Shown here: piece after piece, positions 1-64,000 of the stretch | How the letters are laid out: the number at the start of each line of letters is the position of its first letter | Numbering within the stretch: the first letter of the stretch is position 1 | NCBI RefSeq assembly: GCF_024172085.1 | Contig: NZ_JAMZDZ010000001.1 | Span: forward strand, 2,790,001 to 2,854,000 | Length of the DNA: 64,000 nucleotides | From: Hamadaea flava | Lineage (GTDB): Bacteria > Actinomycetota > Actinomycetes > Mycobacteriales > Micromonosporaceae | Reading direction: 5' to 3' | Notes under the pieces: model-generated | Database searches by the model: none | Told to the model about the DNA's origin: nothing | What the model saw: only the letters and a program-made list of their open reading frames with translations | Position numbers and translations under genes: made by a program

Positions 1-2
1 GC

Positions 3-806
3 GCGACCGGCTCGATCGGCCGCCACCTCGTGCGCCGCCTCACCAACCTGAACGTGGAGTTCACCGCACTCGTACGCGATCCCCAAGCCGCCAGCCTGGA
101 CTGCGACGTCGTGGCGGGCGACTACGACGATCCCGCCTCGATCGCCCGCGCGCTGGAGGGAGTGGACCGGCTGTTCCTCAACGGTGGTGGCGCGATCCCA
201 ACCGACGGGCCCCAACCGATGGTGCGCCAGCAGATCAACGCGATCGACGCCGCGATCGACGCTGGAGTGTCCACGGTCGTCAAGGTCTCGGTGTGGGGCG
301 CCAAGCCGGGCGGGAAGCTGGCCGAGGGCGCGCACTGGGAGATCGAACAACACCTGAAGACATCCTCTCTGTCGTGGTCGCTGCTCCAACCCAGCGGCTT
401 CATGCAGAACTTCCGTACGGGAGCCGGAACGTTCACCGATGACGGCGCACTGATCGGGCTGGCCGGCGACTGGCGGGTCTCCTACATCGACGCCTTCGAC
501 ATCGCCGCGTGCGCCGCCGAACTCCTGATCAGCCCGCATCGCGGCAACGAGACCTACGTGCTGACCGGACCGGAGGCGCTGACCCAGGCAGAGATCGCGA
601 AGAAGCTCGGCGTCAACACGCTCGACCTGACCGAACCGGAGATGACTGCGCGGCTGACCGGGCTCGGCCTGCCCGCCCCATTCGCTGCTGACGTCGTGGA
701 CCTGTGGCGCGAAGTTGCGGCCGGATCCCTCAGCGCGACGACTGACCGCGTACAACATCTGACTGGCGGGCGGCCGCGGACCTTCGACGAATTCCTCGCC
801 GCCTAG
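3..806 (+). CDS. NmrA-like NAD(P)-binding oxidoreductase, 5' end outside window
   Basis: The reading frame is open from the first bases of the window, so the N-terminus is missing. The first visible codons read ATGSIGRHLV, the end of the glycine-rich dinucleotide motif of atypical short-chain dehydrogenases of the NmrA/NAD(P)H-binding family. The rest has the family layout: VAGDYDDPAS (the step where a change of sequence is scored), KVSVWGA, then SWSLLQPSGFMQNF, a typical NmrA substrate-side motif. About 267 residues are visible, close to full family length. Such proteins are soluble NAD(P)-dependent reductases or redox sensors; the substrate cannot be told. It is followed by a strong hairpin and faces the DUF4267 gene. 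Confidence 0.85.
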   Translation, partial: ATGSIGRHLVRRLTNLNVEFTALVRDPQAASLDCDVVAGDYDDPASIARALEGVDRLFLNGGGAIPTDGPQPMVRQQINAIDAAIDAGVSTVVKVSVWGAKPGGKLAEGAHWEIEQHLKTSSLSWSLLQPSGFMQNFRTGAGTFTDDGALIGLAGDWRVSYIDAFDIAACAAELLISPHRGNETYVLTGPEALTQAEIAKKLGVNTLDLTEPEMTARLTGLGLPAPFAADVVDLWREVAAGSLSATTDRVQHLTGGRPRTFDEFLAA

Positions 807-811
807 GTCTC

Positions 812-845
812 CGCCGCCCGATCACGAAGGTCACATCGGGCGGCG
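812..845. terminator. bidirectional hairpin terminator
   Basis: A perfect 11-bp inverted repeat (812-822 pairing with 835-845, arm CGCCGCCCGAT) lies 5 bp after the stop of the NmrA-like gene and before the end of the convergent DUF4267 gene, so it can serve both. Confidence 0.7.
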
Positions 846-872
846 ATGAGCGCGGGGCCGACGCCCCATCCG

Positions 873-1310
873 TCAGCTCGGCCGGCCGACCGCAGCGAGC
901 TGCGGGGCAGGCGTTCCCGATACGGCCGCGCGGGTCTCGCGCATGAGCGACAGGCCGGTGACCACCATCAGTGTCGCGGTCAGGCAGTGGACGCCGAGCG
1001 CGGTGGCCAGGGAGCCGTGGTGGGCCAGCACGTTGACCATGTCGCCGTACGCGGCGAGCGCCTCCACCAGCAGCACCCAGGCCAGCGCGCGGCGGTGGCC
1101 GGTCAGCAGCAGGACGCCCAGGACCAGGGCCAGGACGACGTCGCGGATTCCCTTGGTGATCAGGAACCCGCCGCCGTCGCCGGACGGCCAGTTCGGCAGG
1201 CCGTAGCCCGGCGCCGGCGTCTGCGGGTTCAGGATGTACTCCGTCCCGAACCAGAGGATGAAGAGGATGAACGCGGCGGCCAGGATGGTGTTGATCTTCT
1301 TCAGTGACAT
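873..1310 (-). CDS. DUF4267 family small membrane protein
   Basis: A 145-residue integral membrane protein with about four hydrophobic segments. It matches the DUF4267 pattern: N-terminal MSLKKINT, then GLPNWPSGDGGGFLITKG, a second helix ending LLTGHRRALAW, and GDMVNVLAHHGSLATA. The family function is unknown. The start chosen is the ATG at 1310 because AAGGAG lies just upstream; the frame stays open further but without a site. It is the second gene of a leftward pair with the DUF1772 gene (41-bp gap) and both are divergent from a TetR regulator, so they are probably repressed by it. Confidence 0.85.
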   Translation of the reverse strand: MSLKKINTILAAAFILFILWFGTEYILNPQTPAPGYGLPNWPSGDGGGFLITKGIRDVVLALVLGVLLLTGHRRALAWVLLVEALAAYGDMVNVLAHHGSLATALGVHCLTATLMVVTGLSLMRETRAAVSGTPAPQLAAVGRPS

Positions 1311-1351
1311 TGCGCTTCTCCTTGTGGGATCTTCGTCGGGCTGCGGTGGTC

Positions 1352-1798
1352 TCAGGCGAGGGCGACGACCAGCAGGGTGAAGGCGGCGATGAGGACCGCG
1401 ACGCGGACGTAGTGGTAGCGGTCCCACTGGCGCAGCTGCTGCTTCCAGTCGGCGGGCCGGTTTTCGGGGGTCCACGTCTTATTCCGGTTGTTGATCGGGA
1501 CGAGCAGCAGGATCGACATGACCACGCTGACCACCAGCAGGCATGCGGCGGTGATGACGAGTCCGGCGCCGTGGTGCTGCCATCCGGCGACCGCCCAGAT
1601 GGTGCTGAGGACGACGGAGCCGATGTACCAGAACGGCATCACGGCGCCGAGCATCCGGCCGCCATGGGCGTGGCCGAGCTGACCACTGTCCTCGGGAAGT
1701 GCGTTCAGGATCCGGTTCATGATGACGGCGACGGAGAACTCCACCCCCACCAGCAGTCCGACGATCACGACGGTGACGACCTCAAGTGCGTTGAGCAC
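1352..1798 (-). CDS. DUF1772 family membrane protein
   Basis: A 148-residue protein with four predicted membrane helices. It shows the DUF1772 (anthrone-oxygenase-like) features: a first helix with GLLVGVEFSVAVIMNRILNA, the FWYIGSVVLS segment and the polar LVPINNRNKTW loop before the last helices. Members are small membrane proteins often under TetR control; a few distant relatives act as anthrone oxygenases in polyketide pathways, but no such cluster is present here. It is the promoter-proximal gene of the leftward pair that faces the TetR gene across two palindromic operators. Confidence 0.85.
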   Translation of the reverse strand: MLNALEVVTVVIVGLLVGVEFSVAVIMNRILNALPEDSGQLGHAHGGRMLGAVMPFWYIGSVVLSTIWAVAGWQHHGAGLVITAACLLVVSVVMSILLLVPINNRNKTWTPENRPADWKQQLRQWDRYHYVRVAVLIAAFTLLVVALA

Positions 1799-1817
1799 GA
1801 CTGTTCCTCCAGAAGAT

Positions 1818-1881
1818 CTAGCATTGCTAGCAGGCGAGGCAACGCTAGCAGTGTCGTTGCTTGCTTGTCTAGCAGTGCTAG
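1818..1881. promoter_or_regulatory. paired palindromic operators for the divergent TetR regulator
   Basis: Two nearly identical perfect palindromes sit in the 92-bp gap: CTAGCATTGCTAG at 1818-1830 and CTAGCAGTGCTAG at 1869-1881, both CTAGCA-N-TGCTAG. A third half-site, GCTAGCAGTG, lies between them at 1844-1853. The right site ends 9 bp before the TetR ATG, and the left one 19 bp before the DUF1772 start. This is the expected layout for autoregulation and repression of the divergent pair. Confidence 0.8.
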
Positions 1882-1890
1882 GATTCCGTC

Positions 1891-2469
1891 ATGTCGGTAA
1901 AGGAACGCAAGCAGCGAGAGCAGGCGGATCGCGAGCGCCTCATCGTGGCGACCGCTCGCGAACTCGCTGAGCAGCAGGGTTGGGACGCGGTCACCACCCG
2001 CCGGCTCGCCGAGCGCATCGAGTACAGCCAGCCCGTCCTCTACAGCCACTTCCGCGGCAAGCGGGAGATCATCGGCGCCGTCGCCCTGGAGGGGGCTACG
2101 GAGATGGCCGCAGCGGTGCGGGCCGCGACCTCCGCCGAGGACGACCCCCGCGCCCGGGTCGCCGCCCTGGCCCGCGCCTACCTCGACTTCGCCGCGCGCA
2201 ATCCGGCGGTCTACGACGCCCTTTTCCAGCTCGACGGCGGTCTGGCGTACGCGCAGGAGGACACCCCTGCGCCGCTCAAGGACGCCTTCGCGGCGCTGAT
2301 GGAGAGCCTGGGCGAAGTCGCCGGGGACGGCGTCGACCCGGGGTTGTTCACCGAGGTGTTCTGGGCGTCCTTGCACGGCCTGGCGACCCTGACCCGCGCG
2401 GGCCGGCTGCTACCCGAGTACGCCGAGCGCAGGGTGCAGTTGCTCGTGGACCGGCTCCCCGTCACCTGA
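1891..2469 (+). CDS. TetR/AcrR family transcriptional regulator
   Basis: A 192-residue regulator. The N-terminal helix-turn-helix is clear at about residues 15-60 (IVATARELAEQQGWDAVTTR, then RIEYSQPVLYSHFRGKREI). The C-terminal half carries a TetR_C/WHG-type ligand domain with ALARAYLDFAARNPAVYDALF. It is divergent from the DUF1772-DUF4267 pair and the two CTAGCA palindromes between them are its probable targets. There is no good ribosome binding site before the ATG; the right operator occupies that position, so translation may start on a very short leader. Confidence 0.93.
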   Translation: MSVKERKQREQADRERLIVATARELAEQQGWDAVTTRRLAERIEYSQPVLYSHFRGKREIIGAVALEGATEMAAAVRAATSAEDDPRARVAALARAYLDFAARNPAVYDALFQLDGGLAYAQEDTPAPLKDAFAALMESLGEVAGDGVDPGLFTEVFWASLHGLATLTRAGRLLPEYAERRVQLLVDRLPVT

Positions 2470-2496
2470 CGCACCGGCCCGGCGGGTACGCGACCG

Positions 2497-3246
2497 TCAG
2501 GCGGCCGCCTCTTCGACCTCCAGCAGGCTGGTCTCGTGCCGCTCAGCCTCGTACGCCGCCTTGCCCCCACGAAGCCCGAACAGCCGCTTGGAGACGAGGA
2601 TGTAGACGACGGCCGCGATGTTGATGACGAGCGCCCCGATCCGCACCCAGGTCACGCGTTCGGTCAGTTCGTAGATCTCGATCGGGATGAACAGCGACGT
2701 CGCGACGACCGCGAAGTATTCGCCCCATCGCTTGAGCAGCCACAGTCCGGTGCCTTCGATCAGTTGCAGGGCACCGTAGAGGATCAGACCGAGGGCGATC
2801 CAGAGCAGCCAGTTCGACTGCGCCTCGATGACCGTCCGCAAAGTGTGCACAATGGACGAATCTTCGAGGTTGTAGTTGATTTTCTGGGCGATCGGTTCCA
2901 GCAGCGGCAGATCCTCGTGGAAGGCGCGCTGCACCGCGTCCTGATGGCTACGGAACCGGAACACCCCGTACGCAGCCAGCAAAACCGCCAATCCCTTGGC
3001 GAACCGTTCAACGGCGAGTAGTCGCAGGATTACGGTGTCGCGCAGTGCCCGGCCCCGCAGCACGATGGGAGCGTCGCTCGCCGGGCCTTCGGCCTTCGGC
3101 TCGCCGACCACGAAATCGCCGCAGCGCAGACACCGCCAGGCACGCCCGATCGGGGTCTCGGCGTGCAGCCGTTCACGCAGCTCAGGCTCGGTCGGGGCGT
3201 ACGTCTCGTGCCCCCGGCGACCACACGATCGCAGGTTCCAGTCCAC
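2497..3246 (-). CDS. DUF2127 family membrane protein with N-terminal Cys/His motif
   Basis: A 249-residue protein. The N-terminal 60 residues are soluble and carry a zinc-ribbon-like set: SCGRRGHET followed by CLRCGDFV. After them come about four hydrophobic helices (LAVLLAAYGVFRF, LLWIALGLILYGALQLIEG, YFAVVATSLFIPIEIYEL, ALVINIAAVVYILVSKRLFG), which match DUF2127. The start used is the GTG at 3246, giving VDWNLRSCGRRG, the usual N-terminus of actinobacterial members; the frame is open further upstream but that part is not protein-like. The function is unknown. It is divergent from the next gene. Confidence 0.82.
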   Translation of the reverse strand: MDWNLRSCGRRGHETYAPTEPELRERLHAETPIGRAWRCLRCGDFVVGEPKAEGPASDAPIVLRGRALRDTVILRLLAVERFAKGLAVLLAAYGVFRFRSHQDAVQRAFHEDLPLLEPIAQKINYNLEDSSIVHTLRTVIEAQSNWLLWIALGLILYGALQLIEGTGLWLLKRWGEYFAVVATSLFIPIEIYELTERVTWVRIGALVINIAAVVYILVSKRLFGLRGGKAAYEAERHETSLLEVEEAAA

Positions 3247-3374
3247 GGGCCGAAAGGTATCGCACCGGCACCACCGAGGTGCGCTCGCTCGTTGAAACCG
3301 GCAGAATGCCTGACGTTGTGTCGGCCCCCGCCGACGTAACGGCAAGTGTCGGTGCCCCTTGGGAGGATCATCCC

Positions 3375-4766
3375 GTGACCGAGACCCCCGACCGCTACTC
3401 GGATCGGAACGCCCCGCAACCCGCGGGTGGCGTCTCCGCCATCCGGGCCGCTCGTCAATGGCCCGTGTTCAAACCCGACAAGCGCAGCAACTTCTGGATC
3501 AACACGCTGCTGACGGTGGTGGCCATCGCCGCCTCCTACGGCGCCGCCCTCGGCCAGGCCGGTTTCGCCGAGCTGTATCTCGGCATGCACGGCCCCGAGC
3601 GGTACGTGGTCTTCCTCATCATCGAGGCGACCGCGGTGGCGTTGATGCTGTTGGCGAACCAGACCGCGCTGGCCGGTGACTCCGCAGGCGGCCTTTGGAC
3701 GCTCGTGTGGATCGTCACCGCGGGTGCGGTCACGATGCAGGTCGTCCACGCCAACGCGATCGGCCAACCCGAGGCCGCGATGGTCTACGCGACCGCCTCC
3801 GTGCTGACGGTGGTGCTGTGGCGTGCCAAGACCCGCCGTTCGCTGCGGGACCGGCTACGCGCCGCGGGCATGATCGAGGACCCGTTGCCGCGCTACCGGC
3901 CGGTTCGCTGGGTGTTGCGCCCGCGCGAAACCTTCCGCGCCTGGTACCTCGCCCTCGGCGAAGGCGTCTCCGACCCGGCCACCGCCATGGACATGGCCCG
4001 CGCCGACCGGCTCTACCACCGTTCGGCCAAGACGGCCCGCGAGGCGCTCACCCGCGCCCGCCGCGCCCGCCAGCCGCTGCCCGACCTCACCGACCAGCAG
4101 CACGTGGTGCCGCCGTGGCGGGTCACTCACCCCGACGCGCGGCGCTTCGGCGTACTGCCCTGGCACCAGCACACCCCGGCCCAGCTCGCCGCGGCCAAGG
4201 AAACCGCGCCCGTCCAGGCCACGCCGCTTCCGCCAGCCCAAGTTGTACGCCCACAGCCGCCCGTGCAACGCCCGGCCCAGCCGATCGAGCAGCGCCCGCC
4301 GTCGGACCGCGACGAGCCGCTGCTGCCCGCGCCGATGCCGTCGTTCTCCGCGCCGGACGTGTTCGAACCACCGATCTCCGTCCCGCCGCCCTTCTCGGCT
4401 CCACCGCAGCCGGAGCGACCGGTGTCGGCGGTGCCGGCCGAACTGTTCCGCGAACTTCGCGAGCAGATGTCGTCGCCCCGCGAGATCCGTGAGCAGACGT
4501 CCCCGCCCCGCGAGATCCGGGACCAGATTCCGTCGCCGCTGGCGGCCGCCACCGCGCGTACGCAGGGCCCGTTGCGGCAGGCGGTGTTCACCGCGCTCGA
4601 CCGGATCATCACCGACTCCGACGAGGGCTTGATGCGCGGCGAGATCATCGGCGCGCTGGTCGACCAGTTCCCCGACGACGACCCTGAGCAGCTCGAACGC
4701 TTCTTCGACCAGTACACCGAAGAAGCCTCGATGGGCCGACGACCCCGCCGAGCCGCAGTCGGCTGA
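3375..4766 (+). CDS. DUF2637-like membrane protein with Pro-rich linker and C-terminal helical domain
   Basis: A 463-residue protein. Residues about 35-150 hold four hydrophobic helices in the arrangement of DUF2637/SpdB-like proteins (NFWINTLLTVVAIAASYGAA, YVVFLIIEATAVALMLLANQ). A basic stretch LWRAKTRRSLRDRLRAAGM follows. After a region rich in Pro, Gln and Glu come three imperfect copies of a short unit (EQMSSPREIR, EQTSPPREIR, DQIPSPLA). A 70-residue helical tail ends the protein. The GTG at 3375 is preferred because GGGAGGA lies 8 bp upstream. Relatives occur in conjugative plasmids and in chromosomes; no transfer genes are seen here. The role is not known. Confidence 0.7.
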   Translation: MTETPDRYSDRNAPQPAGGVSAIRAARQWPVFKPDKRSNFWINTLLTVVAIAASYGAALGQAGFAELYLGMHGPERYVVFLIIEATAVALMLLANQTALAGDSAGGLWTLVWIVTAGAVTMQVVHANAIGQPEAAMVYATASVLTVVLWRAKTRRSLRDRLRAAGMIEDPLPRYRPVRWVLRPRETFRAWYLALGEGVSDPATAMDMARADRLYHRSAKTAREALTRARRARQPLPDLTDQQHVVPPWRVTHPDARRFGVLPWHQHTPAQLAAAKETAPVQATPLPPAQVVRPQPPVQRPAQPIEQRPPSDRDEPLLPAPMPSFSAPDVFEPPISVPPPFSAPPQPERPVSAVPAELFRELREQMSSPREIREQTSPPREIRDQIPSPLAAATARTQGPLRQAVFTALDRIITDSDEGLMRGEIIGALVDQFPDDDPEQLERFFDQYTEEASMGRRPRRAAVG

Positions 4767-4774
4767 CCTGACGG

Positions 4775-5032
4775 CTACCGGATGCCGGGTGGCGTATCCA
4801 ACGGGAACGCCACCTCGGTGTCCGCGTCCGGCGAGTGAGCGACAGCAGCCTCCGCCATCCGCTTCTCCACCCCCGCATCCGGGTACGCCGCATCCACCGG
4901 CTCAGCGAACCAACCGCACCGGCAGACGACGCTGTAGTAGCCGAGCTGCTGCCTTCGGTCGAGGACGTAGATCACGCCGGCGTCGTGTTCGGGCCTGGCG
5001 GACATGCCGAAGATGCGACTGAGGATGCTCAC
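4775..5032 (-). CDS. small conserved-looking hypothetical protein
   Basis: An 85-residue soluble protein, convergent with the previous gene with an 8-bp gap. The start chosen is the GTG at 5032 (VSILSRIFGMSA); a longer frame exists but its extra part is low-complexity Arg/Gly/Pro and looks non-coding. The core YVLDRRQQLGYYSVVCRC followed by GWFAEP and a helix GVEKRMAEAAVAH has an amphipathic, folded look, with two close cysteines. I do not recognise the family, although the sequence has the feel of a short protein conserved among actinomycetes. Confidence 0.6.
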   Translation of the reverse strand: MSILSRIFGMSARPEHDAGVIYVLDRRQQLGYYSVVCRCGWFAEPVDAAYPDAGVEKRMAEAAVAHSPDADTEVAFPLDTPPGIR

Positions 5033-5220
5033 GGCGCGTGAGCGTACTGTCGCCCCGCAACCGGGCACCTTGCGCTGCGTCCCGTCCCGTCCGACCCCGC
5101 GCCCGCTCTCCGGGTCCACATTGCTCGCACGCTTCCCTCGCTCTCCTGGCCCGACCCGCTCTCCGGGCCCTCTTCCGCGCCGTTGTCCGCGGCTGCTTTC
5201 TGGTCCGCTCTCGTCGCTCA

Positions 5221-5329
5221 CAAGATCGTCGGCGGCCGACGACAATGGGGCTATTTCAGGACTTCACGTCGGCAGCCGACGATCTTGGACGCCCAAACCG
5301 CCAAGAACGTCGGCTCCCGACGATCTTGG
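5221..5329. repeat. three clustered copies of a palindromic unit
   Basis: Three GTCGG/CCGAC palindromes occur within 110 bp. Copy C is the most complete (5301-5313 pairing with 5317-5329, one mismatch, arm CCAAGAACGTCGG). Copy A has 8-bp perfect arms (5226-5233 and 5235-5242) and is preceded by CAAGA. Copy B has 7-bp perfect arms (5267-5273 and 5275-5281) and is followed by ATCTTGG. They share the half-unit CCGACGATCTTGG. The rest of 5033-5530 is gene-free, low-complexity G+C-rich DNA. Confidence 0.75.
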
Positions 5330-5530
5330 CGACACGACGGCGCGACACCGAGCGCCATACCGGCGTCGCGACACTGGCGGCCGAGAACGACCAATCGCCC
5401 ATGGACGCCGGGCCCGCTCAGGGTGCTAGGCCCCTGCAGCGACCGAGACCCCCAAGGCGCGAGTCACCAGCGCGCGAGACCCCCCAGCCCCCGGACCTTC
5501 CCAGCGCACGAGACCTCGCCAGCGCGCAGA

Positions 5531-5618
5531 GTTGATCAGGGAGTCGCGGAGTTGATCAGGGTCCCAGGCACACGACACGCCGGTTGATCATGGCGTTAAG
5601 TTCATGATCAACGGGACA
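5531..5618 (-). repeat. 88-bp TGATCA-rich repeat, copy 1
   Basis: This segment is the reverse complement of 10604-10691, with no gaps and 79 of 88 positions identical by hand alignment. It has four TGATCA sites. One end is a perfect 10-bp inverted repeat (GTTGATCATG and CATGATCAAC around a 10-bp centre). It lies in the gap before the RlpA-like gene. Confidence 0.85.
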
Positions 5619-5773
5619 AAGCGGCGGGTGGGAGGAGCGAGGGGTCGCTCGGGAGGGGGACGGAGGAAGACATGAAGATCGTTCAGCGGACGCAAAGTGC
5701 GATATCGCGACGGTCGTCGTCGATACTGTCTGGCGGACCGAGGATCGTTCCCCGACGAGGAAGGGTTGACTCC

Positions 5774-6370
5774 GTGGCCGGCAGACATGCCGCAGGAAAG
5801 ACCACCCCCAAGGATCACGAATCCCGCACAACGCAGTCGCAGTACTTGGCCCGGCACGCGTTGAACCGCCGCCGTCGCCAGCTCGTGGTTCCCCTCGCCA
5901 CCGCCACCGCCCTCACGGTGGCCGCCATCGGCGCTGCCGGTCTCGCTCAGGCGAACGGGCCGGCGAAGAATCCGGAGACGCCGTCGAAGGCCGAGAACGC
6001 CGAGACTCCCCTGCACGAGACCGAGGTCGCGTCGCGGTCGGAGAGCCGGCCGACCCCCAAGCCGTCGCCCACGAAGAAGAAGCCGAAGGTCTCCGGCACG
6101 TGCGGCGCGAGCTTCTACGACGTCGGTCAGGGTACGGCCAGCGGCGAGCGCTTCGATCCGTCGCAGTTGACCGCAGCACACAAGACGTGGAAGTTCGGCA
6201 CTCGCGTACGCGTGACCAACCCGCGCAATGGCAGGTCTGTCGTCGTACGCATCAACGACCGGGGTCCGTACATCGACGGGCGCTGCATCGACTTGTCGCG
6301 GGCGGCGTTCGCCTCGATCGAGAACCCGGGCCGGGGTGTCATGACGGTCCGCTACGAGGTCATCGCGTAG
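5774..6370 (+). CDS. secreted RlpA-like double-psi beta-barrel protein
   Basis: A 198-residue protein. A basic N-terminus (LNRRRRQL) leads into a hydrophobic signal/anchor segment VAAIGAAGLAQA. A Pro/Thr/Ser/Lys linker is followed by a C-terminal double-psi beta-barrel domain of about 80 residues. That domain has RlpA hallmarks: TASGERFDPSQLTAAH, FGTRVRVTN, and VVRINDRGPY with the catalytic-type Asp, then RCIDLSRAAF. RlpA-type proteins are wall-associated and some cleave glycan strands. The GTG at 5774 with GAGGAAGGG upstream is preferred; an ATG at 5672 with its own GGAGG would add 34 residues that do not look like protein. The two cysteines in the barrel could pair. Confidence 0.85.
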   Translation: MAGRHAAGKTTPKDHESRTTQSQYLARHALNRRRRQLVVPLATATALTVAAIGAAGLAQANGPAKNPETPSKAENAETPLHETEVASRSESRPTPKPSPTKKKPKVSGTCGASFYDVGQGTASGERFDPSQLTAAHKTWKFGTRVRVTNPRNGRSVVVRINDRGPYIDGRCIDLSRAAFASIENPGRGVMTVRYEVIA

Positions 6371-6434
6371 AGCCGAGACCTAAGCAGGAACCACGGAAGC
6401 GGGTGACCAGCGAAGGTCGCCCGCTTTCGGCGTA

Positions 6435-6950
6435 TCAGCTGGATTTTCGGCGGGGCGACATGGCCCGCAGCCGCTCGATGGCCTCGCCGAGCAGGGCCGT
6501 GTTCTTGCGCACGAACTCGAGGATGAGCTGGGTCTCCTCGGGTGAGTGGCTGCCGAGCAGGCGCGTACGCGCGAGCGTGAGCGGGATGAACAGCGGCGAG
6601 ATCTCGGTCAACCCACGCTCCATGTTGATCGTGACGGTGACTCGGCGGCGGTCGTGCGGATCGCGCTCGCGCAGGATGTGCCCCTCGGCCTCGAGTTTGT
6701 CGAGGATCGCGGTGGTGGAGGCGGTCGTGAGGCCGATGCCGGCGGCGACCTGACCGGCGGTGAGCGGGCCGTCGAGGGCGATCAGGTTGAGGCAGTTCAG
6801 CTGGGTCGCGTTGAGGCCGACGACTTCCGCGGCGGCTTGACCGAGCGCCATCGACATGACCGCCTGACGGCGCATGAGCTGCTCGAACTCAGCCTCCTCC
6901 GCCGAGACGCCGGGTACGGCGGACCGAATCTGACGGTCGGCGCTTGACAT
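6435..6950 (-). CDS. MarR family transcriptional regulator
   Basis: A 171-residue winged-helix regulator. The DNA-binding part is at about residues 45-115: LTAGQVAAGIGLTTASTTAI, then LDKLEAEGHILRERDPHDRR, the wing motif of MarR proteins. N- and C-terminal helices would form the dimer interface. The ATG at 6950 is preceded by CGGAGGTC. It is divergent from a DHA2 drug transporter with an A+T-rich gap full of TAGAA motifs, the usual layout of a MarR repressor and its efflux target. Confidence 0.93.
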   Translation of the reverse strand: MSSADRQIRSAVPGVSAEEAEFEQLMRRQAVMSMALGQAAAEVVGLNATQLNCLNLIALDGPLTAGQVAAGIGLTTASTTAILDKLEAEGHILRERDPHDRRRVTVTINMERGLTEISPLFIPLTLARTRLLGSHSPEETQLILEFVRKNTALLGEAIERLRAMSPRRKSS

Positions 6951-6970
6951 GTGACCTCCGCTGCCGCATT

Positions 6971-7020
6971 CTCTAGAAAATCTAATCTTTAGAAATCCTA
7001 GCTTCTAACTTTACTAGAAG
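6971..7020. promoter_or_regulatory. MarR operator/promoter region between divergent genes
   Basis: The gap is strikingly A+T-rich for this DNA and holds repeated CTAG/TAGAA words. A perfect inverted repeat is CTTCTA-ACTTTAC-TAGAAG at 7002-7020. Another, CTAATCTTTAG, is at 6983-6993. The first lies 13 bp before the MFS start, so binding there would block the transporter promoter. Confidence 0.6.
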
Positions 7021-7033
7021 GGCAAGATTCCTA

Positions 7034-8713
7034 ATGGAACGTCTAGCGTCCCACACCACCCCGGCCGTGAGCCAGGACGCCGAACCGACCAACGATCCGC
7101 GCCGCTGGATCGCGCTCATCACCATGCTCAGCGGCGCGTTCATGAACCTGCTCGACGTCAGCATCGCCAACGTCGCGCTCCCCTCCCTGCGAGCCGACCT
7201 GGGTGCCAGCTTCTCCGCCGTGCAATGGCTGCTCGCGGGGTACACGCTGGCCTTCGCCGCGCTCCTGATCACCGGTGGGCGGCTGGGCGACATGTTCGGC
7301 CGCAAGCGGCTGTTCCTCATCGGCATGATCGGCTTCGCGGTCGCGTCCGCGCTGTGCGGGGCCGCTCCGACGCCGGGCGTACTGGTCGGCGCGCGCATCC
7401 TGCAGGGCGCCGCCGGTGCGCTGATGGTGCCGCAGGTCCTGGCCACCATCCAGGTCACCTTCTCCCCCGCCGAGCGCATCAAGGCCCTCGGCGCGTTCGG
7501 CGCCACCGCCGGCCTCGGCACCGTCTCCGGCCCGTTGCTGGGCGGCGTACTGATCCAGGCGGATCTGTTCGGGTGGGGATGGCGCTCGATCTTCTTCATC
7601 AACGTGGCCATCGCGGCGATCGCGGTGCCGATCGCCTTCCTGGTGGTACGCGAGTCGCGCAACACTCAGGCGGCACGTCTCGACCTGCCGGGCGTCGTCC
7701 TGGTGACCGCCGGGCTGCTGCTGTTCGTCTACCCGATCGTGCAGGGCCGGGAGAACGACTGGCCGCTCTGGGGTTGGCTGATGATGGCTGCCGGGCTGGT
7801 CGTGCTGGCCTTCTTCGCCTGGTACGAGCGCCGCCGCACGTCGCCGCTGGTGCCGATGACGCTGTTCGGCCGCCGGTCCTTCACCGCCGGAGTCCTGACC
7901 GGACTAGCGTTCTTCGGCGGGATCGCGTCCTTCTTCCTGGTGCTGACCTTCTACCTCCAGTACGGCCTCGGCTTCACCCCGCTGCGGGCAGGTCTGACCA
8001 CGCTGCCGTTCTCCATCGGCGTCGGCGTGCTGTCGGTCGCCGCCACGAAGCTCGCCCCGAAGTTGGGCCGCCTCACCGTCATGATCGGCGCCGCCGTGAT
8101 GGCGCTGGGCATCGGCGGGGTCGTCTACACCATCGGCGAGCACGGTCCCCGCATCGAGTCCTGGCAGCTCATCCCGGCCATGGCGATCGCCGGGGCAGGC
8201 ATGGGCCTGGTCGTCGCCCCGCTCGCCGACATCATCCTGGCCGGCGTCGACCGGAAGGACGCGGGTTCGGCCTCCGGCGTCATCAACACGGCGTACCAGA
8301 TCGGCAACGCGCTCGGCATCGCCGTGCTCGGCTCGATCTTCGTCAGCCTGCTCGGCAGCCAGGTCGGCCCGGCCGTCGACCACGTCGCGCCGCAGATCCG
8401 GGCCGTCGTCACGGTTCCGGCCGCGCAGGACGCTGCGATCGCCGGATTCGAGACCTGCCTGTACGACCGGGTGACCGCCGATGACACCGCTGTCGTGCCC
8501 GCCAGCTGCCAGGCCGTCACCGCCGCTGCGGCTACGTCGCCGCAGACGGCCGGGGTCGCCGCCGCGGCTGCCACGGAGGCCCGCGAGCGGGTGTTCGGTG
8601 GGGCGACCCAGCGCACGCTCGGCTGGCAGCTGGGTCTGCTCGCCCTCACGCTGCTGCTGATGACCGCGCTGCCCCGGGGCAAGGGCGTCCACCCCGGCCC
8701 ACCCAGCGCCTGA
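7034..8713 (+). CDS. MFS transporter, DHA2 family, 14-TM drug efflux pump
   Basis: A 559-residue integral membrane protein with about 14 hydrophobic segments. Residues near 35-52 hold the DHA2 signature LDVSIANVALPSL and residues near 77-92 the MFS motif A GGRLGDMFGRKRL. Motif C-like GATAGLGTVSGPLLGG is also present. These features define EmrB/QacA-type proton-driven export of hydrophobic drugs. The C-terminal periplasmic-side loop before the last helix is long and contains two cysteines (FETCLYDR and ASCQAV). It is controlled in all likelihood by the divergent MarR protein. A very large perfect hairpin follows the stop. Confidence 0.93.
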   Translation: MERLASHTTPAVSQDAEPTNDPRRWIALITMLSGAFMNLLDVSIANVALPSLRADLGASFSAVQWLLAGYTLAFAALLITGGRLGDMFGRKRLFLIGMIGFAVASALCGAAPTPGVLVGARILQGAAGALMVPQVLATIQVTFSPAERIKALGAFGATAGLGTVSGPLLGGVLIQADLFGWGWRSIFFINVAIAAIAVPIAFLVVRESRNTQAARLDLPGVVLVTAGLLLFVYPIVQGRENDWPLWGWLMMAAGLVVLAFFAWYERRRTSPLVPMTLFGRRSFTAGVLTGLAFFGGIASFFLVLTFYLQYGLGFTPLRAGLTTLPFSIGVGVLSVAATKLAPKLGRLTVMIGAAVMALGIGGVVYTIGEHGPRIESWQLIPAMAIAGAGMGLVVAPLADIILAGVDRKDAGSASGVINTAYQIGNALGIAVLGSIFVSLLGSQVGPAVDHVAPQIRAVVTVPAAQDAAIAGFETCLYDRVTADDTAVVPASCQAVTAAAATSPQTAGVAAAAATEARERVFGGATQRTLGWQLGLLALTLLLMTALPRGKGVHPGPPSA

Positions 8714-8746
8714 CACCCCTTCGCTGGATTCCCCGCTGGGATTCCC

Positions 8747-8807
8747 TGCAGATCACGGTTACGCATGCCTCCGAGGCCCTGGGAGGCATGCGTAACCGTG
8801 ATCTGCA
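8747..8807. terminator. very long perfect hairpin between convergent genes
   Basis: The arms 8747-8772 and 8782-8807 are 26 bp and perfectly complementary around a 9-nt loop (right half begins GGAGGCATGC). It lies between the convergent MFS and TetR genes and would terminate both. The perfect, long, moderate-G+C stem is unlike the short G+C-rich terminators elsewhere in the window. Confidence 0.75.
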
Positions 8808-8861
8808 CCTAACGGACGCAGCGGCGCGGGCGGGCGCAGCGGCGCGGGCGGGTGCAGCGGG

Positions 8862-9461
8862 CTAGAGCGGGGGGCCGAGTTCGGTGGTGACGGATTCGGC
8901 GATCCAGTCCAGCGCGGTGGACCGGTCGAGTAGCGACGGGTGCACGGTGAGCTGCACGGCCAGCCCGTCGATCAGCGACGTGATCCGCCAAGCTGCCTTG
9001 ACCGGGTCGGCGCAGGTGAACGACCCGTCCGCGACGCCGGCCGCGATCGCCTCGGCCAGCGCCTCCTTCCAGCGCAGGTACAGCCGTCGCGACACCGCTT
9101 CCAGCGACTCGTTGCGCAGTGCCTCCGACCAGCCGTCGATCCACAATGCCCAGGCTTTCGACCTTCCGGCTGGGGCGTACAGGTCGATGATCTGGCGCAC
9201 CTTCTCGGCCGGTGGAACAGCTGACGAAGCGACCTGGTCGAGCCCGGCGAGGTCCCGTTCGGCGGCGTACGCGAAGGCCTGGGCGAGCAGAGCGTCTTTG
9301 GTGCTGAAGTGGTAGAACACCAACGCCTGGCTCACTCCGGCGGCGCGCGCCACATCCCCCGTACGCGTATTGGCCAGCCCGCGCTCGACGATGACGTCCA
9401 CCGCTGTGCGGAGCAACTCGTCGAGGCGTACGTCGGCGGGTCGGCGGCTCACGCGGGACAC
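8862..9461 (-). CDS. TetR/AcrR family transcriptional regulator
   Basis: A 199-residue regulator. The helix-turn-helix is at about residues 12-58: LLRTAVDVIVERGLANTRT, then AAGVSQALVFYHFSTKDAL. The C-terminal half resembles BetI-type TetR_C domains (WALWIDGWSEALRNESLEAV). The start is a GTG at 9461, with GAGGAGA about 10 bp upstream. It is divergent from the first CapA gene with a 41-bp gap, so it may control that gene, itself or both. No obvious palindrome was seen in the gap. Confidence 0.9.
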   Translation of the reverse strand: MSRVSRRPADVRLDELLRTAVDVIVERGLANTRTGDVARAAGVSQALVFYHFSTKDALLAQAFAYAAERDLAGLDQVASSAVPPAEKVRQIIDLYAPAGRSKAWALWIDGWSEALRNESLEAVSRRLYLRWKEALAEAIAAGVADGSFTCADPVKAAWRITSLIDGLAVQLTVHPSLLDRSTALDWIAESVTTELGPPL

Positions 9462-9502
9462 GGTAACGCATCTCCTCGCGAAGACGGCTCGTTGCTCCCG
9501 TT

Positions 9503-10549
9503 ATGCGCCTCCGCCGATTCGCCCTGCTCATCGTCTGTTTCACGGTCGCAGCCTGCGCCCCGGCCGCCGTCGAGAACACCGCTCAAACGCCCGCCCCGAC
9601 ACCGGCGGCCGAACCCGGGAACCCGGAGGTGACGCTCGCGTTCGCCGGCGACGTGCATTTCACGGCCAGAACTCTCGGCGTACTCGCTGATGTGGGAAAG
9701 CTGGACCCGGTCGCGAAAATGATGGCCGACGCGGACGTGGCGATGGTGAACCTCGAGACCGCAGTGACCACGGGCGGGACCGCGGAGCGCAAGACGTTCC
9801 TGTTCCGCTCGCCGCCCGGCGCGTTCGCCGCGCTGAAATCCGCGGGCATCGACGTGGTCACGGTCGCGAACAACCATGCGCTGGACTACGGCCGGGTCGG
9901 CCTCGCGGACACGCTCGCCGACGCCGCGACCGCGCGGATGCCTGTGGTGGGCGCGGGTTCGTCGGCGGCCTCGGCCTTCGACCACCACCTCTTCTCCATC
10001 AGGGGTACGCGCATCGCAGTGCTCGGCATGAGTCAAGTAAGTGAGCTGTGGCAGCAGTGGCGAGCCACCGACGACGACTCAGGCATCGCCATGGCGCGGG
10101 ATACGACGCGCGCCGTCAATGCCGTACGCCAAGCCGCCGAAGCAGCCGACGTCGTCGTGGTCTACCTACATTGGGGTACGGAGTACCAGAAGTGCCCGTC
10201 GAAGGAACAGCGCACGCTCGCCCGGCAACTCGCCGACGCCGGCGCCGACGTCATCGTCGGTACGCACGCCCACGTGCTGCAAGGCGACGGGTGGCTGGAC
10301 AACGCGTACGTGCACTATGGGATGAGCAACTTCGTATGGTGGCGCAACGACGCCGCGACCAACGACACCGAAGTACTCCGGATCACGGTGCGATCCGGGC
10401 GGGTTGCCTCGGCTGCTGTCGTTCCCGCGTACATCAACCGGACGACGGGGGTTCCCTATGCTGTCGGCGGCTCCGCCGCCTCGCGGATCCTCGGGGTCCG
10501 GTCGCGCGCCACCGCGTGCTCCGGGCTCACCCCTCCCGCCGCCCCCTGA
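9503..10549 (+). CDS. CapA-family lipoprotein, metallophosphoesterase fold (copy 1)
   Basis: A 348-residue predicted lipoprotein. A 17-residue hydrophobic leader ends in the lipobox VAAC (Cys at residue 18). The CapA/PGA_cap domain follows, with its metal-site motifs: LAFAGDVHF, MVNLETAV, VANNHALDYGRVG, YLHWGTEY, GTHAHVLQG and YGMSNFVW. CapA-type proteins belong to the calcineurin-like fold and, in Bacillus, act in poly-gamma-glutamate capsule export; in actinomycetes without capB/capC the role is unclear. No other cap genes are present. It is paralogous to the gene at 12398-13483, with which it shares long aligned blocks. The start lacks a clear ribosome binding site. Confidence 0.9.
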   Translation: MRLRRFALLIVCFTVAACAPAAVENTAQTPAPTPAAEPGNPEVTLAFAGDVHFTARTLGVLADVGKLDPVAKMMADADVAMVNLETAVTTGGTAERKTFLFRSPPGAFAALKSAGIDVVTVANNHALDYGRVGLADTLADAATARMPVVGAGSSAASAFDHHLFSIRGTRIAVLGMSQVSELWQQWRATDDDSGIAMARDTTRAVNAVRQAAEAADVVVVYLHWGTEYQKCPSKEQRTLARQLADAGADVIVGTHAHVLQGDGWLDNAYVHYGMSNFVWWRNDAATNDTEVLRITVRSGRVASAAVVPAYINRTTGVPYAVGGSAASRILGVRSRATACSGLTPPAAP

Positions 10550-10603
10550 CGCGCCCCGGCCTCCGTCGCGCTCGCCCCGTCACGCCGCGCCTCGCCCCGG
10601 CCC

Positions 10604-10691
10604 TGTCCCGTTGATCATGAACCTAACGCCATGATCAACCGGCGTGTCGTGTCCGCAGGACCCTGATCAACTCCGCCAGCGCCTGATCAAC
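10604..10691 (+). repeat. 88-bp TGATCA-rich repeat, copy 2
   Basis: Inverted copy of 5531-5618, with 79 of 88 positions identical and no gaps. It holds the same four TGATCA sites and the perfect GTTGATCATG/CATGATCAAC inverted repeat at its left end. It fills most of the gap between the CapA gene and the kinase-like gene and ends 19 bp before the latter's start. Confidence 0.85.
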
Positions 10692-10710
10692 TTCAGGAAC
10701 GTGGCAGACT

Positions 10711-11340
10711 TTGCCCGTGCTCGATCACCTGCTGCCGCGCGTACTGGAGCTTGTCGCCGCCAAGCCGAACCGGGTGATCGTCGGCCTCGCGGGGCCACCG
10801 GGGGCCGGTAAGACGACGCTCGCCCGCGACCTCTGGCAGGCATTGATCGCGCACGGCATCACCAGCGCGATCGTTCCGATGGACGGCTACCACCTGGCGA
10901 ACGAGGAGCTACGCCGGTTGGGCCGGTCCAACCGCAAGGGCGCGCCGGACACGTTCGACGCCGACGGCTACCTGGCGTTGCTCTGGCGCCTGTGTACGCA
11001 GTCCCAGTCCACGGTGTACGCGCCGTCGTTCGATCACGTCCTCAACGAGCCGATCGCGGGATCGATCCCGATCGCGCCCAGCGACCGCGTCATCGTCACC
11101 GAGGGCAATTACCTGCTGCTCGACGAGGAACCCTGGGCGGGCATACGCGCACTGCTGGACCTCTCGGTCTATGTGGACGTCGAATCGTCCGCCGAACGCG
11201 TCGAGGGCCTCATCGAGCGCCAACTGGCCAAGGGGCTCGAAGTGAGGGCGGCCGAGGACTGGGTGCTACGCAGCGACGAGGCGAACGCGCACCTCATCGC
11301 CACCCGAAGCGCCACCGCCGACGTCACCGTCACCCGCTGA
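10711..11340 (+). CDS. nucleoside/nucleotide kinase family protein (Udk/CoaA-like P-loop)
   Basis: A 209-residue soluble P-loop protein. The Walker A motif GPPGAGKTTLA is at about residues 29-39. MDGYHLANEELRRLG follows, the Asp-Gly-Tyr-His motif of the uridine kinase/phosphoribulokinase/pantothenate kinase superfamily. RVIVTEGNYLLLDEEPW is the Walker B-like strand and substrate loop, and the lid region is rich in Arg and Glu. Its overall form is that of the small kinases often annotated near sugar or vitamin transport genes. The substrate is unknown. Two starts are possible: TTG at 10711 and GTG at 10717. Confidence 0.88.
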   Translation: MPVLDHLLPRVLELVAAKPNRVIVGLAGPPGAGKTTLARDLWQALIAHGITSAIVPMDGYHLANEELRRLGRSNRKGAPDTFDADGYLALLWRLCTQSQSTVYAPSFDHVLNEPIAGSIPIAPSDRVIVTEGNYLLLDEEPWAGIRALLDLSVYVDVESSAERVEGLIERQLAKGLEVRAAEDWVLRSDEANAHLIATRSATADVTVTR

Positions 11341-11378
11341 ACGCCGCACCGCGCCATCCCACGCCGCGCCGGGCCAAG

Positions 11379-11462
11379 CCGCCCGACGCGACGTGCACGA
11401 CCGACGCGACCGACTCCGCCCGACGCGACGTGCACGACCGACGCGACCGACGCGACCGACGC
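11379..11462. repeat. tandem repeat, unit about 37 bp
   Basis: Two nearly perfect tandem copies (11379-11415 and 11416-11451), each starting CCGCCCGACGCGACGTGCAC, are followed by extra CGACGCGAC units. The repeat fills the gap between the convergent kinase and dioxygenase genes. No stem-loop terminator is evident there. Confidence 0.7.
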
Positions 11463-11476
11463 GGAGAATCACAGCG

Positions 11477-12334
11477 TCAGCGGACCTGGAACGACCGCTT
11501 CGACAGTCCGAGGAAGTACCCCTCGATCGTGGTCTCGACCGGCGTATCCGGCTGAGCCGCCGCGCCCATCGTCACGAACAACGGGATGTAGTGGTCCACC
11601 GTCGGGTGTGCGTACGGCATGCCCGGCGCCTTGGAGGCGTACGCCGCCAGAGTGTCCACGTCACCCCGGCCGAGCGCGTCGGCCGCCCATTCGTCGAAGT
11701 CCTTCGACCAGCCGGGCGGCGGGTTGCCCGGGGTGAAGTCGGAGCGGCGCAGGAACGGCAGGCCATGGGTCATGAATCCCGATCCGACGACCAGTACGCC
11801 TTCCTCTCGAAGCGGAGCGAGCCGCCGTCCGAGGTCGAGCAGCTTGGCTGGATCCTGGGTCGGCAGGCTCAATTGCACGACGGGTACGTCCGCCAGCGGC
11901 AGCATGACCTTCAGCGGCACCCACGCACCGTGGTCGAGGCCGCGGCTCCTGTGCTCGTGCAGGTCTTCGCCGTCGGGCAGCAGCGCGGCCACCTTGCGGC
12001 CCAGTTCGCTCGCGTCCGGCGTCGGGTAGGTCATCTCGTAGAACCGGCGCTCGAAGCCGCCGAAGTCGTAGACGAGCGGCGTACCGGCGGCTGTGCCGGA
12101 GATGCTCAGCGGGGCATGCTCCCAGTGCGCGCTGACGATGAGGACAGCCTTCGGCTTCGGCATCTCCTGCATCCACCCGAACAGCTGGCTCATCCAGAGG
12201 TCGTCGTCGAGCAGCGGCGGCGCGCCGTGGCCGAGGTACAGGGCGGGCATCGGCCCGTCCTCGGGAGTCCAGACGCGCTGCTCCTGGCTCAGCGGTGCGG
12301 CCTGGGCGAGAAAGCGGTCGTACGGGAAGTTCAT
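11477..12334 (-). CDS. ygiD: YgiD-type class III extradiol dioxygenase (LigB fold)
   Basis: A 285-residue soluble enzyme of the DODA/LigB superfamily. The predicted metal-binding and catalytic histidines are visible in order: YLGHGAPP, IVSAHWEHAP, GLDHGAWVPL, GFMTHGLP and YAHPTVDHYIPL. The family uses a divalent metal to open catechol rings; E. coli YgiD acts on L-DOPA at the 4,5 position. The natural substrate here is unknown and no aromatic catabolic genes are adjacent. The ATG at 12334 gives MNFPYDRFLAQ and has a GAAGG close upstream. It is divergent from the second CapA gene by 63 bp. Confidence 0.9.
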   Translation of the reverse strand: MNFPYDRFLAQAAPLSQEQRVWTPEDGPMPALYLGHGAPPLLDDDLWMSQLFGWMQEMPKPKAVLIVSAHWEHAPLSISGTAAGTPLVYDFGGFERRFYEMTYPTPDASELGRKVAALLPDGEDLHEHRSRGLDHGAWVPLKVMLPLADVPVVQLSLPTQDPAKLLDLGRRLAPLREEGVLVVGSGFMTHGLPFLRRSDFTPGNPPPGWSKDFDEWAADALGRGDVDTLAAYASKAPGMPYAHPTVDHYIPLFVTMGAAAQPDTPVETTIEGYFLGLSKRSFQVR

Positions 12335-12397
12335 GCCTTCATCGTAGCCCGCTTTAGTTGAACCTTCAAATAGTTGACCGAGGCGTATCTTGCTCCT

Positions 12398-13483
12398 GTG
12401 ACGCGCATCCCCCTCGCCGCACTCGCCGCCGCCGTGTGCCTGGCTCTCGCCGCGTGCAACACCGCCGCCCCCGACCCGGTGGCCTCATCGTCGCCCTCGG
12501 CCACGCCCTCGTCGGCGGCCCCGTCGCCCAGCCCTTCGACGAAAGGCCCGGAACCGACGATCACCCTGGCCTTCGCCGGAGACGTGCACTTCACGGGCAA
12601 GACGGCGAGCCTGCTCGACAATCCGGCCACCGCCGTCGGCCCGTTCGCCAAGCAGCTTTCCGCCGCCGATATCGCCGTGGTCAACCTGGAGACGGCGATC
12701 ACCACCCGCGGTACCCCCGAGCCGAAGGAGTTCCATTTCCGAGCGCCGCCCAAGGCGTATAACGCCTTGAAAGCGGCCGGGATCGACGTGGCGTCATTGG
12801 GCAACAATCACGCGCTGGACTATGGCCGCGTCGGCCTGGCCGACAGTCTGGACGCGGCCCGCGCGGCCGGCATGCCCGTGATCGGCGCCGGCCGCAACGA
12901 GGCTGAGGCTTACGCACCGTGGGTGACCACGGTCAAGGGCGTGCGCATCGCGATTCTCGCGATGTCCCAGATCCACACCCTCGCTGAATCCTGGGCCCCC
13001 AGCGCCACGCGGTCCGGCGTCGCCATGTCGCACGACCGGGCCCGTGCAGTTCAAGCGGTACGCGACGCGAAAGCGCAAGCGGACGTCGTCGTGGTGTTCA
13101 TGCATTGGGGCGTCGAAGGCAGCAACTGCCCGAAGGCTGAGATGACCTCCCTGGCCAAAGCGCTCGCCGGGGCCGGCGCAACCATGATCATCGGTACGCA
13201 CGCCCACGTACCCCTGGCCGGTGGCTACATCGGCGCGACCTACGTTCACTACGGGCTCGGAAACTTCGTCTGGTACACCGGCGGCTCGGACCGCCCCAGC
13301 TCGGACACCCTCGTGCTGAACGTCACCCTCACCGGTTCCCGAATCACCTCGACGTCCGTTTTGCCGGGCATCGTGACGTCTTCCGGACAGCCCGCCCCAG
13401 CCACCGGCAGCCGCCTGGCCTCGGTGAAATCACGGCTAGCGGGCGCGGCCCGATGCTCCGGATTAGCCGCATCCCCCTCGTGA
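12398..13483 (+). CDS. CapA-family lipoprotein, metallophosphoesterase fold (copy 2)
   Basis: A 361-residue lipoprotein. The leader MTRIPLAALAAAVCLALAAC ends in lipobox LAAC; a Pro/Ser-rich linker follows, then the CapA domain with LAFAGDVHF, VVNLETAI, LGNNHALDYGRVG, FMHWGVEG, GTHAHVPL and YGLGNFVWY. The motifs and spacing match copy 1 at 9503-10549, so the two are paralogs 1.8 kb apart. The GTG at 12398 is preferred because it starts directly at the signal peptide; an upstream TTG at 12374 would add eight residues. A TATCTT box lies 6 bp before the GTG and there is no ribosome binding site, which suggests a leaderless transcript. Confidence 0.9.
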   Translation: MTRIPLAALAAAVCLALAACNTAAPDPVASSSPSATPSSAAPSPSPSTKGPEPTITLAFAGDVHFTGKTASLLDNPATAVGPFAKQLSAADIAVVNLETAITTRGTPEPKEFHFRAPPKAYNALKAAGIDVASLGNNHALDYGRVGLADSLDAARAAGMPVIGAGRNEAEAYAPWVTTVKGVRIAILAMSQIHTLAESWAPSATRSGVAMSHDRARAVQAVRDAKAQADVVVVFMHWGVEGSNCPKAEMTSLAKALAGAGATMIIGTHAHVPLAGGYIGATYVHYGLGNFVWYTGGSDRPSSDTLVLNVTLTGSRITSTSVLPGIVTSSGQPAPATGSRLASVKSRLAGAARCSGLAASPS

Positions 13484-13525
13484 CCTGCGACTCCGCCATT
13501 TCGACGCGCCCAGGAGGTATCCGGT

Positions 13526-13555
13526 TTGGCAACGCTCCCCGAGACCCGCTAAAGT
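13526..13555 (+). promoter_or_regulatory. promoter of the tRNA cluster
   Basis: A TTGGCA box (13526-13531) and a TAAAGT box (13550-13555) are separated by 18 bp. The first tRNA begins 43 bp downstream. This is the best sigma-70-like promoter match I saw in the window. Confidence 0.6.
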
Positions 13556-13598
13556 CTTTCAAGTCAGCGCGGGCCGCTCACGCGGAACCGGGCCGATT

Positions 13599-13671
13599 GC
13601 GGACGTAGCGCAGTTGGTAGCGCATCACCTTGCCAAGGTGAGGGTCGCGAGTTCGAGTCTCGTCGTCCGCT
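13599..13671 (+). tRNA. tRNA-Gly (anticodon GCC)
   Basis: A 73-nt cloverleaf. The acceptor stem GCGGACG pairs with CGTCCGC; the anticodon arm TCACC-TTGCCAA-GGTGA gives anticodon GCC; the T arm contains GTTCGAGTC. CCA is not encoded. Confidence 0.97.
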
Positions 13672-13701
13672 CGGAGAATCCCCAACCCAGGGGAAAGCCA
13701 C

Positions 13702-13772
13702 GGTGGAGTGGCCGAGAGGCGAGGCAACGGCCTGCAAAGCCGTGTACACGGGTTCAAATCCCGTCTCCACCT
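13702..13772 (+). tRNA. tRNA-Cys (anticodon GCA)
   Basis: A 71-nt cloverleaf. The acceptor stem GGTGGAG pairs with CTCCACC; the anticodon arm ACGGC-CTGCAAA-GCCGT gives GCA; the T arm is GGGTTCAAATCCC. CCA is not encoded. Confidence 0.97.
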
Positions 13773-13800
13773 CGGTCCGGCTGCGAAGCCGAACTAGCAC

Positions 13801-13875
13801 GGGCGATTGGCGCAGTGGGAGCGCGCTTCCTTGACACGGAAGAGGTCACTGGTTCAAACCCAGTATCGCCCACCA
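13801..13875 (+). tRNA. tRNA-Val (anticodon GAC), CCA encoded
   Basis: The acceptor stem GGGCGAT pairs with ATCGCCC; the anticodon arm CTTCC-TTGACAC-GGAAG gives GAC; the T arm is TGGTTCAAACCCA. The discriminator A is followed by a genomic CCA, unlike the other two tRNAs of the cluster. The Gly-Cys-Val order is common in actinomycetes. Confidence 0.97.
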
Positions 13876-13889
13876 GTAATAGCAGGTCA

Positions 13890-13923
13890 GAAGCCATCTG
13901 AAGGAGTTACTTCAGATGGCTTC
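13890..13923 (+). terminator. terminator of the tRNA cluster
   Basis: A perfect 13-bp inverted repeat (GAAGCCATCTGAA at 13890-13902 and its complement at 13911-13923), 8-nt loop, followed by a T-containing stretch, 14 bp after tRNA-Val. Confidence 0.8.
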
Positions 13924-14090
13924 GTCGATTTCTTGGAGCTAATCGGCTCCAAATGTAATGATCAGCATCCGCTCCGCCCGTTACGGCGGATCACCAGAAC
14001 GATCCGCTGTCGTCCCAGCGGCGCTGCAACGCGATCATCGGCGGTGGGCGCATCTCCGGTGTGACACGGTCGTAGACCCCATCTATACCG

Positions 14091-14750
14091 GGATCTTTCA
14101 ACGGCGACGGCAAGGATGACGTGGCGTCCTTCTACGACCTCACCAATGCGCAGACGAAGCTGTACGTGATGATCTCCACCGGTACGTCGTTCGCGCCACC
14201 CGTGATCTGGTGGGACTCCGGTGCGGGCACAACGTTGCCTGGCCTCTCATGCGAGCCGTGGCCGGTGACTTCAACCATGACGGCAAGGACGACATCGGTG
14301 TGCTGTACGACTACACCGATTGCCACGCCGGGATGTTCCGGTTCCTGTCCACTGGATCGGGCCTGGTCGGCTGGCCGGCCCGCACCTGGTTCGTCACCAG
14401 CGCGTACGCCTGGTGCGCGGCGAACACGACGGCCGTCCTGCCCCTGACATCAACGGCGACGGCTATGGCGACATCACCGCCATGTACAACTACGGCGGGG
14501 GGTCTGGAAGGTGTTCACCTGGTTCGGACCTGACCTCGCCAACGGCGCCACCCAGCTCAGGGCGGTCACCGGCGACTTCAACGGCGACGGCCGGACCGAT
14601 CTCGCCCACTTCTACAACTCCGGCGCCAATCGAACTACCCTGTGGATCCTCTACTCCACGGGCTCCGCGTTGACCGGCGAGAACCTTCGCTGGGACGCGT
14701 ACAACGCCGCCGGCGGTCTGGTCTGGGGGCCAATCCGAGTCGTGCAGTGA
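14091..14750 (+). pseudogene. FG-GAP/VCBS repeat protein fragment with frameshifts
   Basis: Integrin-like FG-GAP calcium motifs are spread over three frames. Frame 0 has FNGDGKDDVASFYDL from 14097. Frame 2 continues with AGDFNHDGKDDIGVLYDY from about 14266. Frame 1 has DINGDGYGDITAMYNYGGG near 14450. Frame 0 resumes with FTWFGPDLANGA at 14514 and TGDFNGDGRTDLAHFYNSG, then runs to the stop at 14750. At least three indels (near 14230, 14440 and 14505) are needed to join them. There is no start codon or signal peptide, so the 5' part is lost. Its intact relative in this window is the FG-GAP tail of the M23 protein at 47494-48783. It is either a decayed gene or, less likely, an assembly-error patch. 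Confidence 0.8.
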
Positions 14751-14759
14751 GTCCGCGCT

Positions 14760-14788
14760 GCGGCCGCCTCAGTCCTTGAGGCGGCCGC
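14760..14788. terminator. hairpin at the end of the SARP-type gene
   Basis: A perfect 12-bp inverted repeat (GCGGCCGCCTCA at 14760-14771 with 14777-14788) includes the stop codon of the leftward regulator gene and lies 9 bp after the FG-GAP pseudogene stop. It can act in both directions. Confidence 0.6.
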
Positions 14789-17636
14789 GGACCGCGTCGG
14801 CATCGGCATGCCCCAACTGATCAAGGATCGCCACCGCGGCTTCCCATGCCGCCCGGGACTCGCCTGACTGACCGGCGGCAGCGTACGCATCACCGAGGTG
14901 GGTCAGCGAATCAGCCTCGTTGAACAAGTCGTGCGACCGCCGGAACAGGTTCACCGCCGTGGTGAGGCACTCGATGGCTTCGGTGTGCTCGCCCAGGTGC
15001 AGATGGGCGTAGCCCAAGCTGTCCCAGATGGCGGCCGATCCGGCGGTGTCGTCGAGCGCCTGCGTCAGCTCCAACGCCTGTCCACAGTGGTCCAAGGCGC
15101 GCCGGTAGTCGCCGAGCTGCGCGTACCCCCAGCCGATGGCGTTGAGGATTCGCGCCTCGCCCACGCGGTGCCCTGCGCGGCGATACCGCTCCAGCGCCGT
15201 GAACCGGTCTCGTTGCGCAGCGCGATGCCGGCCTTGCAGATGCAGCATCCACGAGCGGCCCATCGATGTGTGGGCGCCGCCGAGCAGGTCGCCCTGCCGA
15301 CCGTACATCACTAGCGCAGCTTCGTAATGACCGCCCGCGTCCGCATACTGGCCCATTTGGGTGTAACCGCGGCCCAGCAGCCGGTGCGCGTATGCCTCGC
15401 CGACCGGATCGCCTCCGCGCTTCGCCGCGGCCAGTGCGATCAGCTCCACCGCGATCCAGTCGCGCCAATGCCCTTGATTGTCGAGATAGTCCAGCAGCGT
15501 CCACGCCAGCTGCCAGGCTCGCGCGTCTTCACCCGCGGCCCACGCCCGCTCGACCGCCGCCACCAGGACCGCGTGCTCCGCGGCGAACCACGCCATCGCC
15601 TGCTCCGCGTCGCTGAAAGTGAGCACCGGCACACCTGCCACCACGGGCACCGGCACGATGGGCTCGCGGTGCGGATCCACGAGCATGGCCGCGCGCATCG
15701 CCGTGGCCCGATAATGATCGAGTACGCGCACCGAGGCGATCTGCTTCTCGTCTTCGGCCAGCAACTCCGACGCGTACGCGCGCAGCAGATCGTGCATGGT
15801 GAACCGGCCGGGCAGGTGCTCGACGACCAGATGGGCCCGGACGAGTTCACCGAGCGCGGCGCGGGCGCGGGCGGCTGGCCAGGCCGCGAGGCTGGCCGCC
15901 GCCGGAGTTGCGAAGTCAGCGCCGGGCAGGGCGTCGCACAGCGTGAACAGGGTGGCCGCGTCACTTCCGAGGGCCCGTAAGGACCAGGAGAACACCGATC
16001 GGACGTCACCCAGGTCGCCTAAGCCGCCGCCGTCCGGCCGAAGATCGGCCGCGATCTGGTCGAGGGGAAACGCCGGGTACAGTGCGGCCCGGGCGGCGAC
16101 CACGGCCAGCGCGAGCGGCAGCCGGGCACACTGCGTGGCGATGCGTTCGGCCACACCTGGCACGGCATAGGCCCGGTGCCGACCGATCCGGCCGGCAAGG
16201 AGCCGGACGGCGTCGTCGGCGGGGAGCAGGTCGAGCATGACCGGCTCGGCTCCTTCCGCAGCGACCAGGCCACGAAGCTGGTCGCGGCTGGTGATCACAA
16301 CGCGGCAGCCAGGTGTCCCGGGAAGCATCGGCCGCACCTGTTCGGCGTCCCGCGCGTTGTCGAGCACGATCAGGACTCGTTGGCCGGCGAGCAGACTGCG
16401 GTAGAGCCCGACCTGCGCCTCGAAGGCGACGGGAACGCGTGCGGCCGGCACTCCCAGCGCATCGAGGAAGGCCCTTAGCACCGTGCCGGGATGGGCTACC
16501 GCTCCGGCGGGGCCGAAACCGTGCAAGTCGGCGAACAGCTGACCGTCCGGGAAGCGATCTCGTACGCCGTGCGCCCACCGGAGGGCCAGCATCGTCTTGC
16601 CGACTCCGGCGGTGCCGGTGATGACGCAGACGGCCGCACCGGAATGATCCAGCTGCCGCAGGGCGTCGGACCGGCCGACGAAACCCGGGGCCGGCGCGGG
16701 CAGTTGCGCCGGGCGTACCCACGCTTCGTGCTCCGTTCCGGCCACCTGCCGGTACGCCACCGTGAGCTCGTCACCGGGTGTGACACCCAGTTCGTCGGCC
16801 AGCCGCTCGCTGATGTCGGCGTGTGCTTTGAGGGCGGCGGCACGGTCACCGCTGCGCGCCAGCAGCGTCACCAGCCGGGCGTGCAGCGGCTCGTGCAGCG
16901 GCTCCGACGCGGACAGCGTCCGCAGCAGGTCGACGGCCGCGTCGCCGCGATCGGCGTACGCGATCGCCGCCTGCAGCCGGCGTCGGCCCAGCGCCAGGGC
17001 CGCGGGGTGCGTCCGCAACCGGTCGGGTGCGTCGGCGAGCACCGGACCGCGCCAGCATTTCAGCGCCTCTTCCAGCCGTCCCGCTTCCAGGAGCGCCGCG
17101 AATTCGCCGGCGTCCACTTCACCGGCCTCCAATCGCAGCTGGTACCCGTGCCGTGCCTTGTACAGCCGTGGCTTCTCCGGGGCGTCGAGTATTCGCCGCA
17201 ATCGGCTGACAGCGCTTTGCACCTGTCCGACTGCGCTCCGCGGTGGATTCGCGCCCCACAGCACGTCCACGATTTCGTCGCGGCCGACCACCTCGCCGGC
17301 TTGCACCGCGAGCAAGCCCAGGAGTGTCTGCTGAAAGGGCGGGCCGGGTGGGACGGGCGATCCACCGATCCGGATGATCAGCGGTCCCAGAACGCCGAGG
17401 TGCACCCCCGACCGGCCCCGGCGCAACAGCTCCGTCACTTCCAGCGTCGACAGCCCGAGGCAGGCCGCCAGCCGCGACATCGACTCCGGACGCGGGGTCG
17501 CGACCCGGCCGTTCTCCAGATCGCGGACCGCCCGCACGCTCAAGCCGGCTCGCTCGGCGAGCTGCTGCTGCGTCAGGTTCGCCCGCCGGCGGTGCTCGCG
17601 CAAGAGCGCACCCAGCAGCTGCGCCCGTGCCTCCAC
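14769..17636 (-). CDS. XRE-SARP-NB-ARC-TPR transcriptional regulator (AfsR/SARP type)
   Basis: A 955-residue multidomain regulator. Residues about 6-65 are an XRE helix-turn-helix (LREHRRRANLTQQQLAERAG). Residues 80-170 are an OmpR-like SARP winged helix (LGVLGPLIIRIGG). Residues 175-300 are the bacterial transcriptional activation domain (ELGVTPGDELTVAYRQV at its end). The NB-ARC ATPase has P-loop GTAGVGKTM at 341-349, RVLIVLDNARDAEQV as Walker B and the LPLALAVVAARA motif. TPR repeats fill the last 300 residues. AfsR-like proteins activate secondary metabolism after a signal sensed by NB-ARC/TPR. Having both XRE and SARP DNA-binding domains is notable. The GTG at 17636 with AAAGG upstream is preferred over a longer frame. 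It lies between two pseudogenes and no biosynthetic cluster is adjacent. Confidence 0.93.
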   Translation of the reverse strand: MEARAQLLGALLREHRRRANLTQQQLAERAGLSVRAVRDLENGRVATPRPESMSRLAACLGLSTLEVTELLRRGRSGVHLGVLGPLIIRIGGSPVPPGPPFQQTLLGLLAVQAGEVVGRDEIVDVLWGANPPRSAVGQVQSAVSRLRRILDAPEKPRLYKARHGYQLRLEAGEVDAGEFAALLEAGRLEEALKCWRGPVLADAPDRLRTHPAALALGRRRLQAAIAYADRGDAAVDLLRTLSASEPLHEPLHARLVTLLARSGDRAAALKAHADISERLADELGVTPGDELTVAYRQVAGTEHEAWVRPAQLPAPAPGFVGRSDALRQLDHSGAAVCVITGTAGVGKTMLALRWAHGVRDRFPDGQLFADLHGFGPAGAVAHPGTVLRAFLDALGVPAARVPVAFEAQVGLYRSLLAGQRVLIVLDNARDAEQVRPMLPGTPGCRVVITSRDQLRGLVAAEGAEPVMLDLLPADDAVRLLAGRIGRHRAYAVPGVAERIATQCARLPLALAVVAARAALYPAFPLDQIAADLRPDGGGLGDLGDVRSVFSWSLRALGSDAATLFTLCDALPGADFATPAAASLAAWPAARARAALGELVRAHLVVEHLPGRFTMHDLLRAYASELLAEDEKQIASVRVLDHYRATAMRAAMLVDPHREPIVPVPVVAGVPVLTFSDAEQAMAWFAAEHAVLVAAVERAWAAGEDARAWQLAWTLLDYLDNQGHWRDWIAVELIALAAAKRGGDPVGEAYAHRLLGRGYTQMGQYADAGGHYEAALVMYGRQGDLLGGAHTSMGRSWMLHLQGRHRAAQRDRFTALERYRRAGHRVGEARILNAIGWGYAQLGDYRRALDHCGQALELTQALDDTAGSAAIWDSLGYAHLHLGEHTEAIECLTTAVNLFRRSHDLFNEADSLTHLGDAYAAAGQSGESRAAWEAAVAILDQLGHADADAVRGRLKD

Positions 17637-17838
17637 AGCGGAGCCTTTCCTGCTCGACGAGATGGATCCGGGGCCGAAGCGCCGGCACCGATACGACGCT
17701 GTGGCGGTCGTCGGTGGTCTACGGCAACGTTCTCCATCGTAGCCGTCGATCCCTGCGACGGCACGTCGATCTCCTGTGGACATCGGCCCCGCCGGAGTCG
17801 GCGAAAACGCCCTGGCCGCGGCCGTCGTGCAGGGCCAA

Positions 17839-18454
17839 GCAGCCTGAAGCGGAAGACAAGCTCGCCGCGATCCAGAAGAAGAACGACGACCTGTTGGCCG
17901 CGAAGATCTCACCCGCCGGGCATTCGGCGCTCGCACAAGGGCTGAGCATGCTCGCGGTGGCGATCGCCGGCATGCCGACCACCTGACGGCGCGGCTGCTC
18001 AGGCGGCCGCGCCGACTGCAGTTCCAAAGGCCCGGTCGACGGCCTGCGGACCGTGCCAACATCCTGCGGCCGACCCAGAACGCGCTGCGCACCTTGGAAT
18101 GGGTGACCCGTCGCGAGAACCTGTGCATCTGCGGCCCATGAGCAACGCGGCCGACGTGACCGGCGACGGCGTACCCAGCTCGTGGGGCTCCGGCGACCGG
18201 GCGTGGGCGATGATGAAGATCATCTGCAACGAAAGCAGCTTCGACGTCTCCGCCGTCAACGGCTCCTCCTACGGCCTCGGCCAGATGGGCCGCACCCAGA
18301 TCGCCGACGCGAACGTGTCGTTCGACTGCTACTGGAACGCCGAACGCACCTGCGCCGCTTCTACCAGTGCCTGGCCGCCCTCCGATACGCCAACCAGCGG
18401 TACGGCACGCTGCTCGCCGCCTGGGACTTCTGGAAGGACCATCACTGGTGGTGA
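17839..18454 (+). pseudogene. transglycosylase-like (lysozyme-fold) secreted protein, frameshifted
   Basis: Pieces of one protein occur in successive frames. First AEDKLAAIQKKNDDLLAAK and a hydrophobic segment to 17986. Then a short Ala/Pro piece (GAAAQAAAPTAVPKARST). Then NILRPTQNALRTLEWVTRRE to LCICGP, with a stop at 18139. Then MSNAADVTGDGVPSSWGSGD to NESSFDVSAVNGSSYGLGQM. Finally RRFYQCLAALRYANQRYGT to a stop at 18454. The NESSFD and SSYGLGQM motifs with the catalytic-type Glu mark a transglycosylase/lysozyme fold. At least four indels separate the pieces. No start is preserved. It lies head-to-head with the SARP gene, overlapping its upstream region. Confidence 0.75.
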
Positions 18455-18549
18455 GCTGGGGCTCGTCCGGACCGGGTGTCCAGGAAGCACGATCCCGCCT
18501 ACCGGTGGAGCGCTGCCGGTTCGAGCCTCCGCGTACGCGCGCCGGAGCC

Positions 18550-18978
18550 TCATCCCCCCGAGGGTAGCCGCCGGATCATCACGCCGAGGACGCGGTCGCG
18601 GCGGACGAGTCCGAAGTAGCGGGAGTCCGTGCTGACCGGCCGGTTGTCGCCGAGGACCACGTAGCAGCCGGCCGGTACGCGGCGGTCGCCGAGCCCGTGC
18701 ACGTCGGGCCGGGCCCAGTCGGCGGGAAGGTGCTGCCCCGCGACGGCCACCACGCGTTTGAGGAGCAGGGCGGGGTCGGCGGGCAGCCGCATGAGGACGA
18801 CGTCGCCGCGGCGGGGCCGGCGCGTACGCCGGATGAGGACCCGCTCGCCCGGGCGGAGGGTCGGCTCCATGCTCGCACCATCCACAGTGGCCAGGATGAG
18901 CAGCAGCCGGGCCCCGAGGGCGAGGCCGCCCAGCGACGCCACGGCGAGCAGCAGGACCACGATCGCGGGCGTCGTCAC
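18550..18978 (-). CDS. S26 family (type I) signal peptidase, small
   Basis: A 142-residue membrane-anchored serine protease. One N-terminal helix (residues about 4-30) is followed by the catalytic Ser box GASMEPTLRPG (Ser36) and the general-base box LLLKRVVAVAG (Lys74). The GDNRPVSTDSRYFG box of S26 enzymes is near the C-terminus. It is much shorter than housekeeping LepB (about 250 residues or more), consistent with a dedicated processing enzyme. The GTG start overlaps the stop of the ABC transporter gene by 4 bp (GTGA), so the two are translationally coupled. By position its likely substrate is the six-Cys peptide encoded at 21413-21571. It closes the operon. Confidence 0.93.
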   Translation of the reverse strand: MTTPAIVVLLLAVASLGGLALGARLLLILATVDGASMEPTLRPGERVLIRRTRRPRRGDVVLMRLPADPALLLKRVVAVAGQHLPADWARPDVHGLGDRRVPAGCYVVLGDNRPVSTDSRYFGLVRRDRVLGVMIRRLPSGG

Positions 18979-20816
18979 GGTACCGCCTGGTATCCGGCCG
19001 CCTGCAGGCGGAAGAGCCGGGCGTAGGTGCCGTCCGCCGCGAGCAGGGCGTCGTGCGGGCCGTGTTCGGCGATGCGGCCGTCGGCCAGGACGGCGACGAG
19101 GTCGGCGTCCCGCACCGCGCTCAGCCGGTGGGAGATCAGCAGGCTGGTGCGGCCCTCCCGATGCTCCCGGATGCGTTCGTGCACCTCGTGCTCAGCCTCC
19201 GGGTCGAGGCCGGAGCTCGGCTCGTCGAGGATCATCAGGTCGCGGCCCGCGCGGACGAGCGACCGGGCGAGCGCCAGCCGCTGCCACTGGCCGCCGGACA
19301 GGACCACCCCGGTCTCGGCGTCGGGGCCGTCGTCCCCGTTGTCCATGCCGAGGATGAACGTACGCGTCAACGGCGTGTCGTAGCCGTACGGCAAAGCGGC
19401 CAGCCGCTCGTGGACGCCCGCCCGTTCGGCCGCGCCGACGAGCCGGGGGCGGTCCGCCAGTGCCGTCAGGTCGCCGAGGCCGATGTTCTCGGCAGCGGTC
19501 ATGTCGTAGTTCATGTGCTCCTGGAAGACCGCGCTGATCCGCTCCCGCAGCGACGCCGGCGACAGGTCCCGGAGGTCGACACCGTCCCAGAGGATCTGCC
19601 CGCGGGTCGGGTCGTACATCCGGCACAGGAGCTTCACGAGGGTGGTCTTGCCGGCCCCGTTGAGCCCGACGAGCGCCACCGCGTACCCGTGCGGGATCGT
19701 GAGATCGACGCCCCGCAGGATCCAGGGGTGGTCGTCGCTGTAGCGGAACCAGACGTCGCGCAGCACGATCCCGTGGCGCAGCGCGGGCGCCGGGCGGTCG
19801 GCGACCGTGGGCAGGTCGGGCTCGGCCCGTAGCACCGCGACGTAGTGCGTGAACGCCAGCAGGCGCGCCTGGCCGCCGGTCACGGCGGCCGTGAGCCCGG
19901 ACAGCGCGGCCTGCACGCCGATGATCGCCGCCACGAACATCGACACGTCGCCGACCGTCAGCCCGCCGCCACGCGCGGTGGTGACGGCCCACCACAGCCC
20001 GTACCCGGCGACGCCCGCGCTCGCCGCCTTGAGCGCGCCCTGTACCACGGCCTGCCGCGCGTCCACCCGCCGCCGGGCGGCATCGGCCCGTTCCCGCTCC
20101 CCCATCATCCGGGTACGCAGGAAGCCGCCGATCCCGAACAGCCGGATCTCCATCGCGGCGTCGACCCCGGTCAGCAGATGGCCGTAGAAGAACTCGCGGC
20201 GGTGGAAGCGCTCGACGTGCCACTCCGTCGCCGAGCGCCGCCGGGCGAGGCTGAACTCGGCCAGCAGCACCGGTACCGCCGTGCCCAGCACGACGACCGT
20301 CAGCAGCGGGCTGAGGAGCAGCAGCGACCCGAGGAAGCCGGTCAGCCCGAGGACCCCGCTGACCAGGCTCCCCGCCCCGTCGACCAGCTCGGGCAGCCGC
20401 CGGGCGCTGTCCTGGGCCAGCCGCAGCCGGTCCTGGTACGCGGGGTCCTCGAACCGGCGCAGCCCCGCCTGCCGGCCCAGCGCCGCGAACAGCCGATCGG
20501 TGGCGCCCCGGCTCGCAGACCGGCCCACCTGTTCGCGGGCGAACCGGGCGGCGACCGGCAGCAGGGCGGTGGCGAGCCCGGCGGCGACCAGCCCGGCGGC
20601 CGGAGCCGCCACAGCTGCCCCCGTTGTCGCCAGCCGGTCGAGCACCGCCTTCGTCAGCCAGGCGGTCAACACCGGCACGACCGCGACGGCCGTCGTCATC
20701 GCGAGGAAGGCCGACAGCCGCACCGGCCCGCACCGCCACAGCAACGCCGCCGCCTCAGCCGCGGCCTCGCGTACCTGCCGGGCGCTGATCCGCCGGCGCG
20801 GGCGGGTCGTCGCCAC
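18975..20816 (-). CDS. ABC exporter, fused permease and ATPase (peptide exporter type)
   Basis: A 613-residue half-transporter. Residues about 30-310 carry six membrane helices; the C-terminal 250 residues are the nucleotide-binding domain. The Walker A motif is GLNGAGKTTLVK, the signature LSGGQWQRLALARS and the Walker B DLMILDEPSSGLD. The architecture is that of MsbA/lantibiotic-type exporters without an N-terminal C39 peptidase, so leader cleavage must come from another enzyme. The signal peptidase gene overlaps its 3' end, and the thioredoxin-like gene ends 6 bp upstream of its start. Function inferred from context: export of the cysteine-rich peptide across the cytoplasmic membrane. Confidence 0.93.
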   Translation of the reverse strand: MATTRPRRRISARQVREAAAEAAALLWRCGPVRLSAFLAMTTAVAVVPVLTAWLTKAVLDRLATTGAAVAAPAAGLVAAGLATALLPVAARFAREQVGRSASRGATDRLFAALGRQAGLRRFEDPAYQDRLRLAQDSARRLPELVDGAGSLVSGVLGLTGFLGSLLLLSPLLTVVVLGTAVPVLLAEFSLARRRSATEWHVERFHRREFFYGHLLTGVDAAMEIRLFGIGGFLRTRMMGERERADAARRRVDARQAVVQGALKAASAGVAGYGLWWAVTTARGGGLTVGDVSMFVAAIIGVQAALSGLTAAVTGGQARLLAFTHYVAVLRAEPDLPTVADRPAPALRHGIVLRDVWFRYSDDHPWILRGVDLTIPHGYAVALVGLNGAGKTTLVKLLCRMYDPTRGQILWDGVDLRDLSPASLRERISAVFQEHMNYDMTAAENIGLGDLTALADRPRLVGAAERAGVHERLAALPYGYDTPLTRTFILGMDNGDDGPDAETGVVLSGGQWQRLALARSLVRAGRDLMILDEPSSGLDPEAEHEVHERIREHREGRTSLLISHRLSAVRDADLVAVLADGRIAEHGPHDALLAADGTYARLFRLQAAGYQAVP

Positions 20817-20822
20817 CTCCGG

Positions 20823-21341
20823 TCAGCTCCCGCTCAACGCCGGCCGGCGGGGCAGATCCGCCAGCCGGGCCCCCGCCGCGACGACGTACCGGCCCGACAC
20901 GACATACAGCGAGGGCGTCCAGGTGTTGCGGAACGCCTTCGCGACCGGTCCGCCGGGCAGGTCAGCCTTCACCACCCGGGCAACCTCGGCGAGCGCGTCC
21001 ACCGTCTCCGGGTCGTCACCCGCAACGACCGCGAGGACGTTGCGCCGCCCCTGCTCCCGCGCGTACGCGACGAAGTCCGGCAGCAGCTCGTGGCAGGCCG
21101 AACAGCCGGCCGAGAAGAACGCCACCGTCCCCGTCAGCGTCTCCTCGGTGATCGGCTCACCGTCGACCGTGGTGACCTCGAAGGCATCGACGGCCGACCC
21201 CGGGCGCAGACCCGACGACGAGTGGCCGGCGACCTTCGCCTCGGCCTCGGCCCGCAGCCGACGCAGGATTCCCGCCGTCAGCAGCAGATTGAACACACCG
21301 AGCAGACCCAGCGCCACCAGAGCGGCGATGACGACCTGCAT
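20823..21341 (-). CDS. membrane-anchored thioredoxin-like protein (TlpA/MauD-like)
   Basis: A 172-residue protein. One N-terminal membrane helix (residues 3-24) is followed by a linker and an extracytoplasmic thioredoxin-like domain. The redox motif is Cys80-Ser-Ala-Cys83 in AFFSAGCSACHELLPDF; a TlpA/AhpC-TSA-like GDDPETVDALAEVA and the WTPSLYVVSGRYV strand follow. Such proteins reduce, isomerise or form disulfides on the outer face of the membrane. The ATG at 21341 has AAGGAGG just upstream. It is 71 bp downstream of the six-Cys peptide gene and 6 bp upstream of the ABC exporter. The obvious reading is disulfide handling of that peptide. A partner MauE/DsbD-type membrane protein is not seen nearby. 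Confidence 0.9.
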   Translation of the reverse strand: MQVVIAALVALGLLGVFNLLLTAGILRRLRAEAEAKVAGHSSSGLRPGSAVDAFEVTTVDGEPITEETLTGTVAFFSAGCSACHELLPDFVAYAREQGRRNVLAVVAGDDPETVDALAEVARVVKADLPGGPVAKAFRNTWTPSLYVVSGRYVVAAGARLADLPRRPALSGS

Positions 21342-21412
21342 GGGCTCCTCCTTCGACAACGTGTACGCCGGGCGGCGGTACGAAGCGCCGCCCGGCTCAT
21401 CGGTCCGGCTCG

Positions 21413-21571
21413 TCAGCAGCCGTAGCGGACGAAGCTGTAGGAGCAGCCGCTGTCCGGGCAGCAGTACCGCCAGAACGTGATACCGCCGAGGCAGACGTCC
21501 GCGCCGCTGCACGCGGACGCGGTCGTCGTGCGGACGACCTTCGAGATCAGGCGGTCGACGATGCGCATCAT
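21413..21571 (-). CDS. six-cysteine secreted peptide precursor
   Basis: A 52-residue peptide too short for routine gene calls. Leader: MMRIVDRLISKVVRTTTASA, basic and amphipathic and not hydrophobic enough for a Sec signal. It ends in Ala-Ser-Ala, a signal-peptidase-I-like site. The remaining 32 residues start with Cys and hold all six cysteines, at positions 21, 27, 37, 38, 43 and 52 (pattern C-x5-C-x9-CC-x4-C-x8-C), plus Trp, Tyr and Phe. GGAAGGA lies 9 bp before the first ATG. It is first in an operon with a thioredoxin-like protein, an ABC exporter and a signal peptidase. Its family is not known to me. Function (bacteriocin, signal or structural peptide) is open; the precursor role is inference from context. 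Confidence 0.78.
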   Translation of the reverse strand: MMRIVDRLISKVVRTTTASACSGADVCLGGITFWRYCCPDSGCSYSFVRYGC

Positions 21572-21779
21572 GGCCTTTTCCTTCCCGTTGTGGACCTGGC
21601 CTCCGCCGCGGACCGGGATGTCCGGCGCCGTCGGCGGAACTGCCCCCGAAACCTAGAGGCCGCCACCGAACGATCTCCTCATCGCGCCGCCGGCCGCCCT
21701 GAGCACGGACGGGATTTATGAACCGGCAGTTACGACCGGCAGTTGCGGTACGCTCCCGGCACATCTCACGGGGAGGTCT

Positions 21780-22397
21780 GCCCGGAATAGCCAGCCCCGT
21801 GGCGACCTCGTGCAGTTTCGAGTCGCGAATCGCAAGCACTGATCCCTTGTGGAAGTCAGTGAGGAAAAGCGTTTCGCCGTTCACAAGGATGTCATTGATA
21901 TCGATCACAGCGCCGGGCTGACCTACATCCTCCAGTTGCGATGGGACGTCCAGAGGGAACTTCAGGAGTCGACGCGGTCCCGAGCCGGCGGCGACGTAGA
22001 CCGTGTCCTCGGTCGCAGCGAGCGCCACGACGAAGTCGTGGACGTCAGCGAGCTGTATCTGATCGCCGTCAGGGTTGACTTGCCATATCTCGCCGGTATG
22101 TGTGCCGAGGACAAGCGTGGTTCCAGCCCAAGTCATAGAGGAACTCACAGAGGGCTCGGGAAGTTCAATCAGACTGCTTCGGCGGTACTCGTCCTCAGCA
22201 GGCAGCAGAAAGACGCCGCGACGGTCTGTGACGCGCGCGGCGAGGTCGCCGTTCGCCGCGGTGGCGATCGTGTCGGTCCCGCCGAAGATCGGTGGCTGCA
22301 ACGGCACTGAGGTCAGGATTACGTACTTTCCGTTCTTGACGGACCAGAGTCCTCCTTGACGTGTGCTGACCACGAGTTCGTCACCGATGCATGCGAA
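21780..22397 (-). pseudogene. beta-propeller protein fragment
   Basis: About 206 residues with five blade-like repeats, for example GDELVVSTRQGGLW, TTLVLGTHTGEIWQVNPDG, DTVYVAAGSGPRRLL and ETLFLTDFHKGSVLA, as in SMP-30/NHL/YVTN propellers. It has no convincing start codon. After ATGLAIPG at the 3' side the frame stays open but the sequence stops looking like protein, so both ends seem lost. G+C content is visibly lower than in the flanking operon. It lies directly upstream of, and in the same direction as, the six-Cys peptide operon. It may be an eroded partner of that system or an unrelated remnant. Confidence 0.55.
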
Positions 22398-22662
22398 GCT
22401 CGATCTTCTGTATGGGGGACCTCGAGATTCATCGGCTCGCACGATGCACCTAGAGCCATGGCGTCGACTGGTGAGGACTTCGCGGGCGCAGCGCGCGTCA
22501 GGCGAATCGGGCCGCAGCCAGACTGGCGGACATCGAGGGCAAGCGCCGGGGTGGCCCGACGGAGTCTCACCTCCGGGCTCCCACGGAACGGAGCGTGACA
22601 GTCTCGCTGGACGCACGACTTCGCGGCATTGCATGATCATCATCTGCGAGTCCGGGGTGGCC

Positions 22663-22820
22663 GTGTCAACGGCGATCTATGAAAGTGCCGCAGCGCTGGC
22701 GCTTACCCGCGAGATCGCGCTAGAGCTGTGCGGAGGACTGCCGAGCAGGCGGGGACCCAGGTACTGGAGGCCACCGAGTTCGAGCTCGCCCTGGCACTTG
22801 AGGTCCCCGAATTAGTCTGA
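22663..22820 (+). pseudogene. short frameshifted helical ORF
   Basis: From a GTG at 22663 the frame reads VSTAIYESAAALALTREIAL and then loses sense. The next frame (0) continues with TAEQAGTQVLEATEFELALA and ends LEVPELV at the TGA 22818-22820. Together they would make a 52-residue helical protein; one indel near 22735 separates the halves. I do not recognise the family. A strong hairpin follows. Confidence 0.35.
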
Positions 22821-22832
22821 CCGCTTCGTGCG

Positions 22833-22870
22833 CGCATGGCCCCGATCCACTGTGGAATCGGGGCCATGCG
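22833..22870. terminator. bidirectional hairpin terminator
   Basis: A perfect 14-bp inverted repeat (CGCATGGCCCCGAT at 22833-22846 with 22857-22870), 10-nt loop, between the short ORF above and the convergent secreted-protein gene. Confidence 0.75.
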
Positions 22871-22882
22871 GTTGCGTCGCGA

Positions 22883-23257
22883 CTAGGAGCAGGCCCCAAC
22901 CGCGGCGCCGAACAACGCACCGAACACGTCTTCGGCGTGCTCGAGTCCCTTTCCGTTGGCCAGGTTGGGGTTCGCGCTGCCCTCACCGATCGTCTTGTCC
23001 GAGCGAACCGTCAGGGACGCCGGACCACCGTGGGAAAGCCAGTACGCGACGAAGCATGCCTGGTCGGTGCCGGGCGGTGCGAACATGAAGATGTCCTCGG
23101 GCGTCAAGGTGGTCCACCGCCCTGAATTCAGCGCCATCGCATTGCCCTGGTCCGACCGGTTGGCGATGAAGCACTCGTGGGCCGATGCCGCATTGCCGAA
23201 GAGAAGGGCTCCCGCCGCCACCCCGGCGATGATGATGCCGATGCGTTTGAAGATCAC
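22883..23257 (-). CDS. small secreted protein of unknown function
   Basis: A 124-residue protein. A Sec signal peptide is clear: VIFKRIGIIIAGVAAGALLF then GNAASA, with cleavage before HECFIANRSDQGN. The mature part is about 95 residues with three cysteines (HEC, QAC and the penultimate residue), suitable for an exported folded domain. GTG at 23257 is preceded by GGAGGAG, rather close; an ATG six codons upstream (MESEEY) is an alternative. I do not recognise a family with a known role. G+C is lower than in most genes here. It stands alone, followed by a strong terminator hairpin. Confidence 0.75.
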   Translation of the reverse strand: MIFKRIGIIIAGVAAGALLFGNAASAHECFIANRSDQGNAMALNSGRWTTLTPEDIFMFAPPGTDQACFVAYWLSHGGPASLTVRSDKTIGEGSANPNLANGKGLEHAEDVFGALFGAAVGACS

Positions 23258-23781
23258 GTACTCCTCCGATTCCATCCGAGACTGCCGGACGGAGGGGAGA
23301 CGTGCCGGCACTGCACATCTGTGACGTCACTGACCCTATGAGCGGTATGGCCGGTTTATCGCCACCTTGGGGAATCCCAGATGTCGCCTTGCCGACAGTT
23401 CAGGTGGTTTGAAGCCCAGCGGCCAGACGGATGCACGCTTCACCCGGACATCCGGGCTGGACAAGTACTCTTGGGGTACTGCGCGTTTCGTCGGCGTAGC
23501 GGGCGAGCACATAGGCTGCGCGGTCGCGGCCCACGGGATGAAGATCATCGCGCGCTCGCTGGTCTCGACCCACGCAGGCCGAATGGGTGGGCCGTAACAC
23601 CTGACCTGCGATATCGGCTTGTGTGGGGCTACCGGTTGGCCGAAACTCGGCCCGTGACCTTCAAAGCAGCAAATGTCGTGCGCCACCGCTACAACACTGC
23701 GGTATGGCCCGCTGGAGGAGTGCCGATCTCGGACAGTCAACACGCCGAGCCCGTAACGCCGCTCATGACCCAGATACCCAC
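23258..23781. other. 524-bp stretch with no supported gene
   Basis: Open frames on both strands are short, lack ribosome binding sites and have no recognisable motif. The right part (from about 23700) is the upstream region of the next gene; the left part carries the promoter of the secreted-protein gene. Confidence 0.5.
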
Positions 23782-24177
23782 ATGATCCACGATCGGGCGA
23801 TCCTCGACGGCCTGCCACGCCTGCACGACGTACGTATGCTGTGGTTCAACGACTGGTACGACGGACCCGTCGATGGCCTCGCCGAATACGCAGGCCGCGA
23901 GTACTGGTTTGCCGACATCGACGACTTCCAGGGCACCTGGCCGCAACGCCGCTACGTCCTACACCCGATCAGCACAGAACAAGCTGCCACCGAGTGGGCG
24001 CTGCATCGCGAATGCCAGGCCCGTACGGGCCTGGCCGGCTGCTGTCACGAACCCGCCTGCCCCGTGCCCCTCGACGGTGCCGGTGATCTGGAGGGCTGGT
24101 GGCGCGATCACCCCGAGCCGCACAGTCCGGACTACGTTGCAACCCCTCCGATCGGCTGGTTCACCACACCCGAGTAA
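23782..24177 (+). CDS. hypothetical acidic protein
   Basis: A 131-residue soluble protein, unrecognised. It begins MIHDRAILDGLPRLHDVRML and is rich in Trp, Asp and Glu, with a CCHEPACP cluster of three cysteines and one histidine that could bind metal. The motif YWFADIDDFQGTWPQRRYVL and the C-terminal IGWFTTPE look like real beta-rich coding sequence. An ATG at 23782 is chosen; the frame is open upstream but loses protein character there. No ribosome binding site is obvious. Small acidic proteins of this kind in accessory regions are sometimes immunity proteins, but nothing proves it here. Confidence 0.6.
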   Translation: MIHDRAILDGLPRLHDVRMLWFNDWYDGPVDGLAEYAGREYWFADIDDFQGTWPQRRYVLHPISTEQAATEWALHRECQARTGLAGCCHEPACPVPLDGAGDLEGWWRDHPEPHSPDYVATPPIGWFTTPE

Positions 24178-24476
24178 GAGTCGCTCGGCAGGCAGCTTCT
24201 GCGCTGCGCGATCTGAACGTCACCAACTCAACGATTCATGCCAATAGCACCTGCGTTCGGCGCCGTGGGCGCTCGCTCAGGGATGTCATCCGGCAGGTTT
24301 CGCAGGTAAATGCCTTGGCAGCTCGCGGCAAAGCCGAAAAGATGCAGCGTGAGGTGAGCCCACGTGCGAACGCGGATGCGGCAGATAAGAATCGGCGCCC
24401 GGATCTTCGTGTGGCGCGCGGACATCCGGCACACACAGAGCAGCGCCGATTGCCACCGGTGCATTCGGCTCCGGGT

Positions 24477-24788
24477 ATGGGAGCGGGAAAGACGAGCCAA
24501 GCACTTCAGGCGGATCTGCTATCGATCGCCTGGCCAGCACCGTGGGAGGCGTGCGCCACCGACGGCGCGTATCCGACGCCGACCGACGTACGAGCCGTCA
24601 TCAACCATGCCCTGAAGCACGGATGGCAGCCCGAAAAGCGCGGCGGAACGTTCATGCTGTCCGAACGCCAACACACCGCCGGGTTCACGTTGCCCGATTT
24701 CCTTCTGACCGACCGGGTACGGACGCCCGAGAGTGCCGACCCGACAGTCCGGGTGATCCGCGCCTCCAAACTTCGCCATGAACGATGA
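24477..24788 (+). CDS. hypothetical protein, first gene of a two-gene unit
   Basis: A 103-residue protein. The central part (TDVRAVINHALKHGWQPEKR, then GGTFML, ending TLPDFLLTDRVRTPESADPT) has the look of a short actinomycete protein family with an HGW motif. The start is uncertain: the frame is open for 380 bp upstream, but that part (24178-24476) is not protein-like in any frame. The last codons overlap the start of the HEAT-repeat gene by 11 bp, so the two are coupled. Confidence 0.55.
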   Translation: MGAGKTSQALQADLLSIAWPAPWEACATDGAYPTPTDVRAVINHALKHGWQPEKRGGTFMLSERQHTAGFTLPDFLLTDRVRTPESADPTVRVIRASKLRHER

Positions 24789-25421
24789 CCGCCTCCACGC
24801 ATCCGCAGATCCGGACATTGAGCAGTCTCATCCCACGCGAAGATCAGTATCCACAACTGATGTTCGTACCGTCGATGAGCTCCTGGAGGCGCTGCACGCC
24901 GGCGTCGCCGGGAAGCTGGACGTGTCGTCGTTGACCGACGCCATCGAGGCGCTTGTCGAAGCGCAGCCAGAGGACAGCAGAGAGGCCATTTACGCGTACA
25001 CCGGTGATGAGGGATTGCGCCTTGGGCGATCGGCCTCCTCGGCGATCCGCGCGACTTCCCCGTTCTCGTGGCCGGCCTGGCCAATCCCGAGCTACGGATG
25101 ACGGCACTGGAGGCCCTGGCCAACCAACCAGATGCCGCTCGGGTTGACGAGAAAGCTCGGTCGCTCCTTGATGATCCTGATCCGATGGTTCGTTCCCGGG
25201 CTGTCAGCGTGGTCGCCTTCTGGGCTCGGCCTGGGGCGCTCGTCACGCTGTCACCACTGGCTCAAGATTCGGTTCCTCATGTGCGGATGATCCTTGGCTG
25301 GTGCCTCGGTGGTCTTCGCGACCAAGCGGCCGAACCCATCCTGCGGGGGCTGCTCGCCGACCCCGACGAGCAGGTGCGTGCGTTCGCCGCCCGCGGCCTC
25401 GGACGGCTCAATCGCCAGTAG
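24778..25421 (+). pseudogene. HEAT-repeat protein, frameshifted
   Basis: An ATG at 24778 opens a frame with DVRTVDELLEALHAGVAGKL and EAQPEDSREAIYAYTGDEGL, then loses sense. Frame 0 takes over at about 25026 with AIGLLGDPRDFPVLVAGLAN and the HEAT repeats ALEALANQPDAARV, DPMVRSRAVSVVAFW, VPHVRMILGWCLG and DEQVRAFAARGLGRL, ending at 25421. A single +/-1 change near 25020 would restore about 214 residues. The repeats are PBS-lyase-like HEAT units used as protein-binding scaffolds. The gene faces another HEAT-repeat gene (25608-26363). Confidence 0.72.
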
Positions 25422-25607
25422 CCGGATGGTCAAGTCGGCACGTCTGGTACGCCTCAACGGGTTGCCGACGGGATCTGCGGCAAGCTCACGCCTCGACGGG
25501 AGGTGTCGGGGTTCCCCGGTGTATCCCACCTATCTGGCGGCACCGCTCCTGACCGCGCTGCAGGCGGACACGACCTGGCCATAGGTAGGCCGCTCACCCT
25601 GAGCAGA

Positions 25608-26363
25608 TCACAGATCCGATTGGTCGATCCACTCCAGGGTCGCGTAGACGTTGTCACCAATCCGCGTAAAGGCCAACTCCAACACGGCGGCGTCGCGTGC
25701 GCTGGCCACCAAGTCCGGCCACCCTAAGCTCCGGTCATGACACCAGCCAGACGATTCGTGCCCGGATCCGAAGATCCCCCGGTCTGTAACCGTCCACAGC
25801 ATGAAGATCCCCCGGTCTGTAACCGTCCACAGCATGAGGTAGAGCACCACCTGGTTACATGCGGCGAGCTCGTCGATCACTTCAGCCAACCTGGCCGATG
25901 GCCACACTCGATCCAGGATGCCTACCGATTGGCACAGGGACCCAGTCAAGGGTGGAAGCACCTCCTGCCGGCCGCCCAGCCTCGTCAAGGACCGGCGCAA
26001 AGCCACCGCCTCAGTAAAGTCCGGATCGTCACCGCTCGCCCGGAATCGGTTGTAGGCGTCCTGTAAAGCCGCGACCGTTTCCTGCGAACCGATGTCGACG
26101 AGTGCCCACGCCGCCCACTCACGCACCGTGGAGCTCTCACTTGACAGCAACTCGGTCAGAACACCCGCTGCCCGAACGTCGCCGAAATACTCGAAGACCT
26201 CGATCGCCGACAGCTGACCGTAGAACTCCGACTCGGGCAGCGCGTCAATAAGCGGATCGATCACATCAAGACCGATGGCCATCAGACCGTGCTTCGCGCC
26301 CTCGGCGACGTCCGTCGAGTCATCGTCAAGCTGTCCGATCAGCTCCAGGATCCGATCCACCAT
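25608..26363 (-). CDS. HEAT-repeat protein with internal 11-residue duplication
   Basis: A 251-residue soluble protein. The N-terminal 130 residues are HEAT-like helical repeats (DVIDPLIDALPESEFYGQLS, GVLTELLSSESSTVREWAAW, VAALQDAYNRFR). The C-terminal half holds a tandem in-frame duplication MLWTVTDRGIF-MLWTVTDRGIF at about residues 177-198, caused by a perfect 33-bp repeat. The ATG at 26363 is the first codon of the frame. Function unknown; as with the convergent HEAT gene, a scaffold or immunity-like role is possible but unproven. Confidence 0.75.
   Translation of the reverse strand: MVDRILELIGQLDDDSTDVAEGAKHGLMAIGLDVIDPLIDALPESEFYGQLSAIEVFEYFGDVRAAGVLTELLSSESSTVREWAAWALVDIGSQETVAALQDAYNRFRASGDDPDFTEAVALRRSLTRLGGRQEVLPPLTGSLCQSVGILDRVWPSARLAEVIDELAACNQVVLYLMLWTVTDRGIFMLWTVTDRGIFGSGHESSGWCHDRSLGWPDLVASARDAAVLELAFTRIGDNVYATLEWIDQSDL
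25770..25835. repeat. perfect 33-bp tandem duplication
   Basis: 25770-25802 and 25803-25835 are identical, each starting GAAGATCCCCCGG. The unit length is a multiple of three, so the HEAT gene stays in frame and gains 11 residues. Recent slippage is likely, since the copies have not diverged. Confidence 0.9.
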
Positions 26364-26830
26364 GACCGCCGATTGTGCACCTCACCAGCGAGGTCAACCA
26401 GCGAGTTCCGACCGAGTCCGCCTTTCACGCAGCTTTCGCTCCTATTTGGTTCAGTCTCGACGGGCCCCTCCTCTTAGTGGTCAGGGCCCTCAATCGCGGT
26501 GATCCGGCCAGGATCCCGGCGAGTTGTCCGAGCTCGTGCCACGACGCCGCAGACCAGACTCGTCACCAGGGCCGACAGCCACCTGCGAAGTGAAAGCCGC
26601 GATCCTCCTTCTCGGCTCCTCCGCCATAGCCGTCCACGGTGACCGGTAAACCGCCTACCAGATGAGAGCCACCCAAAGCTGCGGTGGGCAGCCGAAATGA
26701 AAGCGTTCCGCCGGTCGCCTCGACCCAGCCTGACTGTGGTCGTAGCACGAGTAGATAGAAGCCGAAGCGTGTCCCGGTCGAGGTAGAGGGCCTGGCGTGT
26801 TCGGCGGCCATCACTGTGGTCGCTGCTGAA
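26364..26830. other. 467-bp stretch, one doubtful leftward ORF
   Basis: The only protein-like segment is leftward at 26563-26814 (83 residues, including YLLVLRPQSGWVEATGG and VTVDGYGGGAEKEDRG). It has no ribosome binding site and no family I know, and may be a gene remnant. Confidence 0.3.
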
Positions 26831-27250
26831 TCACACCGGTGCGTTGGATGCCTTCACCGGTGACGCCGAGCTGATGGGTTGGGGTGGACGTCTGCGCGCC
26901 TCGAACCGCTCCTGGGCGTCAACGACTGCGTCCGCGTACCTGGTGGCCCAGGCGCCCATCATCTGCATCGGCTCCAGCAGCGCGTCGCCCGCTTCCGTAA
27001 GCGCGTAGTCCACGCGGGGCGGCGTTTCCCGGTATGGCCGGCGTTCCACCAAGCCGTTGTACTCCAATCGGCGCAGCGCCTCGTTGAGCGCCTTGGGGCT
27101 GATCCCGCCGATCCGGGCGAGGAGCACCGCCGGCCTTGTGGGACCGTACGCACCGATCGTGAACACGACGACGCTGTCCCAGCGGTTGGCGAGGACCTCG
27201 AACGCCACGCGGGCGCGGCAATCGGAGGTGTAGACAGCGGCGTCACTCAT
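26831..27250 (-). CDS. HxlR family transcriptional regulator
   Basis: A 139-residue winged-helix regulator. The HxlR core is clear: CRARVAFEVLANRWDSVVVF, the recognition region GGISPKALNEALRRLEYNGL, and the wing VERRPYRETPPRVDYALTEAG. HxlR proteins sense electrophiles or redox state, often through a conserved N-terminal Cys; Cys11 is in that position. It is divergent (110 bp) from an F420-reductase-like enzyme, its probable target. Confidence 0.93.
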   Translation of the reverse strand: MSDAAVYTSDCRARVAFEVLANRWDSVVVFTIGAYGPTRPAVLLARIGGISPKALNEALRRLEYNGLVERRPYRETPPRVDYALTEAGDALLEPMQMMGAWATRYADAVVDAQERFEARRRPPQPISSASPVKASNAPV

Positions 27251-27360
27251 GCGTCAATCCTGCCCGATGTATCGCACACCATTCGGTTTGCATCGGCCTG
27301 TCTAACGTCCTGCAGGGTGGTCGGCATCGAGCCGCCCCATAACGGAACGGAGCAGAACAG

Positions 27361-28017
27361 GTGAAGATCGGCATACTTGGGACGGGCGGCATGGCGGCGA
27401 CGCTCGGCGGCGCATGGACCGCGGCGGGCCACAGCGTGGTGATCGGCGGGCGCAGTCAGGAACGTGCGGAACGGACCGCCGGACGAATCGGTGCCGCTGG
27501 GCACGGCACCCTCGCGGATGCCGCGGGTCACGGCGACGCCATCCTCGTGGCTGTGCCTGCGATAGATGCGCCTCAACTGGTGGGCAGCCTTGCCGGTAGC
27601 CTCGCTGGGCGGACGGTCATCGACTGCACCAACCCCATCGTGCCGACCGGCGACGGACTCATGCTCAACACCGGTAGCGCCACGTCTGTGGCACACCAAC
27701 TCGCAACGGCCGCACCTGACGCGTGCGTGGTCAAGGCATTCAATCTCTGCCACGTGAGTATCTGGACCCTGCGTCCGCCAAGGTTCGAGGATCTACCGCT
27801 GGCGGTGCCCTACTGCTCCGATCACCCCACAGCAGCCGCAGCGACGCAGACGCTGATCAGCTCGATCGGCTGCACGCCGGCACCGTGCGGCGGGCTGGCG
27901 CGGGCGGCGTATCTCGAGGCGACAGCGGCACTAGCGATCGGGCTGTGGTGGGCGGGCGGACAGCCGCGCGCTGCGTTCCCATCCCTGGCCGAGGTGCCGC
28001 AATCCCTGAACGATTGA
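27361..28017 (+). CDS. NADPH-dependent F420 reductase-like Rossmann protein
   Basis: A 218-residue soluble protein of the F420:NADP oxidoreductase / 3-hydroxyisobutyrate-like superfamily. The N-terminal MKIGILGTGGMAATLGGAW is the dinucleotide-binding motif. VVIGGRSQERAE follows with the Arg-Ser pair typical of NADPH preference, then DAILVAVPA, TVIDCTNPI and VVKAFN, matching the F420_oxidored pattern. It starts at a GTG (27361) with GGAG about 9 bp upstream. Actinomycetes have F420, but related proteins also work without it. It is divergent from the HxlR gene, a frequent pairing for redox-stress enzymes. Confidence 0.88.
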   Translation: MKIGILGTGGMAATLGGAWTAAGHSVVIGGRSQERAERTAGRIGAAGHGTLADAAGHGDAILVAVPAIDAPQLVGSLAGSLAGRTVIDCTNPIVPTGDGLMLNTGSATSVAHQLATAAPDACVVKAFNLCHVSIWTLRPPRFEDLPLAVPYCSDHPTAAAATQTLISSIGCTPAPCGGLARAAYLEATAALAIGLWWAGGQPRAAFPSLAEVPQSLND

Positions 28018-28093
28018 CAGCGAGTCCAGATACTTCGGGCCGGCGCAGCCGAATTCGATCGCCGACGCCACCCCGCGCAGAACATCCGCACAA

Positions 28094-28234
28094 CTATGCC
28101 GCGATCCGGGATTCGTGGATCAATCTGCCGAGGACCTGCCGAGACTTGATCTTCCGCGCCGGGAGCGGGATGACGTTGGGATGGGCGGTGACGCCGAGGA
28201 TGTGCATGATGACGGTCGCGACTCCACACGGTCC
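28094..28234 (-). pseudogene. integrase-core transposase remnant
   Basis: The leftward frame reads GVATVIMHILGVTAHPN and, with no gap, ARKIKSRQVLGRLIHESRIA to a stop. The first piece resembles the ILGVTAHP motif inside DDE/integrase-core transposases; the second resembles their C-terminal end (VLGGLINEY-AA). The middle of the protein is missing, so an internal deletion is inferred. No terminal inverted repeats were found by eye. The rest of 28018-28383 holds nothing else I can support. Confidence 0.45.
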
Positions 28235-28383
28235 GGCAACACCGCCCGACCAGCGACGTTCAGATGAAACGGGGTCAGTGAACGGCGGATTCACTCGTCG
28301 GAAAGTCGGCCGGCTCGGCGCGCCGTCATGATATCGACCAAGAGCGAGACGGCCAGGAGCACCCGGTATTGGTCCGGCCCGTC

Positions 28384-30638
28384 TCACCGCGCGTCGAGGT
28401 CGGCCAGCACCCGCTGCGCCTCGGTAATGGATTCCGCGTGGCTCCAGCCTTCTTCGCAGAGCCGGAGGGCGCGACGTAGATGGTCCCGGGCGAGGTCGAC
28501 CGCCTCAACCGCGCCGTGCGCCTTGCCGAGTGCGATGTGGACCAACCCGATGAGGCTCAGCGCACCGAACTCCTCGGACTCGGGCAGGCTGACCACCGCG
28601 AGTTCGACCGTCTCGCGCCATCGCCCCGCATCGGCTAGTGCCGCGATCATGTTGGCCAGTGCCACGACCTTCGCCACCCGGGCGGGTGCCGGAGCGAGGG
28701 GCCGCTCGTCGATGGCGCGCAGGACCAGGTGAAACGCGTCGATGGCCTCCTCGGTTTGGCCGGACCGACGGAGGGCGATCGCCCCACCTGTGCACGACTG
28801 GACATACATGTCATGGTTGTCCGCGGCGTCGCACAGCTCCTGTGCACGGCGGTAGGCGGGCACCGCCTCGGCGTACTCGCCCGCGCCACGCCACGCCACG
28901 GCCACGTAATACATCGCATTGGCCTGCTCGGTCAGGTCGCCCAGCTCATCGGCGAGGTGGTATGCCTGCATCGCGAGCGCCGCGCCCTCGGCGTGCCGCC
29001 GTTCACAGACGCTGGCGGCCCACGAGGCGTAATTCAGGTGCGTGATCTCCTGCCTGCGGTCGGGCAGCCTCGCCGCCGCAGCCCGGGACGAGTAGTAGAT
29101 CTCCGGCCAGTGCGGCCAGTCGATGGAGCGGTCGGAGTCCCAGTGCATCGCTTCGGCGACGTCGACGACAAGCTGATCACGTCCAGCGGCGGCAGCGGCT
29201 CGGAACGCCGCGAACCAGTTGTCACTTTCCGCCTGCAGCCAGGCGTTGGCGTGTTCCTCGGTATCCAGCGAGACCAGACCGCGCCACGTCTTCGGCGGAG
29301 CGCCGAATCCGGGCTCGAACCATCGCCCGGCCACGATCGCCGTCTCCAGCAGCCAGTCGTGCATCCGGTGCTCCGTCGACGTACGCGTGTCGACGAGCTC
29401 CTCGTGACGCAACCGGTCGGCAGCGAAGAGCCGCAGGAGATCGTGGAATCGGAAGCCATCCGCCCCGTCCGCGAGAAGCAGTCCCAGGTCGACCAGCTCA
29501 TCAAGGAGGTCTTCGGCGGCATACACGTCTTCATCGCTGAGTGTTGACCCGGTAGCGGTGAGCACCGCTGCGATCGGCACCGCGAAGTCCGGACCGGGAA
29601 CGTGGGCAAGGCGACGGAATATGGTCTTTCCCTGCTGGTGGAGCCGGTTATACGAGAGACCGAAGGCGGCGGCCAGGCTGACGTCCCCCGTCGCCAGGTT
29701 GGCTAGACGCCGATCGGCGTCGGCGAGTCGCTGGGCAAGATGACCCATGGTCCAACCAGGACGGCTGGCCAACCGGGTTCCGGCGATCCGCAACGCCAAC
29801 GGCAGGTTGCCACACATGGCCGCCACTGCGCTCAGTTCCGCCTCCGGTGCCGACCCCGCGATTGCCTCGAGCAAGCCTTCGGACTCTGCCTCGGACAGCG
29901 GCGGCAGTCCGATCCGGATGATGCCCTCCAGCCCGCCCAGGCTGCGCCGACTCGTCACGATGACCATCCCGGCTCCGGTGTCCGGAAGTAACTGGCGGAC
30001 CTGGGCCTCGTCACCGGCGTCGTCGAGAACTAAGAGGCAGCGCCGCTCGCGCAGCAGCATGCGCAACTGGCTGGAACGCTTGCCGAGGTCGTAGTCCATG
30101 GTGCGGGGGTTGACCTCCAAAGCGCGCAGCAGGCGGGTGAGCGCCTCCCCCACCGGCACCGGCGTCACACCCATGCCCTGAAGATTCACGTACAACTGCC
30201 CGTCGGGAAATCGATCGCGCAACTGCTCGGCCGCTCGGACAGCCAGCGCGGTCTTACCCAGCCGCCGGCCCCATGCACCACGAACACCGGCGTCGGATCG
30301 CCAGCCGACGCCTTATCGGCGGCCGCCGTGAGCAGCGACAGCTCGTCGGCGCGCCCGACGAAGTCACCGAGACCGCGCGGAAGCTGACCCACACGCAGCC
30401 ACCCGGCCGTGCTCTCCGCGCGTCCGGCCCGCGCCCGTTCGATCAGCCCGGCGCGATCAGCCTCGTTCAGCGCCAGCGCATCGGCCAACGCGACGAGCGT
30501 ACGCGCCTGCGGTGTCCGGCTGTGCCCCCGCTCCATGTCGCTGATCGCGCGAGCGCTAACGCCGGAGGCATCCGCCAACTCCTCTATGGTCATGCCGGCC
30601 GCACGACGGCACGCCCGCTACATCTCTGCGAAGGACAC
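28384..30638 (-). pseudogene. XRE-NB-ARC-TPR regulator inactivated by a nonsense codon and a frameshift
   Basis: The gene would start at a GTG (30638, GGGGG upstream) as VSFAEM, then meets TAG at 30618-30620 where RACRRAAGMTIEELADASGV continues the XRE helix-turn-helix. Near 30260 one base is missing inside the P-loop: FVVHGAGG is followed, in the next frame, by LGKTALAVRAAEQLRDRFPD. Beyond that the NB-ARC (CLLVLDDAGDEAQV, NLPLALRIAGTR) and TPR domains stay intact for 600 residues to 28384. Two independent lesions at key places argue for a true pseudogene rather than one sequencing error. It is similar in plan to the regulator at 14769-17636 but has no SARP domain. Confidence 0.85.
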
Positions 30639-31200
30639 GCGAGCCCCCAATACTGGAATCTGGCGAATCGCGGCCGACGCGTCATCGAGTGGCCCCAGAC
30701 CATGATCGCTGATCGGGGCGTCGAATACGTGTCCGCTGTTCGGCTCGTTTCGCGCCGGGACCCAAACCCCGCAGGTCTCCGACGCCAATCCCGGTCCTGC
30801 GAAGCCGCGACTATCTGCCTGACTTCGAAATCGGGTGCGATGGGTGAGTCATCGAGGCCCCTTCTGAACCGGAGAAAAGGTCAAGACCCGCCCGGTCGAT
30901 TCCGCCGGACACGTCGCTCGGCGCGAGCGACGGTCAGATCACCGTCTCGCGCTCGGACGTTGGCGCGCTGTCGACGCTGTGGTTCGTCTCTTCGTCCTGC
31001 TCACGCTGGGCGGTGGGGCGCTCTTGCTGATCCCCGTTGTACGCACGACGCTGAACCGAACCCGTGGCGTGGCACCAACCGGACGATGGGGCGGAGTGCC
31101 CGGGCCGGGTTGGGTGCGGTCGTCGGCCTGACCGTTTCGGCGCTGATCGCCGGCCGGTGTCGCGTACACCAAGCTGACGGCGCTTTGAGCCGTCCCGCAC
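30639..31200. other. 562-bp stretch, possible decayed membrane-protein piece
   Basis: No intact gene. On the plus strand SDGQITVSRSDVGALSTLWF (near 30925-30985) is followed in another frame by VLLTLGGGALLLIPVVRTTL (near 30990-31055), and later by GLGAVVGLTVSALIAG. These hydrophobic pieces may be remnants of one membrane protein; I cannot name it. Confidence 0.3.
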
Positions 31201-31241
31201 GAGGAGGTGTTGCCCTGCGGGCCCGGGGCAGCAACACCTCC
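31201..31241 (-). terminator. terminator of the esterase gene
   Basis: A perfect 12-bp inverted repeat (AGGAGGTGTTGC at 31201-31212 with 31230-31241) directly after the stop of the leftward esterase gene (31250). Confidence 0.75.
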
Positions 31242-31249
31242 TGGGCGGG

Positions 31250-32554
31250 TTACGGGCTGGTGCAGGAGAGAGTCGGTACGGCGGCGCTGCCGTTACCGAG
31301 GAATCCGTACGTGGTGGAGCCGTTGGCCGCGACCGCGCCGTTCCAGGTCGTGTTCTTGACGGTATAGGTAGGTGGGCTGCCCGAGACCGTGCCGTTCCAT
31401 ACCTGAGAAACGGTGACACCGCTGGGGAACGTCATACGGACGGTCCAGCCGGTGATGGCGGAGGTGCCGGCGCGCACGGTTACCTCACCTTGGAAGCCGC
31501 CGGGCCACATGTTGATCTGCGAGTAGGAGGCCGTGCAGGCGCCCGTTGTCGGTGGCGGGCTGCTGGGCGGCGGGCTCGACGGTGACGGGCTCGACGGTGA
31601 CGGGCTGGGCGAAGTGGTGATGCCGAAGAACGCGATCGCCGCGGCGGCCATTCCGGTCGACGGCAGGCTGTGCCCGGCGCCTTGGATGCTGTACGCCTCG
31701 GTGAGGATGGTGCCGGAGGCGTTGGCGTAACGGCGGCGGTTCCAGCCCGCCTGCGGGGTGTCGGTGGACGTCGGCGTCTGGCTCAGGCCGAACACGTTGG
31801 TCCACTGCTCGATCTCTTCCTGCAACAGTTGGTACGGAACGAGCGTGTCGCTGGTGCCATGCCACAGTTGTACGCGGGGGCGGGCGCCGGTGTAGCCGGG
31901 GAATGCCTGGCGGACAGCGTCGCCCCATTGCTGCGGCGTGCGGTCCATGCTTCCGCCGGTGCATTGGCTGGTGCCGGGCGGGTAGTCGGCGGCGTTGGCG
32001 AAGCAGTTGAACGGCACACCCATGAACGCGGCGCCGGCCTTGAACACGTCGGGGTAGAGAGCGAGCATCTGGTTGGTCATCATGCCGCCCGATGAGCTGC
32101 CGGTGGCGAAGACCCGGTTGGGGTCGCCGCCGTACTGCTGCTCGGCGTAGCTGACCATCGACATGATGGAGACCGGATCGCTTCCCCCGCCGCGCCGCTT
32201 GGAGGCGTCGGACCAGGTGTCGAAGCAGTTGCCGAAGCCCGCCTGCTGCGTGGCGGTGGGATAGATGACGATGAAGCCGTACTGATTGGACAGTGCCGCG
32301 AACTCGCTGCTGGCGTAGAAGCCCGGTCCGGACCCGCCGCAACCGTGCATGGCGACCACTATCGCGGCGTTGGCGGGGCGGACGTCGGGAACATAGATGT
32401 GCATCCGCATGCCGCCTGGGTTGGCGCCGAAGCTGGTCACCTCGGTCAGCGTCGCGGCGGAGGCGGGCGGGGTGAGGCTGGGGGCGACAAGCGTCGGGAC
32501 GGTCACCGCAAGGACCGCGGCCACGCCGACGAGCGCCTTTTGATGAGGTTTCAC
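31250..32554 (-). CDS. secreted CE1 (PHB depolymerase-type) esterase with C-terminal CBM2
   Basis: A 434-residue exported enzyme. A Sec signal peptide (VKPHQKALVGVAAVLAVTVP to ASAA, residues 1-34) is followed by an alpha/beta-hydrolase catalytic domain of the PHB-depolymerase/CE1 esterase type. The oxyanion-hole motif is VAMHGCGGSGPG and the nucleophile Ser154 is in ATGSSSGGMM; GAGHSLP supplies the catalytic His. A Ser/Pro linker of about 25 residues leads to a C-terminal CBM2 of about 95 residues (CTASYSQINMWPGGFQGEVT, WNGAVAANGSTTYGFLG), which binds cellulose or xylan. Likely acetylxylan or feruloyl esterase acting on plant wall polysaccharides. The GTG at 32554 has AAGGA upstream; the open frame before it is not used. 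Confidence 0.93.
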   Translation of the reverse strand: MKPHQKALVGVAAVLAVTVPTLVAPSLTPPASAATLTEVTSFGANPGGMRMHIYVPDVRPANAAIVVAMHGCGGSGPGFYASSEFAALSNQYGFIVIYPTATQQAGFGNCFDTWSDASKRRGGGSDPVSIMSMVSYAEQQYGGDPNRVFATGSSSGGMMTNQMLALYPDVFKAGAAFMGVPFNCFANAADYPPGTSQCTGGSMDRTPQQWGDAVRQAFPGYTGARPRVQLWHGTSDTLVPYQLLQEEIEQWTNVFGLSQTPTSTDTPQAGWNRRRYANASGTILTEAYSIQGAGHSLPSTGMAAAAIAFFGITTSPSPSPSSPSPSSPPPSSPPPTTGACTASYSQINMWPGGFQGEVTVRAGTSAITGWTVRMTFPSGVTVSQVWNGTVSGSPPTYTVKNTTWNGAVAANGSTTYGFLGNGSAAVPTLSCTSP

Positions 32555-32981
32555 GCGCTTCCTTCCTCGAACATGATCCTTCGGATCGGGCACGGCGCGG
32601 CCGGACGGTTCGCGTGGCGGCGTGCCCGTCGTGGTGGACGCATGGCGGGTCGCGCCATGTGGGGGTGTCACCGGCTTGGTCTGGGACGACGCCGGCTGGG
32701 CATGTTCCGATCGACCCGCCGTGGTGCCTTCGCTGCTGGGATCGGCGGGCAGAAACATTACATTTAGTCTGCCTGCGGTCCGCATAAGTGTCAATCGACA
32801 GTGTCAGATGTGTTCGAGACCGGCTCCGCCGGGCCAATCATCACCGGGCGAGCAGACGCAGTGCCGGCGGCGCGGCCCGACCACTTCGTACGCTCGCTCC
32901 GCGAAAGTGCCGGCGATACATCCCCACCAGCAGTCGAGGTCGCGCTTGAGATGCCACGCCAGCCGCCGGGGCAGTCCGATC
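32555..32981. other. esterase upstream region, no gene
   Basis: The segment holds an A+T-rich island (about 32752-32800, including ACATTACATTTAGT) that probably carries the esterase promoter. Open frames here are antisense or out-of-frame shadows. Confidence 0.5.
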
Positions 32982-33080
32982 CGCGTGTGGCACTTCGCCG
33001 GCACTACGGACTTCTGGGTCCAGTCGATGCAGAACTGGCAGAGCGAATTCCTCGCGGTCGCCGCGCCCGTTGCTGCTTAG
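32982..33080 (+). pseudogene. DUF6766 C-terminal fragment
   Basis: The frame reads RVWHFAGTTDFWVQSMQNWQ then SEFLAVAAPVAA and stops at 33078-33080. FW-x5-QNWQSEFLAV is the hallmark of DUF6766 membrane proteins, which usually carry it twice and continue into a further helix and a GSPESK tail. Here only one copy remains and the helix is cut by the stop, so it is a remnant. Confidence 0.5.
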
Positions 33081-33408
33081 CCTCGCGCTAGGCCAAACGC
33101 GGTTCGCCGCGGTTCAAACCCGTCACCGCTCCGCACGCGTAGGCGGGTGCGCAATGACACCAGGCTTCGCCAGTGTCTCCGGCAGCGCCCGAGCCACCGG
33201 GTGCCCGGGCGTTGCCGGCGAGATGCCGTGGCCGGTCGATTTCAGGCTTCGATGGACTTGCGAGTACGCCGTTCGGATCGCCCAGCGGAGGCGGAGGCGC
33301 AGGCCGCGGTTTCATAGCGGGTCGTTCTGACGCGTTCTCGGTCGCCGCCTTGTTGATCAGGGCCACCACGGTGGCCGGGTACCGCGGGAGGATGGCCGCG
33401 ACGCGGGA
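33081..33408. other. 328-bp stretch with no supported gene
   Basis: Only G+C-rich non-protein-like frames. No hairpin or promoter stood out. Confidence 0.4.
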
Positions 33409-33915
33409 TCAAACGATCCTGGTCCACATGGTGACCCAGTTGAGGTCGTCCCAGGTGGTGCCGCCGTCCCAGGAGAAGCGTTGAGCCCATTGGACCTCGT
33501 CGGCGTTGAGCAGATCCCACTCGTAGCGTACGAGGATGGGCGTGCCGTCGAACTCGTCCGGGCCCTCGAAGATCCCGCGATCGCCCTCGAAACGGCCCTC
33601 GACGGGCGCGTCCAGGACTCCCGGCAGCCGCGACGACATCCACCAGATATGCCACGTTCGGGTCGACGGCACGAAAAGGCGCAAGGTCGCCCCTTCCACG
33701 GCCTGGCCACCGGGGTGCATGATCGCGGTCTCGAAGTTGCCCAATCCCTCCAGGATCGGGCCGCAGTCGCAGGTCGCCTCGAACTCGACCCACTCGGTGC
33801 AGGCCCGGTCAGTGACGTCGGCAAGCTTGCGGATCGCGCCGTGCCACCGGCCGAAGAAGAAGTCGAAGTCGGCCCGGCCGTCGGCACGATGTTCCAGGGT
33901 GATCTGTTCGGTCAT
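33409..33915 (-). CDS. DUF1579-like beta-barrel protein
   Basis: A 168-residue soluble protein. It resembles the lipocalin-like DUF1579 group: DFDFFFGRWHGAIRKLADVT at the N-terminus, then LEGLGNFETAIMHPGGQAVE, LRLFVPSTRTWHIWWMSSR, GRFEGDRGIFEGPDEFDGTP and a final W-x3-FSWDGGTTW strand. The family function is unknown; members often sit beside HxlR or TetR regulators. It is 19 bp downstream of the MFS gene, same strand, so probably co-transcribed with it. Confidence 0.78.
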   Translation of the reverse strand: MTEQITLEHRADGRADFDFFFGRWHGAIRKLADVTDRACTEWVEFEATCDCGPILEGLGNFETAIMHPGGQAVEGATLRLFVPSTRTWHIWWMSSRLPGVLDAPVEGRFEGDRGIFEGPDEFDGTPILVRYEWDLLNADEVQWAQRFSWDGGTTWDDLNWVTMWTRIV

Positions 33916-33934
33916 GCCCGGACGCTAACGCCGG

Positions 33935-35176
33935 TCAGCTGACATCTTCTGTCAGGGGGACGGCGACGCCTTCTGCCGCCGACAGCCGAGGCGAGACCGG
34001 TGGGGTCGGGCGGGCAGCCATCGTGATCACTGCGGCCACCGCGACGGCGGCGGTGGTGATCGAGGTGGTCGTCGTCCAGCCGAACCACGCGACGGCTGCG
34101 GCGCCGAACATCGTTCCGAGGCTGCCGCCGACGAAGTAGGCCACCATGTATGCGCTGTTGAGTCGTGCGGGCGCGGCCGGGTTGAGGGCCAGCACCATGC
34201 TCTGGTTGGCGACCTGGGCCGCGAAGAGTCCGGCGTCGAACAACGCGAGGCAGACCAGTGTGGCCACCGTGCTGTGGAGCATGAAGCCGCTCAGCAATGC
34301 GGCGCCGCCGGACAGCATCAGTCCGGCCAGGATGACCTTCCGGGCACCGGCCCGGTCGGTCCAGACCCCGGCGATCTGGGTGGCGGCGATGCCGGACAGG
34401 CCGGCCAAGGCGTAGAGGCCGATGCGTTCTGCGGGGTAGGAGTATGGCGGCTGGGACAGGGCGACCGCCAGGCCGGCCCAGACGGCGCAGAAGCCGAAGA
34501 ACCACAGGGCGCCCCTGAACGCTGCCAGCCGCAGCGCGCCGTAGCGGGCGAACAGGCCGGGAAGCGTACGTAGGCCGGCCAGGTAGCTCCCGGTCACCTG
34601 GCCATGCGCGGTGGGGAGTACGGCGAGGCAGCATGCGGCAAGTACGCCGCAGGCGGCGGCGACGATGACGAGCATGGTGCGCCAGCCCAGTTCGTCGGCC
34701 AGCCAGCCACCGCCGATCCGGCCGGCCAGGATTCCGGCGGAGATGCCGGCGGTGACGATGCCGAGGCTGGTCGCCCGCCGGTGCGCGGGGGCGAGCCGGC
34801 CGGCGATCGAGCTCATCCCGGCACCCACCACCGAGCAGGCACCGATGAGGGCCATCAGGCCGGCCAGTGGGATCACTTGCCGGACGGCGGCCGCGGCGGC
34901 CAGTGCGAGGCCCAGCACGGCGAACTGGCCAGCGAGTACGCGTGCCGGCGACCACCGGTCGACCAGCGGGACCAGTGCCACCAGGCCGAGCATGTAGCCG
35001 ACCGGGCCGGCGGCGAACGCGATGCCGACCACGGCGATACGCGTGTGAGTGGATGCGGCGACGTCGGCCACCGATGGCTGCAACAGGTAGATGGTCGACG
35101 TACCCAGCGCGGCAGCCGCCGCCATGAACAGCACCACGACGATGGGCAGCCCGGGTTCGTTCCTGTGCTCGGTCAT
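33935..35176 (-). CDS. MFS transporter, 12-TM
   Basis: A 413-residue integral membrane protein with about 12 helices. GYMLGLVALVPLVDRWSPAR is the MFS motif A loop between helices 2 and 3, and SAGILAGRIGGGWLADELGW corresponds to motif C and the following loop. The type is the YgaY/YybF-like drug or metabolite exporter group found next to HxlR regulators. The ATG at 35176 (MTEHRNEPG) is the first start. It is divergent from the HxlR gene across two inverted repeats, and is followed by the DUF1579-like gene. Confidence 0.9.
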   Translation of the reverse strand: MTEHRNEPGLPIVVVLFMAAAAALGTSTIYLLQPSVADVAASTHTRIAVVGIAFAAGPVGYMLGLVALVPLVDRWSPARVLAGQFAVLGLALAAAAAVRQVIPLAGLMALIGACSVVGAGMSSIAGRLAPAHRRATSLGIVTAGISAGILAGRIGGGWLADELGWRTMLVIVAAACGVLAACCLAVLPTAHGQVTGSYLAGLRTLPGLFARYGALRLAAFRGALWFFGFCAVWAGLAVALSQPPYSYPAERIGLYALAGLSGIAATQIAGVWTDRAGARKVILAGLMLSGGAALLSGFMLHSTVATLVCLALFDAGLFAAQVANQSMVLALNPAAPARLNSAYMVAYFVGGSLGTMFGAAAVAWFGWTTTTSITTAAVAVAAVITMAARPTPPVSPRLSAAEGVAVPLTEDVS

Positions 35177-35196
35177 CGTTCCCCTTCGCTCACTGA

Positions 35197-35251
35197 GGTT
35201 CGTTTTCCGAACCCCAGCGACGCTACCACGGTTCGGGTCTACTTTCCGAAC
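35197..35251. promoter_or_regulatory. paired operators for the divergent HxlR regulator
   Basis: Two inverted repeats with the same half-site: GGTTCG-TTTTC-CGAACC at 35197-35213, and GTTCGG-GTCTACTTT-CCGAAC at 35231-35251. Both end in TTTCCGAAC. They lie in the 96-bp gap between the MFS and HxlR starts. Confidence 0.7.
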
Positions 35252-35272
35252 TCGGAGCTAGACTGGGGAACC

Positions 35273-35788
35273 ATGGCAGGCACGTACGAAGCGCAGAACT
35301 GCACGCTGGCCCGGGCGCTGGAGCTCATCGGCGAGCGCTGGACGCTGCTGATCATCCGTGACGCGTTCTACGGCGTCCGGCGCTTCAACCACTTCCGGGA
35401 CCATCTCGACATCCCGCGGGCCGTTCTCGTCGAGCGCCTCGCGACCCTGGTCGACAACGGCGTATTCGTGCGTGCGCAGGACCCCGACCACGCCGCGCGG
35501 CACCTTTACGACCTGACGCCGCTGGGCCGCGACCTCTGGCCGGCGCTGCATGCCCTGCTGTCGTGGGGCACCCGGGTGGCCGGTCCCAACCAGCTGCGTT
35601 TCGTGCACGTCGCCTGCGGCAACGAGATCGACGACCACGGCAACTGCCCGGCATGTCACGTCGACGTGCCCCCGACGGACATCGCCACCGAACCTCGCGA
35701 CGGCAAGGCCCGTGGGCGTACGGACGCGGTCGCCGTCGCATTGCGTCAGCGGCATACGCTGCTACAACCGCTCGATGCCAGCTTGTGA
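35273..35788 (+). CDS. HxlR family transcriptional regulator
   Basis: A 171-residue winged-helix regulator. NCTLARALELIGERWTLLII carries the conserved N-terminal Cys (Cys9) of redox-sensing HxlR proteins. RRFNHFRDHLDIPRAVLVER is the recognition region and DPDHAARHLYDLTPLG the wing. A 70-residue C-terminal extension contains CGN-x10-CPACHV, a possible metal site, as in the longer HxlR group. The ATG at 35273 is preceded by TGGGGAACC, a poor site. Operators upstream suggest control of the divergent MFS gene and itself. Confidence 0.92.
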   Translation: MAGTYEAQNCTLARALELIGERWTLLIIRDAFYGVRRFNHFRDHLDIPRAVLVERLATLVDNGVFVRAQDPDHAARHLYDLTPLGRDLWPALHALLSWGTRVAGPNQLRFVHVACGNEIDDHGNCPACHVDVPPTDIATEPRDGKARGRTDAVAVALRQRHTLLQPLDASL

Positions 35789-35999
35789 GTCCCGTTCCGC
35801 AACCGCCACTGTGTAGCTGACACGGCGGAACGACCAGGCCGACGCGCTGCCGGTCGGCATCGCAGTGCTCACCGCGACCTGGCTGACCACGGTCGCCGTC
35901 ACGAGGCGATCGCGGCACTGCGCGCCTTGATCGAACTTTCCTCGACCTACGTTGACAGACCCCATCGACGATCCGCTGGGTAGCCAACCTTCGTCTGCC

Positions 36000-36512
36000 A
36001 TGATCGGAGCCGTGACCGGCCGCTTCGTCCCTGATAACGCAACTCCGGCCCCCTCTGTGGTTGCCGCACAGCTGACCCTCGGCGCACTGGACATCGACCG
36101 CGTCCCCTGGTGGGCGGCGCAATGGCTGTCCGAGGGCATCGACGGCCCGGCGCTGCGAGAGCTGGCGGGTCTCGGTACGCGGGACCAAGCGGTGTACGAC
36201 TTGTTGCCCGCCGCGATGGCAGAGATGGCGATCGACCTTCCCACCGGCCAGGTCGCCGCCGCGGTCGTGATCTTCAACGATCTTGCCGCGATGTGTCTCG
36301 TCGGCCGCGCAGACGAGCGGTGGGTCGCGGCGAAGGTCGAGGAAGTCGTGGTGAACAGCGACTACGCGCCGGAGGTTGTCGCCTTGCCGCTGGGCAAAAT
36401 CTGGAACGCACCGGATTACTGGGGCGGCGAATGGCTGCCAGAACTCCGTGAACTCATCCGCAAGGCGTGCCAGCACCAGCTACACCTCGACGGTCCTAAC
36501 CATGGCAGCTGA
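36000..36512 (+). CDS. hypothetical protein
   Basis: A 170-residue soluble, mostly helical acidic protein, unrecognised. It contains WWAAQWLSEGIDGPALREL and LLPAAMAEMAIDLPTGQVA, then WVAAKVEEVVVNSDYAPEVV. The pattern is consistent with a folded cytoplasmic protein. The start is uncertain: a TTG at 35952 would add 16 residues, and neither site has a clear ribosome binding site. Nothing in the 35789-35999 gap helps. Length and Trp/Asp-rich character resemble small immunity-like proteins of accessory regions, but this is only an impression. Confidence 0.6.
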   Translation: MIGAVTGRFVPDNATPAPSVVAAQLTLGALDIDRVPWWAAQWLSEGIDGPALRELAGLGTRDQAVYDLLPAAMAEMAIDLPTGQVAAAVVIFNDLAAMCLVGRADERWVAAKVEEVVVNSDYAPEVVALPLGKIWNAPDYWGGEWLPELRELIRKACQHQLHLDGPNHGS

Positions 36513-36669
36513 GGGCTGGAGGTCGCTCCGGACGGCTCGGAACCTACCTGCGGCGTGGAGCAGATGTGGAGCAAACCCCTGTCGCAACTGCACGCAACGG
36601 CTCTGAACTGGGCATCAACAACACCCAACTGCACCGGGGTGAGGTTGTAGATCCATGGCCGGGCCCTGG

Positions 36670-37458
36670 TCAGACGTCGTACTCGTCGGGCAGGCGCAGG
36701 TTCGGACCGCCGACCTCCAAACCGAGCGGAGTAGCTCGTCCCCCGGGCTCCTCCCAGGCCTCCTGCCGGCCTAGCGCGGTGAGATCGAGGTACTGGTCGC
36801 CGCTGTGGAACTCCTCGATACCGCGGCCGTAGGTGGAGTAGGTGTGGAAGACGTCCTCGCCCACCCGCAGGAAAGTGCTGACGCCCGGCATCTCCGTGCC
36901 GCGCATGCTCTCCGTCCACGGTCCGCCGGTCCATGGAGTTCCGACCTCGGCCAGTTCCGCCTCGGTGCGATAGTGCAGCAGCACCGGGGAGACCCGGTCG
37001 TCCAATGTGGTGTGGAAGTCGTAGTTGAAGTCGCTGCCGTACGAGGAGAACCAGGGGAACGTCCAGCCCATCCGCTCACGGAACGCGGCGATCTTCGCGT
37101 ACGGTGCTCGGGACACCGCGACCAGCGTGGTGTTGCGGACGTGCAACTGGCGCAGGCCGGCGATGCCGTCGGCGGCCGAGGAACAACTCGGGCACATCGC
37201 GTCCCACTCTGGCGCGAACATGAAGTGGTGCATGACCAACTGCGTACGCCCCTCGAACAGATTGAGGAGGCTCGCCGTCCCGTCCGGACCTTCGAACGCG
37301 TACGACTTGTCCATGCGGACCATCGGCAGCCGCCGGCGCGCGGCATTGATCTGGTCGCGAGCCCTGGTCGCTTCCTTCTCGCGCTGGAGCAGTTCCTTCC
37401 GGGCCGCCAGCCATTCGTCGGGTGACACCACCTCGGGCAGGTTTCCCACGACGGTCAT
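36670..37458 (-). CDS. DUF899 family thioredoxin-like protein
   Basis: A 262-residue soluble protein. It matches DUF899 throughout: PEVVSPDEWLAARKELLQRE at the N-terminus, then RRLPMVRMDKSYAFEGPDG, FMFAPEWDAMCPSCSSAADG with a CxxC-like pair (MCPSCSS), VAVSRAPYAKIAAFRERMGW, FPWFSSYGSDFNYDF and the C-terminal DVFHTYSTYGRG. DUF899 proteins have a thioredoxin fold and are thought to be involved in redox or detoxification; no activity is established. ATG at 37458 with GGGAGGA 7 bp upstream. A pair of strong palindromes lies just upstream. Confidence 0.9.
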   Translation of the reverse strand: MTVVGNLPEVVSPDEWLAARKELLQREKEATRARDQINAARRRLPMVRMDKSYAFEGPDGTASLLNLFEGRTQLVMHHFMFAPEWDAMCPSCSSAADGIAGLRQLHVRNTTLVAVSRAPYAKIAAFRERMGWTFPWFSSYGSDFNYDFHTTLDDRVSPVLLHYRTEAELAEVGTPWTGGPWTESMRGTEMPGVSTFLRVGEDVFHTYSTYGRGIEEFHSGDQYLDLTALGRQEAWEEPGGRATPLGLEVGGPNLRLPDEYDV

Positions 37459-37508
37459 CTCGACTCCTCCCGCCGACGCGTCCGTGACGCGGTCATTGGC
37501 AACTACTT

Positions 37509-37544
37509 GGTTGCAACCCAAAGTATCGCAACCCAATGGTTGCG
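37509..37544 (-). promoter_or_regulatory. operators upstream of the DUF899 gene
   Basis: GGTTGCAACC at 37509-37518 is a perfect 10-bp palindrome, and CGCAACC-CAAT-GGTTGCG at 37527-37544 is a perfect 7-bp inverted repeat with a 4-bp centre. Both use the half-site GGTTGC. The gene starts 51 bp downstream (leftward). No intact regulator gene lies next to them. Confidence 0.75.
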
Positions 37545-38033
37545 TCAAATCGGCCAGCCGCCGTGAAGTCGCCCGCCCGTTTCGCGGACCTATGAGGGCA
37601 TCCCGGCCAAGAGACTGGCTGCTCCCACGAACTTCCGCAAAGCAGCACAGAAAGGCTCCGGGTGAAGGAGTCAGGCTGTCCAGCTGAGCGGCCGCTCTCC
37701 GAGCGTGGCAGCACTACAGCGACTTCCCGCAGCTACGACAGGTGGACTCGCGAGGGTGGCGCGTCAACCAGTCCGGGGTCAGTCCCGCACGCCGACACCA
37801 CTACCGTGGCCACCAAACTCGGCATCTCCACCCGCACCGCCTGCCGACACCTGGCCGCCCAACGGTTGACCGAGTCGGACACACCCCACTGAAATGGCCG
37901 GACTCACCCGACCCGCGGAGACCCGACGACCGTCCGCCCGACACATCAGATCTGTGCGCTGAAGCAATTCTTGGGCCGCGTGTTCCATCAGACCCCGAGA
38001 CAGGCACCCATGGCCGAATGCGCCTCGGGCCGG
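37545..38033. other. 489-bp stretch with a possible HTH remnant
   Basis: The only meaningful piece is at 37806-37892 on the plus strand: VATKLGISTRTACRHLAAQR, which resembles the recognition helices of LuxR-type regulators, followed at once by a stop. No upstream part of such a gene was found. Confidence 0.35.
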
Positions 38034-38972
38034 TCATCGACTGTGGCGCCAGAGCCCGTCGTCGTCGGTGCTGAGCCACGAGCCGTCCCCGAGGGGTTCC
38101 AGGTCGTACGCGTCACGAGTCTGGATGTCGAGCGTTCCGTGAACCTGCCCAGTGCGCGCGTCGACGAGATGGTGCTGGTGCCACTGCTGTTCGTCCTCGG
38201 TCTCTCCGCCGATCGACACGATGGCGGTTTGAGAGTCGAGATAGCCACCGGCCCACTCGACGTACGCCTCGTCGGGGTCGTAGCCGAAGGACTCCACCGG
38301 GATCCGGGCAAGCACCTCACCGTCGGGGTACGCGTGGAAGGCGACGTCCTCCTGGTCGTGGTGGACGGTCATGAAGTGGTGCCCGTCCGGGGCCAGGCCC
38401 ACGAGGCTGCGGTCGGTCCATGGGTAGGCGGTCAGTTCGATGACGTCCCGGTCGAGACGGCCGCGGTAAACCCGTGATCCGTCCTGCCCCTCGCCGACGT
38501 CGAGCAGCATGTGCATGCCGTCCGGGTGGGCTGACTGATGCCCGCCGTGACCGGCGCAGTCGAGTTCGGTCCGGGCGATGATGGCCCCCGTCTCGGCGTC
38601 GATGGCGAGCCAATGGTCCAGGCCGTCGCCGCGCCCGGCCATCGCGTCAGGCAGGTAAAGCCACACCATTGTCCCGGCCGGCGAGAACGCACAGTGCGCG
38701 CTGGCGTTATACAGCTCTTGTGCCCCAGCGCCGAAACCGAGCCGCCACAGAATATCGCCCTCGCGGTCGATGCAGGCCATCTCGTCGGCCGTCGTATACA
38801 CCGCTCGCAGTAGGTTCGCCGCTACCGCATGGTCTTCCACCTCGACGGCTGCCCTGACGGGAAACGTGGCGGCCGGCACAGCCGGCGAGTCCCCCGCCGG
38901 GCTCCCGGAGAAGTCGTAGGCGTGGACAGAGCCTGCCACGAAGCGGGTCACCACACGAGGCATCGCAGTCAT
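38034..38972 (-). CDS. hypothetical beta-propeller-like protein
   Basis: A 312-residue soluble protein with repeated beta-strand units ending in Trp, Tyr or Leu and Asp-Gly turns: TADEMACIDREGDILWRLGF, GLDHWLAIDAETGAIIARTE, GYLDSQTAIVSIGGETEDEQ and a final LEPLGDGSWLSTDDDGLWRH. The pattern is that of a WD40/YVTN-like propeller of perhaps five to six blades. There is no signal peptide. ATG 38972 is used; the frame is open upstream but not protein-like. I do not recognise a functional family. Nothing links it to its neighbours. Confidence 0.72.
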   Translation of the reverse strand: MTAMPRVVTRFVAGSVHAYDFSGSPAGDSPAVPAATFPVRAAVEVEDHAVAANLLRAVYTTADEMACIDREGDILWRLGFGAGAQELYNASAHCAFSPAGTMVWLYLPDAMAGRGDGLDHWLAIDAETGAIIARTELDCAGHGGHQSAHPDGMHMLLDVGEGQDGSRVYRGRLDRDVIELTAYPWTDRSLVGLAPDGHHFMTVHHDQEDVAFHAYPDGEVLARIPVESFGYDPDEAYVEWAGGYLDSQTAIVSIGGETEDEQQWHQHHLVDARTGQVHGTLDIQTRDAYDLEPLGDGSWLSTDDDGLWRHSR

Positions 38973-39299
38973 GTCACCCAAGGCTAGCCGTTCGTGGATG
39001 ACCAGCGCAGGCCGGGTCGAAAGGCCACTCGGGCATCGACGAGTGGCCAATGACCCGCTGGAGTTGTTCAGGCAGCGGAACCGTGAACGGCCCAACTTTC
39101 GGCCAGATGCTGGAGACTCCGGGTCCTTCCCGCACACGATGCGGCTGGGGACTACTCATTCCGTGATGGCGGCGACGTCAACGGCCATGGCCTGGTACGC
39201 GCGGATGGGTTGGCTCATCCCCGAAACGATGGGCGGGCTGCTGATCAAGCGGCTCGCCCACCGCGCCCCATCGGGCAGCTGACGACCGGTGATCTCAGG
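38973..39299. other. 327-bp stretch, doubtful rightward ORF
   Basis: A plus-strand frame ending at 39282 contains MRLGTTHSVMAATSTAMAWY and GWLIPETMGGLLIKRLAH, which look like the C-terminal part of a helical or membrane protein. No start with a ribosome binding site and no family could be assigned. Confidence 0.3.
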
Positions 39300-39878
39300 T
39301 CATGAAATCCGTCCTGTGTCGGGGTTCCGGCCGATGAAAGCGACCAACCGGTCCACAGCAGACGCATCAGCGCTGACGTCGACTTCGTAGCCGAAAGTTC
39401 CGCCTGGACCCCGGTAGGCGGGCAGCAACATGCCGCGGGCCGCATCGAGCGCCGCCTGCGCCTCCGATTCGGTGTACGGCACCGGTTGGCCGGTCGCGAC
39501 CGCGAGGTCCCACCCGTGCCCGACGTACTCGATCAGCATCATCCCGAGCACCGCGGTGCCGGGCAGTTCGGACGACGTCATGCGCAACGGCCGGTCGGCA
39601 GCACCGGACTCGAACGCCATGACGGCCTGCCGACCCACAGTGGCGAATTCGACGGCCGGATCCGCGCCGCATCGGTATGCGCTCGGGTCATCGTGATAGT
39701 CCGCTCCAGCGGCCCGGGCGGCGAACATGCTCAGCCACCCGACCAAGTGATCAGTAAGCGCCGCCACGTCATAGTCTGGACACGGGGTCGGCAGTGCGCG
39801 TTGCGCGGGCTGGATCCCGGCCAGGAGCGTGGTCGTCTTGTCGATCACAGCGGCCAGATGGGCGGTGTCTGCGGGCAT
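39300..39878 (-). CDS. TIGR03086-type DinB-fold (mycothiol-dependent enzyme-like) protein
   Basis: A 192-residue soluble four-helix-bundle protein. RALPTPCPDYDVAALTDHLV, ending in the histidine metal ligand (NHL/DHLV position), then TAVLGMMLIEYVGHGWDLAV with the second His ligand pair, identify the maleylpyruvate-isomerase N-terminal / TIGR03083-TIGR03086 group. Members bind a divalent metal and many act with mycothiol, the actinomycete thiol. The substrate here is unknown. ATG 39878 with GGAGGAT upstream. It is divergent from the AraC gene with essentially no gap. Confidence 0.88.
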   Translation of the reverse strand: MPADTAHLAAVIDKTTTLLAGIQPAQRALPTPCPDYDVAALTDHLVGWLSMFAARAAGADYHDDPSAYRCGADPAVEFATVGRQAVMAFESGAADRPLRMTSSELPGTAVLGMMLIEYVGHGWDLAVATGQPVPYTESEAQAALDAARGMLLPAYRGPGGTFGYEVDVSADASAVDRLVAFIGRNPDTGRIS

Positions 39879-40788
39879 GAATATCCTCCAGGGGAGTGGC
39901 ACCAGCAGCGATGCTAGGCCGGAGTCGGTCGGTGGTCTTGAACAAACGCGTCAACTTGGGCCTGCTCGTCCGGCGGTCGAGGATTCGCGAGGCATCCTGC
40001 GTCCGCACGAGAGCCTGCGCGCATTCCGACGCAGCCGATCCGCGGCACCTAAGCCGCTCGCGGCCCACCTCGACCTGTTCTGGCACGTCGATTGGGATCT
40101 GCCAGGCGGCGTGGTCCACCATCAGCGGCTCCTGACGCTCCCGGCGGTCCACGTGGTGATCGATGCGCGCGACGCCACGGTCGTCGGTCCACTGCGGCGG
40201 CCCTGGGCCCGCGACCTCAGCGGCCACGGCTGGGCACTCGGCGTCATGTACCGGCCAGGCGCATTCAGAGACACGCTCGGTGCACCAGTCAGCACGATCA
40301 CCGACCGTAGCGTCCCGATGAGCGAGGTGTTCGGCCCGAACTGCACCCGATTCGCCGCCGCCGTCCGGGGCGCCGCCACCGACGAGGAGCGCTTCGCCCT
40401 CACGGCGGACTTCTTCACGAATCAGCTGACGGCACCGTCGGCTGAGCAACTCGCCGCGACCTCCGCAATGCAGCGCGTCATCGACGACGAGGCGATCATC
40501 AGGGTCACCGACCTCGCACAGACGTGCCACCTGAGCATCCGGCACCTCCAGCGGCTGTTCGCCGACCACGTCGGCGTGACCCCGAAGTGGGCAATTCGCC
40601 GGTACCGGCTGGCCAACGCGGCCGAACGGGTGGCGAGACGGCAGGAGGTGCAATGGCAGATAGTCGCGCACGAACTGGGCTACAGCGACCAGTCACACCT
40701 GGTCCGAGACTTCACCGCCGTCATCGGCATGTCCCCGGCCCGCTACGCCGACGCCTGTCGTACGCCAAGCCCGGAGCGTTCGCCATGA
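39877..40788 (+). CDS. AraC family transcriptional regulator
   Basis: A protein of up to 303 residues. The N-terminal half has the DUF6597-like sensor core (DSRGILRPHESLRAF, LDLFWHVDWDLPGG, GALGVMYRPGAF-like segment). The C-terminal AraC double helix-turn-helix is clear: VTDLAQTCHLSIRHLQRLFA, HVGVTPKWAIRRYRLANAAE and IVAHELGYSDQSHLVRDFTA then PARYA. The true start is doubtful: the ATG at 39877 overlaps the divergent gene's first codon and there is no good internal start before residue 30. It is likely to control the divergent DinB-fold gene. Confidence 0.88.
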   Translation: MNILQGSGTSSDARPESVGGLEQTRQLGPARPAVEDSRGILRPHESLRAFRRSRSAAPKPLAAHLDLFWHVDWDLPGGVVHHQRLLTLPAVHVVIDARDATVVGPLRRPWARDLSGHGWALGVMYRPGAFRDTLGAPVSTITDRSVPMSEVFGPNCTRFAAAVRGAATDEERFALTADFFTNQLTAPSAEQLAATSAMQRVIDDEAIIRVTDLAQTCHLSIRHLQRLFADHVGVTPKWAIRRYRLANAAERVARRQEVQWQIVAHELGYSDQSHLVRDFTAVIGMSPARYADACRTPSPERSP

Positions 40789-41117
40789 AAGGTCATGATC
40801 GTCGGGACGGAGCTCGGCGAGCGACCGTCGACACAATTACAGCGGACGATGGCGCGGATCGCCGAGGACGACGAGCTCCAGCGACTGTCGGCCAAGGCAT
40901 GCGATGTCATCGCCGCCGCTCAGCTTCGGAACCGCAGGGTAGATCCGCGGGACGGCGTCAAGCGCACCGAGCGGAGAGAGAGATCCGCGAAGGTACGAGG
41001 ACGTTGATCGCCTGGCCGTAGGACACGTGGCTGGTCGCGATACATGTTGGCTGGTCGCGATACATGTTGGCTGCTCCCTGATCACGCGGTGATGTAGATC
41101 ATGCCGCTCACCTATTG
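40789..41117. other. 329-bp stretch with a 20-bp tandem repeat and a doubtful small ORF
   Basis: 41029-41048 and 41049-41068 are identical tandem copies (GGCTGGTCGCGATACATGTT), and a third partial copy begins at 41069. A 70-codon rightward frame at 40795-41007 (MIVGTELGERPSTQLQRTMA) is helix-like but has no family and may not be real. Confidence 0.5.
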
Positions 41118-41141
41118 TTCTCGTTATCGAGAATGATAACG
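41118..41141. promoter_or_regulatory. interlocked palindromes before the HTH-PH-ABC operon
   Basis: TTCTCG-TTAT-CGAGAA (41118-41133) and CGTTATC-GAGAAT-GATAACG (41122-41141) are both perfect and share their centre. They end 8 bp before the ATG of the HTH regulator, as expected for autoregulation. Confidence 0.7.
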
Positions 41142-41149
41142 TTGCGGTC

Positions 41150-41743
41150 ATGCGAATGCCGAAGGAGAGCTGGGCCGAGCTGGCGTTGCACCCAGTCCGG
41201 ATCCGGATCCTGCGATCGGTTGCCGGTGCCAGGGTGACCACACGCGAGCTCGTCGGGCTGCTCCCCGATGTCCCACAGGCCACGCTCTATCGGCAGCTGA
41301 CGGTGCTGGTCAACAGCGGCCTGCTGGAGGTGGTGGAGGAACACAAGATCCGCGGGGCAGTGGAGCGCGTGTATGCACTCGCCGCGAGCGCGACGCCAGA
41401 CGCGGCGGCTTTGGCAGCGGCCACATCGGAGGACCACGACCGCTACTTCACCGCGTTCATGTCGAGCCTGCTGGCGGAGTTCAGTCGCTATCTGCAGCGG
41501 GAGCGGATCGACTTCGCCGCCGATGGCGTCGGATACCACCAGATCGTCATGCATCTGTCCGATGCGGAGCTCGCCGAGTTCGCAGCCGATTTCAGCGCGC
41601 TCGTCGGCCCACTACTGACCAACACGCCTGGAGACGGACGCCAACCCCGCCTCCTGGCGACCATCCTGCTACCGGCCGGGCCGCAGGTGGGCACCAGCGC
41701 CGAGGCGTCCAGCGGTGAAGAGGAAGAGAGAGGAAACCATTAG
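41150..41743 (+). CDS. ArsR-like helix-turn-helix regulator
   Basis: A 197-residue regulator. The N-terminal winged helix reads ALHPVRIRILRSVAGARVTT, RELVGLLPDVPQATLYRQLT, VLVNSGLLEVVEEHKIRG, as in HTH_20/YdfH-type proteins. The C-terminal part (EDHDRYFTAFMSSLLAEFSR and DAELAEFAADFSALVGPLL) is a helical effector domain that such regulators use for small molecules. It is the first gene of a four-gene rightward operon; the PH-like gene starts directly after its stop. Interlocked palindromes upstream are probable autoregulatory sites. Confidence 0.9.
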   Translation: MRMPKESWAELALHPVRIRILRSVAGARVTTRELVGLLPDVPQATLYRQLTVLVNSGLLEVVEEHKIRGAVERVYALAASATPDAAALAAATSEDHDRYFTAFMSSLLAEFSRYLQRERIDFAADGVGYHQIVMHLSDAELAEFAADFSALVGPLLTNTPGDGRQPRLLATILLPAGPQVGTSAEASSGEEEERGNH

Positions 41744-42115
41744 ATGGCATCGATGACGTGCACCGAAGAAGCGATCACCATTCGGTTCAGCGGGTGGGAG
41801 CGGCTGTGGGTCGGCCGTGAGCTTCAGGTCATTCCTCTCGCCGCGATCCGTGATGCCGCCTATGTGGAGCGTCCAATGAGTCTGGCCCGTGGCGCGCGCC
41901 GGGGCCTGGTCGTGTCGGGCTTCACCAAGGTCGGCGTCTGGGGGATGTTCGCTGGGCCACGACAGCTGGTAGCGGCCCGCCACGGCGTGCCCGGGGTCCA
42001 TCTGGATCTGGACCGTTCGGCATCCGGAGGCGAATTCGATGAGGTGATCGTCTCGGATCCGGCGGCCGCGAGCCTCGCCCAGGCGATCCGGCACAAGACG
42101 GGGGCACGCCGATGA
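41744..42115 (+). CDS. PH-domain-like small protein
   Basis: A 123-residue soluble protein. It has the strand order of bacterial PH-like domains: AITIRFSGWERLWVGRELQV, IPLAAIRDAAYVERPM, GVWGMFAGPRQLVAARHG, VHLDLDRSASGGEFDEVIVS and a last helix DPAAASLAQAIRH. Function unknown; similar proteins occur beside ABC transporters. The ATG follows the regulator's stop (TAGATG). Its own stop overlaps the ABC ATPase start (ATGA), so the operon is tightly coupled. Confidence 0.75.
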   Translation: MASMTCTEEAITIRFSGWERLWVGRELQVIPLAAIRDAAYVERPMSLARGARRGLVVSGFTKVGVWGMFAGPRQLVAARHGVPGVHLDLDRSASGGEFDEVIVSDPAAASLAQAIRHKTGARR

Positions 42116-43056
42116 CCAACACGCGCCTGGCTATTGAAGTCTCACACCTGACCAAACGATTCGGCCCAGTCATCGCGGTCAACGATGTCAGTTTCACCGT
42201 CCAGCCTGGTGTCGTCACCGGTTTCCTCGGCCCGAACGGCGCCGGCAAGACGACCACCATGCGCATACTGACCGGCCTCGTGACGCCGACCACTGGCACG
42301 GCGACTATCGGCGGCCAAAGATACGTTCAGCTCAAACGCCCCTCGAGCGTCGTCGGCGCGGTGTTCGACGCCAACGCCTTCCACCCCGGACACACAGCCC
42401 GCGACCACCTGAGGGTGTACGCCGCGCTAGGCGGACATCCCGACAGCCGCGTGGCTGACCTGTTGGGTCGCTTCGGCCTCGCCTCCGCTGCGAACCGGCG
42501 TACCGGCACGTTCTCCACCGGCATGCGGCAACGCCTCAACCTGGCGACGGCGTTACTAGGCGATCCGCGGGTGCTGTTGCTGGACGAGCCCAGCAACGGC
42601 CTTGACCCCGAAGGTATCTCGTGGCTGCGTGACTTCCTGCGCGGGCTGGCCGCTGAAGGTCGTACGGTCCTCATCTCCAGCCACGTGCTCAGCGAGATCG
42701 AGCAATTCGCGGACGACGTGGTGGTTCTCCAGAACGGAGAGCTGATCGCCGCCGGACCCTGGTCCCGGCTGGCCGGGCCGCCGTCGATTCTGGTCGGTAG
42801 CCCGGACGCCGACCTCCTGGCCGGAGTACTTGCGGCACAGCCGTCTACATCACGTGTCGAACCGATCGGCCCTGGGCGCCTGCGGGTGTACGGAATGGAC
42901 GCCGCCGGCGTCGCCGACGCAGCCGCCGCGCATGGGTTGCGCGTACATGAACTGAGCACCCACAGCTCCAATCTGGAGCAGCTGTTCCTCCAGTTGACCG
43001 CCGACAAGCCGGCCCTGGCTGGGGCGGCCCCTCTCGCACAGGCGGGTGCCCGGTGA
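42112..43056 (+). CDS. ABC transporter ATP-binding protein (DrrA/CcmA type)
   Basis: A 314-residue ATPase. Walker A GPNGAGKTTTM is at about residues 43-53, the signature FSTGMRQRLNLATAL stands in the place of LSGGQ, and Walker B is RVLLLDEPSNGLDPEGI. The C-terminal 90 residues are the extension typical of drug or lipid exporters of this class. Together with the membrane protein encoded downstream (overlap GTGA) it forms an ABC-2 type exporter. The substrate is unknown; self-resistance or stress efflux under the HTH regulator is a fair guess. Confidence 0.93.
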   Translation: MTNTRLAIEVSHLTKRFGPVIAVNDVSFTVQPGVVTGFLGPNGAGKTTTMRILTGLVTPTTGTATIGGQRYVQLKRPSSVVGAVFDANAFHPGHTARDHLRVYAALGGHPDSRVADLLGRFGLASAANRRTGTFSTGMRQRLNLATALLGDPRVLLLDEPSNGLDPEGISWLRDFLRGLAAEGRTVLISSHVLSEIEQFADDVVVLQNGELIAAGPWSRLAGPPSILVGSPDADLLAGVLAAQPSTSRVEPIGPGRLRVYGMDAAGVADAAAAHGLRVHELSTHSSNLEQLFLQLTADKPALAGAAPLAQAGAR

Positions 43057-43850
43057 ATACGTTGATCAAAGCGGAGATCCGTCGCCTGCTGGCGACCCGG
43101 ATATGGCGGGGACTTCTGCTCGCGGCGACGCTCCTGGGCGGCGGCATGGTCGGCGCGATGGCCCTGGTCGGCCCGGAGAACTTCCAACCACCGATGCCCG
43201 GTCTGGATACCGAACCCGGCGTCCGGTCGATTCTCGGCATCCTCGGCTACACCGCGTTCATCCCCGCCGCCGTCGGGACCCTTGCGGTCACCTCCGAATA
43301 TCGGCACCGTACGGCGGCCGTCACGTTCCTGTTCGCTCCACGTCGCTCCCTGGTCCTGGGGGCGAAGCTCATCGCGTACGGCTTGGCGGGGCTGGCCTTC
43401 GGGCTGATCCTCTCCGGCACCGCAGCGATCGCGCTGTTCGGTGTCGCCGCAGCTCGGGGCGTCCCGCTGGGCTTGCCGAACCTGACCGTCATCGGGCTGC
43501 TCGCCCGGATCGGCGTCGCGATGGCGGCCTACCTGCTGATCGGGGTCGGCGTCGGAGCCCTGGTACGCCATCAAGTTGTGGCGCTGTCCGTCGTGATCGG
43601 CTACCTGTACCTGGGTGAGACCCTGCTGATGCTGATTCCTGGGGTGAACCGGCTCTACCCGTTCCTGCCCGGTGGCGCCACCGCCTCCCTGACCGACTTC
43701 ACCTACCTCGCCGAAGCAATCTCGCAGCAGACGTCCATGGCGCCGGTCAGCTTGTTGTCACCCGTCGCCGGCGCGCTGGTGCTCCTGGCATATGCGATGA
43801 GCGCGGCCGTCGCCGCCCTCATGGTTCCGATGCGCCGCGACGTCACCTGA
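43053..43850 (+). CDS. ABC-2 type transporter permease
   Basis: A 265-residue membrane protein with six hydrophobic segments. MNTLIKAEIRRLLATRIWRG is the typical start of ABC-2 permeases; the segments ILGYTAFIPAAVGTLAVTSE, LIAYGLAGLAFGLILSGTAA and PVAGALVLLAYAMSAAVAAL follow. TSEYRHRTAAVTFLFAPRR is a conserved motif of this subgroup. GTG start overlapping the ATPase stop. Last gene of the operon; the next gene is convergent. Confidence 0.92.
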   Translation: MNTLIKAEIRRLLATRIWRGLLLAATLLGGGMVGAMALVGPENFQPPMPGLDTEPGVRSILGILGYTAFIPAAVGTLAVTSEYRHRTAAVTFLFAPRRSLVLGAKLIAYGLAGLAFGLILSGTAAIALFGVAAARGVPLGLPNLTVIGLLARIGVAMAAYLLIGVGVGALVRHQVVALSVVIGYLYLGETLLMLIPGVNRLYPFLPGGATASLTDFTYLAEAISQQTSMAPVSLLSPVAGALVLLAYAMSAAVAALMVPMRRDVT

Positions 43851-43892
43851 CTTTCGGCCCAGCATCGTCGGCTACGGGGTGGACCACCTCCT

Positions 43893-44498
43893 TCAGTTGC
43901 CAAGAAGAGGCCGAAGTTCCACGACATGTGCGAGCAGTTGCGCGTAGGAGCTGAAGACTGGGTAGAGCGACCCGCGCACTGGTCGACCGCTGAGCCTGTT
44001 GTCGAGCAGGTCTTCACCATGGAAGTCGAAGATCCGCCGGTCCCCGGAGTTCTCCAGGTCGATGCCAAGGTGGGTGGCGCCATCGTCCCAATCGCTGCCT
44101 ATCGGAAATATCCCACCGTGATTGGTGAAGAGGTCACGCTCCTCCTCGCCGCCGCATCCGGGCCGTAGGTCGTACCAGATTTCTTCCACATCGTCCGCGC
44201 GCGGCGAGTCGTACCACTGGAAGTCATCGACGCGAATCAGTACGCTCGGTTCGACGAACGCGAGGGTCGAGCGCACGTCTCGGAACCACTTCGGCAGGGC
44301 GACCTGGTCGGCCTCGGCGTACCGGTCGAGAAGGACCGGGTCCTCTTTGACGAACGTCAGCCACGGGAATCTCGCGACGAAGCGCAACAGGTCCGCCTTG
44401 TCCTCCTCAGGCAGCGTCGAGCGCGCGATCCAGAATCGGGCCGCCGCTGCATCACCTCTTGTGAGGTTCAGTTGGCGCTCGGAGTCGGTGGCACGCAT
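43893..44498 (-). CDS. SMI1/KNR4 (SUKH)-like protein
   Basis: A 201-residue soluble acidic protein. GGIFPIGSDWDDGATHLGID followed by RRIFDFHGEDLL and VFSSYAQLLAHVVEL is the C-terminal signature of SUKH-fold proteins, which are commonly immunity proteins against contact-dependent or polymorphic toxins. No toxin gene is adjacent. The start is uncertain: ATG 44498 is used, but GTG 44510 and TTG 44519 are possible and none has a clear ribosome binding site. Confidence 0.65.
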   Translation of the reverse strand: MRATDSERQLNLTRGDAAAARFWIARSTLPEEDKADLLRFVARFPWLTFVKEDPVLLDRYAEADQVALPKWFRDVRSTLAFVEPSVLIRVDDFQWYDSPRADDVEEIWYDLRPGCGGEEERDLFTNHGGIFPIGSDWDDGATHLGIDLENSGDRRIFDFHGEDLLDNRLSGRPVRGSLYPVFSSYAQLLAHVVELRPLLGN

Positions 44499-44625
44499 GG
44501 GTTCATGCACGTCTGGCAATCTACCGTTGCACCGGCACCGCTGGTGAACAACGCGCGCCAGGCATGACCTGGCCCTCGCGTTGGCTGGTCACCTCTGCCG
44601 GGCCGATAGACCCACTTGCCGACGG

Positions 44626-45861
44626 TTACGTTCGGCGAGTGATGTCGTCGGCTCGCCGCAGCAGGTAGTCATGCTCCCGAGCGCTGGCGGTCTGCTGCGC
44701 AGCGGTTCGGTAGAGGTCGGCGGCGGCTCCGTGGTCCCCGGCCCGGTCGAGCAGGTGAGCTCGGGCTGCGGTCAACCGGTGGTTGTCGCGCATGCGCGGG
44801 TCGTCGGACAACGGCTCCAGGAGGTCGAGCCCGGCTTGTGGCCCATGCACCATGGCGATGGCCACCGCGCGGTTGAGGGTCACGACGGGGCTGTCGTCCA
44901 GTCGTTGCAACATGTCGTAGAGCGTCAGGATGTGTGGCCAGTCGGTGTCCTCAGCGGTGGCGGCGTGACAGTGCGCGGCTGCGATCGCGGCCTGAATCTG
45001 GTACGGGCCCGGTCGCCGTCGCGCCAAGGCCGAGGTCAGCAGAGATGTGGCCGTGCCGATGGCGTGATAGTCCCACCTGCGTCGATCTTGTCGATCCAGC
45101 GGGACGAGCTCTCCCGTATCACCGGTCCGGGCTGCCCGGCGCGCGTCGGTGAACAGCAGCAGAGCAAGCAGACCTGCGGTTTCGGCATGGTCGGGGCAAC
45201 TGTCAACGAGTAGGCGCGCCACTCGGATCGCCTCGTGGGCCAGATCCCTGCGCTGTAGTGCCGGGCCGGAACTGGCGGTGTGCCCCTCGTTGAAGATCAG
45301 GTAGATCACCTGCAGGACTGCTGGCAGCCGGGCTTCCGCCTCCTCGCCGGTAGGCAAGTCGAAGGTGGCGCCAGCGTCTTTGATGCGTTGTTTGGCACGG
45401 CTGATCCGCTGGGCCAAGGTCGTTTCGGGCACCAGGAGCGCGCGGGCGATCTCGGTGGTCGTCAGCCCGCCGACGGCACGCAAAGTAAGCGGAATTTGCG
45501 ACGCGGGCTGCAGCGCGGGATGGCAACACATCATCAGCAGCGCCACGGTGTCGTCCGCGTGGGCAGAGTGATCGGTGTCGGCCGGCGGGGCCAGCCACTG
45601 GTCGGCCGGCATCTGCGCGGCCAGTACCGCCTCGCGCCGACCTCGGGCCTGCTCACTGCGTAGGTGATCGATCAGGCGCCGGGAGGCGACCTGGATCAGC
45701 CAGCCCCGGGGGTTGTCCGGCACTCCCTGGTGCGGCCATTGGGTGGCGGCGGCCAGCAGCGCTTCCTGAGTGGCATCCTCCGCCTCGCCGAAGTGTCCGT
45801 AGCGGCGTACCACCGACGCCAGCACCTGTGGCGTGAGATCGCGCAGCAGCTCCGCGATCAT
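44626..45861 (-). CDS. ECF42-type RNA polymerase sigma factor with C-terminal TPR-like domain
   Basis: A 411-residue protein. Region 2 (RYGHFGEAEDATQEALLAAA, DNPRGWLIQVASRRLIDHLR) and region 4 (GGLTTTEIARALLVPETTLA, QRISRAKQRI) of an ECF sigma factor take up the first 170 residues. The remaining 240 residues are the helical DUF6596/TPR-like extension of the ECF42 group (YLIFNEGHTASSG, ALARRRPGPYQIQAAIAAAH, VVTLNRAVAIAM). There is no anti-sigma gene; in this group the extension and a DGPF protein take that place. Its start overlaps the stop of the YCII/DGPF gene by 4 bp. Confidence 0.93.
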   Translation of the reverse strand: MIAELLRDLTPQVLASVVRRYGHFGEAEDATQEALLAAATQWPHQGVPDNPRGWLIQVASRRLIDHLRSEQARGRREAVLAAQMPADQWLAPPADTDHSAHADDTVALLMMCCHPALQPASQIPLTLRAVGGLTTTEIARALLVPETTLAQRISRAKQRIKDAGATFDLPTGEEAEARLPAVLQVIYLIFNEGHTASSGPALQRRDLAHEAIRVARLLVDSCPDHAETAGLLALLLFTDARRAARTGDTGELVPLDRQDRRRWDYHAIGTATSLLTSALARRRPGPYQIQAAIAAAHCHAATAEDTDWPHILTLYDMLQRLDDSPVVTLNRAVAIAMVHGPQAGLDLLEPLSDDPRMRDNHRLTAARAHLLDRAGDHGAAADLYRTAAQQTASAREHDYLLRRADDITRRT

Positions 45862-46226
45862 CCGTGGACGGGCCGCAGCTCGACGCGGGACGACACGATG
45901 CCGGCGAAACGGGCCGCCAATGCCACCGCACGCTCGTGGTCGTCGACGTCGACGATGCCGAAGCCCGCCAGGAACTCCTTCGTCTCGGCGTAGGGCCCAT
46001 CGGACACGACCGGCCTGCCCGTACCGACGTCGACGGTTTGTGCACGGTCAGGCTCGGACAGCCCGAACGCGGCGACGAGTTCGCCGGTCGCGGCCAGTTC
46101 CTGCTGCAATGCCTGCATCGCAGTGAAGTGGGCGGCGATCTGCTCCGGAGTCATCGCGTTCGGTCCAGTGCCGGCCAGCGCGTCCCAGTCGGACGAGCCG
46201 CCGTAAGTCATGATCATGTATTTCAT
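45858..46226 (-). CDS. YCII-related DGPF protein, ECF42 partner
   Basis: A 122-residue protein with the motif SDGPYAETKEFLAGFGIVDV, the DGPF-type box that names the family, preceded by MKYMIMTYGG and a helical segment. DGPF proteins are encoded next to ECF42 sigma factors and are thought to be their regulators or targets. It is the first gene of the pair and is divergent from a DoxX gene (159-bp gap), so the DoxX-DUF1579 pair is a candidate target of the sigma factor. Confidence 0.92.
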   Translation of the reverse strand: MKYMIMTYGGSSDWDALAGTGPNAMTPEQIAAHFTAMQALQQELAATGELVAAFGLSEPDRAQTVDVGTGRPVVSDGPYAETKEFLAGFGIVDVDDHERAVALAARFAGIVSSRVELRPVHG

Positions 46227-46385
46227 CTGATCCCTCCACTATGGCCGGATGCCACCTTGATACCAGACCCCGGCAGGCCGGAGCGCCCCGGAAAAGATCT
46301 TCAAAAAAGTTGTCGGCCGCTGTCGAGGACTCCATGTCGGCTCCGACGTCTCAGGCGCAATCGGAGACGAGCCAAGGAGAACCTC

Positions 46386-46799
46386 ATGAACATCACAGTC
46401 GACAACTCCCCCGCCACACCTGGCCGGTCGCGATCGCGCCGCGTCGCGATCATCGTCCGCTCCACGGTTCAGGTGCTGCTCGCCCTGCAGGTCGCCGTCG
46501 GCGGCGTCCTGAAACTCACCGGTGATGCGGCCATGATCGACCTGTTCACCGACATCGGCTGGGGCCAGTGGCTACGCCTGTTGGTGGGGGTGTGCGAGCT
46601 GGCAGGTGCGGCCGGCCTGCTGATCCCGCGTTTGGCCGGGCTAGCCGCCCTCGCGCTGGCCGGGCTGCTGGCCGGTGCCGTGATCACCAACGTCACGATC
46701 GGCGCCAACCCGATCGCGCCGGCGGCGTTGGGGCTGGTCGCCGCCGGTCTGGCGGTCAGCCTGCGTCACCGGCTCCCCTGGCCCGCTCCCAACCGCTGA
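46386..46799 (+). CDS. DoxX family membrane protein
   Basis: A 137-residue protein with four membrane helices. VQVLLALQVAVGGVLKLTGD, then WLRLLVGVCELAGAAGLLIP and LAALALAGLLAGAVITNVTI show the DoxX pattern. In mycobacteria a DoxX protein works with SodA and a thiol oxidoreductase at the membrane in oxidant defence. RBS AAGGAG before the ATG. It is followed 32 bp downstream by a DUF1579-like gene, probably one transcript, and lies divergent from the ECF42-DGPF pair. Confidence 0.9.
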   Translation: MNITVDNSPATPGRSRSRRVAIIVRSTVQVLLALQVAVGGVLKLTGDAAMIDLFTDIGWGQWLRLLVGVCELAGAAGLLIPRLAGLAALALAGLLAGAVITNVTIGANPIAPAALGLVAAGLAVSLRHRLPWPAPNR

Positions 46800-46831
46800 C
46801 CACATCGACAGAGACGACGAAGGGACAGATC

Positions 46832-47275
46832 ATGACCGAGCAGCTTCTGGACACCGCTCAGTCCACCACCATCACACGGCATCCCGCCCTGATGTCCCTG
46901 GATCCGCTCGTCGGCTCCTGGACAATCCTCGGACCTGGCCACGAAGGCACCGTCACGTACGAGTGGATGCCCGGCGGCCACTTCCTCGTCCAGCGGGTCC
47001 ATCTGACCCAGGACGGCCACACCACACAAGGCGTCGAGTACATCGGATACGACGCCGACAGCGGCACCCTGCGCTCGCACTATTTCGGCAGCAGCGGTGA
47101 CCTGCTGGAGTACACCTACGAGATCACCGGCGGTGAGCTGACCATCTGGTTCGGCCAGCCGGGCTCCCCCGCCTGCTACCGCGGCACGTTCGACGAATCA
47201 GGCGACAACGCGACCGGCGCGTGGACCTGGCCCGGCGGCGGCTACCAATCCACCATGACCCGCGCGCACAGCTGA
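46832..47275 (+). CDS. DUF1579-like lipocalin-fold protein
   Basis: A 147-residue soluble protein. ALMSLDPLVGSWTILGPGHE, TVTYEWMPGGHFLVQRVHL, VEYIGYDADSGTLRSHYFGS and the C-terminal GAWTWPGGGYQSTMTR are the strand motifs of small lipocalin-like stress proteins. AAGGGA lies 7 bp before the ATG. Probably co-expressed with the DoxX gene; a strong hairpin ends the unit. Confidence 0.85.
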   Translation: MTEQLLDTAQSTTITRHPALMSLDPLVGSWTILGPGHEGTVTYEWMPGGHFLVQRVHLTQDGHTTQGVEYIGYDADSGTLRSHYFGSSGDLLEYTYEITGGELTIWFGQPGSPACYRGTFDESGDNATGAWTWPGGGYQSTMTRAHS

Positions 47276-47285
47276 GGAACGCCGC

Positions 47286-47319
47286 CCGGGCCGGCTCTTG
47301 AAGCGGGATGCCGGCCCGG
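47286..47319 (+). terminator. terminator of the DoxX-DUF1579 unit
   Basis: A perfect 10-bp inverted repeat (CCGGGCCGGC at 47286-47295 with 47310-47319), 14-nt loop, 10 bp after the stop. Confidence 0.7.
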
Positions 47320-47493
47320 TTCGTCCGCGGGGGCCGGCCCTCGTCGCTTCGCCAGTCCTCAATTGTGCGGACTTGACGTGCCACTCCGCCGATCACAAGA
47401 TCGCCGTATTCCAACTATTCGATTCCATGCGCGGATCGGGTGAGGGCAGACCCAAGTCGTAACCGACCGCGCGAACCCCACGGAGGAGATGCG

Positions 47494-48783
47494 ATGCGGA
47501 CAAGGAAGCCCGTGACGGTCGCACGGTCGGCCATCGGAGCTGCTCTCATGCTGGGCGCGTTCGTGCTGGTGCCGGCGCAGCCCGCAGCGGCGCAGGTCGG
47601 GGCGATGATTCAGCCGGTCAGCGGCAGGGTCACCGGTGTGCTGTCCAACAGATGCGGCAGTACCGACAGCGACCACTACGGCATCGACATCGCCGGCAAC
47701 GGTGGCACGGCGATCGGCGCGGCGTACGCGGGCACGGTGACCTTCGCGGGTTACACCTCCGGCGGCGGCAACAGCGTGTACCTCTCCCACGCGAGTGGCT
47801 ATGTCACCAAGTACCTGCACATGGTGCAGGCTCCGTCGGTCTCGGTGGGTCAGCCGGTGGGACGCGGCCAGACGCTCGGCTTCGTCGGCAGCACCGGCAA
47901 TTCCACCGGCCCGCACCTGCATTTCGAAGTCTGGCGCAACGGCGGCCTGTACAGCGCCATTGCCGGGGCGTACACATGCAGCGGCTCGGTCACCAAGGGC
48001 GCCGCCATCAACATCGATTTCGCCGGCCTGCCGGTGCCTGTGCAGGTCGAGGATGACCACGTCTCCGACTTCAGCGGTGATGGCGCCGCCGACGTGCTCG
48101 GCGTCGATGCGTCCGGCGTCTTCTGGTACTACCCGCACAACGGCGCTGGGCTCTCCTCGCCCGTGCGGATCGGTCAGGGCTGGGGCGGGTTCAAGCATGT
48201 CATGGCCGCGGACTGGAGCGGTGACGGCGCTGCCGACGTCCTCGGCGTCGACTCCGGCGGCTACCTGCGCTACTACGCCAACAACGCGCAGCAGCTGTCG
48301 CCTGGGGTGCAGATCGGTCAGGGCTGGGGCGGGTTCAAGCACGTGATCGCCGCCGACTTCAGCGCCGACACGAAGGCCGACGTGATGGCCGTCGACGCCA
48401 ACGGCTACCTGTGGTACTACCCCCACAGCGGCACTGGTTTCGGTACCCCGGTCCAGGTCGGCCAGGGCTGGGCCACGTTCAAGCACGTCTCGGGGGCCGA
48501 CTGGAACCACGATGGACGCGCCGACATCATCGGTGTCGACTCCGGCGGCTACCTGTGGGTCTACCCGTACACCGCCAGCGGATTCGGCACTCCCGTTCAG
48601 ATCGGCCACGGCTGGGGAGCGTTCAAGGAGGTGTTCGCAGCGGACTGGAGCGGTGACGGTTCTGCCGACGTGCTTGGCGTCGACGACTCCGGCGACCTGT
48701 GGTACTACCCGCACAACGGCAGCGGACTCTCCACGCCGGTGCAGATCGGCAACGGCTGGGGCGCCTTCACCTTCGTCTTGTGA
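47494..48783 (+). CDS. secreted M23 peptidase with C-terminal FG-GAP/VCBS propeller
   Basis: A 429-residue exported protein. The signal peptide covers residues 1-33 (cleavage after AAA). The M23 LytM domain follows: SDHYGIDIAG carries His61 and Asp65, and GPHLHFEVW carries His141 and His143, giving the full zinc site. GSTGNSTGPHLHF is typical of active endopeptidases. From residue 186 to the end run five FG-GAP-type repeats with the D-x-SGDG-x2-D calcium loop (DFSGDGAADVLGVD, DWSGDGAADVLGVD, DWNHDGRADIIGVD), forming a propeller for binding. Likely role: cleavage of peptidoglycan cross-bridges outside the cell, own or foreign. ATG with CGGAGGAG upstream. Confidence 0.93.
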   Translation: MRTRKPVTVARSAIGAALMLGAFVLVPAQPAAAQVGAMIQPVSGRVTGVLSNRCGSTDSDHYGIDIAGNGGTAIGAAYAGTVTFAGYTSGGGNSVYLSHASGYVTKYLHMVQAPSVSVGQPVGRGQTLGFVGSTGNSTGPHLHFEVWRNGGLYSAIAGAYTCSGSVTKGAAINIDFAGLPVPVQVEDDHVSDFSGDGAADVLGVDASGVFWYYPHNGAGLSSPVRIGQGWGGFKHVMAADWSGDGAADVLGVDSGGYLRYYANNAQQLSPGVQIGQGWGGFKHVIAADFSADTKADVMAVDANGYLWYYPHSGTGFGTPVQVGQGWATFKHVSGADWNHDGRADIIGVDSGGYLWVYPYTASGFGTPVQIGHGWGAFKEVFAADWSGDGSADVLGVDDSGDLWYYPHNGSGLSTPVQIGNGWGAFTFVL

Positions 48784-48856
48784 CGGACGGGCGGCGGCCT
48801 GAAGGTTCGGAACAGGTCGTCGGCTGACAGACGAGCCAGGCATCAAGAGCAAGCCA

Positions 48857-48890
48857 GCGGCCCGCTGAAGGAGATCCTTCAGCGGGCCGC
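48857..48890. terminator. bidirectional hairpin terminator
   Basis: A perfect 15-bp inverted repeat (48857-48871 with 48876-48890, 4-nt loop, arm begins GCGGCCCGCTGAAGG) between the convergent M23 and HxlR genes. The HxlR stop codon lies in its right arm. Confidence 0.85.
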
Positions 48891-49256
48891 CGTTGATCGG
48901 GCGGCGGCTTCTGCCGCTTCCTGGAAGTCGACGATGGCACCGCCGTGGTCTCTCGCCCAGGCCGTCAGGACCTCGATGGGCTCGATGAGGGTCCGGCCGA
49001 GATCGGTGAGGCGGTACTCGATCTGCCGTGGCGCTTCGATGTGGCGGTCGACCAGGCCGTACTCCTGGAGTCGGCGCAGCGTCTGGGTGAGGACCTTGCG
49101 CGAGACGCCGCCGATGAGACTGCCCAGCTCACCATGCCTGCGCGGCTGCTGGCTGAGCCCGAAGAGCACCAGCACGGCCCACTTGTCGGAGAGGATCTCG
49201 ACCGCCAAGCGGGTTGGGCAGTCGGCGAGGAAGGCCGGCCCGGCCGCGTTCTGCAT
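48879..49256 (-). CDS. HxlR family transcriptional regulator
   Basis: A 125-residue regulator. ADCPTRLAVEILSDKWAVLV has the conserved Cys before the first helix; GSLIGGVSRKVLTQTLRRLQ is the recognition region, and DRHIEAPRQIEYRLTDLGRT the wing. The ATG at 49256 is used; the frame continues upstream antisense to the next gene and is not coding there. It is divergent (81 bp) from the quinone-oxidoreductase-like gene and is its likely repressor. Confidence 0.92.
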   Translation of the reverse strand: MQNAAGPAFLADCPTRLAVEILSDKWAVLVLFGLSQQPRRHGELGSLIGGVSRKVLTQTLRRLQEYGLVDRHIEAPRQIEYRLTDLGRTLIEPIEVLTAWARDHGGAIVDFQEAAEAAARSTAAR

Positions 49257-49267
49257 GATTTCGAAGG

Positions 49268-49279
49268 TACCAAGAGGTA
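49268..49279. promoter_or_regulatory. HxlR operator candidate
   Basis: TACC-AAGA-GGTA is a perfect inverted repeat 11 bp upstream of the HxlR start, within the 81-bp divergent gap; the half-sites lie in GGTACC and GGTAAC. Confidence 0.5.
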
Positions 49280-49337
49280 ACGCACGGCTCCGTAGCGTCG
49301 TCTGTGAGAAGACCAGCACAGTTGCGAAGGAGTCACC

Positions 49338-50321
49338 ATGCCACGAGTCGTCGTGTTCGACGAGTTCGGCGGTCCGGAGGTCATGCACGTCGTCGAGGAG
49401 CCGATCCTCGATCCCGAGGTCGGCGAGGTACGCGTCAGGATCGAAGCGTTCGCCGTCAACCCGCTCGACCTGATGATGCGTTCCGGCGCCTTGCCGGCAC
49501 CCGTCTCCCTGCCGGGCGCCCGTCTCGGCGTCGAAGGAACCGGCGTCGTCGATGCCGTCGGTCCCGGTGTCAGCGGGCCGGCGATCGGCGACCCGGTCAT
49601 CCTCGCCGCGATTCCGGACGCGAGCGTCCGGGGCAGCTATGCCGAGTACACGACGCTGCCGGCCAGCCGCGTCATCGCCCGGCCGGCGGGGCTCGACGTC
49701 ACGGAGGCCGCCGCGATCTGGGTCGGGTTCTCCACCGCGTACGGCGCTCTCGTCGAGAAGGCGGGAATGCGGCCCGGCGATCACGTCCTGATCGGTGCCG
49801 CGTCGGGCAGCGTCGGCCGGGCGGCCATGCAGATCGCCCATCAGATCGGCGCCGTGCCCATCGCCGTCACGCGGCACTCCGCGAAGACCGATGACCTGCT
49901 CGCCGCAGGGGCGGCCGCGGTGATCGCCACCGACGGCATGGACATCGTCGAAGCGGTCCGCGACCACACCGGCGGGATCGGCGTCGACATCGTGCTCGAC
50001 CTTGTCACGGGCCCGGGTCAGCAGGAACTCGTCCAGGCGGCCCGCCCGGGCGCGACGCTGGTCGCGGCCGGCTTCCTGGACGCCCGGCCCACGCCCTCGC
50101 CGGTAGGAGCGCCGATCACAATCTTCAGCTACCGCAGCTTCGAACACACGCTCGACGCCGCCGTGGTCAAGCGCATGGCGGCTTTCCTGAACGCCGGGGT
50201 CCGGCACGGTGCGCTGCGGCCCGCCGTCGACGCGGTGTTCGCTCTGGACGATGTCGTCGAGGCCCATCGCCACCTCGAGAAAGGGCTACACGGCGGGAAG
50301 AAGGTCGTCGTCGCGGTCTGA
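49338..50321 (+). CDS. NADP-dependent quinone oxidoreductase-like MDR enzyme
   Basis: A 327-residue soluble enzyme of the medium-chain dehydrogenase/reductase superfamily without zinc ligands. MPRVVVFDEFGGPEVMHVVE starts a GroES-like domain with FAVNPLDLMMRSG. The Rossmann part has HVLIGAASGSVGRAAMQIAH, the AxxGxxG motif of quinone reductases, followed by AVTRHSAKTDDLLAAGA. The C-terminal DAVFALDDVVEAHRHLEKGL and GGKKVVVAV are standard. Such enzymes reduce quinones or enals with NADPH. The divergent HxlR gene is its likely regulator. GAAGGAG precedes the ATG. Confidence 0.93.
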   Translation: MPRVVVFDEFGGPEVMHVVEEPILDPEVGEVRVRIEAFAVNPLDLMMRSGALPAPVSLPGARLGVEGTGVVDAVGPGVSGPAIGDPVILAAIPDASVRGSYAEYTTLPASRVIARPAGLDVTEAAAIWVGFSTAYGALVEKAGMRPGDHVLIGAASGSVGRAAMQIAHQIGAVPIAVTRHSAKTDDLLAAGAAAVIATDGMDIVEAVRDHTGGIGVDIVLDLVTGPGQQELVQAARPGATLVAAGFLDARPTPSPVGAPITIFSYRSFEHTLDAAVVKRMAAFLNAGVRHGALRPAVDAVFALDDVVEAHRHLEKGLHGGKKVVVAV

Positions 50322-50337
50322 GAGCGAGTCGGTGGAT

Positions 50338-50370
50338 CGGCCGGTCGGGGCGCTGCGGCCCCGGCCGTTT
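50338..50370 (+). terminator. terminator of the oxidoreductase gene
   Basis: CGGCCGG at 50338-50344 pairs with CCGGCCG at 50361-50367, with a G+C-rich, partly paired loop and a TTT tail, 17 bp after the stop. Confidence 0.6.
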
Positions 50371-50410
50371 CCCTCACTGGTACGCGATACCGCCGTGACC
50401 GGCGGTTGTC

Positions 50411-52993
50411 TCACTCGCGTACGCCGATCGCGTCGACGGGGCGCGGACGCATGGCGAGTCGGGCCGACGTCATGACGGCCGTCCAGCCGAGCAGCGCCGA
50501 TACTGCGACGATCGCCAGGTACGCCAGCGGCGGGACGGTCGGGGTGAGCGTCCTGGTCAGTGCGATGCTGGTACCGATCAGGGACGGGACCGCGGCCAGC
50601 GTACCGAGCAGTACGGCAGCGGCCACGATGATCCGCGTTTCGCCGCGCATCATGGCGAACACCTGCCGCCGCGTGGCGCCGACGAGTTGGAGCAGCGCGT
50701 ATTCGCGGAAGCGGGCGGCGGTCGCCATCACGAGGGTGTTCACCACGGCGATCGCGAGGTATCCGAGCATGACCGCGTTGAGGATGAGACCGACCGCCGA
50801 CTCGCCCGCGGTCGCTTCACCTTGAGCGGCCACGAACGACTCACGGCTGTCGACGCGGACGGTCGGCATACGCGCGACGGCGGATCGCATCGCGGCGGCG
50901 AGCGTACCCGTGTCTGCTCCCTGGACTGCCGTGACCAGCAGCGCGAGGTCCAGGCGGTCGGTGGTGTGGTCGAGGACGAGGTCGTGCGGCAGTGTGACGT
51001 CACCGAGGCCGAGTCCTCGTTCGTAGACCGCGACCACGGTGGGTCTGATCCGCGTGCCGTCGCCCAGGTGGAGGTCGACGGTGTCGCCGAGCCGAGCCCC
51101 CAGGGTGCCCGCCGCGATCCGGCTCAAGGCGACCGTGTCGCCGCGCAGCTTCGTGATGTCGCCGGCGAGGACTGCGAGATCCATGGTTTCGGTGAGCCGA
51201 CCGCCGCCGACCCCCTGGGCCGAGTACGCCCGGATCTGCGGGCCGTCGGACTCGCCGAAGGTCGCCAGGACCCTGGTACGCACCACCGGCGTCACCACCG
51301 AAACGCCCGGTAGGGCCCGGATCAGGTCCGCCGCGTCGGGTGAGATGCCGGCGGAGGTGGATGTGACGACGTAGGTCGCGCGCAGGCTTTCCGCGGCCTG
51401 GTCCTGCGCGGCCGATTGCGCGGTCGTGGCGCTGAAGAGCTGCCCGGCGGCCAGGGTGATGCCCATGATGAGCGGAGTGGTGGCCGCGGCGAGCCTGCGC
51501 GAGTTGGCCTGGGCGTTCGCGGTCGCGAGGAATCCGCCGACGCCGGATCGGCGGTTCAGCCAGGGACCGAGCACGAAGACGGCGACGCGGAGCAACCATG
51601 GGCCCAGCAGCCCGACCGCGAACAGGAGCAGGAACGCCGAGAACGCGGCGATCTCGGCGGCCCCGTCGCCGGTCAGCCGCCAGGGCAGCACGAACCCGGC
51701 GGCGAGACCGGCGGGGATCAGCAGGAAGCCGCTGGTCAGCCGGAGCCGGCCGAGCCTGGGCGGCTCCACGGTGGCCTCGCCGAGCGCGTCCATCGGCCGG
51801 AGCCGGGCCACCCGTCGCGCTGCCAGCCGGCCGCCGAGGCGAGCGCCGATCAGGCACAGTGCCGTCGCCGCGAGCAGGGGTAGTGGGCTGATCGACAGGT
51901 GGAAGTCGGCTGGAACCGCGCCGACCAGCACGAAGGCTTCGCGGAAGAGGAAGCTCAGCCCGATGCCGGGGAGCACGCCGAGCACGGCACCGAACGTCGC
52001 CACCACCGTGGTCTCGGCGGCGATCATGGCCAGCACCTGCTTGGGGGTGGCGCCGATCGCCCGGAGCAGCGCCAGTTCCCGCAGCCGCTGCCGAACCGTC
52101 AGGGCGAGGGTGCTCGCCACGACGATCATGATCACCACGACCATGCTGCCGCCGAAGGCGAGCGACAGCTCGCCGAGGAACGACCGCGTACTGCCGAGGT
52201 CGAGGAACTCGGCTTCGCTGCGTTCCCGGCCGGTGTAGCCGACCGTGCCGGCGACCGCCGCCTCGATCGCGTCGGAAAGAGCGTCGGGACCGACCCCGGG
52301 CGCGGCCAGTACGCCGATCGCGTCGACCCGGTCGGGCTGGCCGGTCAGTTCCCGGGCGCGGTCGTCGGTGAAGAACAGCGCCGACTGCCGGACGAGGTCG
52401 CCGCCGGGCAGCCGCACGATGCCCGTCACGCGATAGGTGGCGGTATTCGTGCCGACCGCGAGCCGAACCGGCGAACCGACGGTGACGCCAGCCCGTTGCG
52501 CCAGCGCGGAGTCCAGGACGACCTCGTCCGGTCCAGCCGGCGGCTGTCCGGCGTTCAGACTGAACGCGCCGAGCACGGTCGACTGCCAGCCGTGCCCCAG
52601 CATCCGGGTGCCGCTCGGCCCGGCGAGCACGTCGCCGCCGTCGGTGACGAGGCTGACCGGGACGTCGACGTCGGCGATCGCCCTCCGGACACCCGGTACG
52701 CGCGCCACCTCGTCGACGCGCTCGGCCGGCAGGGTCGCTCGTTCGGCGTACCGGGGGTCGACGTCGTCGTTCACCGGAAGTGCCTGCGGGGCACCCACCA
52801 CCACGTCGGCTGCCTGATACCGCTCGGTGAGCACGCCCGAGCGTTCGCTGCTTTCCAGCAGGATCCCGCATGCGGTGATAACCGCCGAGCCGAACAGCAC
52901 CGCGACGAAAGCGGCGACGAATCCGCCTCTGCGCCCGTTGATCGTGCTCCAGGCCAGCGCGAGCGTGCGCCGGGACAGCGCGCGGCGGCTCAC
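50411..52993 (-). CDS. FtsX-like ABC transporter permease
   Basis: An 860-residue membrane protein with two FtsX/MacB-core domains. An N-terminal helix and a long extracytoplasmic domain (about residues 45-250) lead to helices with STLALTVRQRLRELALLRAI and GATPKQVLAMIAAET, the cytoplasmic coupling motif of this family. The second half repeats the plan, with AIVVNTLVMATAARFREY-type segment and LLQLVGATRRQVFAMMRGE. Such two-domain permeases export peptides, lipids or antibiotics or relay stress signals. Its GTG start overlaps the ATPase stop by 4 bp. Confidence 0.93.
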   Translation of the reverse strand: MSRRALSRRTLALAWSTINGRRGGFVAAFVAVLFGSAVITACGILLESSERSGVLTERYQAADVVVGAPQALPVNDDVDPRYAERATLPAERVDEVARVPGVRRAIADVDVPVSLVTDGGDVLAGPSGTRMLGHGWQSTVLGAFSLNAGQPPAGPDEVVLDSALAQRAGVTVGSPVRLAVGTNTATYRVTGIVRLPGGDLVRQSALFFTDDRARELTGQPDRVDAIGVLAAPGVGPDALSDAIEAAVAGTVGYTGRERSEAEFLDLGSTRSFLGELSLAFGGSMVVVIMIVVASTLALTVRQRLRELALLRAIGATPKQVLAMIAAETTVVATFGAVLGVLPGIGLSFLFREAFVLVGAVPADFHLSISPLPLLAATALCLIGARLGGRLAARRVARLRPMDALGEATVEPPRLGRLRLTSGFLLIPAGLAAGFVLPWRLTGDGAAEIAAFSAFLLLFAVGLLGPWLLRVAVFVLGPWLNRRSGVGGFLATANAQANSRRLAAATTPLIMGITLAAGQLFSATTAQSAAQDQAAESLRATYVVTSTSAGISPDAADLIRALPGVSVVTPVVRTRVLATFGESDGPQIRAYSAQGVGGGRLTETMDLAVLAGDITKLRGDTVALSRIAAGTLGARLGDTVDLHLGDGTRIRPTVVAVYERGLGLGDVTLPHDLVLDHTTDRLDLALLVTAVQGADTGTLAAAMRSAVARMPTVRVDSRESFVAAQGEATAGESAVGLILNAVMLGYLAIAVVNTLVMATAARFREYALLQLVGATRRQVFAMMRGETRIIVAAAVLLGTLAAVPSLIGTSIALTRTLTPTVPPLAYLAIVAVSALLGWTAVMTSARLAMRPRPVDAIGVRE

Positions 52994-53757
52994 GACCGCC
53001 CCAGCTGGGTCATGCGCTCGGCGATCTGCTCAGCCGCCGGCCGGGTCAGCTCACCGGCGAGCCGGCCGTCGGCCAGGAACATCACCGTGTCGGCCTGCGC
53101 GGCCGCGACCGGATCATGCGTCACCATCAGCACGGTCTGCCCCAGGTCGTCGACGATCCTGCGCAGCAGCGCCAGGACCTTTCGGCCGTTGTGGCTGTCC
53201 AGCGCGCCGGTCGGCTCGTCGGCGCAGACCAGATCCGGCTGGTTGACCAGTGCCCGGGCGATGGCGACCCGTTGTTGCTGGCCGCCCGAGAGCTGGCTCG
53301 GCCGGCGGTCGCGATGCTCGCTGAGCCCGACCGCGGCAAGGACGCTCGACAGGCGCTCCGGGTCGACCGGCTGTTCGGCCAGCCGGACCGGCAACGTCAC
53401 GTTGTCCGCCACAGTCAGCGCCGCGAGCAGGTTGTATGCCTGGAAGACGAACCCGATGCGGTCGCGCCGCACCTCGGTCAGCTCGGTCTCGGAGCGGCCG
53501 GACAGCTCCACGTCGCCCAGCATGATCCGGCCCGACGTCGGGCGGTCCAACCCGGCCGTGCAGTTCAGGAAGGTGCTCTTACCGGACCCGGACGGGCCCA
53601 TGACGGCGGTGAACGTTCCCCGTCGGAATCCGGCGGTCACGTCGTCGAGCGCGCGTACCTGGTTCTTGCCGGAGCCGTACACCTTCGACACCGACTCCAG
53701 CCGCACCGCGTACGCCTGCGCCTCGTGGGCGGCCGTGTTTTCGCTGGTCAACCTCAT
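52990..53757 (-). CDS. ABC transporter ATP-binding protein (LolD/MacB type)
   Basis: A 255-residue ATPase. Walker A GPSGSGKSTFL, signature LSGGQQQRVAIARAL and Walker B DLVCADEPTGALD are intact; TELTEVRRDRIGFVFQAYNL is the LolD-group Q-loop. The pair with the FtsX-like permease is a classic MacB-like unit. ATG 53757 is used; the open frame upstream runs antisense to the histidine kinase gene and is not coding. It is divergent (111 bp) from the kinase/regulator pair, which probably controls it, as in many bacitracin-type modules. Confidence 0.93.
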   Translation of the reverse strand: MRLTSENTAAHEAQAYAVRLESVSKVYGSGKNQVRALDDVTAGFRRGTFTAVMGPSGSGKSTFLNCTAGLDRPTSGRIMLGDVELSGRSETELTEVRRDRIGFVFQAYNLLAALTVADNVTLPVRLAEQPVDPERLSSVLAAVGLSEHRDRRPSQLSGGQQQRVAIARALVNQPDLVCADEPTGALDSHNGRKVLALLRRIVDDLGQTVLMVTHDPVAAAQADTVMFLADGRLAGELTRPAAEQIAERMTQLGRS

Positions 53758-53868
53758 GCGTACGACGCTAGATTTCGCGTCGACGCATACCGATACCCTC
53801 AGCCGCCCGATGTGAGGTACAGCTGGCTGTAGTGCCGAAGCCGGTGCCCGCCGGGCAGACTGGGCGCC

Positions 53869-55068
53869 GTGCCAGCAACAGCAGGGGCCACGTCGGGCCG
53901 GCGATGGGTGCAGGTACGCCGAAGCGGCGTCTACCTGCTCGGTCGGCTGGCCACCGGCGTCGTCACGCTGCTCGCCTTGCCGCTGCTGTGCTATCCCAGG
54001 TACGCCCGCCGGTGGGCGAACCGGCACCGCGACCGCGCCGGCCGGCTGCTCGGCACCCCGGTGGCGGCCCGGCCCGAAGTGGGAGTGGCGGGACGGCCTT
54101 GGGCCGACGCGGCGACCCCCCGCGACCTGCTGTGGCTGCCGGTGAACGCCGTCCTCGGGGTGACGCTGGGCCTGCTCGTGCTGCTGTGCGTCGGAAACCT
54201 GCTGCCCGCCGCGGTCGCCACGCCGCTGTGGTGGGCGTTCGCACCAGCGGATCGGCCACGGCTGTTCATCGACGTTCCGGTGAACGACTGGACGACGGCC
54301 CTCACGCTCGGCCCGCTCCAACTCCTTCTGCTCACCGCGTCGGCGTACGCGGGATTCCCGGCGATCGCGCGTACCCATGCCCGGATCTGCCTCAAGGCGC
54401 TGTCGCCGTCGGCGAACGAACAGCTCACCGATCGGGTCGCTGTGCTGACGCGTACCAGAGCAGAGGTGCTGGACGCCCACGGAGCCGAATTGCGCCGGAT
54501 CGAGCGGGACCTGCACGACGGCACGCAGGCGCGGCTCGTGGCCATCGCGATGCGCCTTGCCGTGGCCCGCCAGGCGTTCGCCGACGATCCGCGCGACGAG
54601 CAGTTCGTGGCGGGACTTCTCCGCGAGGCGCACGAGAGCGCGGAGGCGGCGATGACCGAGCTACGCGAGGTCATCCGGACCGTCTATCCGCCGATTCTCG
54701 CCGACCGGGGCCTGGCCGGCGCGCTGACCGCCGTGACCACCCAGTGCGGCGTGCCGACGCGGCTGGACCTGGGCGACCTCGGCCGGGTGCCGGCGGCGGT
54801 GGAGGCCGTCGTCTACTTCGCCGTCGCCGAGGCGCTCACCAACGTCGCCAAGCACAGTCACGCGACCTCGGCCGTGGTCAGGGCGCGCCGCACCGTGGCC
54901 GGACTGTCGGTGATGATCACCGATGACGGCACGGGCGGCGCCGACGAACGGCTGGGCACCGGTCTGGCCGGGATCCGCCGCCGGGTGCTCGCGCTCGACG
55001 GCGTCGTCGACGTCGACAGCCCGGCCGGCGGGCCGACGATTATCACCCTGGAGCTGCCATGCGGGTAG
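53869..55068 (+). CDS. sensor histidine kinase, NarL/DesK type (HisKA_3)
   Basis: A 399-residue membrane kinase. Hydrophobic segments at about residues 22-42, 90-120 and 148-165 form the membrane part. The phospho-acceptor box ELRRIERDLHDGTQARLV contains His216. The ATPase domain carries VAEALTNVAKHSHA (N box) and MITDDGTGGAD (G box). It signals to the response regulator encoded with 10-bp overlap downstream. Start GTG at 53869. The divergent ABC pair suggests sensing of a transported peptide or envelope damage. Confidence 0.93.
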   Translation: MPATAGATSGRRWVQVRRSGVYLLGRLATGVVTLLALPLLCYPRYARRWANRHRDRAGRLLGTPVAARPEVGVAGRPWADAATPRDLLWLPVNAVLGVTLGLLVLLCVGNLLPAAVATPLWWAFAPADRPRLFIDVPVNDWTTALTLGPLQLLLLTASAYAGFPAIARTHARICLKALSPSANEQLTDRVAVLTRTRAEVLDAHGAELRRIERDLHDGTQARLVAIAMRLAVARQAFADDPRDEQFVAGLLREAHESAEAAMTELREVIRTVYPPILADRGLAGALTAVTTQCGVPTRLDLGDLGRVPAAVEAVVYFAVAEALTNVAKHSHATSAVVRARRTVAGLSVMITDDGTGGADERLGTGLAGIRRRVLALDGVVDVDSPAGGPTIITLELPCG

Positions 55069-55697
55069 TCATCGCCGAGGACAACGTCCTGCTGTCGACC
55101 GGACTGGAGCTGATGCTCAACCGCGCCGGATTCGACGTCGCCGCCATCGCGGTTGACGCGGCGGGCTTCCTCACCGCCGTGGAGGAGCATCAGCCGGACG
55201 TCACCATCGTCGACGTCCGGCTGCCGCCGTCGTTTCGTGACGAGGGAATCCGCGCCGCCTTGCAGGCCCGGCGAGAGCACCCCGGGCTGCCGGTCCTCGT
55301 GCTGTCGCAATACGTCGAACGGCAGTACGCCGCCGAGCTGCTGTCCAGCGCCGCAGGCGGCGTCGGCTACCTCCTCAAAGACCGCGTCAGCCGGGTGGAC
55401 GAGTTCGTCGACGCGCTCCGGCGGGTAGCGGCCGGGGGCACCGCGATGGACACCGAGGTCATCGCGCAACTGTTCGCCCACCGCGCGGATCCGATCGCCG
55501 CCCTCACTCCCCGCGAACGCGAGGTGCTCGCACTGATGGCGCAGGGGCACGACAACAACACCATCGCGCAGCGGCTCGTCATCACCGACAACGCCGTGCA
55601 CAAACACGTCGGCAACATCTTCGCCAAACTCGGCCTCGCAGTCACCGACAGCGGCCACCGCCGGGTGCTGGCGGTGCTCGCCTTCCTCAACGGATGA
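55059..55697 (+). CDS. NarL/LuxR family response regulator
   Basis: A 212-residue regulator. The receiver domain has the acidic pocket Glu7-Asp8 (VVIAEDN), phosphoacceptor Asp52 (TIVDVRLPP) and the Lys in YLLKDRV. The C-terminal LuxR helix-turn-helix reads LTPREREVLALMAQGHDNNT, IAQRLVITDNAVHKHVGNIF. Cognate partner of the upstream kinase by gene order. The ATG lies within the kinase 3' end. Confidence 0.95.
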   Translation: MRVVIAEDNVLLSTGLELMLNRAGFDVAAIAVDAAGFLTAVEEHQPDVTIVDVRLPPSFRDEGIRAALQARREHPGLPVLVLSQYVERQYAAELLSSAAGGVGYLLKDRVSRVDEFVDALRRVAAGGTAMDTEVIAQLFAHRADPIAALTPREREVLALMAQGHDNNTIAQRLVITDNAVHKHVGNIFAKLGLAVTDSGHRRVLAVLAFLNG

Positions 55698-55761
55698 CAG
55701 CCGCAACGACCGACGCTGAACTTCCCCGCAGCACCGGCCGCTCGGTCGGGTGAGGACAGGA

Positions 55762-56598
55762 TCAGGGCTTCACTCCGCTGAGGTAGGAGTTGATCCAGGC
55801 GATCTCGGTGGCGTTGAACACCTCCGGCTGCCCGGCGGTCTGGTCGGAGTTGATGACCCGCTTGAGCAGGTTGTAGTGCTGCATGCTGCTGATGCCGACG
55901 AGTCCCTTGCCGGGCAGCGCGAGGTAGCCGGTGCCGCCGGTGCTCCAGATCAGATACATGTTCCCGTCCTTCGATTTGATGATCTCTGGCTGTGTCGTCG
56001 AACCCACGAACTTGGTGAAGTCGACGCGATTCCCGGCAGCGTCGACACCATGGATGTGCAGGTGGATGTCGCCGCCGTAGTCGCCATCCCCCGGACTCGC
56101 CGACGCTCCCGAGTAGCCGACGATCGCGCCCTGGCCGTAGTGGCCGTTCGGCCGCACCGATGCCTGGTGCTGGAACACCACACCGACGATCGGGCCGTTC
56201 GCTTCGTAGCTCGAGCCGTTCATGAGCGTGCCGGACTTGGGCAGCACCCGGTTGAACGGAGTGTCGAGCCAGAGGACGGAGCGCCGCCCGCCGGAGTCGA
56301 CCCACCCGCGATATTCGAGCGTGCCCGAGGCCGGCGCGGGCAGCGCCGTGTTGTAGCTCAGCGGGTAGTCCGTGCCACCCGCCGAGTAGCTCGCGTGGTC
56401 TTCCCACGAGCCGGTCACCGGCCACCCCGCGAACGGGTTGTTCAGCGTCTCGGCCGCATAGGCAGCCGTCGGCCCCAGTATCTGATCGGCGACGATCGGC
56501 CCCAGCGCCGCCGCGAGGACTGAGGCGAACATCAGCCGGCGGCGAGAGACGCCTGCGTCGTCACCCGGCGATGGGGGGTCGCCCAGTAAATCCGTCAT
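55762..56598 (-). CDS. Tat-exported M23-like wall hydrolase
   Basis: A 278-residue protein. The Tat motif SRRRLMF is at residues 18-24, followed by a hydrophobic stretch and TAAYA cleavage region. The mature part resembles LytM-like lysins of actinobacteria and their phages: WEDHASYSAGGTDYPLSYNT carries the first His and the Asp, GQGAIVGYSGASASPGDGDY is the glycine-rich turn, and GGDIHLHIHGVDA carries the H-x-H zinc motif. The C-terminal 80 residues (VFNATEIAWINSYLSGVKP at the end) are an added domain. It is 94 bp downstream of the response regulator of the kinase pair, same strand, so probably in its operon or regulon. Confidence 0.82.
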   Translation of the reverse strand: MTDLLGDPPSPGDDAGVSRRRLMFASVLAAALGPIVADQILGPTAAYAAETLNNPFAGWPVTGSWEDHASYSAGGTDYPLSYNTALPAPASGTLEYRGWVDSGGRRSVLWLDTPFNRVLPKSGTLMNGSSYEANGPIVGVVFQHQASVRPNGHYGQGAIVGYSGASASPGDGDYGGDIHLHIHGVDAAGNRVDFTKFVGSTTQPEIIKSKDGNMYLIWSTGGTGYLALPGKGLVGISSMQHYNLLKRVINSDQTAGQPEVFNATEIAWINSYLSGVKP

Positions 56599-56692
56599 GG
56601 CGTCAAGCTAGGCCGCGCTGCGATCGTTGTGACCCAACGGTTCCGCAGACTTCGCGCCGACGACGCCGATCCCGACGGCCGGCTTCGCTACG

Positions 56693-57403
56693 TCACGGGG
56701 TAGATCGTCTCGGAGGGCTGATCCGCCACCAGTCGGAGGTGTCGGTGACGTCCTGCGACCAGAACTCCAGCAGGTCGCCCGGAGCCAGCCCCAGGGCGCG
56801 CTCAATCTCGGCAGCGGTCAGGCTGCGCAGCGATTCCGACAGCGAGCGGGTGAGATCCTGCCAATAGCCACGCAGCGTGGACTCGCTGACGAACAACTGC
56901 TTGGCGACCTGAGCGTAGGTGAGGCCACGAGCCCGGCCGTGCAAGATCTGACGCTGACGTTCGCTGAGCATGGTGATGCAGTCACGGCGGACCAGGACCT
57001 CCAGAATGCCGACCACGGACTGTGGTACGACCGTGCCGCCGGCGGCGACCTCGAGGAACGACTGCTGCGCCCGGTCGGTCGGCATTGCCTTGGACACGAC
57101 ACCGCTCGCCCCCGCGGCGATGCACGCGGCCAGGACGAACCGGCGCTCCTCCTGGCTGTAGACGCAGATGCGATACCCGTGAGCAGTCAGGGCACGGATG
57201 GCTGCGATGCCCTGCCGGACGTCGGGCTGCTGCTCGAGGTTGACCAGGTGCAGGTCAAGGAGTACCAGGTTCACCGTGGGAGCTGAGGCCAGGAGATCCT
57301 CCACCGTCGCAGTGGCCAACACGACCTCAAGATCCGGCATCAGCAGCCCCAGCGACGCGCGGATCAGCGACGCGTCGTCAACGACCGCGACCGTGGGCCT
57401 CAC
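56693..57403 (-). CDS. LuxR-type response regulator (copy 1)
   Basis: A 236-residue regulator. The receiver has Asp9-Asp10, phosphoacceptor Asp50 (LVLLDLHL) and Lys in GVVSKAM; YSQEERRFVLAACIAAGA is a distinctive block. The C-terminal LuxR-like helix-turn-helix is SERQRQILHGRARGLTYAQV, AKQLFVSESTLRGYWQDLT. A final segment, LTAAEIERALGLAPGDLLEF, is an unusual tail. GTG start overlaps the kinase stop (GTGA). Very similar to the gene at 62243-62932, including the tail. Confidence 0.93.
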   Translation of the reverse strand: MRPTVAVVDDASLIRASLGLLMPDLEVVLATATVEDLLASAPTVNLVLLDLHLVNLEQQPDVRQGIAAIRALTAHGYRICVYSQEERRFVLAACIAAGASGVVSKAMPTDRAQQSFLEVAAGGTVVPQSVVGILEVLVRRDCITMLSERQRQILHGRARGLTYAQVAKQLFVSESTLRGYWQDLTRSLSESLRSLTAAEIERALGLAPGDLLEFWSQDVTDTSDWWRISPPRRSTP

Positions 57404-58626
57404 CGCGCGCCAGCCAGCCGGTCCCCGCCGTCACCCCGACCCCGCCGAAGGCCTGAGCCGCTGATCGTCACGGTCGTCCCTTCGCCAGGTGCGGACGCGA
57501 TCGCGACGTCGAGCCCACGGGACTGCAGCTCACCGATCACGACGTCACGCAATCCGACACCGAGGGCCACCGAAGCCGGGTCGTAACCGACGCCGTCGTC
57601 GCTGACGGTCAACGCCCACCGCCCGTGGAGATCCTCGTCCAGATGCACCACGACATTGTGCGCCCGCGCGTGCGCGCGGACGTTGAGCAGCAAGCTTTCC
57701 AGCGCGTTTTCGACGGCCTCCGCGTCCTCCCTCGGCAGCCGCACAGTCGCGCCCAGGTCCAGCAGAGTATCGGCATGCAGATCGGCGAAACGATCACACA
57801 TGCGCTCCGCGAGCGGAGCGAGCGTGACCTGGCCGCCACCGTCCGCCTCGTACGCCGGACTGGGGCGCCCCCGCAGATAGGCGCGCATCCGCTGCACCTC
57901 GACCTCGGCGAGATCGGCCAGGCCCGAGCGAGGCTCGCCTGGGCTCGAGTTCGCCAGCAGTTGCATGACCGCCACCCCGTTGTGCATCAGCACCCGGGCG
58001 CGGCGTTCCTCCTCGACACGGGCCAACTCGGCGACCAGTGCACGGGAGGAATCGGCATCGTGTGCGATGCGGCGGATGTAGTTGAACAGCATGCGGGCCA
58101 CCACCGCGTACACGACATAGGTCAGCTCGTTGCCGATCGCCGTCGTGGCCATCCCGGCACCGGCGTCACCGAGGTACACCAGGTAACAGATGACAACGCC
58201 GAGCAGGCTGCCGGCCCAGAGGACGAGACTGCGTACGCCGCTGGCTGTGAGGATCACCGACAACGCGTACCCGGGCTGGTAGGCGACCCACGTGCCGAAG
58301 CGCTCCCCCGCCACCAGGACTTGCGGCGCGAGCACAAGCAGCGCGCACGCCAACGCGAAGTCGGCGGCGGAGGCGACCGCCCCCAGCGGGCGTTGGCGGA
58401 TCAGGGTCGCCACGCTCACCGCGACCGACGCGCACGCGGCGGCCAGCCAGCACGCCAGATAGGCGGCGTCGTTGGGCGAGGAGGCCAAGCCGACTCGAAC
58501 CGCGGGAACCATCTGGGCGACCGTCCCCAACCGCACACCGGCGATGAAGTAGGTGAACACCCGCTCGACGCCGACCTTGGTCGTCGGCAGGTCAGTGACA
58601 CGCCATCGTGCGTTCCGCCCCGCCAT
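57400..58626 (-). CDS. sensor histidine kinase-like protein
   Basis: A 408-residue protein. About six hydrophobic segments cover residues 15-195 (YFIAGVRLGTVAQMVPAVRV through ELTYVVYAVVARMLFNYIRR). A coiled segment with VEEERRARVLMHNGVAVMQL comes where a DesK/NarX-type H-box is expected; the usual RxLHD motif is replaced by LMHNG, so the His is present but the context is degenerate. The C-terminal ATPase domain is normal: DAEAVENALESLLLNVRAHA, VSDDGVGYDPA and GEGTTVTISGSG. The ATG at 58626 has GGGGAG upstream. It is coupled to the response regulator downstream. Confidence 0.88.
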   Translation of the reverse strand: MAGRNARWRVTDLPTTKVGVERVFTYFIAGVRLGTVAQMVPAVRVGLASSPNDAAYLACWLAAACASVAVSVATLIRQRPLGAVASAADFALACALLVLAPQVLVAGERFGTWVAYQPGYALSVILTASGVRSLVLWAGSLLGVVICYLVYLGDAGAGMATTAIGNELTYVVYAVVARMLFNYIRRIAHDADSSRALVAELARVEEERRARVLMHNGVAVMQLLANSSPGEPRSGLADLAEVEVQRMRAYLRGRPSPAYEADGGGQVTLAPLAERMCDRFADLHADTLLDLGATVRLPREDAEAVENALESLLLNVRAHARAHNVVVHLDEDLHGRWALTVSDDGVGYDPASVALGVGLRDVVIGELQSRGLDVAIASAPGEGTTVTISGSGLRRGRGDGGDRLAGAR

Positions 58627-58776
58627 CGTGGCTCCCCAATAACCGTTCGAGTACGGCCGTGAGCTGCTGTTTCGCATCTTCGCCGGCCCAGGCCCGGCGA
58701 AGCGTGCCGATCAATGTACTGCAGGTGATGGGCTGCCCGACAGGCTCTCAACGGCGACTTCGACGCGACATCACGG

Positions 58777-58828
58777 ATCGGCTGAATGCCGGTCACCCTC
58801 AGCCGATCGGCCACCCTCAGCCGATCGG
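58777..58828. repeat. direct and inverted repeats before the kinase operon
   Basis: CACCCTCAGCCGATCGG occurs twice in tandem (58794-58810 and 58812-58828), and ATCGGCTGA at 58777-58785 is the inverse of TCAGCCGAT at 58798-58806. The cluster is about 150 bp upstream of the kinase start. The rest of 58627-58927 holds no gene. Confidence 0.65.
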
Positions 58829-58927
58829 TCACGATCGCCCGGGCCAGGCGATTTTCGCGGCATGGCAACGACGAGGGTCCACTTTTGGGGGTACACAACC
58901 GGCTGAGGCTGCACCTGTGTACGACGA

Positions 58928-58962
58928 CGCCCGGCCGACGGATGCGTGCCGTCGGCCGGGCG
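58928..58962 (-). terminator. terminator of the endolysin-like gene
   Basis: A perfect 14-bp inverted repeat (CGCCCGGCCGACGG at 58928-58941 with 58949-58962), 7-nt loop, 25 bp beyond the stop of the leftward gene. Confidence 0.8.
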
Positions 58963-58987
58963 GCCCAGTATCAGTCAGTCGAAGGCG

Positions 58988-61585
58988 TCAGACCAGGTTC
59001 GACAAGGCTCGATAGGTGTTGGGCCCCGGGACGCCGTCGAGGGGGCCGGTGTAGCCGCCGATCTGAGCCAGCCGTTGCAATGCCACATAGGTGCCCGCAC
59101 CGGGCACGCCGTCGATGAGACCCGAGTAGCCGGATCCCCGCAGGCAGGACTGGATACCGCGCCAGCTGAAGGACCCCAGCACACCATCGATCGGCCCGCT
59201 GTAGCCGCCGAGCTTGGCCATGCGCTGCATCGCGGCGTACGTGTTGGTGCCGGGCACGCCGTCGATCGGACCGGTATAGCCGAAGCGTCGCATCACGGTC
59301 TGCACGCCCTTCCAGCTGTTGACGCCCATGACACCGTCGATCGGCCCGGTGTAGCCGCCGGCGGCGGCCAGGGTCTGCAGTCCCTTGTAGGTGTTGGTCC
59401 CAGGGGCGCCGTCCAGCGGCCCGCTGTAGCCGTATCCGCGGAGCACGGGCTGGACGCCCCTCCAGGTGGTGCCGCCGGGAACCCCGTCGATCGGCCCGGT
59501 GTACCCACCGGCCACGCCGATCTTCTGCAGAATGATGCCGTCCGCGGTCGAGATCGGCCCAGGCCCGCCGCTGGTCACGGTCAAGTAGGAGCGCAACGCC
59601 GCGAAGGTGTTCGGCCCGGGTACGCCGTCGACCGGCCCCGTGTAGCCATAGTCGGCCGCCAGCCGCTGCAGACCGCTGTAGGTGTTGGGCCCGGGTACGC
59701 CGTCGACCAGGCCCGTGTAGTAGCCGCCAGCGGACAGGACCGCCTGGACACCCTTCCAGCTGTTGACGCCCATGACGCCGTCGACTGGCCCGGTGTACCC
59801 GCCTCGCTGGGCGATCCGCTGCAGAGTCTGGGCATCGGCGGTGGCGATGGTGACGTTCCCGTCGACCTGGGCCAGATAACCGCGCAGTCCGGCGTACGAG
59901 TTGGGGCCGAGGACGCCATCGACGGGCCCGGTGTAGCCGCCGCGTTGAGCCAGCAGCTGGAGTCCCTTGTACGTGTTCGTCCCCGGTACGCCGTCGACCG
60001 GGCCGCTGTAGAGACCAAGCTGCGTGAGCAGCGTCTGAATGCCTTTCCAGCTGTTGGGACCGAGCACCCCGTCGAGCGGTCCGGTGTACCCGCCGAGCTG
60101 CGCGACGCGCTGCAGCGTGACCCCGTCGGACAGGGAGACGTCGGGTGCCGGATCGGGTACCGGGTTCGGCCCCGCCGGTGGCAGCGTCGCCGTGCCGAAC
60201 GCGTCGGCCTTCGCCAGGTTCATGTCGACGGTGATGCCCTTGACCGAACCAGAGCTGCTGAACTGGTGGATCGCCCAGGTCGGATAGGCGGTCCCGATAC
60301 GCGGGCTGCCAGCCGCCGCACCGTAGTCGGCGATCCACAGCTTCGCCCCGGTCGCCTGGGTCTGCGTCCAGGTTCGCGAGGTGAGCAGCGAGGAGTAGGT
60401 ATACAGGAACGGCGTCGCGCCGAGGCGCGCTTTGACGATGTTGATGAAGCTCGCCGTCTGCGCATCCGTCCATACCGGACTCTGATCGACTCCTTCGACG
60501 TCGATCATCAGCGGGTCACCGGCGCGGTAGTCGTGCAGGCGGGTGAGGAAGTAGTCGGCGTCGCCGGACGCGGTGCCCCATCCGGTCATCCAGTAGTGGC
60601 CGACGAGGAAGCCGGCCGCGCGGGCGGCGTCGACCTGCCGGACGTAGTACGGCGCGGTGTACGGCAGATGCGTACCGTCGTTGGAACCGCCGGACTTGAC
60701 GACGCAGAAGCGGAATCCGGCGCTGCGGGCGGCCAGGAAGTCGAGGTTGGCCTGGCTGGTGCCGACGTCGATGCCGTAGATCAGGCTGCCCGCGGGCGGG
60801 GTGGGCGCGGGGCCGGGGGCGGGCGGCGACGACGGTGGATGCGCGGCCAGCCAGTTCGCCACCCCGCGGATGGTGTTGGGTCCGAGGATCCCGTCGACCG
60901 GCCCGGTGTAGCCGCCGTCGCGGGCGAGGCTCTGGATCGCCTTGTAGGTGTTGGTGCCGGGTACTCCGTCGATGGGACCGGTGTAGCCGTATCCCCGGAC
61001 GGCGGTCTGCACGCCCTTCCAGCTGTTGACGCCCATGACGCCGTCGACCGGCCCGGTGTAGCCGCCGCGCTGTGCGAGGGTCTGCAAGACCTTTTGGTCG
61101 TCGGGCGTCAGGGTGTACGTAGAGCCGCCCGGACCGGGCGTGCCGACGTCCGCCATCCGGGAGCCGACGTTGTCGAGGGTCCAGCCCAGGTACACGAGTC
61201 CGGTCAGCGAGTTGTACCGGGCCACGGACTGCGTTCCGATGCAGTAGCCGCCCGGGGCGAAGTCCTCGCCGCCGGACAGATGCGAGGTCGCCATGAGGCA
61301 GCGGGTACCGCCGCCGTCGAGGTCCAGGGCGACGTGGCCGGGGTCGCCTGGATCGCCCCACCAGTGGAACGCACCCCTGGGCGCGGCCGAGTAGTCATGG
61401 TTGTCCGGTCCGGACGCGAGATATGCCTGGTACGCGGTGGGTGCCGAGCCGGCCAGGGCACAGGCCCGGAACATCAATGCCTGGCACATGCCGGACCAGT
61501 TGTAGCCGTTGTAGAAGCCGCCGCCACCGGCATCCGTGACGTGCTGACGGGCCCACGATTCGGCCCCGGCGACCGTTCTGGTCAA
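58988..61585 (-). CDS. endolysin-like protein: NlpC/CHAP-like + GH25 + 16 peptidoglycan-binding half-repeats
   Basis: An 865-residue protein. Residues 1-140 resemble a CHAP/NlpC-type domain with Cys34 (NWSGMCQALMFRA) and His84 (GDPGHVALDL). Three half-repeats of the GGYTGPVDGV-x-G-xN-xW-KG type follow (about 172-245), then a Pro linker. Residues 268-475 are a GH25 lysozyme (LIYGIDVGTSQANLDFLAAR, catalytic Asp362 and Glu364 in MIDVEGVD). Thirteen more half-repeats fill the C-terminus. The start is TTG at 61585 with AAAGGAG 6 bp upstream. No signal peptide is seen, as in phage lysins, so release may need lysis, a holin or an unusual route. It follows a Tat-signal protein and an orphan response regulator in one leftward unit. 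Confidence 0.92.
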   Translation of the reverse strand: MTRTVAGAESWARQHVTDAGGGGFYNGYNWSGMCQALMFRACALAGSAPTAYQAYLASGPDNHDYSAAPRGAFHWWGDPGDPGHVALDLDGGGTRCLMATSHLSGGEDFAPGGYCIGTQSVARYNSLTGLVYLGWTLDNVGSRMADVGTPGPGGSTYTLTPDDQKVLQTLAQRGGYTGPVDGVMGVNSWKGVQTAVRGYGYTGPIDGVPGTNTYKAIQSLARDGGYTGPVDGILGPNTIRGVANWLAAHPPSSPPAPGPAPTPPAGSLIYGIDVGTSQANLDFLAARSAGFRFCVVKSGGSNDGTHLPYTAPYYVRQVDAARAAGFLVGHYWMTGWGTASGDADYFLTRLHDYRAGDPLMIDVEGVDQSPVWTDAQTASFINIVKARLGATPFLYTYSSLLTSRTWTQTQATGAKLWIADYGAAAGSPRIGTAYPTWAIHQFSSSGSVKGITVDMNLAKADAFGTATLPPAGPNPVPDPAPDVSLSDGVTLQRVAQLGGYTGPLDGVLGPNSWKGIQTLLTQLGLYSGPVDGVPGTNTYKGLQLLAQRGGYTGPVDGVLGPNSYAGLRGYLAQVDGNVTIATADAQTLQRIAQRGGYTGPVDGVMGVNSWKGVQAVLSAGGYYTGLVDGVPGPNTYSGLQRLAADYGYTGPVDGVPGPNTFAALRSYLTVTSGGPGPISTADGIILQKIGVAGGYTGPIDGVPGGTTWRGVQPVLRGYGYSGPLDGAPGTNTYKGLQTLAAAGGYTGPIDGVMGVNSWKGVQTVMRRFGYTGPIDGVPGTNTYAAMQRMAKLGGYSGPIDGVLGSFSWRGIQSCLRGSGYSGLIDGVPGAGTYVALQRLAQIGGYTGPLDGVPGPNTYRALSNLV

Positions 61586-61650
61586 CGCAAACTCCTTTGT
61601 TCGCAGCGCGGCGACGCGACTTGACGGCTCGCCGCGGACGTTGTCATGGG

Positions 61651-62148
61651 TCAGGCCACCGAGATGCGGGCGACGGCGAGGATGGCCTCGGAACCGACCA
61701 GTTGGGCGCGCAGAACCGGGTCGGCGCCGGTGTTCTGGGTCGGCACGGGTCCGACCCGGAGCCGGTCGTCCAGGCGTACGCTTCCGTTGGCGTCCAGATC
61801 GAGATCGACGTATCCGTGTCGGAGTGGGCGCTTCAGCCCTTCCGACGTCTCGAACCACACACTGCCGCTCACGGCGTCAGCGGCGCTGATCGAGAACCGG
61901 ACCCGGCGCCCGGCCATCGGGCGACCGTCGACCGTCAGGCTGAATGCCACTCCGGCGGCCTCGACGCCAGTGGCGTCCGCCGGGTGCCACGAGTAAGCAC
62001 GGGCTGAGAACGTTCCTTGTCGTCCGGGCGCGGCCGCCGAGGCGGCGGCGCCGTGGACGCCCAGAAGGAGTCCGGGCACGAGTACGCCTGCGCTGTAGAG
62101 CACGGAACGCCGGGACACACCCCGCGACCCGTCAGACGGTTCAGGCAT
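61651..62148 (-). CDS. Tat-signal secreted beta-sandwich-like protein
   Basis: A 165-residue protein. SRRSVLYS at residues 12-19 is a twin-arginine motif, followed by a hydrophobic stretch and AAASAAA. The mature 125 residues are rich in beta strands: VAFSLTVDGRPMAGRRVRFS, VSGSVWFETSEGLKRPLRHG, YVDLDLDANGSVRLDDRLRV, like an Ig-type fold. There is no recognised family. It lies 94 bp downstream of the orphan response regulator and 65 bp upstream of the endolysin-like gene, all leftward. Confidence 0.72.
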   Translation of the reverse strand: MPEPSDGSRGVSRRSVLYSAGVLVPGLLLGVHGAAASAAAPGRQGTFSARAYSWHPADATGVEAAGVAFSLTVDGRPMAGRRVRFSISAADAVSGSVWFETSEGLKRPLRHGYVDLDLDANGSVRLDDRLRVGPVPTQNTGADPVLRAQLVGSEAILAVARISVA

Positions 62149-62242
62149 CCTGCCTCCAATCGATAGGTTGAGATGGGTAGCTGATGAGGAGCTGAGTAGC
62201 AGGACCGCGGTCGGCGGGCATCACGAATGGCCCCGGATCTCG

Positions 62243-62932
62243 CTACCCCGGTGCCGTGCTCCACCAGTTGGTCGGCGTGTCCCCGTCCGGCCAGAACTCG
62301 AGCAGGTCGCCGGGCGCCAGCCCGAGCGCATGTTCGATCTCGGCAGGCGTCGCGGATGCGAGGTAGTCCGACAACGTCTCGGTGATGTCCTTCCAGTAGC
62401 CGCGCAGCGTGCTCTCGCCCGTGAAGAGGCGTCGGGCGAGTTGCCCGTAACTGAATCCCCGGGCACGACCGTGCAGCACCTGACGCTGCCGTTCGGTGAG
62501 CACGGTGATCGCCTTGCGCCGAACTAACACCTCGAGAAGTCCGATGACCGAATGAGGGATCACCGTCCCGCCGTCGGCGACCTCGACGAAGTTCTGCTGC
62601 GCCGCGGCGGCGGACAGCGACTTCGACACGATCCCGTGAGCGCCCGCCGCGATACAGGCCGCCAAGACGAACCGGCGCTCCTCCTGGCTGTAGGCGCAGA
62701 CCCGATACCCGCCGGCGGTCAATGCGCGGATCGCGGCGATGCCCTGCCGCACATCGGGCTGCGCCGCGTTGGCCAGATGCAGGTCAAGCACCACCAGATC
62801 GACCCGCGGGCTTCGCCGCATGAACTCCTCCACCGTGGGAACGGCTGCCACGACCTGAATCTCCGGCATGAGGATCGCGATCGACTCCCGGATGACGGCG
62901 GCGTCATCGACCACGGCCACGGCTGGTCTCAC
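62243..62932 (-). CDS. LuxR-type response regulator (copy 2, kinase-less)
   Basis: A 229-residue paralog of the regulator at 56693-57403. The receiver keeps Asp9-Asp10, Asp50 (LVVLDLHL), the YSQEERRFVLAACIAAGA block and the Lys in GIVSKSL. The helix-turn-helix TERQRQVLHGRARGFSYGQL and the tail PAEIEHALGLAPGDLLEFW are also kept. The GTG start (GGGAGG upstream) overlaps the stop of a histidine-kinase remnant by GTGA, exactly as in copy 1, but the rest of the kinase gene is gone. It may now be run by the other kinase or act unphosphorylated. Confidence 0.92.
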   Translation of the reverse strand: MRPAVAVVDDAAVIRESIAILMPEIQVVAAVPTVEEFMRRSPRVDLVVLDLHLANAAQPDVRQGIAAIRALTAGGYRVCAYSQEERRFVLAACIAAGAHGIVSKSLSAAAAQQNFVEVADGGTVIPHSVIGLLEVLVRRKAITVLTERQRQVLHGRARGFSYGQLARRLFTGESTLRGYWKDITETLSDYLASATPAEIEHALGLAPGDLLEFWPDGDTPTNWWSTAPG

Positions 62933-63025
62933 GCCGCCTCCCGGGTGCGCTGAGCGGGCGGCCCGGAAACAGCCGGCCTCCCGTACGCGATCGTCACCGT
63001 CGTCCCCTCCCCCTGTGAGGTCCCG
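62929..63025 (-). pseudogene. 3' remnant of a histidine kinase gene
   Basis: The last codons, SQGEGTTVTIAYGRP and then AQRTREAA to the TGA, match the end of the ATPase domain of the kinase at 57400-58626 (APGEGTTVTISGSG). Upstream of about 63025 the frame has no kinase sequence. A deletion removed the rest but kept the translational coupling to the regulator. Confidence 0.7.
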
Positions 63026-63211
63026 CCACGGCGTATGGGCCTGGGCGCGGGTTCTTTCGCGGCGGGCCGGCTCAGCTGCGACGGCCTCTGAGGATGTGGA
63101 ACCCACGCCCGTCCGCCGAGGTGGTCCAAGCGACGTCGGCCGACGTCTTCCACCGGGAGGTTCAGTACGCGGGCTCGATCGAGGACCGCCGTCGTGCGAT
63201 GGGCCGCGGAG

Positions 63212-63248
63212 TGGGAGGGTGCCGAGCCATCGGCCCGGCACCCTCCCA
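63212..63248 (-). terminator. terminator of the repeat-protein gene
   Basis: A perfect 13-bp inverted repeat (TGGGAGGGTGCCG at 63212-63224 with 63236-63248), 7 bp beyond the stop of the leftward gene. Confidence 0.8.
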
Positions 63249-63255
63249 TCGGCGA

Positions 63256-63693
63256 TCAGAGCCCGAACCACCCGACACGGATGGCCATGTCGAAGCCGCG
63301 CCAGGTGTTGGGGCCGGGGACGCCGTCGATCGGGCCGGTATAGCCGCCGTTCCGGGCGATGAGCTGGATGCCCTTGTAGGTGTTCGTACCGGGGATGCCG
63401 TCGGCCGGACCACTGTAGACGCCATTGCGAGTCAGGTATCGCTGGACGCCCATCCAGGTGTTGACGCCGGGGTATCCGTCAGCGGGCCCGGTGTAGCCGA
63501 AGGCCGCCGCCGGTCCAGCCTGGACACGGCACCACATCGGCCTGTCACTGGAGCTACCGCTGTACGTCAGGACGTACATGTTGTCCCTGCAGAACTGGGT
63601 GATGCTGGAGTTGCCCGCGTACGCCGGCTGAGCGAGCGTCAAGCCGGCGAGCGAGATCGCGATGGCCATCGCGGAGGTGCGCTTCCAGTTCAT
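63256..63693 (-). CDS. small secreted peptidoglycan-binding repeat protein
   Basis: A 145-residue exported protein. The Sec signal peptide (MNWKRTSAMAIAISLAGLTL, ending AYA) is followed by a short Cys-containing segment (FCRDN and MWCRV). Three half-repeats of the same kind as in the endolysin-like protein come next: FGYTGPADGYPGVNTWMGVQ, GVYSGPADGIPGTNTYKGIQ, GGYTGPIDGVPGPNTWRGFD. It has no catalytic domain, so it may bind wall peptidoglycan as a decoy, anchor or competitor. RBS GGAGAGGAA before the ATG. It lies upstream of the kinase remnant but ends in its own terminator. Confidence 0.88.
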   Translation of the reverse strand: MNWKRTSAMAIAISLAGLTLAQPAYAGNSSITQFCRDNMYVLTYSGSSSDRPMWCRVQAGPAAAFGYTGPADGYPGVNTWMGVQRYLTRNGVYSGPADGIPGTNTYKGIQLIARNGGYTGPIDGVPGPNTWRGFDMAIRVGWFGL

Positions 63694-64000
63694 GGTGTTC
63701 CTCTCCGAGAACGTTCACGTGAGCCAGATGTTGCGCTCCAATCAACGCAAAAGGGACCTTGCATCGGTCACCGGGGTACCGGCGGGGCGCCCAACCTCTG
63801 GCTTTCGCGCGTTGTGCGATCTGGACCAAAAGCACTTACCGTGATCGATCTGGAGCGGACTCTAGTTGTCCTGCGCGGCCGTCCGCACCCAACGAATCCG
63901 CGAAAACCGCACAGCCATCCGCGCCGGCAGCCCGTTCGGGGGCGCACGTGCGAGCATGAGCGGAACAACGATGCTGATGACCCGTCACCCGCGCTCGTCC
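63694..64000. other. upstream region of the repeat-protein gene, no gene
   Basis: No frame here is protein-like and no conserved RNA motif was seen. It should contain the promoter of the leftward gene. Confidence 0.4.

What the first reader, a model, noticed from the sequence alone, without database searches (positions are those of the whole stretch)
18550..21571. Four-gene operon for a six-cysteine secreted peptide with its own thioredoxin, exporter and signal peptidase
Seen: a 52-codon gene with C-x5-C-x9-CC-x4-C-x8-C after an Ala-Ser-Ala site, then a TlpA/MauD-like thioredoxin (CSAC), a fused ABC exporter without a peptidase domain, and a 142-residue S26 signal peptidase. Gaps are 71, 6 and -4 bp, all leftward. 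Known: the exporter, thioredoxin and S26 families. Inference: the set makes, folds, exports and trims a 32-residue mature peptide with three disulfides or thioethers. The leader is amphipathic rather than Sec-like and no known RiPP-modifying enzyme is present, so it fits no class I can name.
Basis: partly seen in the sequence, partly recalled or inferred. Interest (0 to 1): 0.9.

Follow-up and report, generated by a model that had tools for sequence, protein, structure and literature searches.

The report
Widespread actinobacterial disulfide-rich peptide factory
The operon is real and belongs to a large, little-studied family of actinobacterial gene clusters that appear to make hypervariable, cysteine-rich secreted peptides with their own redox protein, exporter and leader-cutting protease.

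Summary
The four genes and their spacing are as described. The small ORF is kept with all six cysteines before the same three genes in 2 of 3 same-genus relatives. It belongs to a large family. In 80 hand-picked stretches around homologues of the thioredoxin gene, 62 hold a small ORF with a similar leader (LxDRLLxxxVPKxxAxA) and a different Cys-rich core; 77 distant-ABC loci and shuffled or reversed DNA gave none. Of 95 non-redundant cores, 86 have an even cysteine count and 86 have A-x-A before the core. Recurring partners are the thioredoxin, ABC exporter and S26 protease, often MauE and a SARP regulator. The six best leader matches in the window's genome sit in the clusters of its six thioredoxin homologues. 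Named hosts include Streptomyces clavuligerus, S. atratus, S. echinatus, Embleya and Nonomuraea. I read it as a leader-directed, disulfide-rich exported peptide, probably bacteriocin-like; nothing has been tested by experiment. Prior art: a 2020 paper lists three uncharacterised mauE candidate families in Streptomyces.

The parts
21413..21571 (-). precursor peptide gene, 52 aa, six Cys in the core
   Evidence: orthologues at 75% and 96% identity in two same-genus genomes; leader HMM E 4.9e-9, the only hit in the window
21512..21571 (-). leader MMRIVDRLISKVVRTTTASA, ends in A-S-A; predicted helix at residues 5-15
   Evidence: leader family; structure prediction, low confidence in this part, pLDDT 54-57
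21416..21511 (-). 32-residue core, C-x5-C-x9-CC-x4-C-x8-C; predicted three-stranded beta sheet, mean pLDDT 90.5 and pTM 0.45 from a single sequence
   Evidence: same six-Cys order with similar spacing in L209 and in Embleya L227
20823..21341 (-). membrane-anchored TlpA-like thioredoxin (CSAC)
   Evidence: AhpC-TSA E 3.7e-4, below the curated cut-off; both active-site Cys invariant and an RRLR motif invariant or over 90% conserved in 31 aligned sequences
18975..20816 (-). fused ABC exporter without C39 or other peptidase domain; exact start codon uncertain
   Evidence: Pfam; four homologues scanned also lack a peptidase domain
18550..18978 (-). S26 family leader peptidase with GxSM and KR motifs
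   Evidence: Peptidase_S26 E 1.3e-25; TIGR02227 above cut-off; motif conservation
14769..18128 (-). SARP-type regulator (XRE HTH, BTAD, NB-ARC, TPR), probably cluster-linked; true start probably inside this frame
   Evidence: Pfam; 97% identical gene beside the same operon in L025 but no match in the L024 stretch; SARP-type genes in 43 of 80 related stretches

Best explanation
The operon makes a leader-directed, disulfide-rich peptide for export, one of a large actinobacterial family with hypervariable cores. A SARP regulator switches it on (inferred). The amphipathic leader, not a Sec signal, brings the precursor to the membrane machinery (inferred from its conservation). The TlpA-like thioredoxin, with MauE encoded next door in many clusters and perhaps supplied in trans here, sets the redox state so that the six cysteines form three disulfides (inferred). 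The S26 protease cuts after A-S-A to free about 32 residues, and the ABC exporter moves the peptide out (inferred). Cores vary while leader and machinery stay, which fits a bacteriocin-like role against competing microbes (inferred, about even odds). Shown here: gene conservation, co-occurrence, leader and cleavage-motif conservation, mostly even cysteine number, and no other recurring enzyme family in a crude gene call.
For: Order pep-tlpA-abc-S26 kept in both same-genus relatives that have the peptide. In 80 stretches: tlpA 77, ABC 70, S26 69 (tblastn E<=1e-3, so some ABC hits may be other transporters), MauE 40, SARP 43; all three of tlpA/ABC/S26 in 62, and 54 of those 62 also with a leader peptide. 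Leader hits at E<=0.01: 62 of 80 loci, against 0 of 77 distant-ABC loci, 0 in five shuffles and 0 reversed. Outside the model-building set 24 of 38 loci have hits; L195 among them repeats training locus L037, so 23 of 37. Genome-wide leader search: the six best hits (E 2.6e-9 to 0.185) lie in the clusters of the six tlpA homologues; two of these six leaders were in the query. Even Cys: 86 of 95, against 363 of 600 other small ORFs with at least 4 Cys, p about 6e-11 ignoring relatedness. A-x-A: 86 of 95. Of 25 pairs of precursors from one locus, 21 share more of the leader than of the core, e.g. 0.96 vs 0.73, 0.92 vs 0.56, 0.79 vs 0.41.
Against: No expression, mass or activity data. Orthologue comparison shows weak selection: dN 0.19 against dS 0.29, so it does not by itself prove coding. 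No MauE lies beside the window operon or in its two orthologous stretches. 8 of the 62 trio loci gave no leader hit at E<=0.01. Nine of 95 cores have odd Cys numbers, one of them (L040, 3 Cys, no A-x-A) probably false. Charge bias would put the thioredoxin and S26 domains on the cytosolic side, which does not fit a simple model of folding and cutting outside. No immunity gene recurs.
Confidence: 0.75

Rival explanations
1. The peptide is matured entirely on the cytosolic face: S26, thioredoxin and the MauE CxCFG loop all face inward, so disulfides or their control and leader removal precede export of a folded peptide.
For: TlpA homologues: 0.47 K/R in the 9 residues before the TM against 3.9 in the 15 after (43 sequences). 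S26: 0.42 before, 2.5 after (33 sequences). In 35 aligned MauE proteins K/R concentrate in alternate loops, including the one with CRCFG. One S26 protein of the genome outside these clusters (L242) does have RR before its hydrophobic stretch. Ni-SOD, whose S26-type protease model scores 52 bits on this S26, is a recalled case of non-Sec leader removal.
Against: The 43 TlpA sequences were chosen by having the RRLR-like motif after the helix, which inflates the contrast, and start codons come from a crude gene call. Short N-termini make the positive-inside rule unreliable; S26 enzymes normally act outside (recalled). I could not read the N-terminus of the canonical LepB pair of the same genome as a control.
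Confidence: 0.3
2. The peptides are not antimicrobial but act as signals, morphogens or metal-binding or enzyme-inhibiting peptides for the producer.
For: No immunity gene recurs. Cores are not strongly cationic: median charge +0.8 at pH 7, window core pI 5.9.
Against: Core hypervariability, up to 17 tlpA homologues in one genome and several precursors per locus are unusual for a housekeeping signal. 92 distinct Cys spacings among 95 cores argue against one conserved metal site.
Confidence: 0.3
3. The cysteines are mainly thioether-linked (lanthipeptide-like or sactipeptide-like).
For: Cores hold Ser 7.5% and Thr 6.1%, and RiPP clusters often use ABC exporters.
Against: No lanthionine synthetase or radical SAM family recurs in 80 loci by a crude gene call (only representatives of the recurring families were named by Pfam); mostly even cysteine numbers; a dedicated thiol redox partner.
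Confidence: 0.07
4. The small ORF is a chance frame upstream of an unrelated redox-exporter operon.
For: Weak purifying signal (dN/dS about 0.6) between window and G001.
Against: Empty controls, genome-wide association, leader conservation across families, and annotation of relatives as small hypothetical genes in S. clavuligerus and S. atratus.
Confidence: 0.01

Closest known systems
mauE-bearing candidate RiPP families of decRiPPter (PMC7794033)
   Same: Passages read: among 42 candidate families in Streptomyces, 3 contain mauE, one also mauD, each with a predicted precursor of at least 8 cysteines; the authors suggest a role in modifying precursors. Their strict filter also demanded transporter, peptidase and regulator genes.
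   Different: The main text has no mention of S26, signal peptidase or thioredoxin (word counts), and the passages I read give no leader motif, no spread beyond Streptomyces and no product for these families. The precursor table is a supplement I could not open, so identity with this family is likely but unproven.
Methylamine dehydrogenase maturation pair MauE/MauD
   Same: A MauE protein and a membrane-anchored thioredoxin-fold protein serving a small Cys-rich client.
   Different: Client is a short hypervariable exported peptide; the NCBIfam scan of the window's TlpA lists no MauD model at E<=1; no MADH light chain found in the genome, though that search had a silent control.
Actifensin and laterosporulin bacteriocins
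   Different: Actifensin locus has a subtilisin-like protease, LuxR regulator and several ABC genes; the paper's main text has no 'thioredoxin' (passages). The window core fails the bacterial cis-defensin Cys pattern of PMC11561630.
Sublancin and pediocin-type bacteriocins (recalled)
   Same: Disulfide peptide encoded with its own thiol-disulfide protein and ABC exporter.
   Different: Those exporters carry a C39 peptidase that cuts after double glycine; here the exporter has none and an S26 enzyme with an A-x-A site seems to stand in.

Membership tests
Lanthipeptide | lanthionine synthetase in the cluster | tested here: not met
   the five machinery families that recur in 35 or more of 80 loci are ABC, TlpA, SARP, S26 and MauE, named from representatives; crude gene caller
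C39-type bacteriocin export (sublancin, pediocin) | C39 peptidase domain fused to the exporter and GG/GA leader end | tested here: not met
   no peptidase domain in the window exporter or 4 homologues scanned; leader ends A-x-A in 86 of 95
Bacterial cis-defensin | Cys pattern CX(2,18)CX(3)CX(2,12)CX(4,17)CXC (PMC11561630) | tested here: not met
   window core does not match; 4 of 95 cores do
Inhibitor cystine knot | C-C-CC-C-C type order with knottin loop lengths (ranges recalled) | tested here: inconclusive
   order matches in the window and six other cores; loop 2 of 9 is outside the recalled range I used, and 0 of 95 match it; fold searches gave no significant match
Mau (methylamine dehydrogenase) maturation system | MauE, PF07291 | tested here: met
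   for relatives: L067 MauE 87.6 bits against cut-off 27; three above cut-off in the window's genome, none beside the window operon
Mau (methylamine dehydrogenase) maturation system | methylamine dehydrogenase light chain as client | tested here: inconclusive
   PF02975: no match in the genome, but no control genome rang either
Ni-SOD maturation protease | TIGR02754 above curated cut-off | tested here: not met
   52.1 bits against 63.25
S26 signal peptidase | TIGR02227/PF10502 above cut-off with Ser-Lys dyad motifs | tested here: met
   89.3 bits against 47; 90.8 against 22.9; SM and KR invariant in four aligned
decRiPPter mauE candidate families | same precursor sequences | not testable with these tools

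The most novel reading that the evidence does not exclude
A previously uncharacterised class of bacterial peptide: a conserved non-Sec leader with toxin-like, hypervariable disulfide cores (22 cysteine orders and 92 spacings among 95 cores), matured by a MauE/TlpA redox pair and an S26 protease acting on the cytosolic face before ABC export, and under SARP control, spread across several actinobacterial families with up to 17 thioredoxin-gene homologues in a genome.
Probability: 0.3. Interest if true: 0.88.

Novelty: new variant of a known kind. Interest (0 to 1): 0.74.

Why it matters
If the reading holds, soil actinobacteria, including the well-studied S. clavuligerus, carry a large untapped library of disulfide-rich mini-proteins on one kind of leader. 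Each comes with its own folding and export kit, which could be moved to a laboratory Streptomyces to make peptides that are hard to fold elsewhere. It also gives MauE/MauD-type proteins, whose job is unclear, a small and tractable client, and makes the guess from the 2020 candidate list directly testable.

Tried and rejected
ABC exporter as a genome-survey bait: only 3 of many ABC candidates per genome were scored, so the low tally (2 of 396, the window's own genome included) says little. Most of these 77 controls come from other phyla with other base composition; 11 bear actinobacterial names. The shuffled and reversed controls use the family loci themselves and so match their composition.

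Knottin and defensin readings: considered because of the C-C-CC-C-C order and weak laterosporulin matches; not adopted, because fold matches are all insignificant and tied with unrelated proteins and Cys patterns fail. Absence of a match does not show a new fold.

PDB sequence search of the precursor: four chance-level matches. Pfam and NCBIfam on ten more precursors: nothing but one sub-threshold viral match at E 0.035.

Topology control with canonical LepB failed: my motif searches did not recover its N-terminus.

Literature: ten searches. I opened three papers: PMC7794033 (outline with abstract, passages, section 7 part 1 of 2), PMC6989792 (passages) and PMC11561630 (passages). All others were seen in search listings only. 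The library is open-licence PMC, so a description elsewhere cannot be excluded.

Rows dropped or doubtful: L040|3811 is counted among the 95 cores although it is probably false; L195 repeats L037; L225 and L116 carry the same S. atratus precursor. The 80 stretches were picked by hand from the places listed; the other places were not fetched. The leader HMM was built on those 80, so 62 of 80 is not an independent figure.
Full report
Four minus-strand genes lie at 18550-21571 with gaps of 71, 6 and -4 bp. Pfam assigns ABC_tran to the third and Peptidase_S26 to the fourth; the second matches AhpC-TSA below its cut-off and carries CSAC. The small ORF matches no Pfam or NCBIfam model at E<=1. By eye it has a plausible ribosome-binding site.

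The small ORF is conserved nearby. A search of 101 genomes (E<=1e-3) found it in the window's genome and in 2 of 3 same-genus relatives, at 96% and 75% identity over the full length, with all six cysteines and the same gene order. The other 98 genomes gave no match at that limit, so the core itself is narrow. Between the window and the 75% relative, 20 of 51 compared codons differ, 13 of them non-synonymous (dN 0.19, dS 0.29), so the pairwise test alone is weak.

The machinery is broad. The thioredoxin has homologues in 56 of 151 genomes searched (own included), up to 17 in one genome. I fetched 80 stretches picked by hand from those places; the other places were not fetched. In them tblastn at E<=1e-3 found tlpA in 77, ABC in 70 and S26 in 69; MauE was found in 40 and a SARP-type regulator in 43. 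All three of tlpA, ABC and S26 are in 62, and 54 of these 62 also hold a leader-bearing small ORF. Apart from the precursors themselves, no other protein family recurred in more than five loci by a crude gene call. One representative of MauE scored 87.6 bits on PF07291 and one of the regulators 97.6 bits on BTAD.

The leader is the shared signature. An HMM built from these loci finds 78 candidate precursors at a loose limit, and 74 in 62 of 80 loci at E<=0.01; since the model was built there, that number is not independent. Controls gave 0 hits in 77 distant-ABC loci (898 kb, mostly from other phyla), 0 in five Markov shuffles of the 80 loci and 0 in their reversed sequence. In 38 loci outside the training set, 24 have a hit, 23 of 37 after dropping L195, which repeats L037; 30 of the 38 hold only about 1.5 kb on each side. 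In a genome-wide search with 14 leaders (150 of 217 candidates scored), the six best hits in the window's 8.86-Mb genome (E 2.6e-9 to 0.185) lie in the clusters of its six thioredoxin homologues; five further hits (E 0.36 to 6.7), one of them in the S26 gene region of one of these clusters, look like chance. Two of those six leaders were among the query rows.

The cores suggest disulfides. Of 95 non-redundant cores, 86 have an even number of cysteines (6 or 8 in most, up to 12), against 363 of 600 other small ORFs with at least 4 Cys in the same loci; ignoring relatedness p is about 6e-11. In the loci outside the training set it is 27 of 27. Nine cores are odd, one of them probably a false precursor. 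Cys makes up 17% of core residues. There are 22 Cys orders and 92 exact spacings among 95 cores. Random pairs share 39% identity in the last 20 leader residues but 22% in the core, and 21 of 25 pairs from one locus share more of the leader than of the core. The window's own C-C-CC-C-C order, with spacing 5-9-0-4-8, returns as 5-12-0-4-7 in L209 and 5-9-0-4-7 in Embleya L227; among the loci I compared, these also have the exporters most similar to the window's outside its genus (66% and 64%).

The leader is not Sec-like in composition: the longest stretch without charged or strongly polar residues is 7 or less in 72 of 95. The positions before the core are A-x-A in 86 of 95, and Pro stands at -7 in 93%. 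A-x-A is the preference of S26 signal peptidases (established knowledge). The window exporter and four homologues scanned lack a peptidase domain, so S26 most likely replaces the C39 domain of other bacteriocin exporters.

Where maturation happens is open. Thioredoxin homologues have few positive residues before their membrane helix and a conserved RRLR just after it (the 43 sequences were selected by that motif). S26 shows the same bias in 33 sequences, and in MauE the CRCFG loop lies among positive loops. Taken at face value, all three active sites would face the cytosol. I could not calibrate this with the canonical signal peptidases of the genome, so I treat it as a rival reading.

Named hosts: Streptomyces echinatus and S. 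atratus (L114, L116), an S. clavuligerus plasmid with two precursors followed by MauE, thioredoxin, ABC and S26, an S. atratus plasmid with a BTAD regulator, Streptomyces sp. NBC_00376, Embleya and Nonomuraea gerenzanensis. Where the record is annotated, the precursors are called hypothetical proteins; the Embleya and Nonomuraea stretches carry no annotation. A Micromonosporaceae MAG (L115) has the trio but no leader hit in its short contig. In a class-wide sample, 30 of 394 genomes (own included; 8 candidates scored per genome) have a thioredoxin match at E<=1e-15.

Prior work: Kloosterman et al. 2020 (PMC7794033; outline, passages and part of one section read) list three Streptomyces candidate families with mauE, one with mauD, and precursors of at least eight cysteines, and do not follow them up in the passages I read. 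The Streptomyces members of the present family may well be among them. I therefore call this a new variant of a known kind, with the wider taxonomic spread, leader motif, S26 and SARP association, Cys parity and hypervariability as what is added here. My literature statement rests on ten searches of an open-licence library.

Noticed in passing
G000:C1 540242, 1373511, 1415388, 2985105, 8832191 (L037, L086, L064, L085, L084): Five further loci of the same kind in the window's own genome, each with its own Cys-rich precursor and S26 gene; the precursors of L086 and of L089 (another genome of the genus) are close variants.
   Followed up: yes
window 18099-18635, + strand: Frames on the opposite strand between the S26 and regulator genes read like pieces of a lytic transglycosylase domain split between two frames; looks like a degraded remnant. 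By eye only.
   Followed up: no
window 22883-23311, - strand: 142-residue frame with a hydrophobic N-terminal stretch ending in ASA and no Pfam match at E<=0.01, upstream of the operon in a lower-GC stretch; possibly another secreted small protein.
   Followed up: partly
L040 and L045: These loci carry two precursor types, one upstream of tlpA and a tandem pair downstream of S26, with the exporter on the opposite strand.
   Followed up: no
L052, L091, L048, L055: A minority of cores keep an odd number (7) of cysteines in related sequences, which could mean dimers or a free thiol.
   Followed up: no
L220-L223: Another actinobacterial family (f105) has weaker thioredoxin and ABC matches side by side, with MauE in 3 of these 4, but no leader-type ORF in the short stretches held; may be a sister system.
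   Followed up: no
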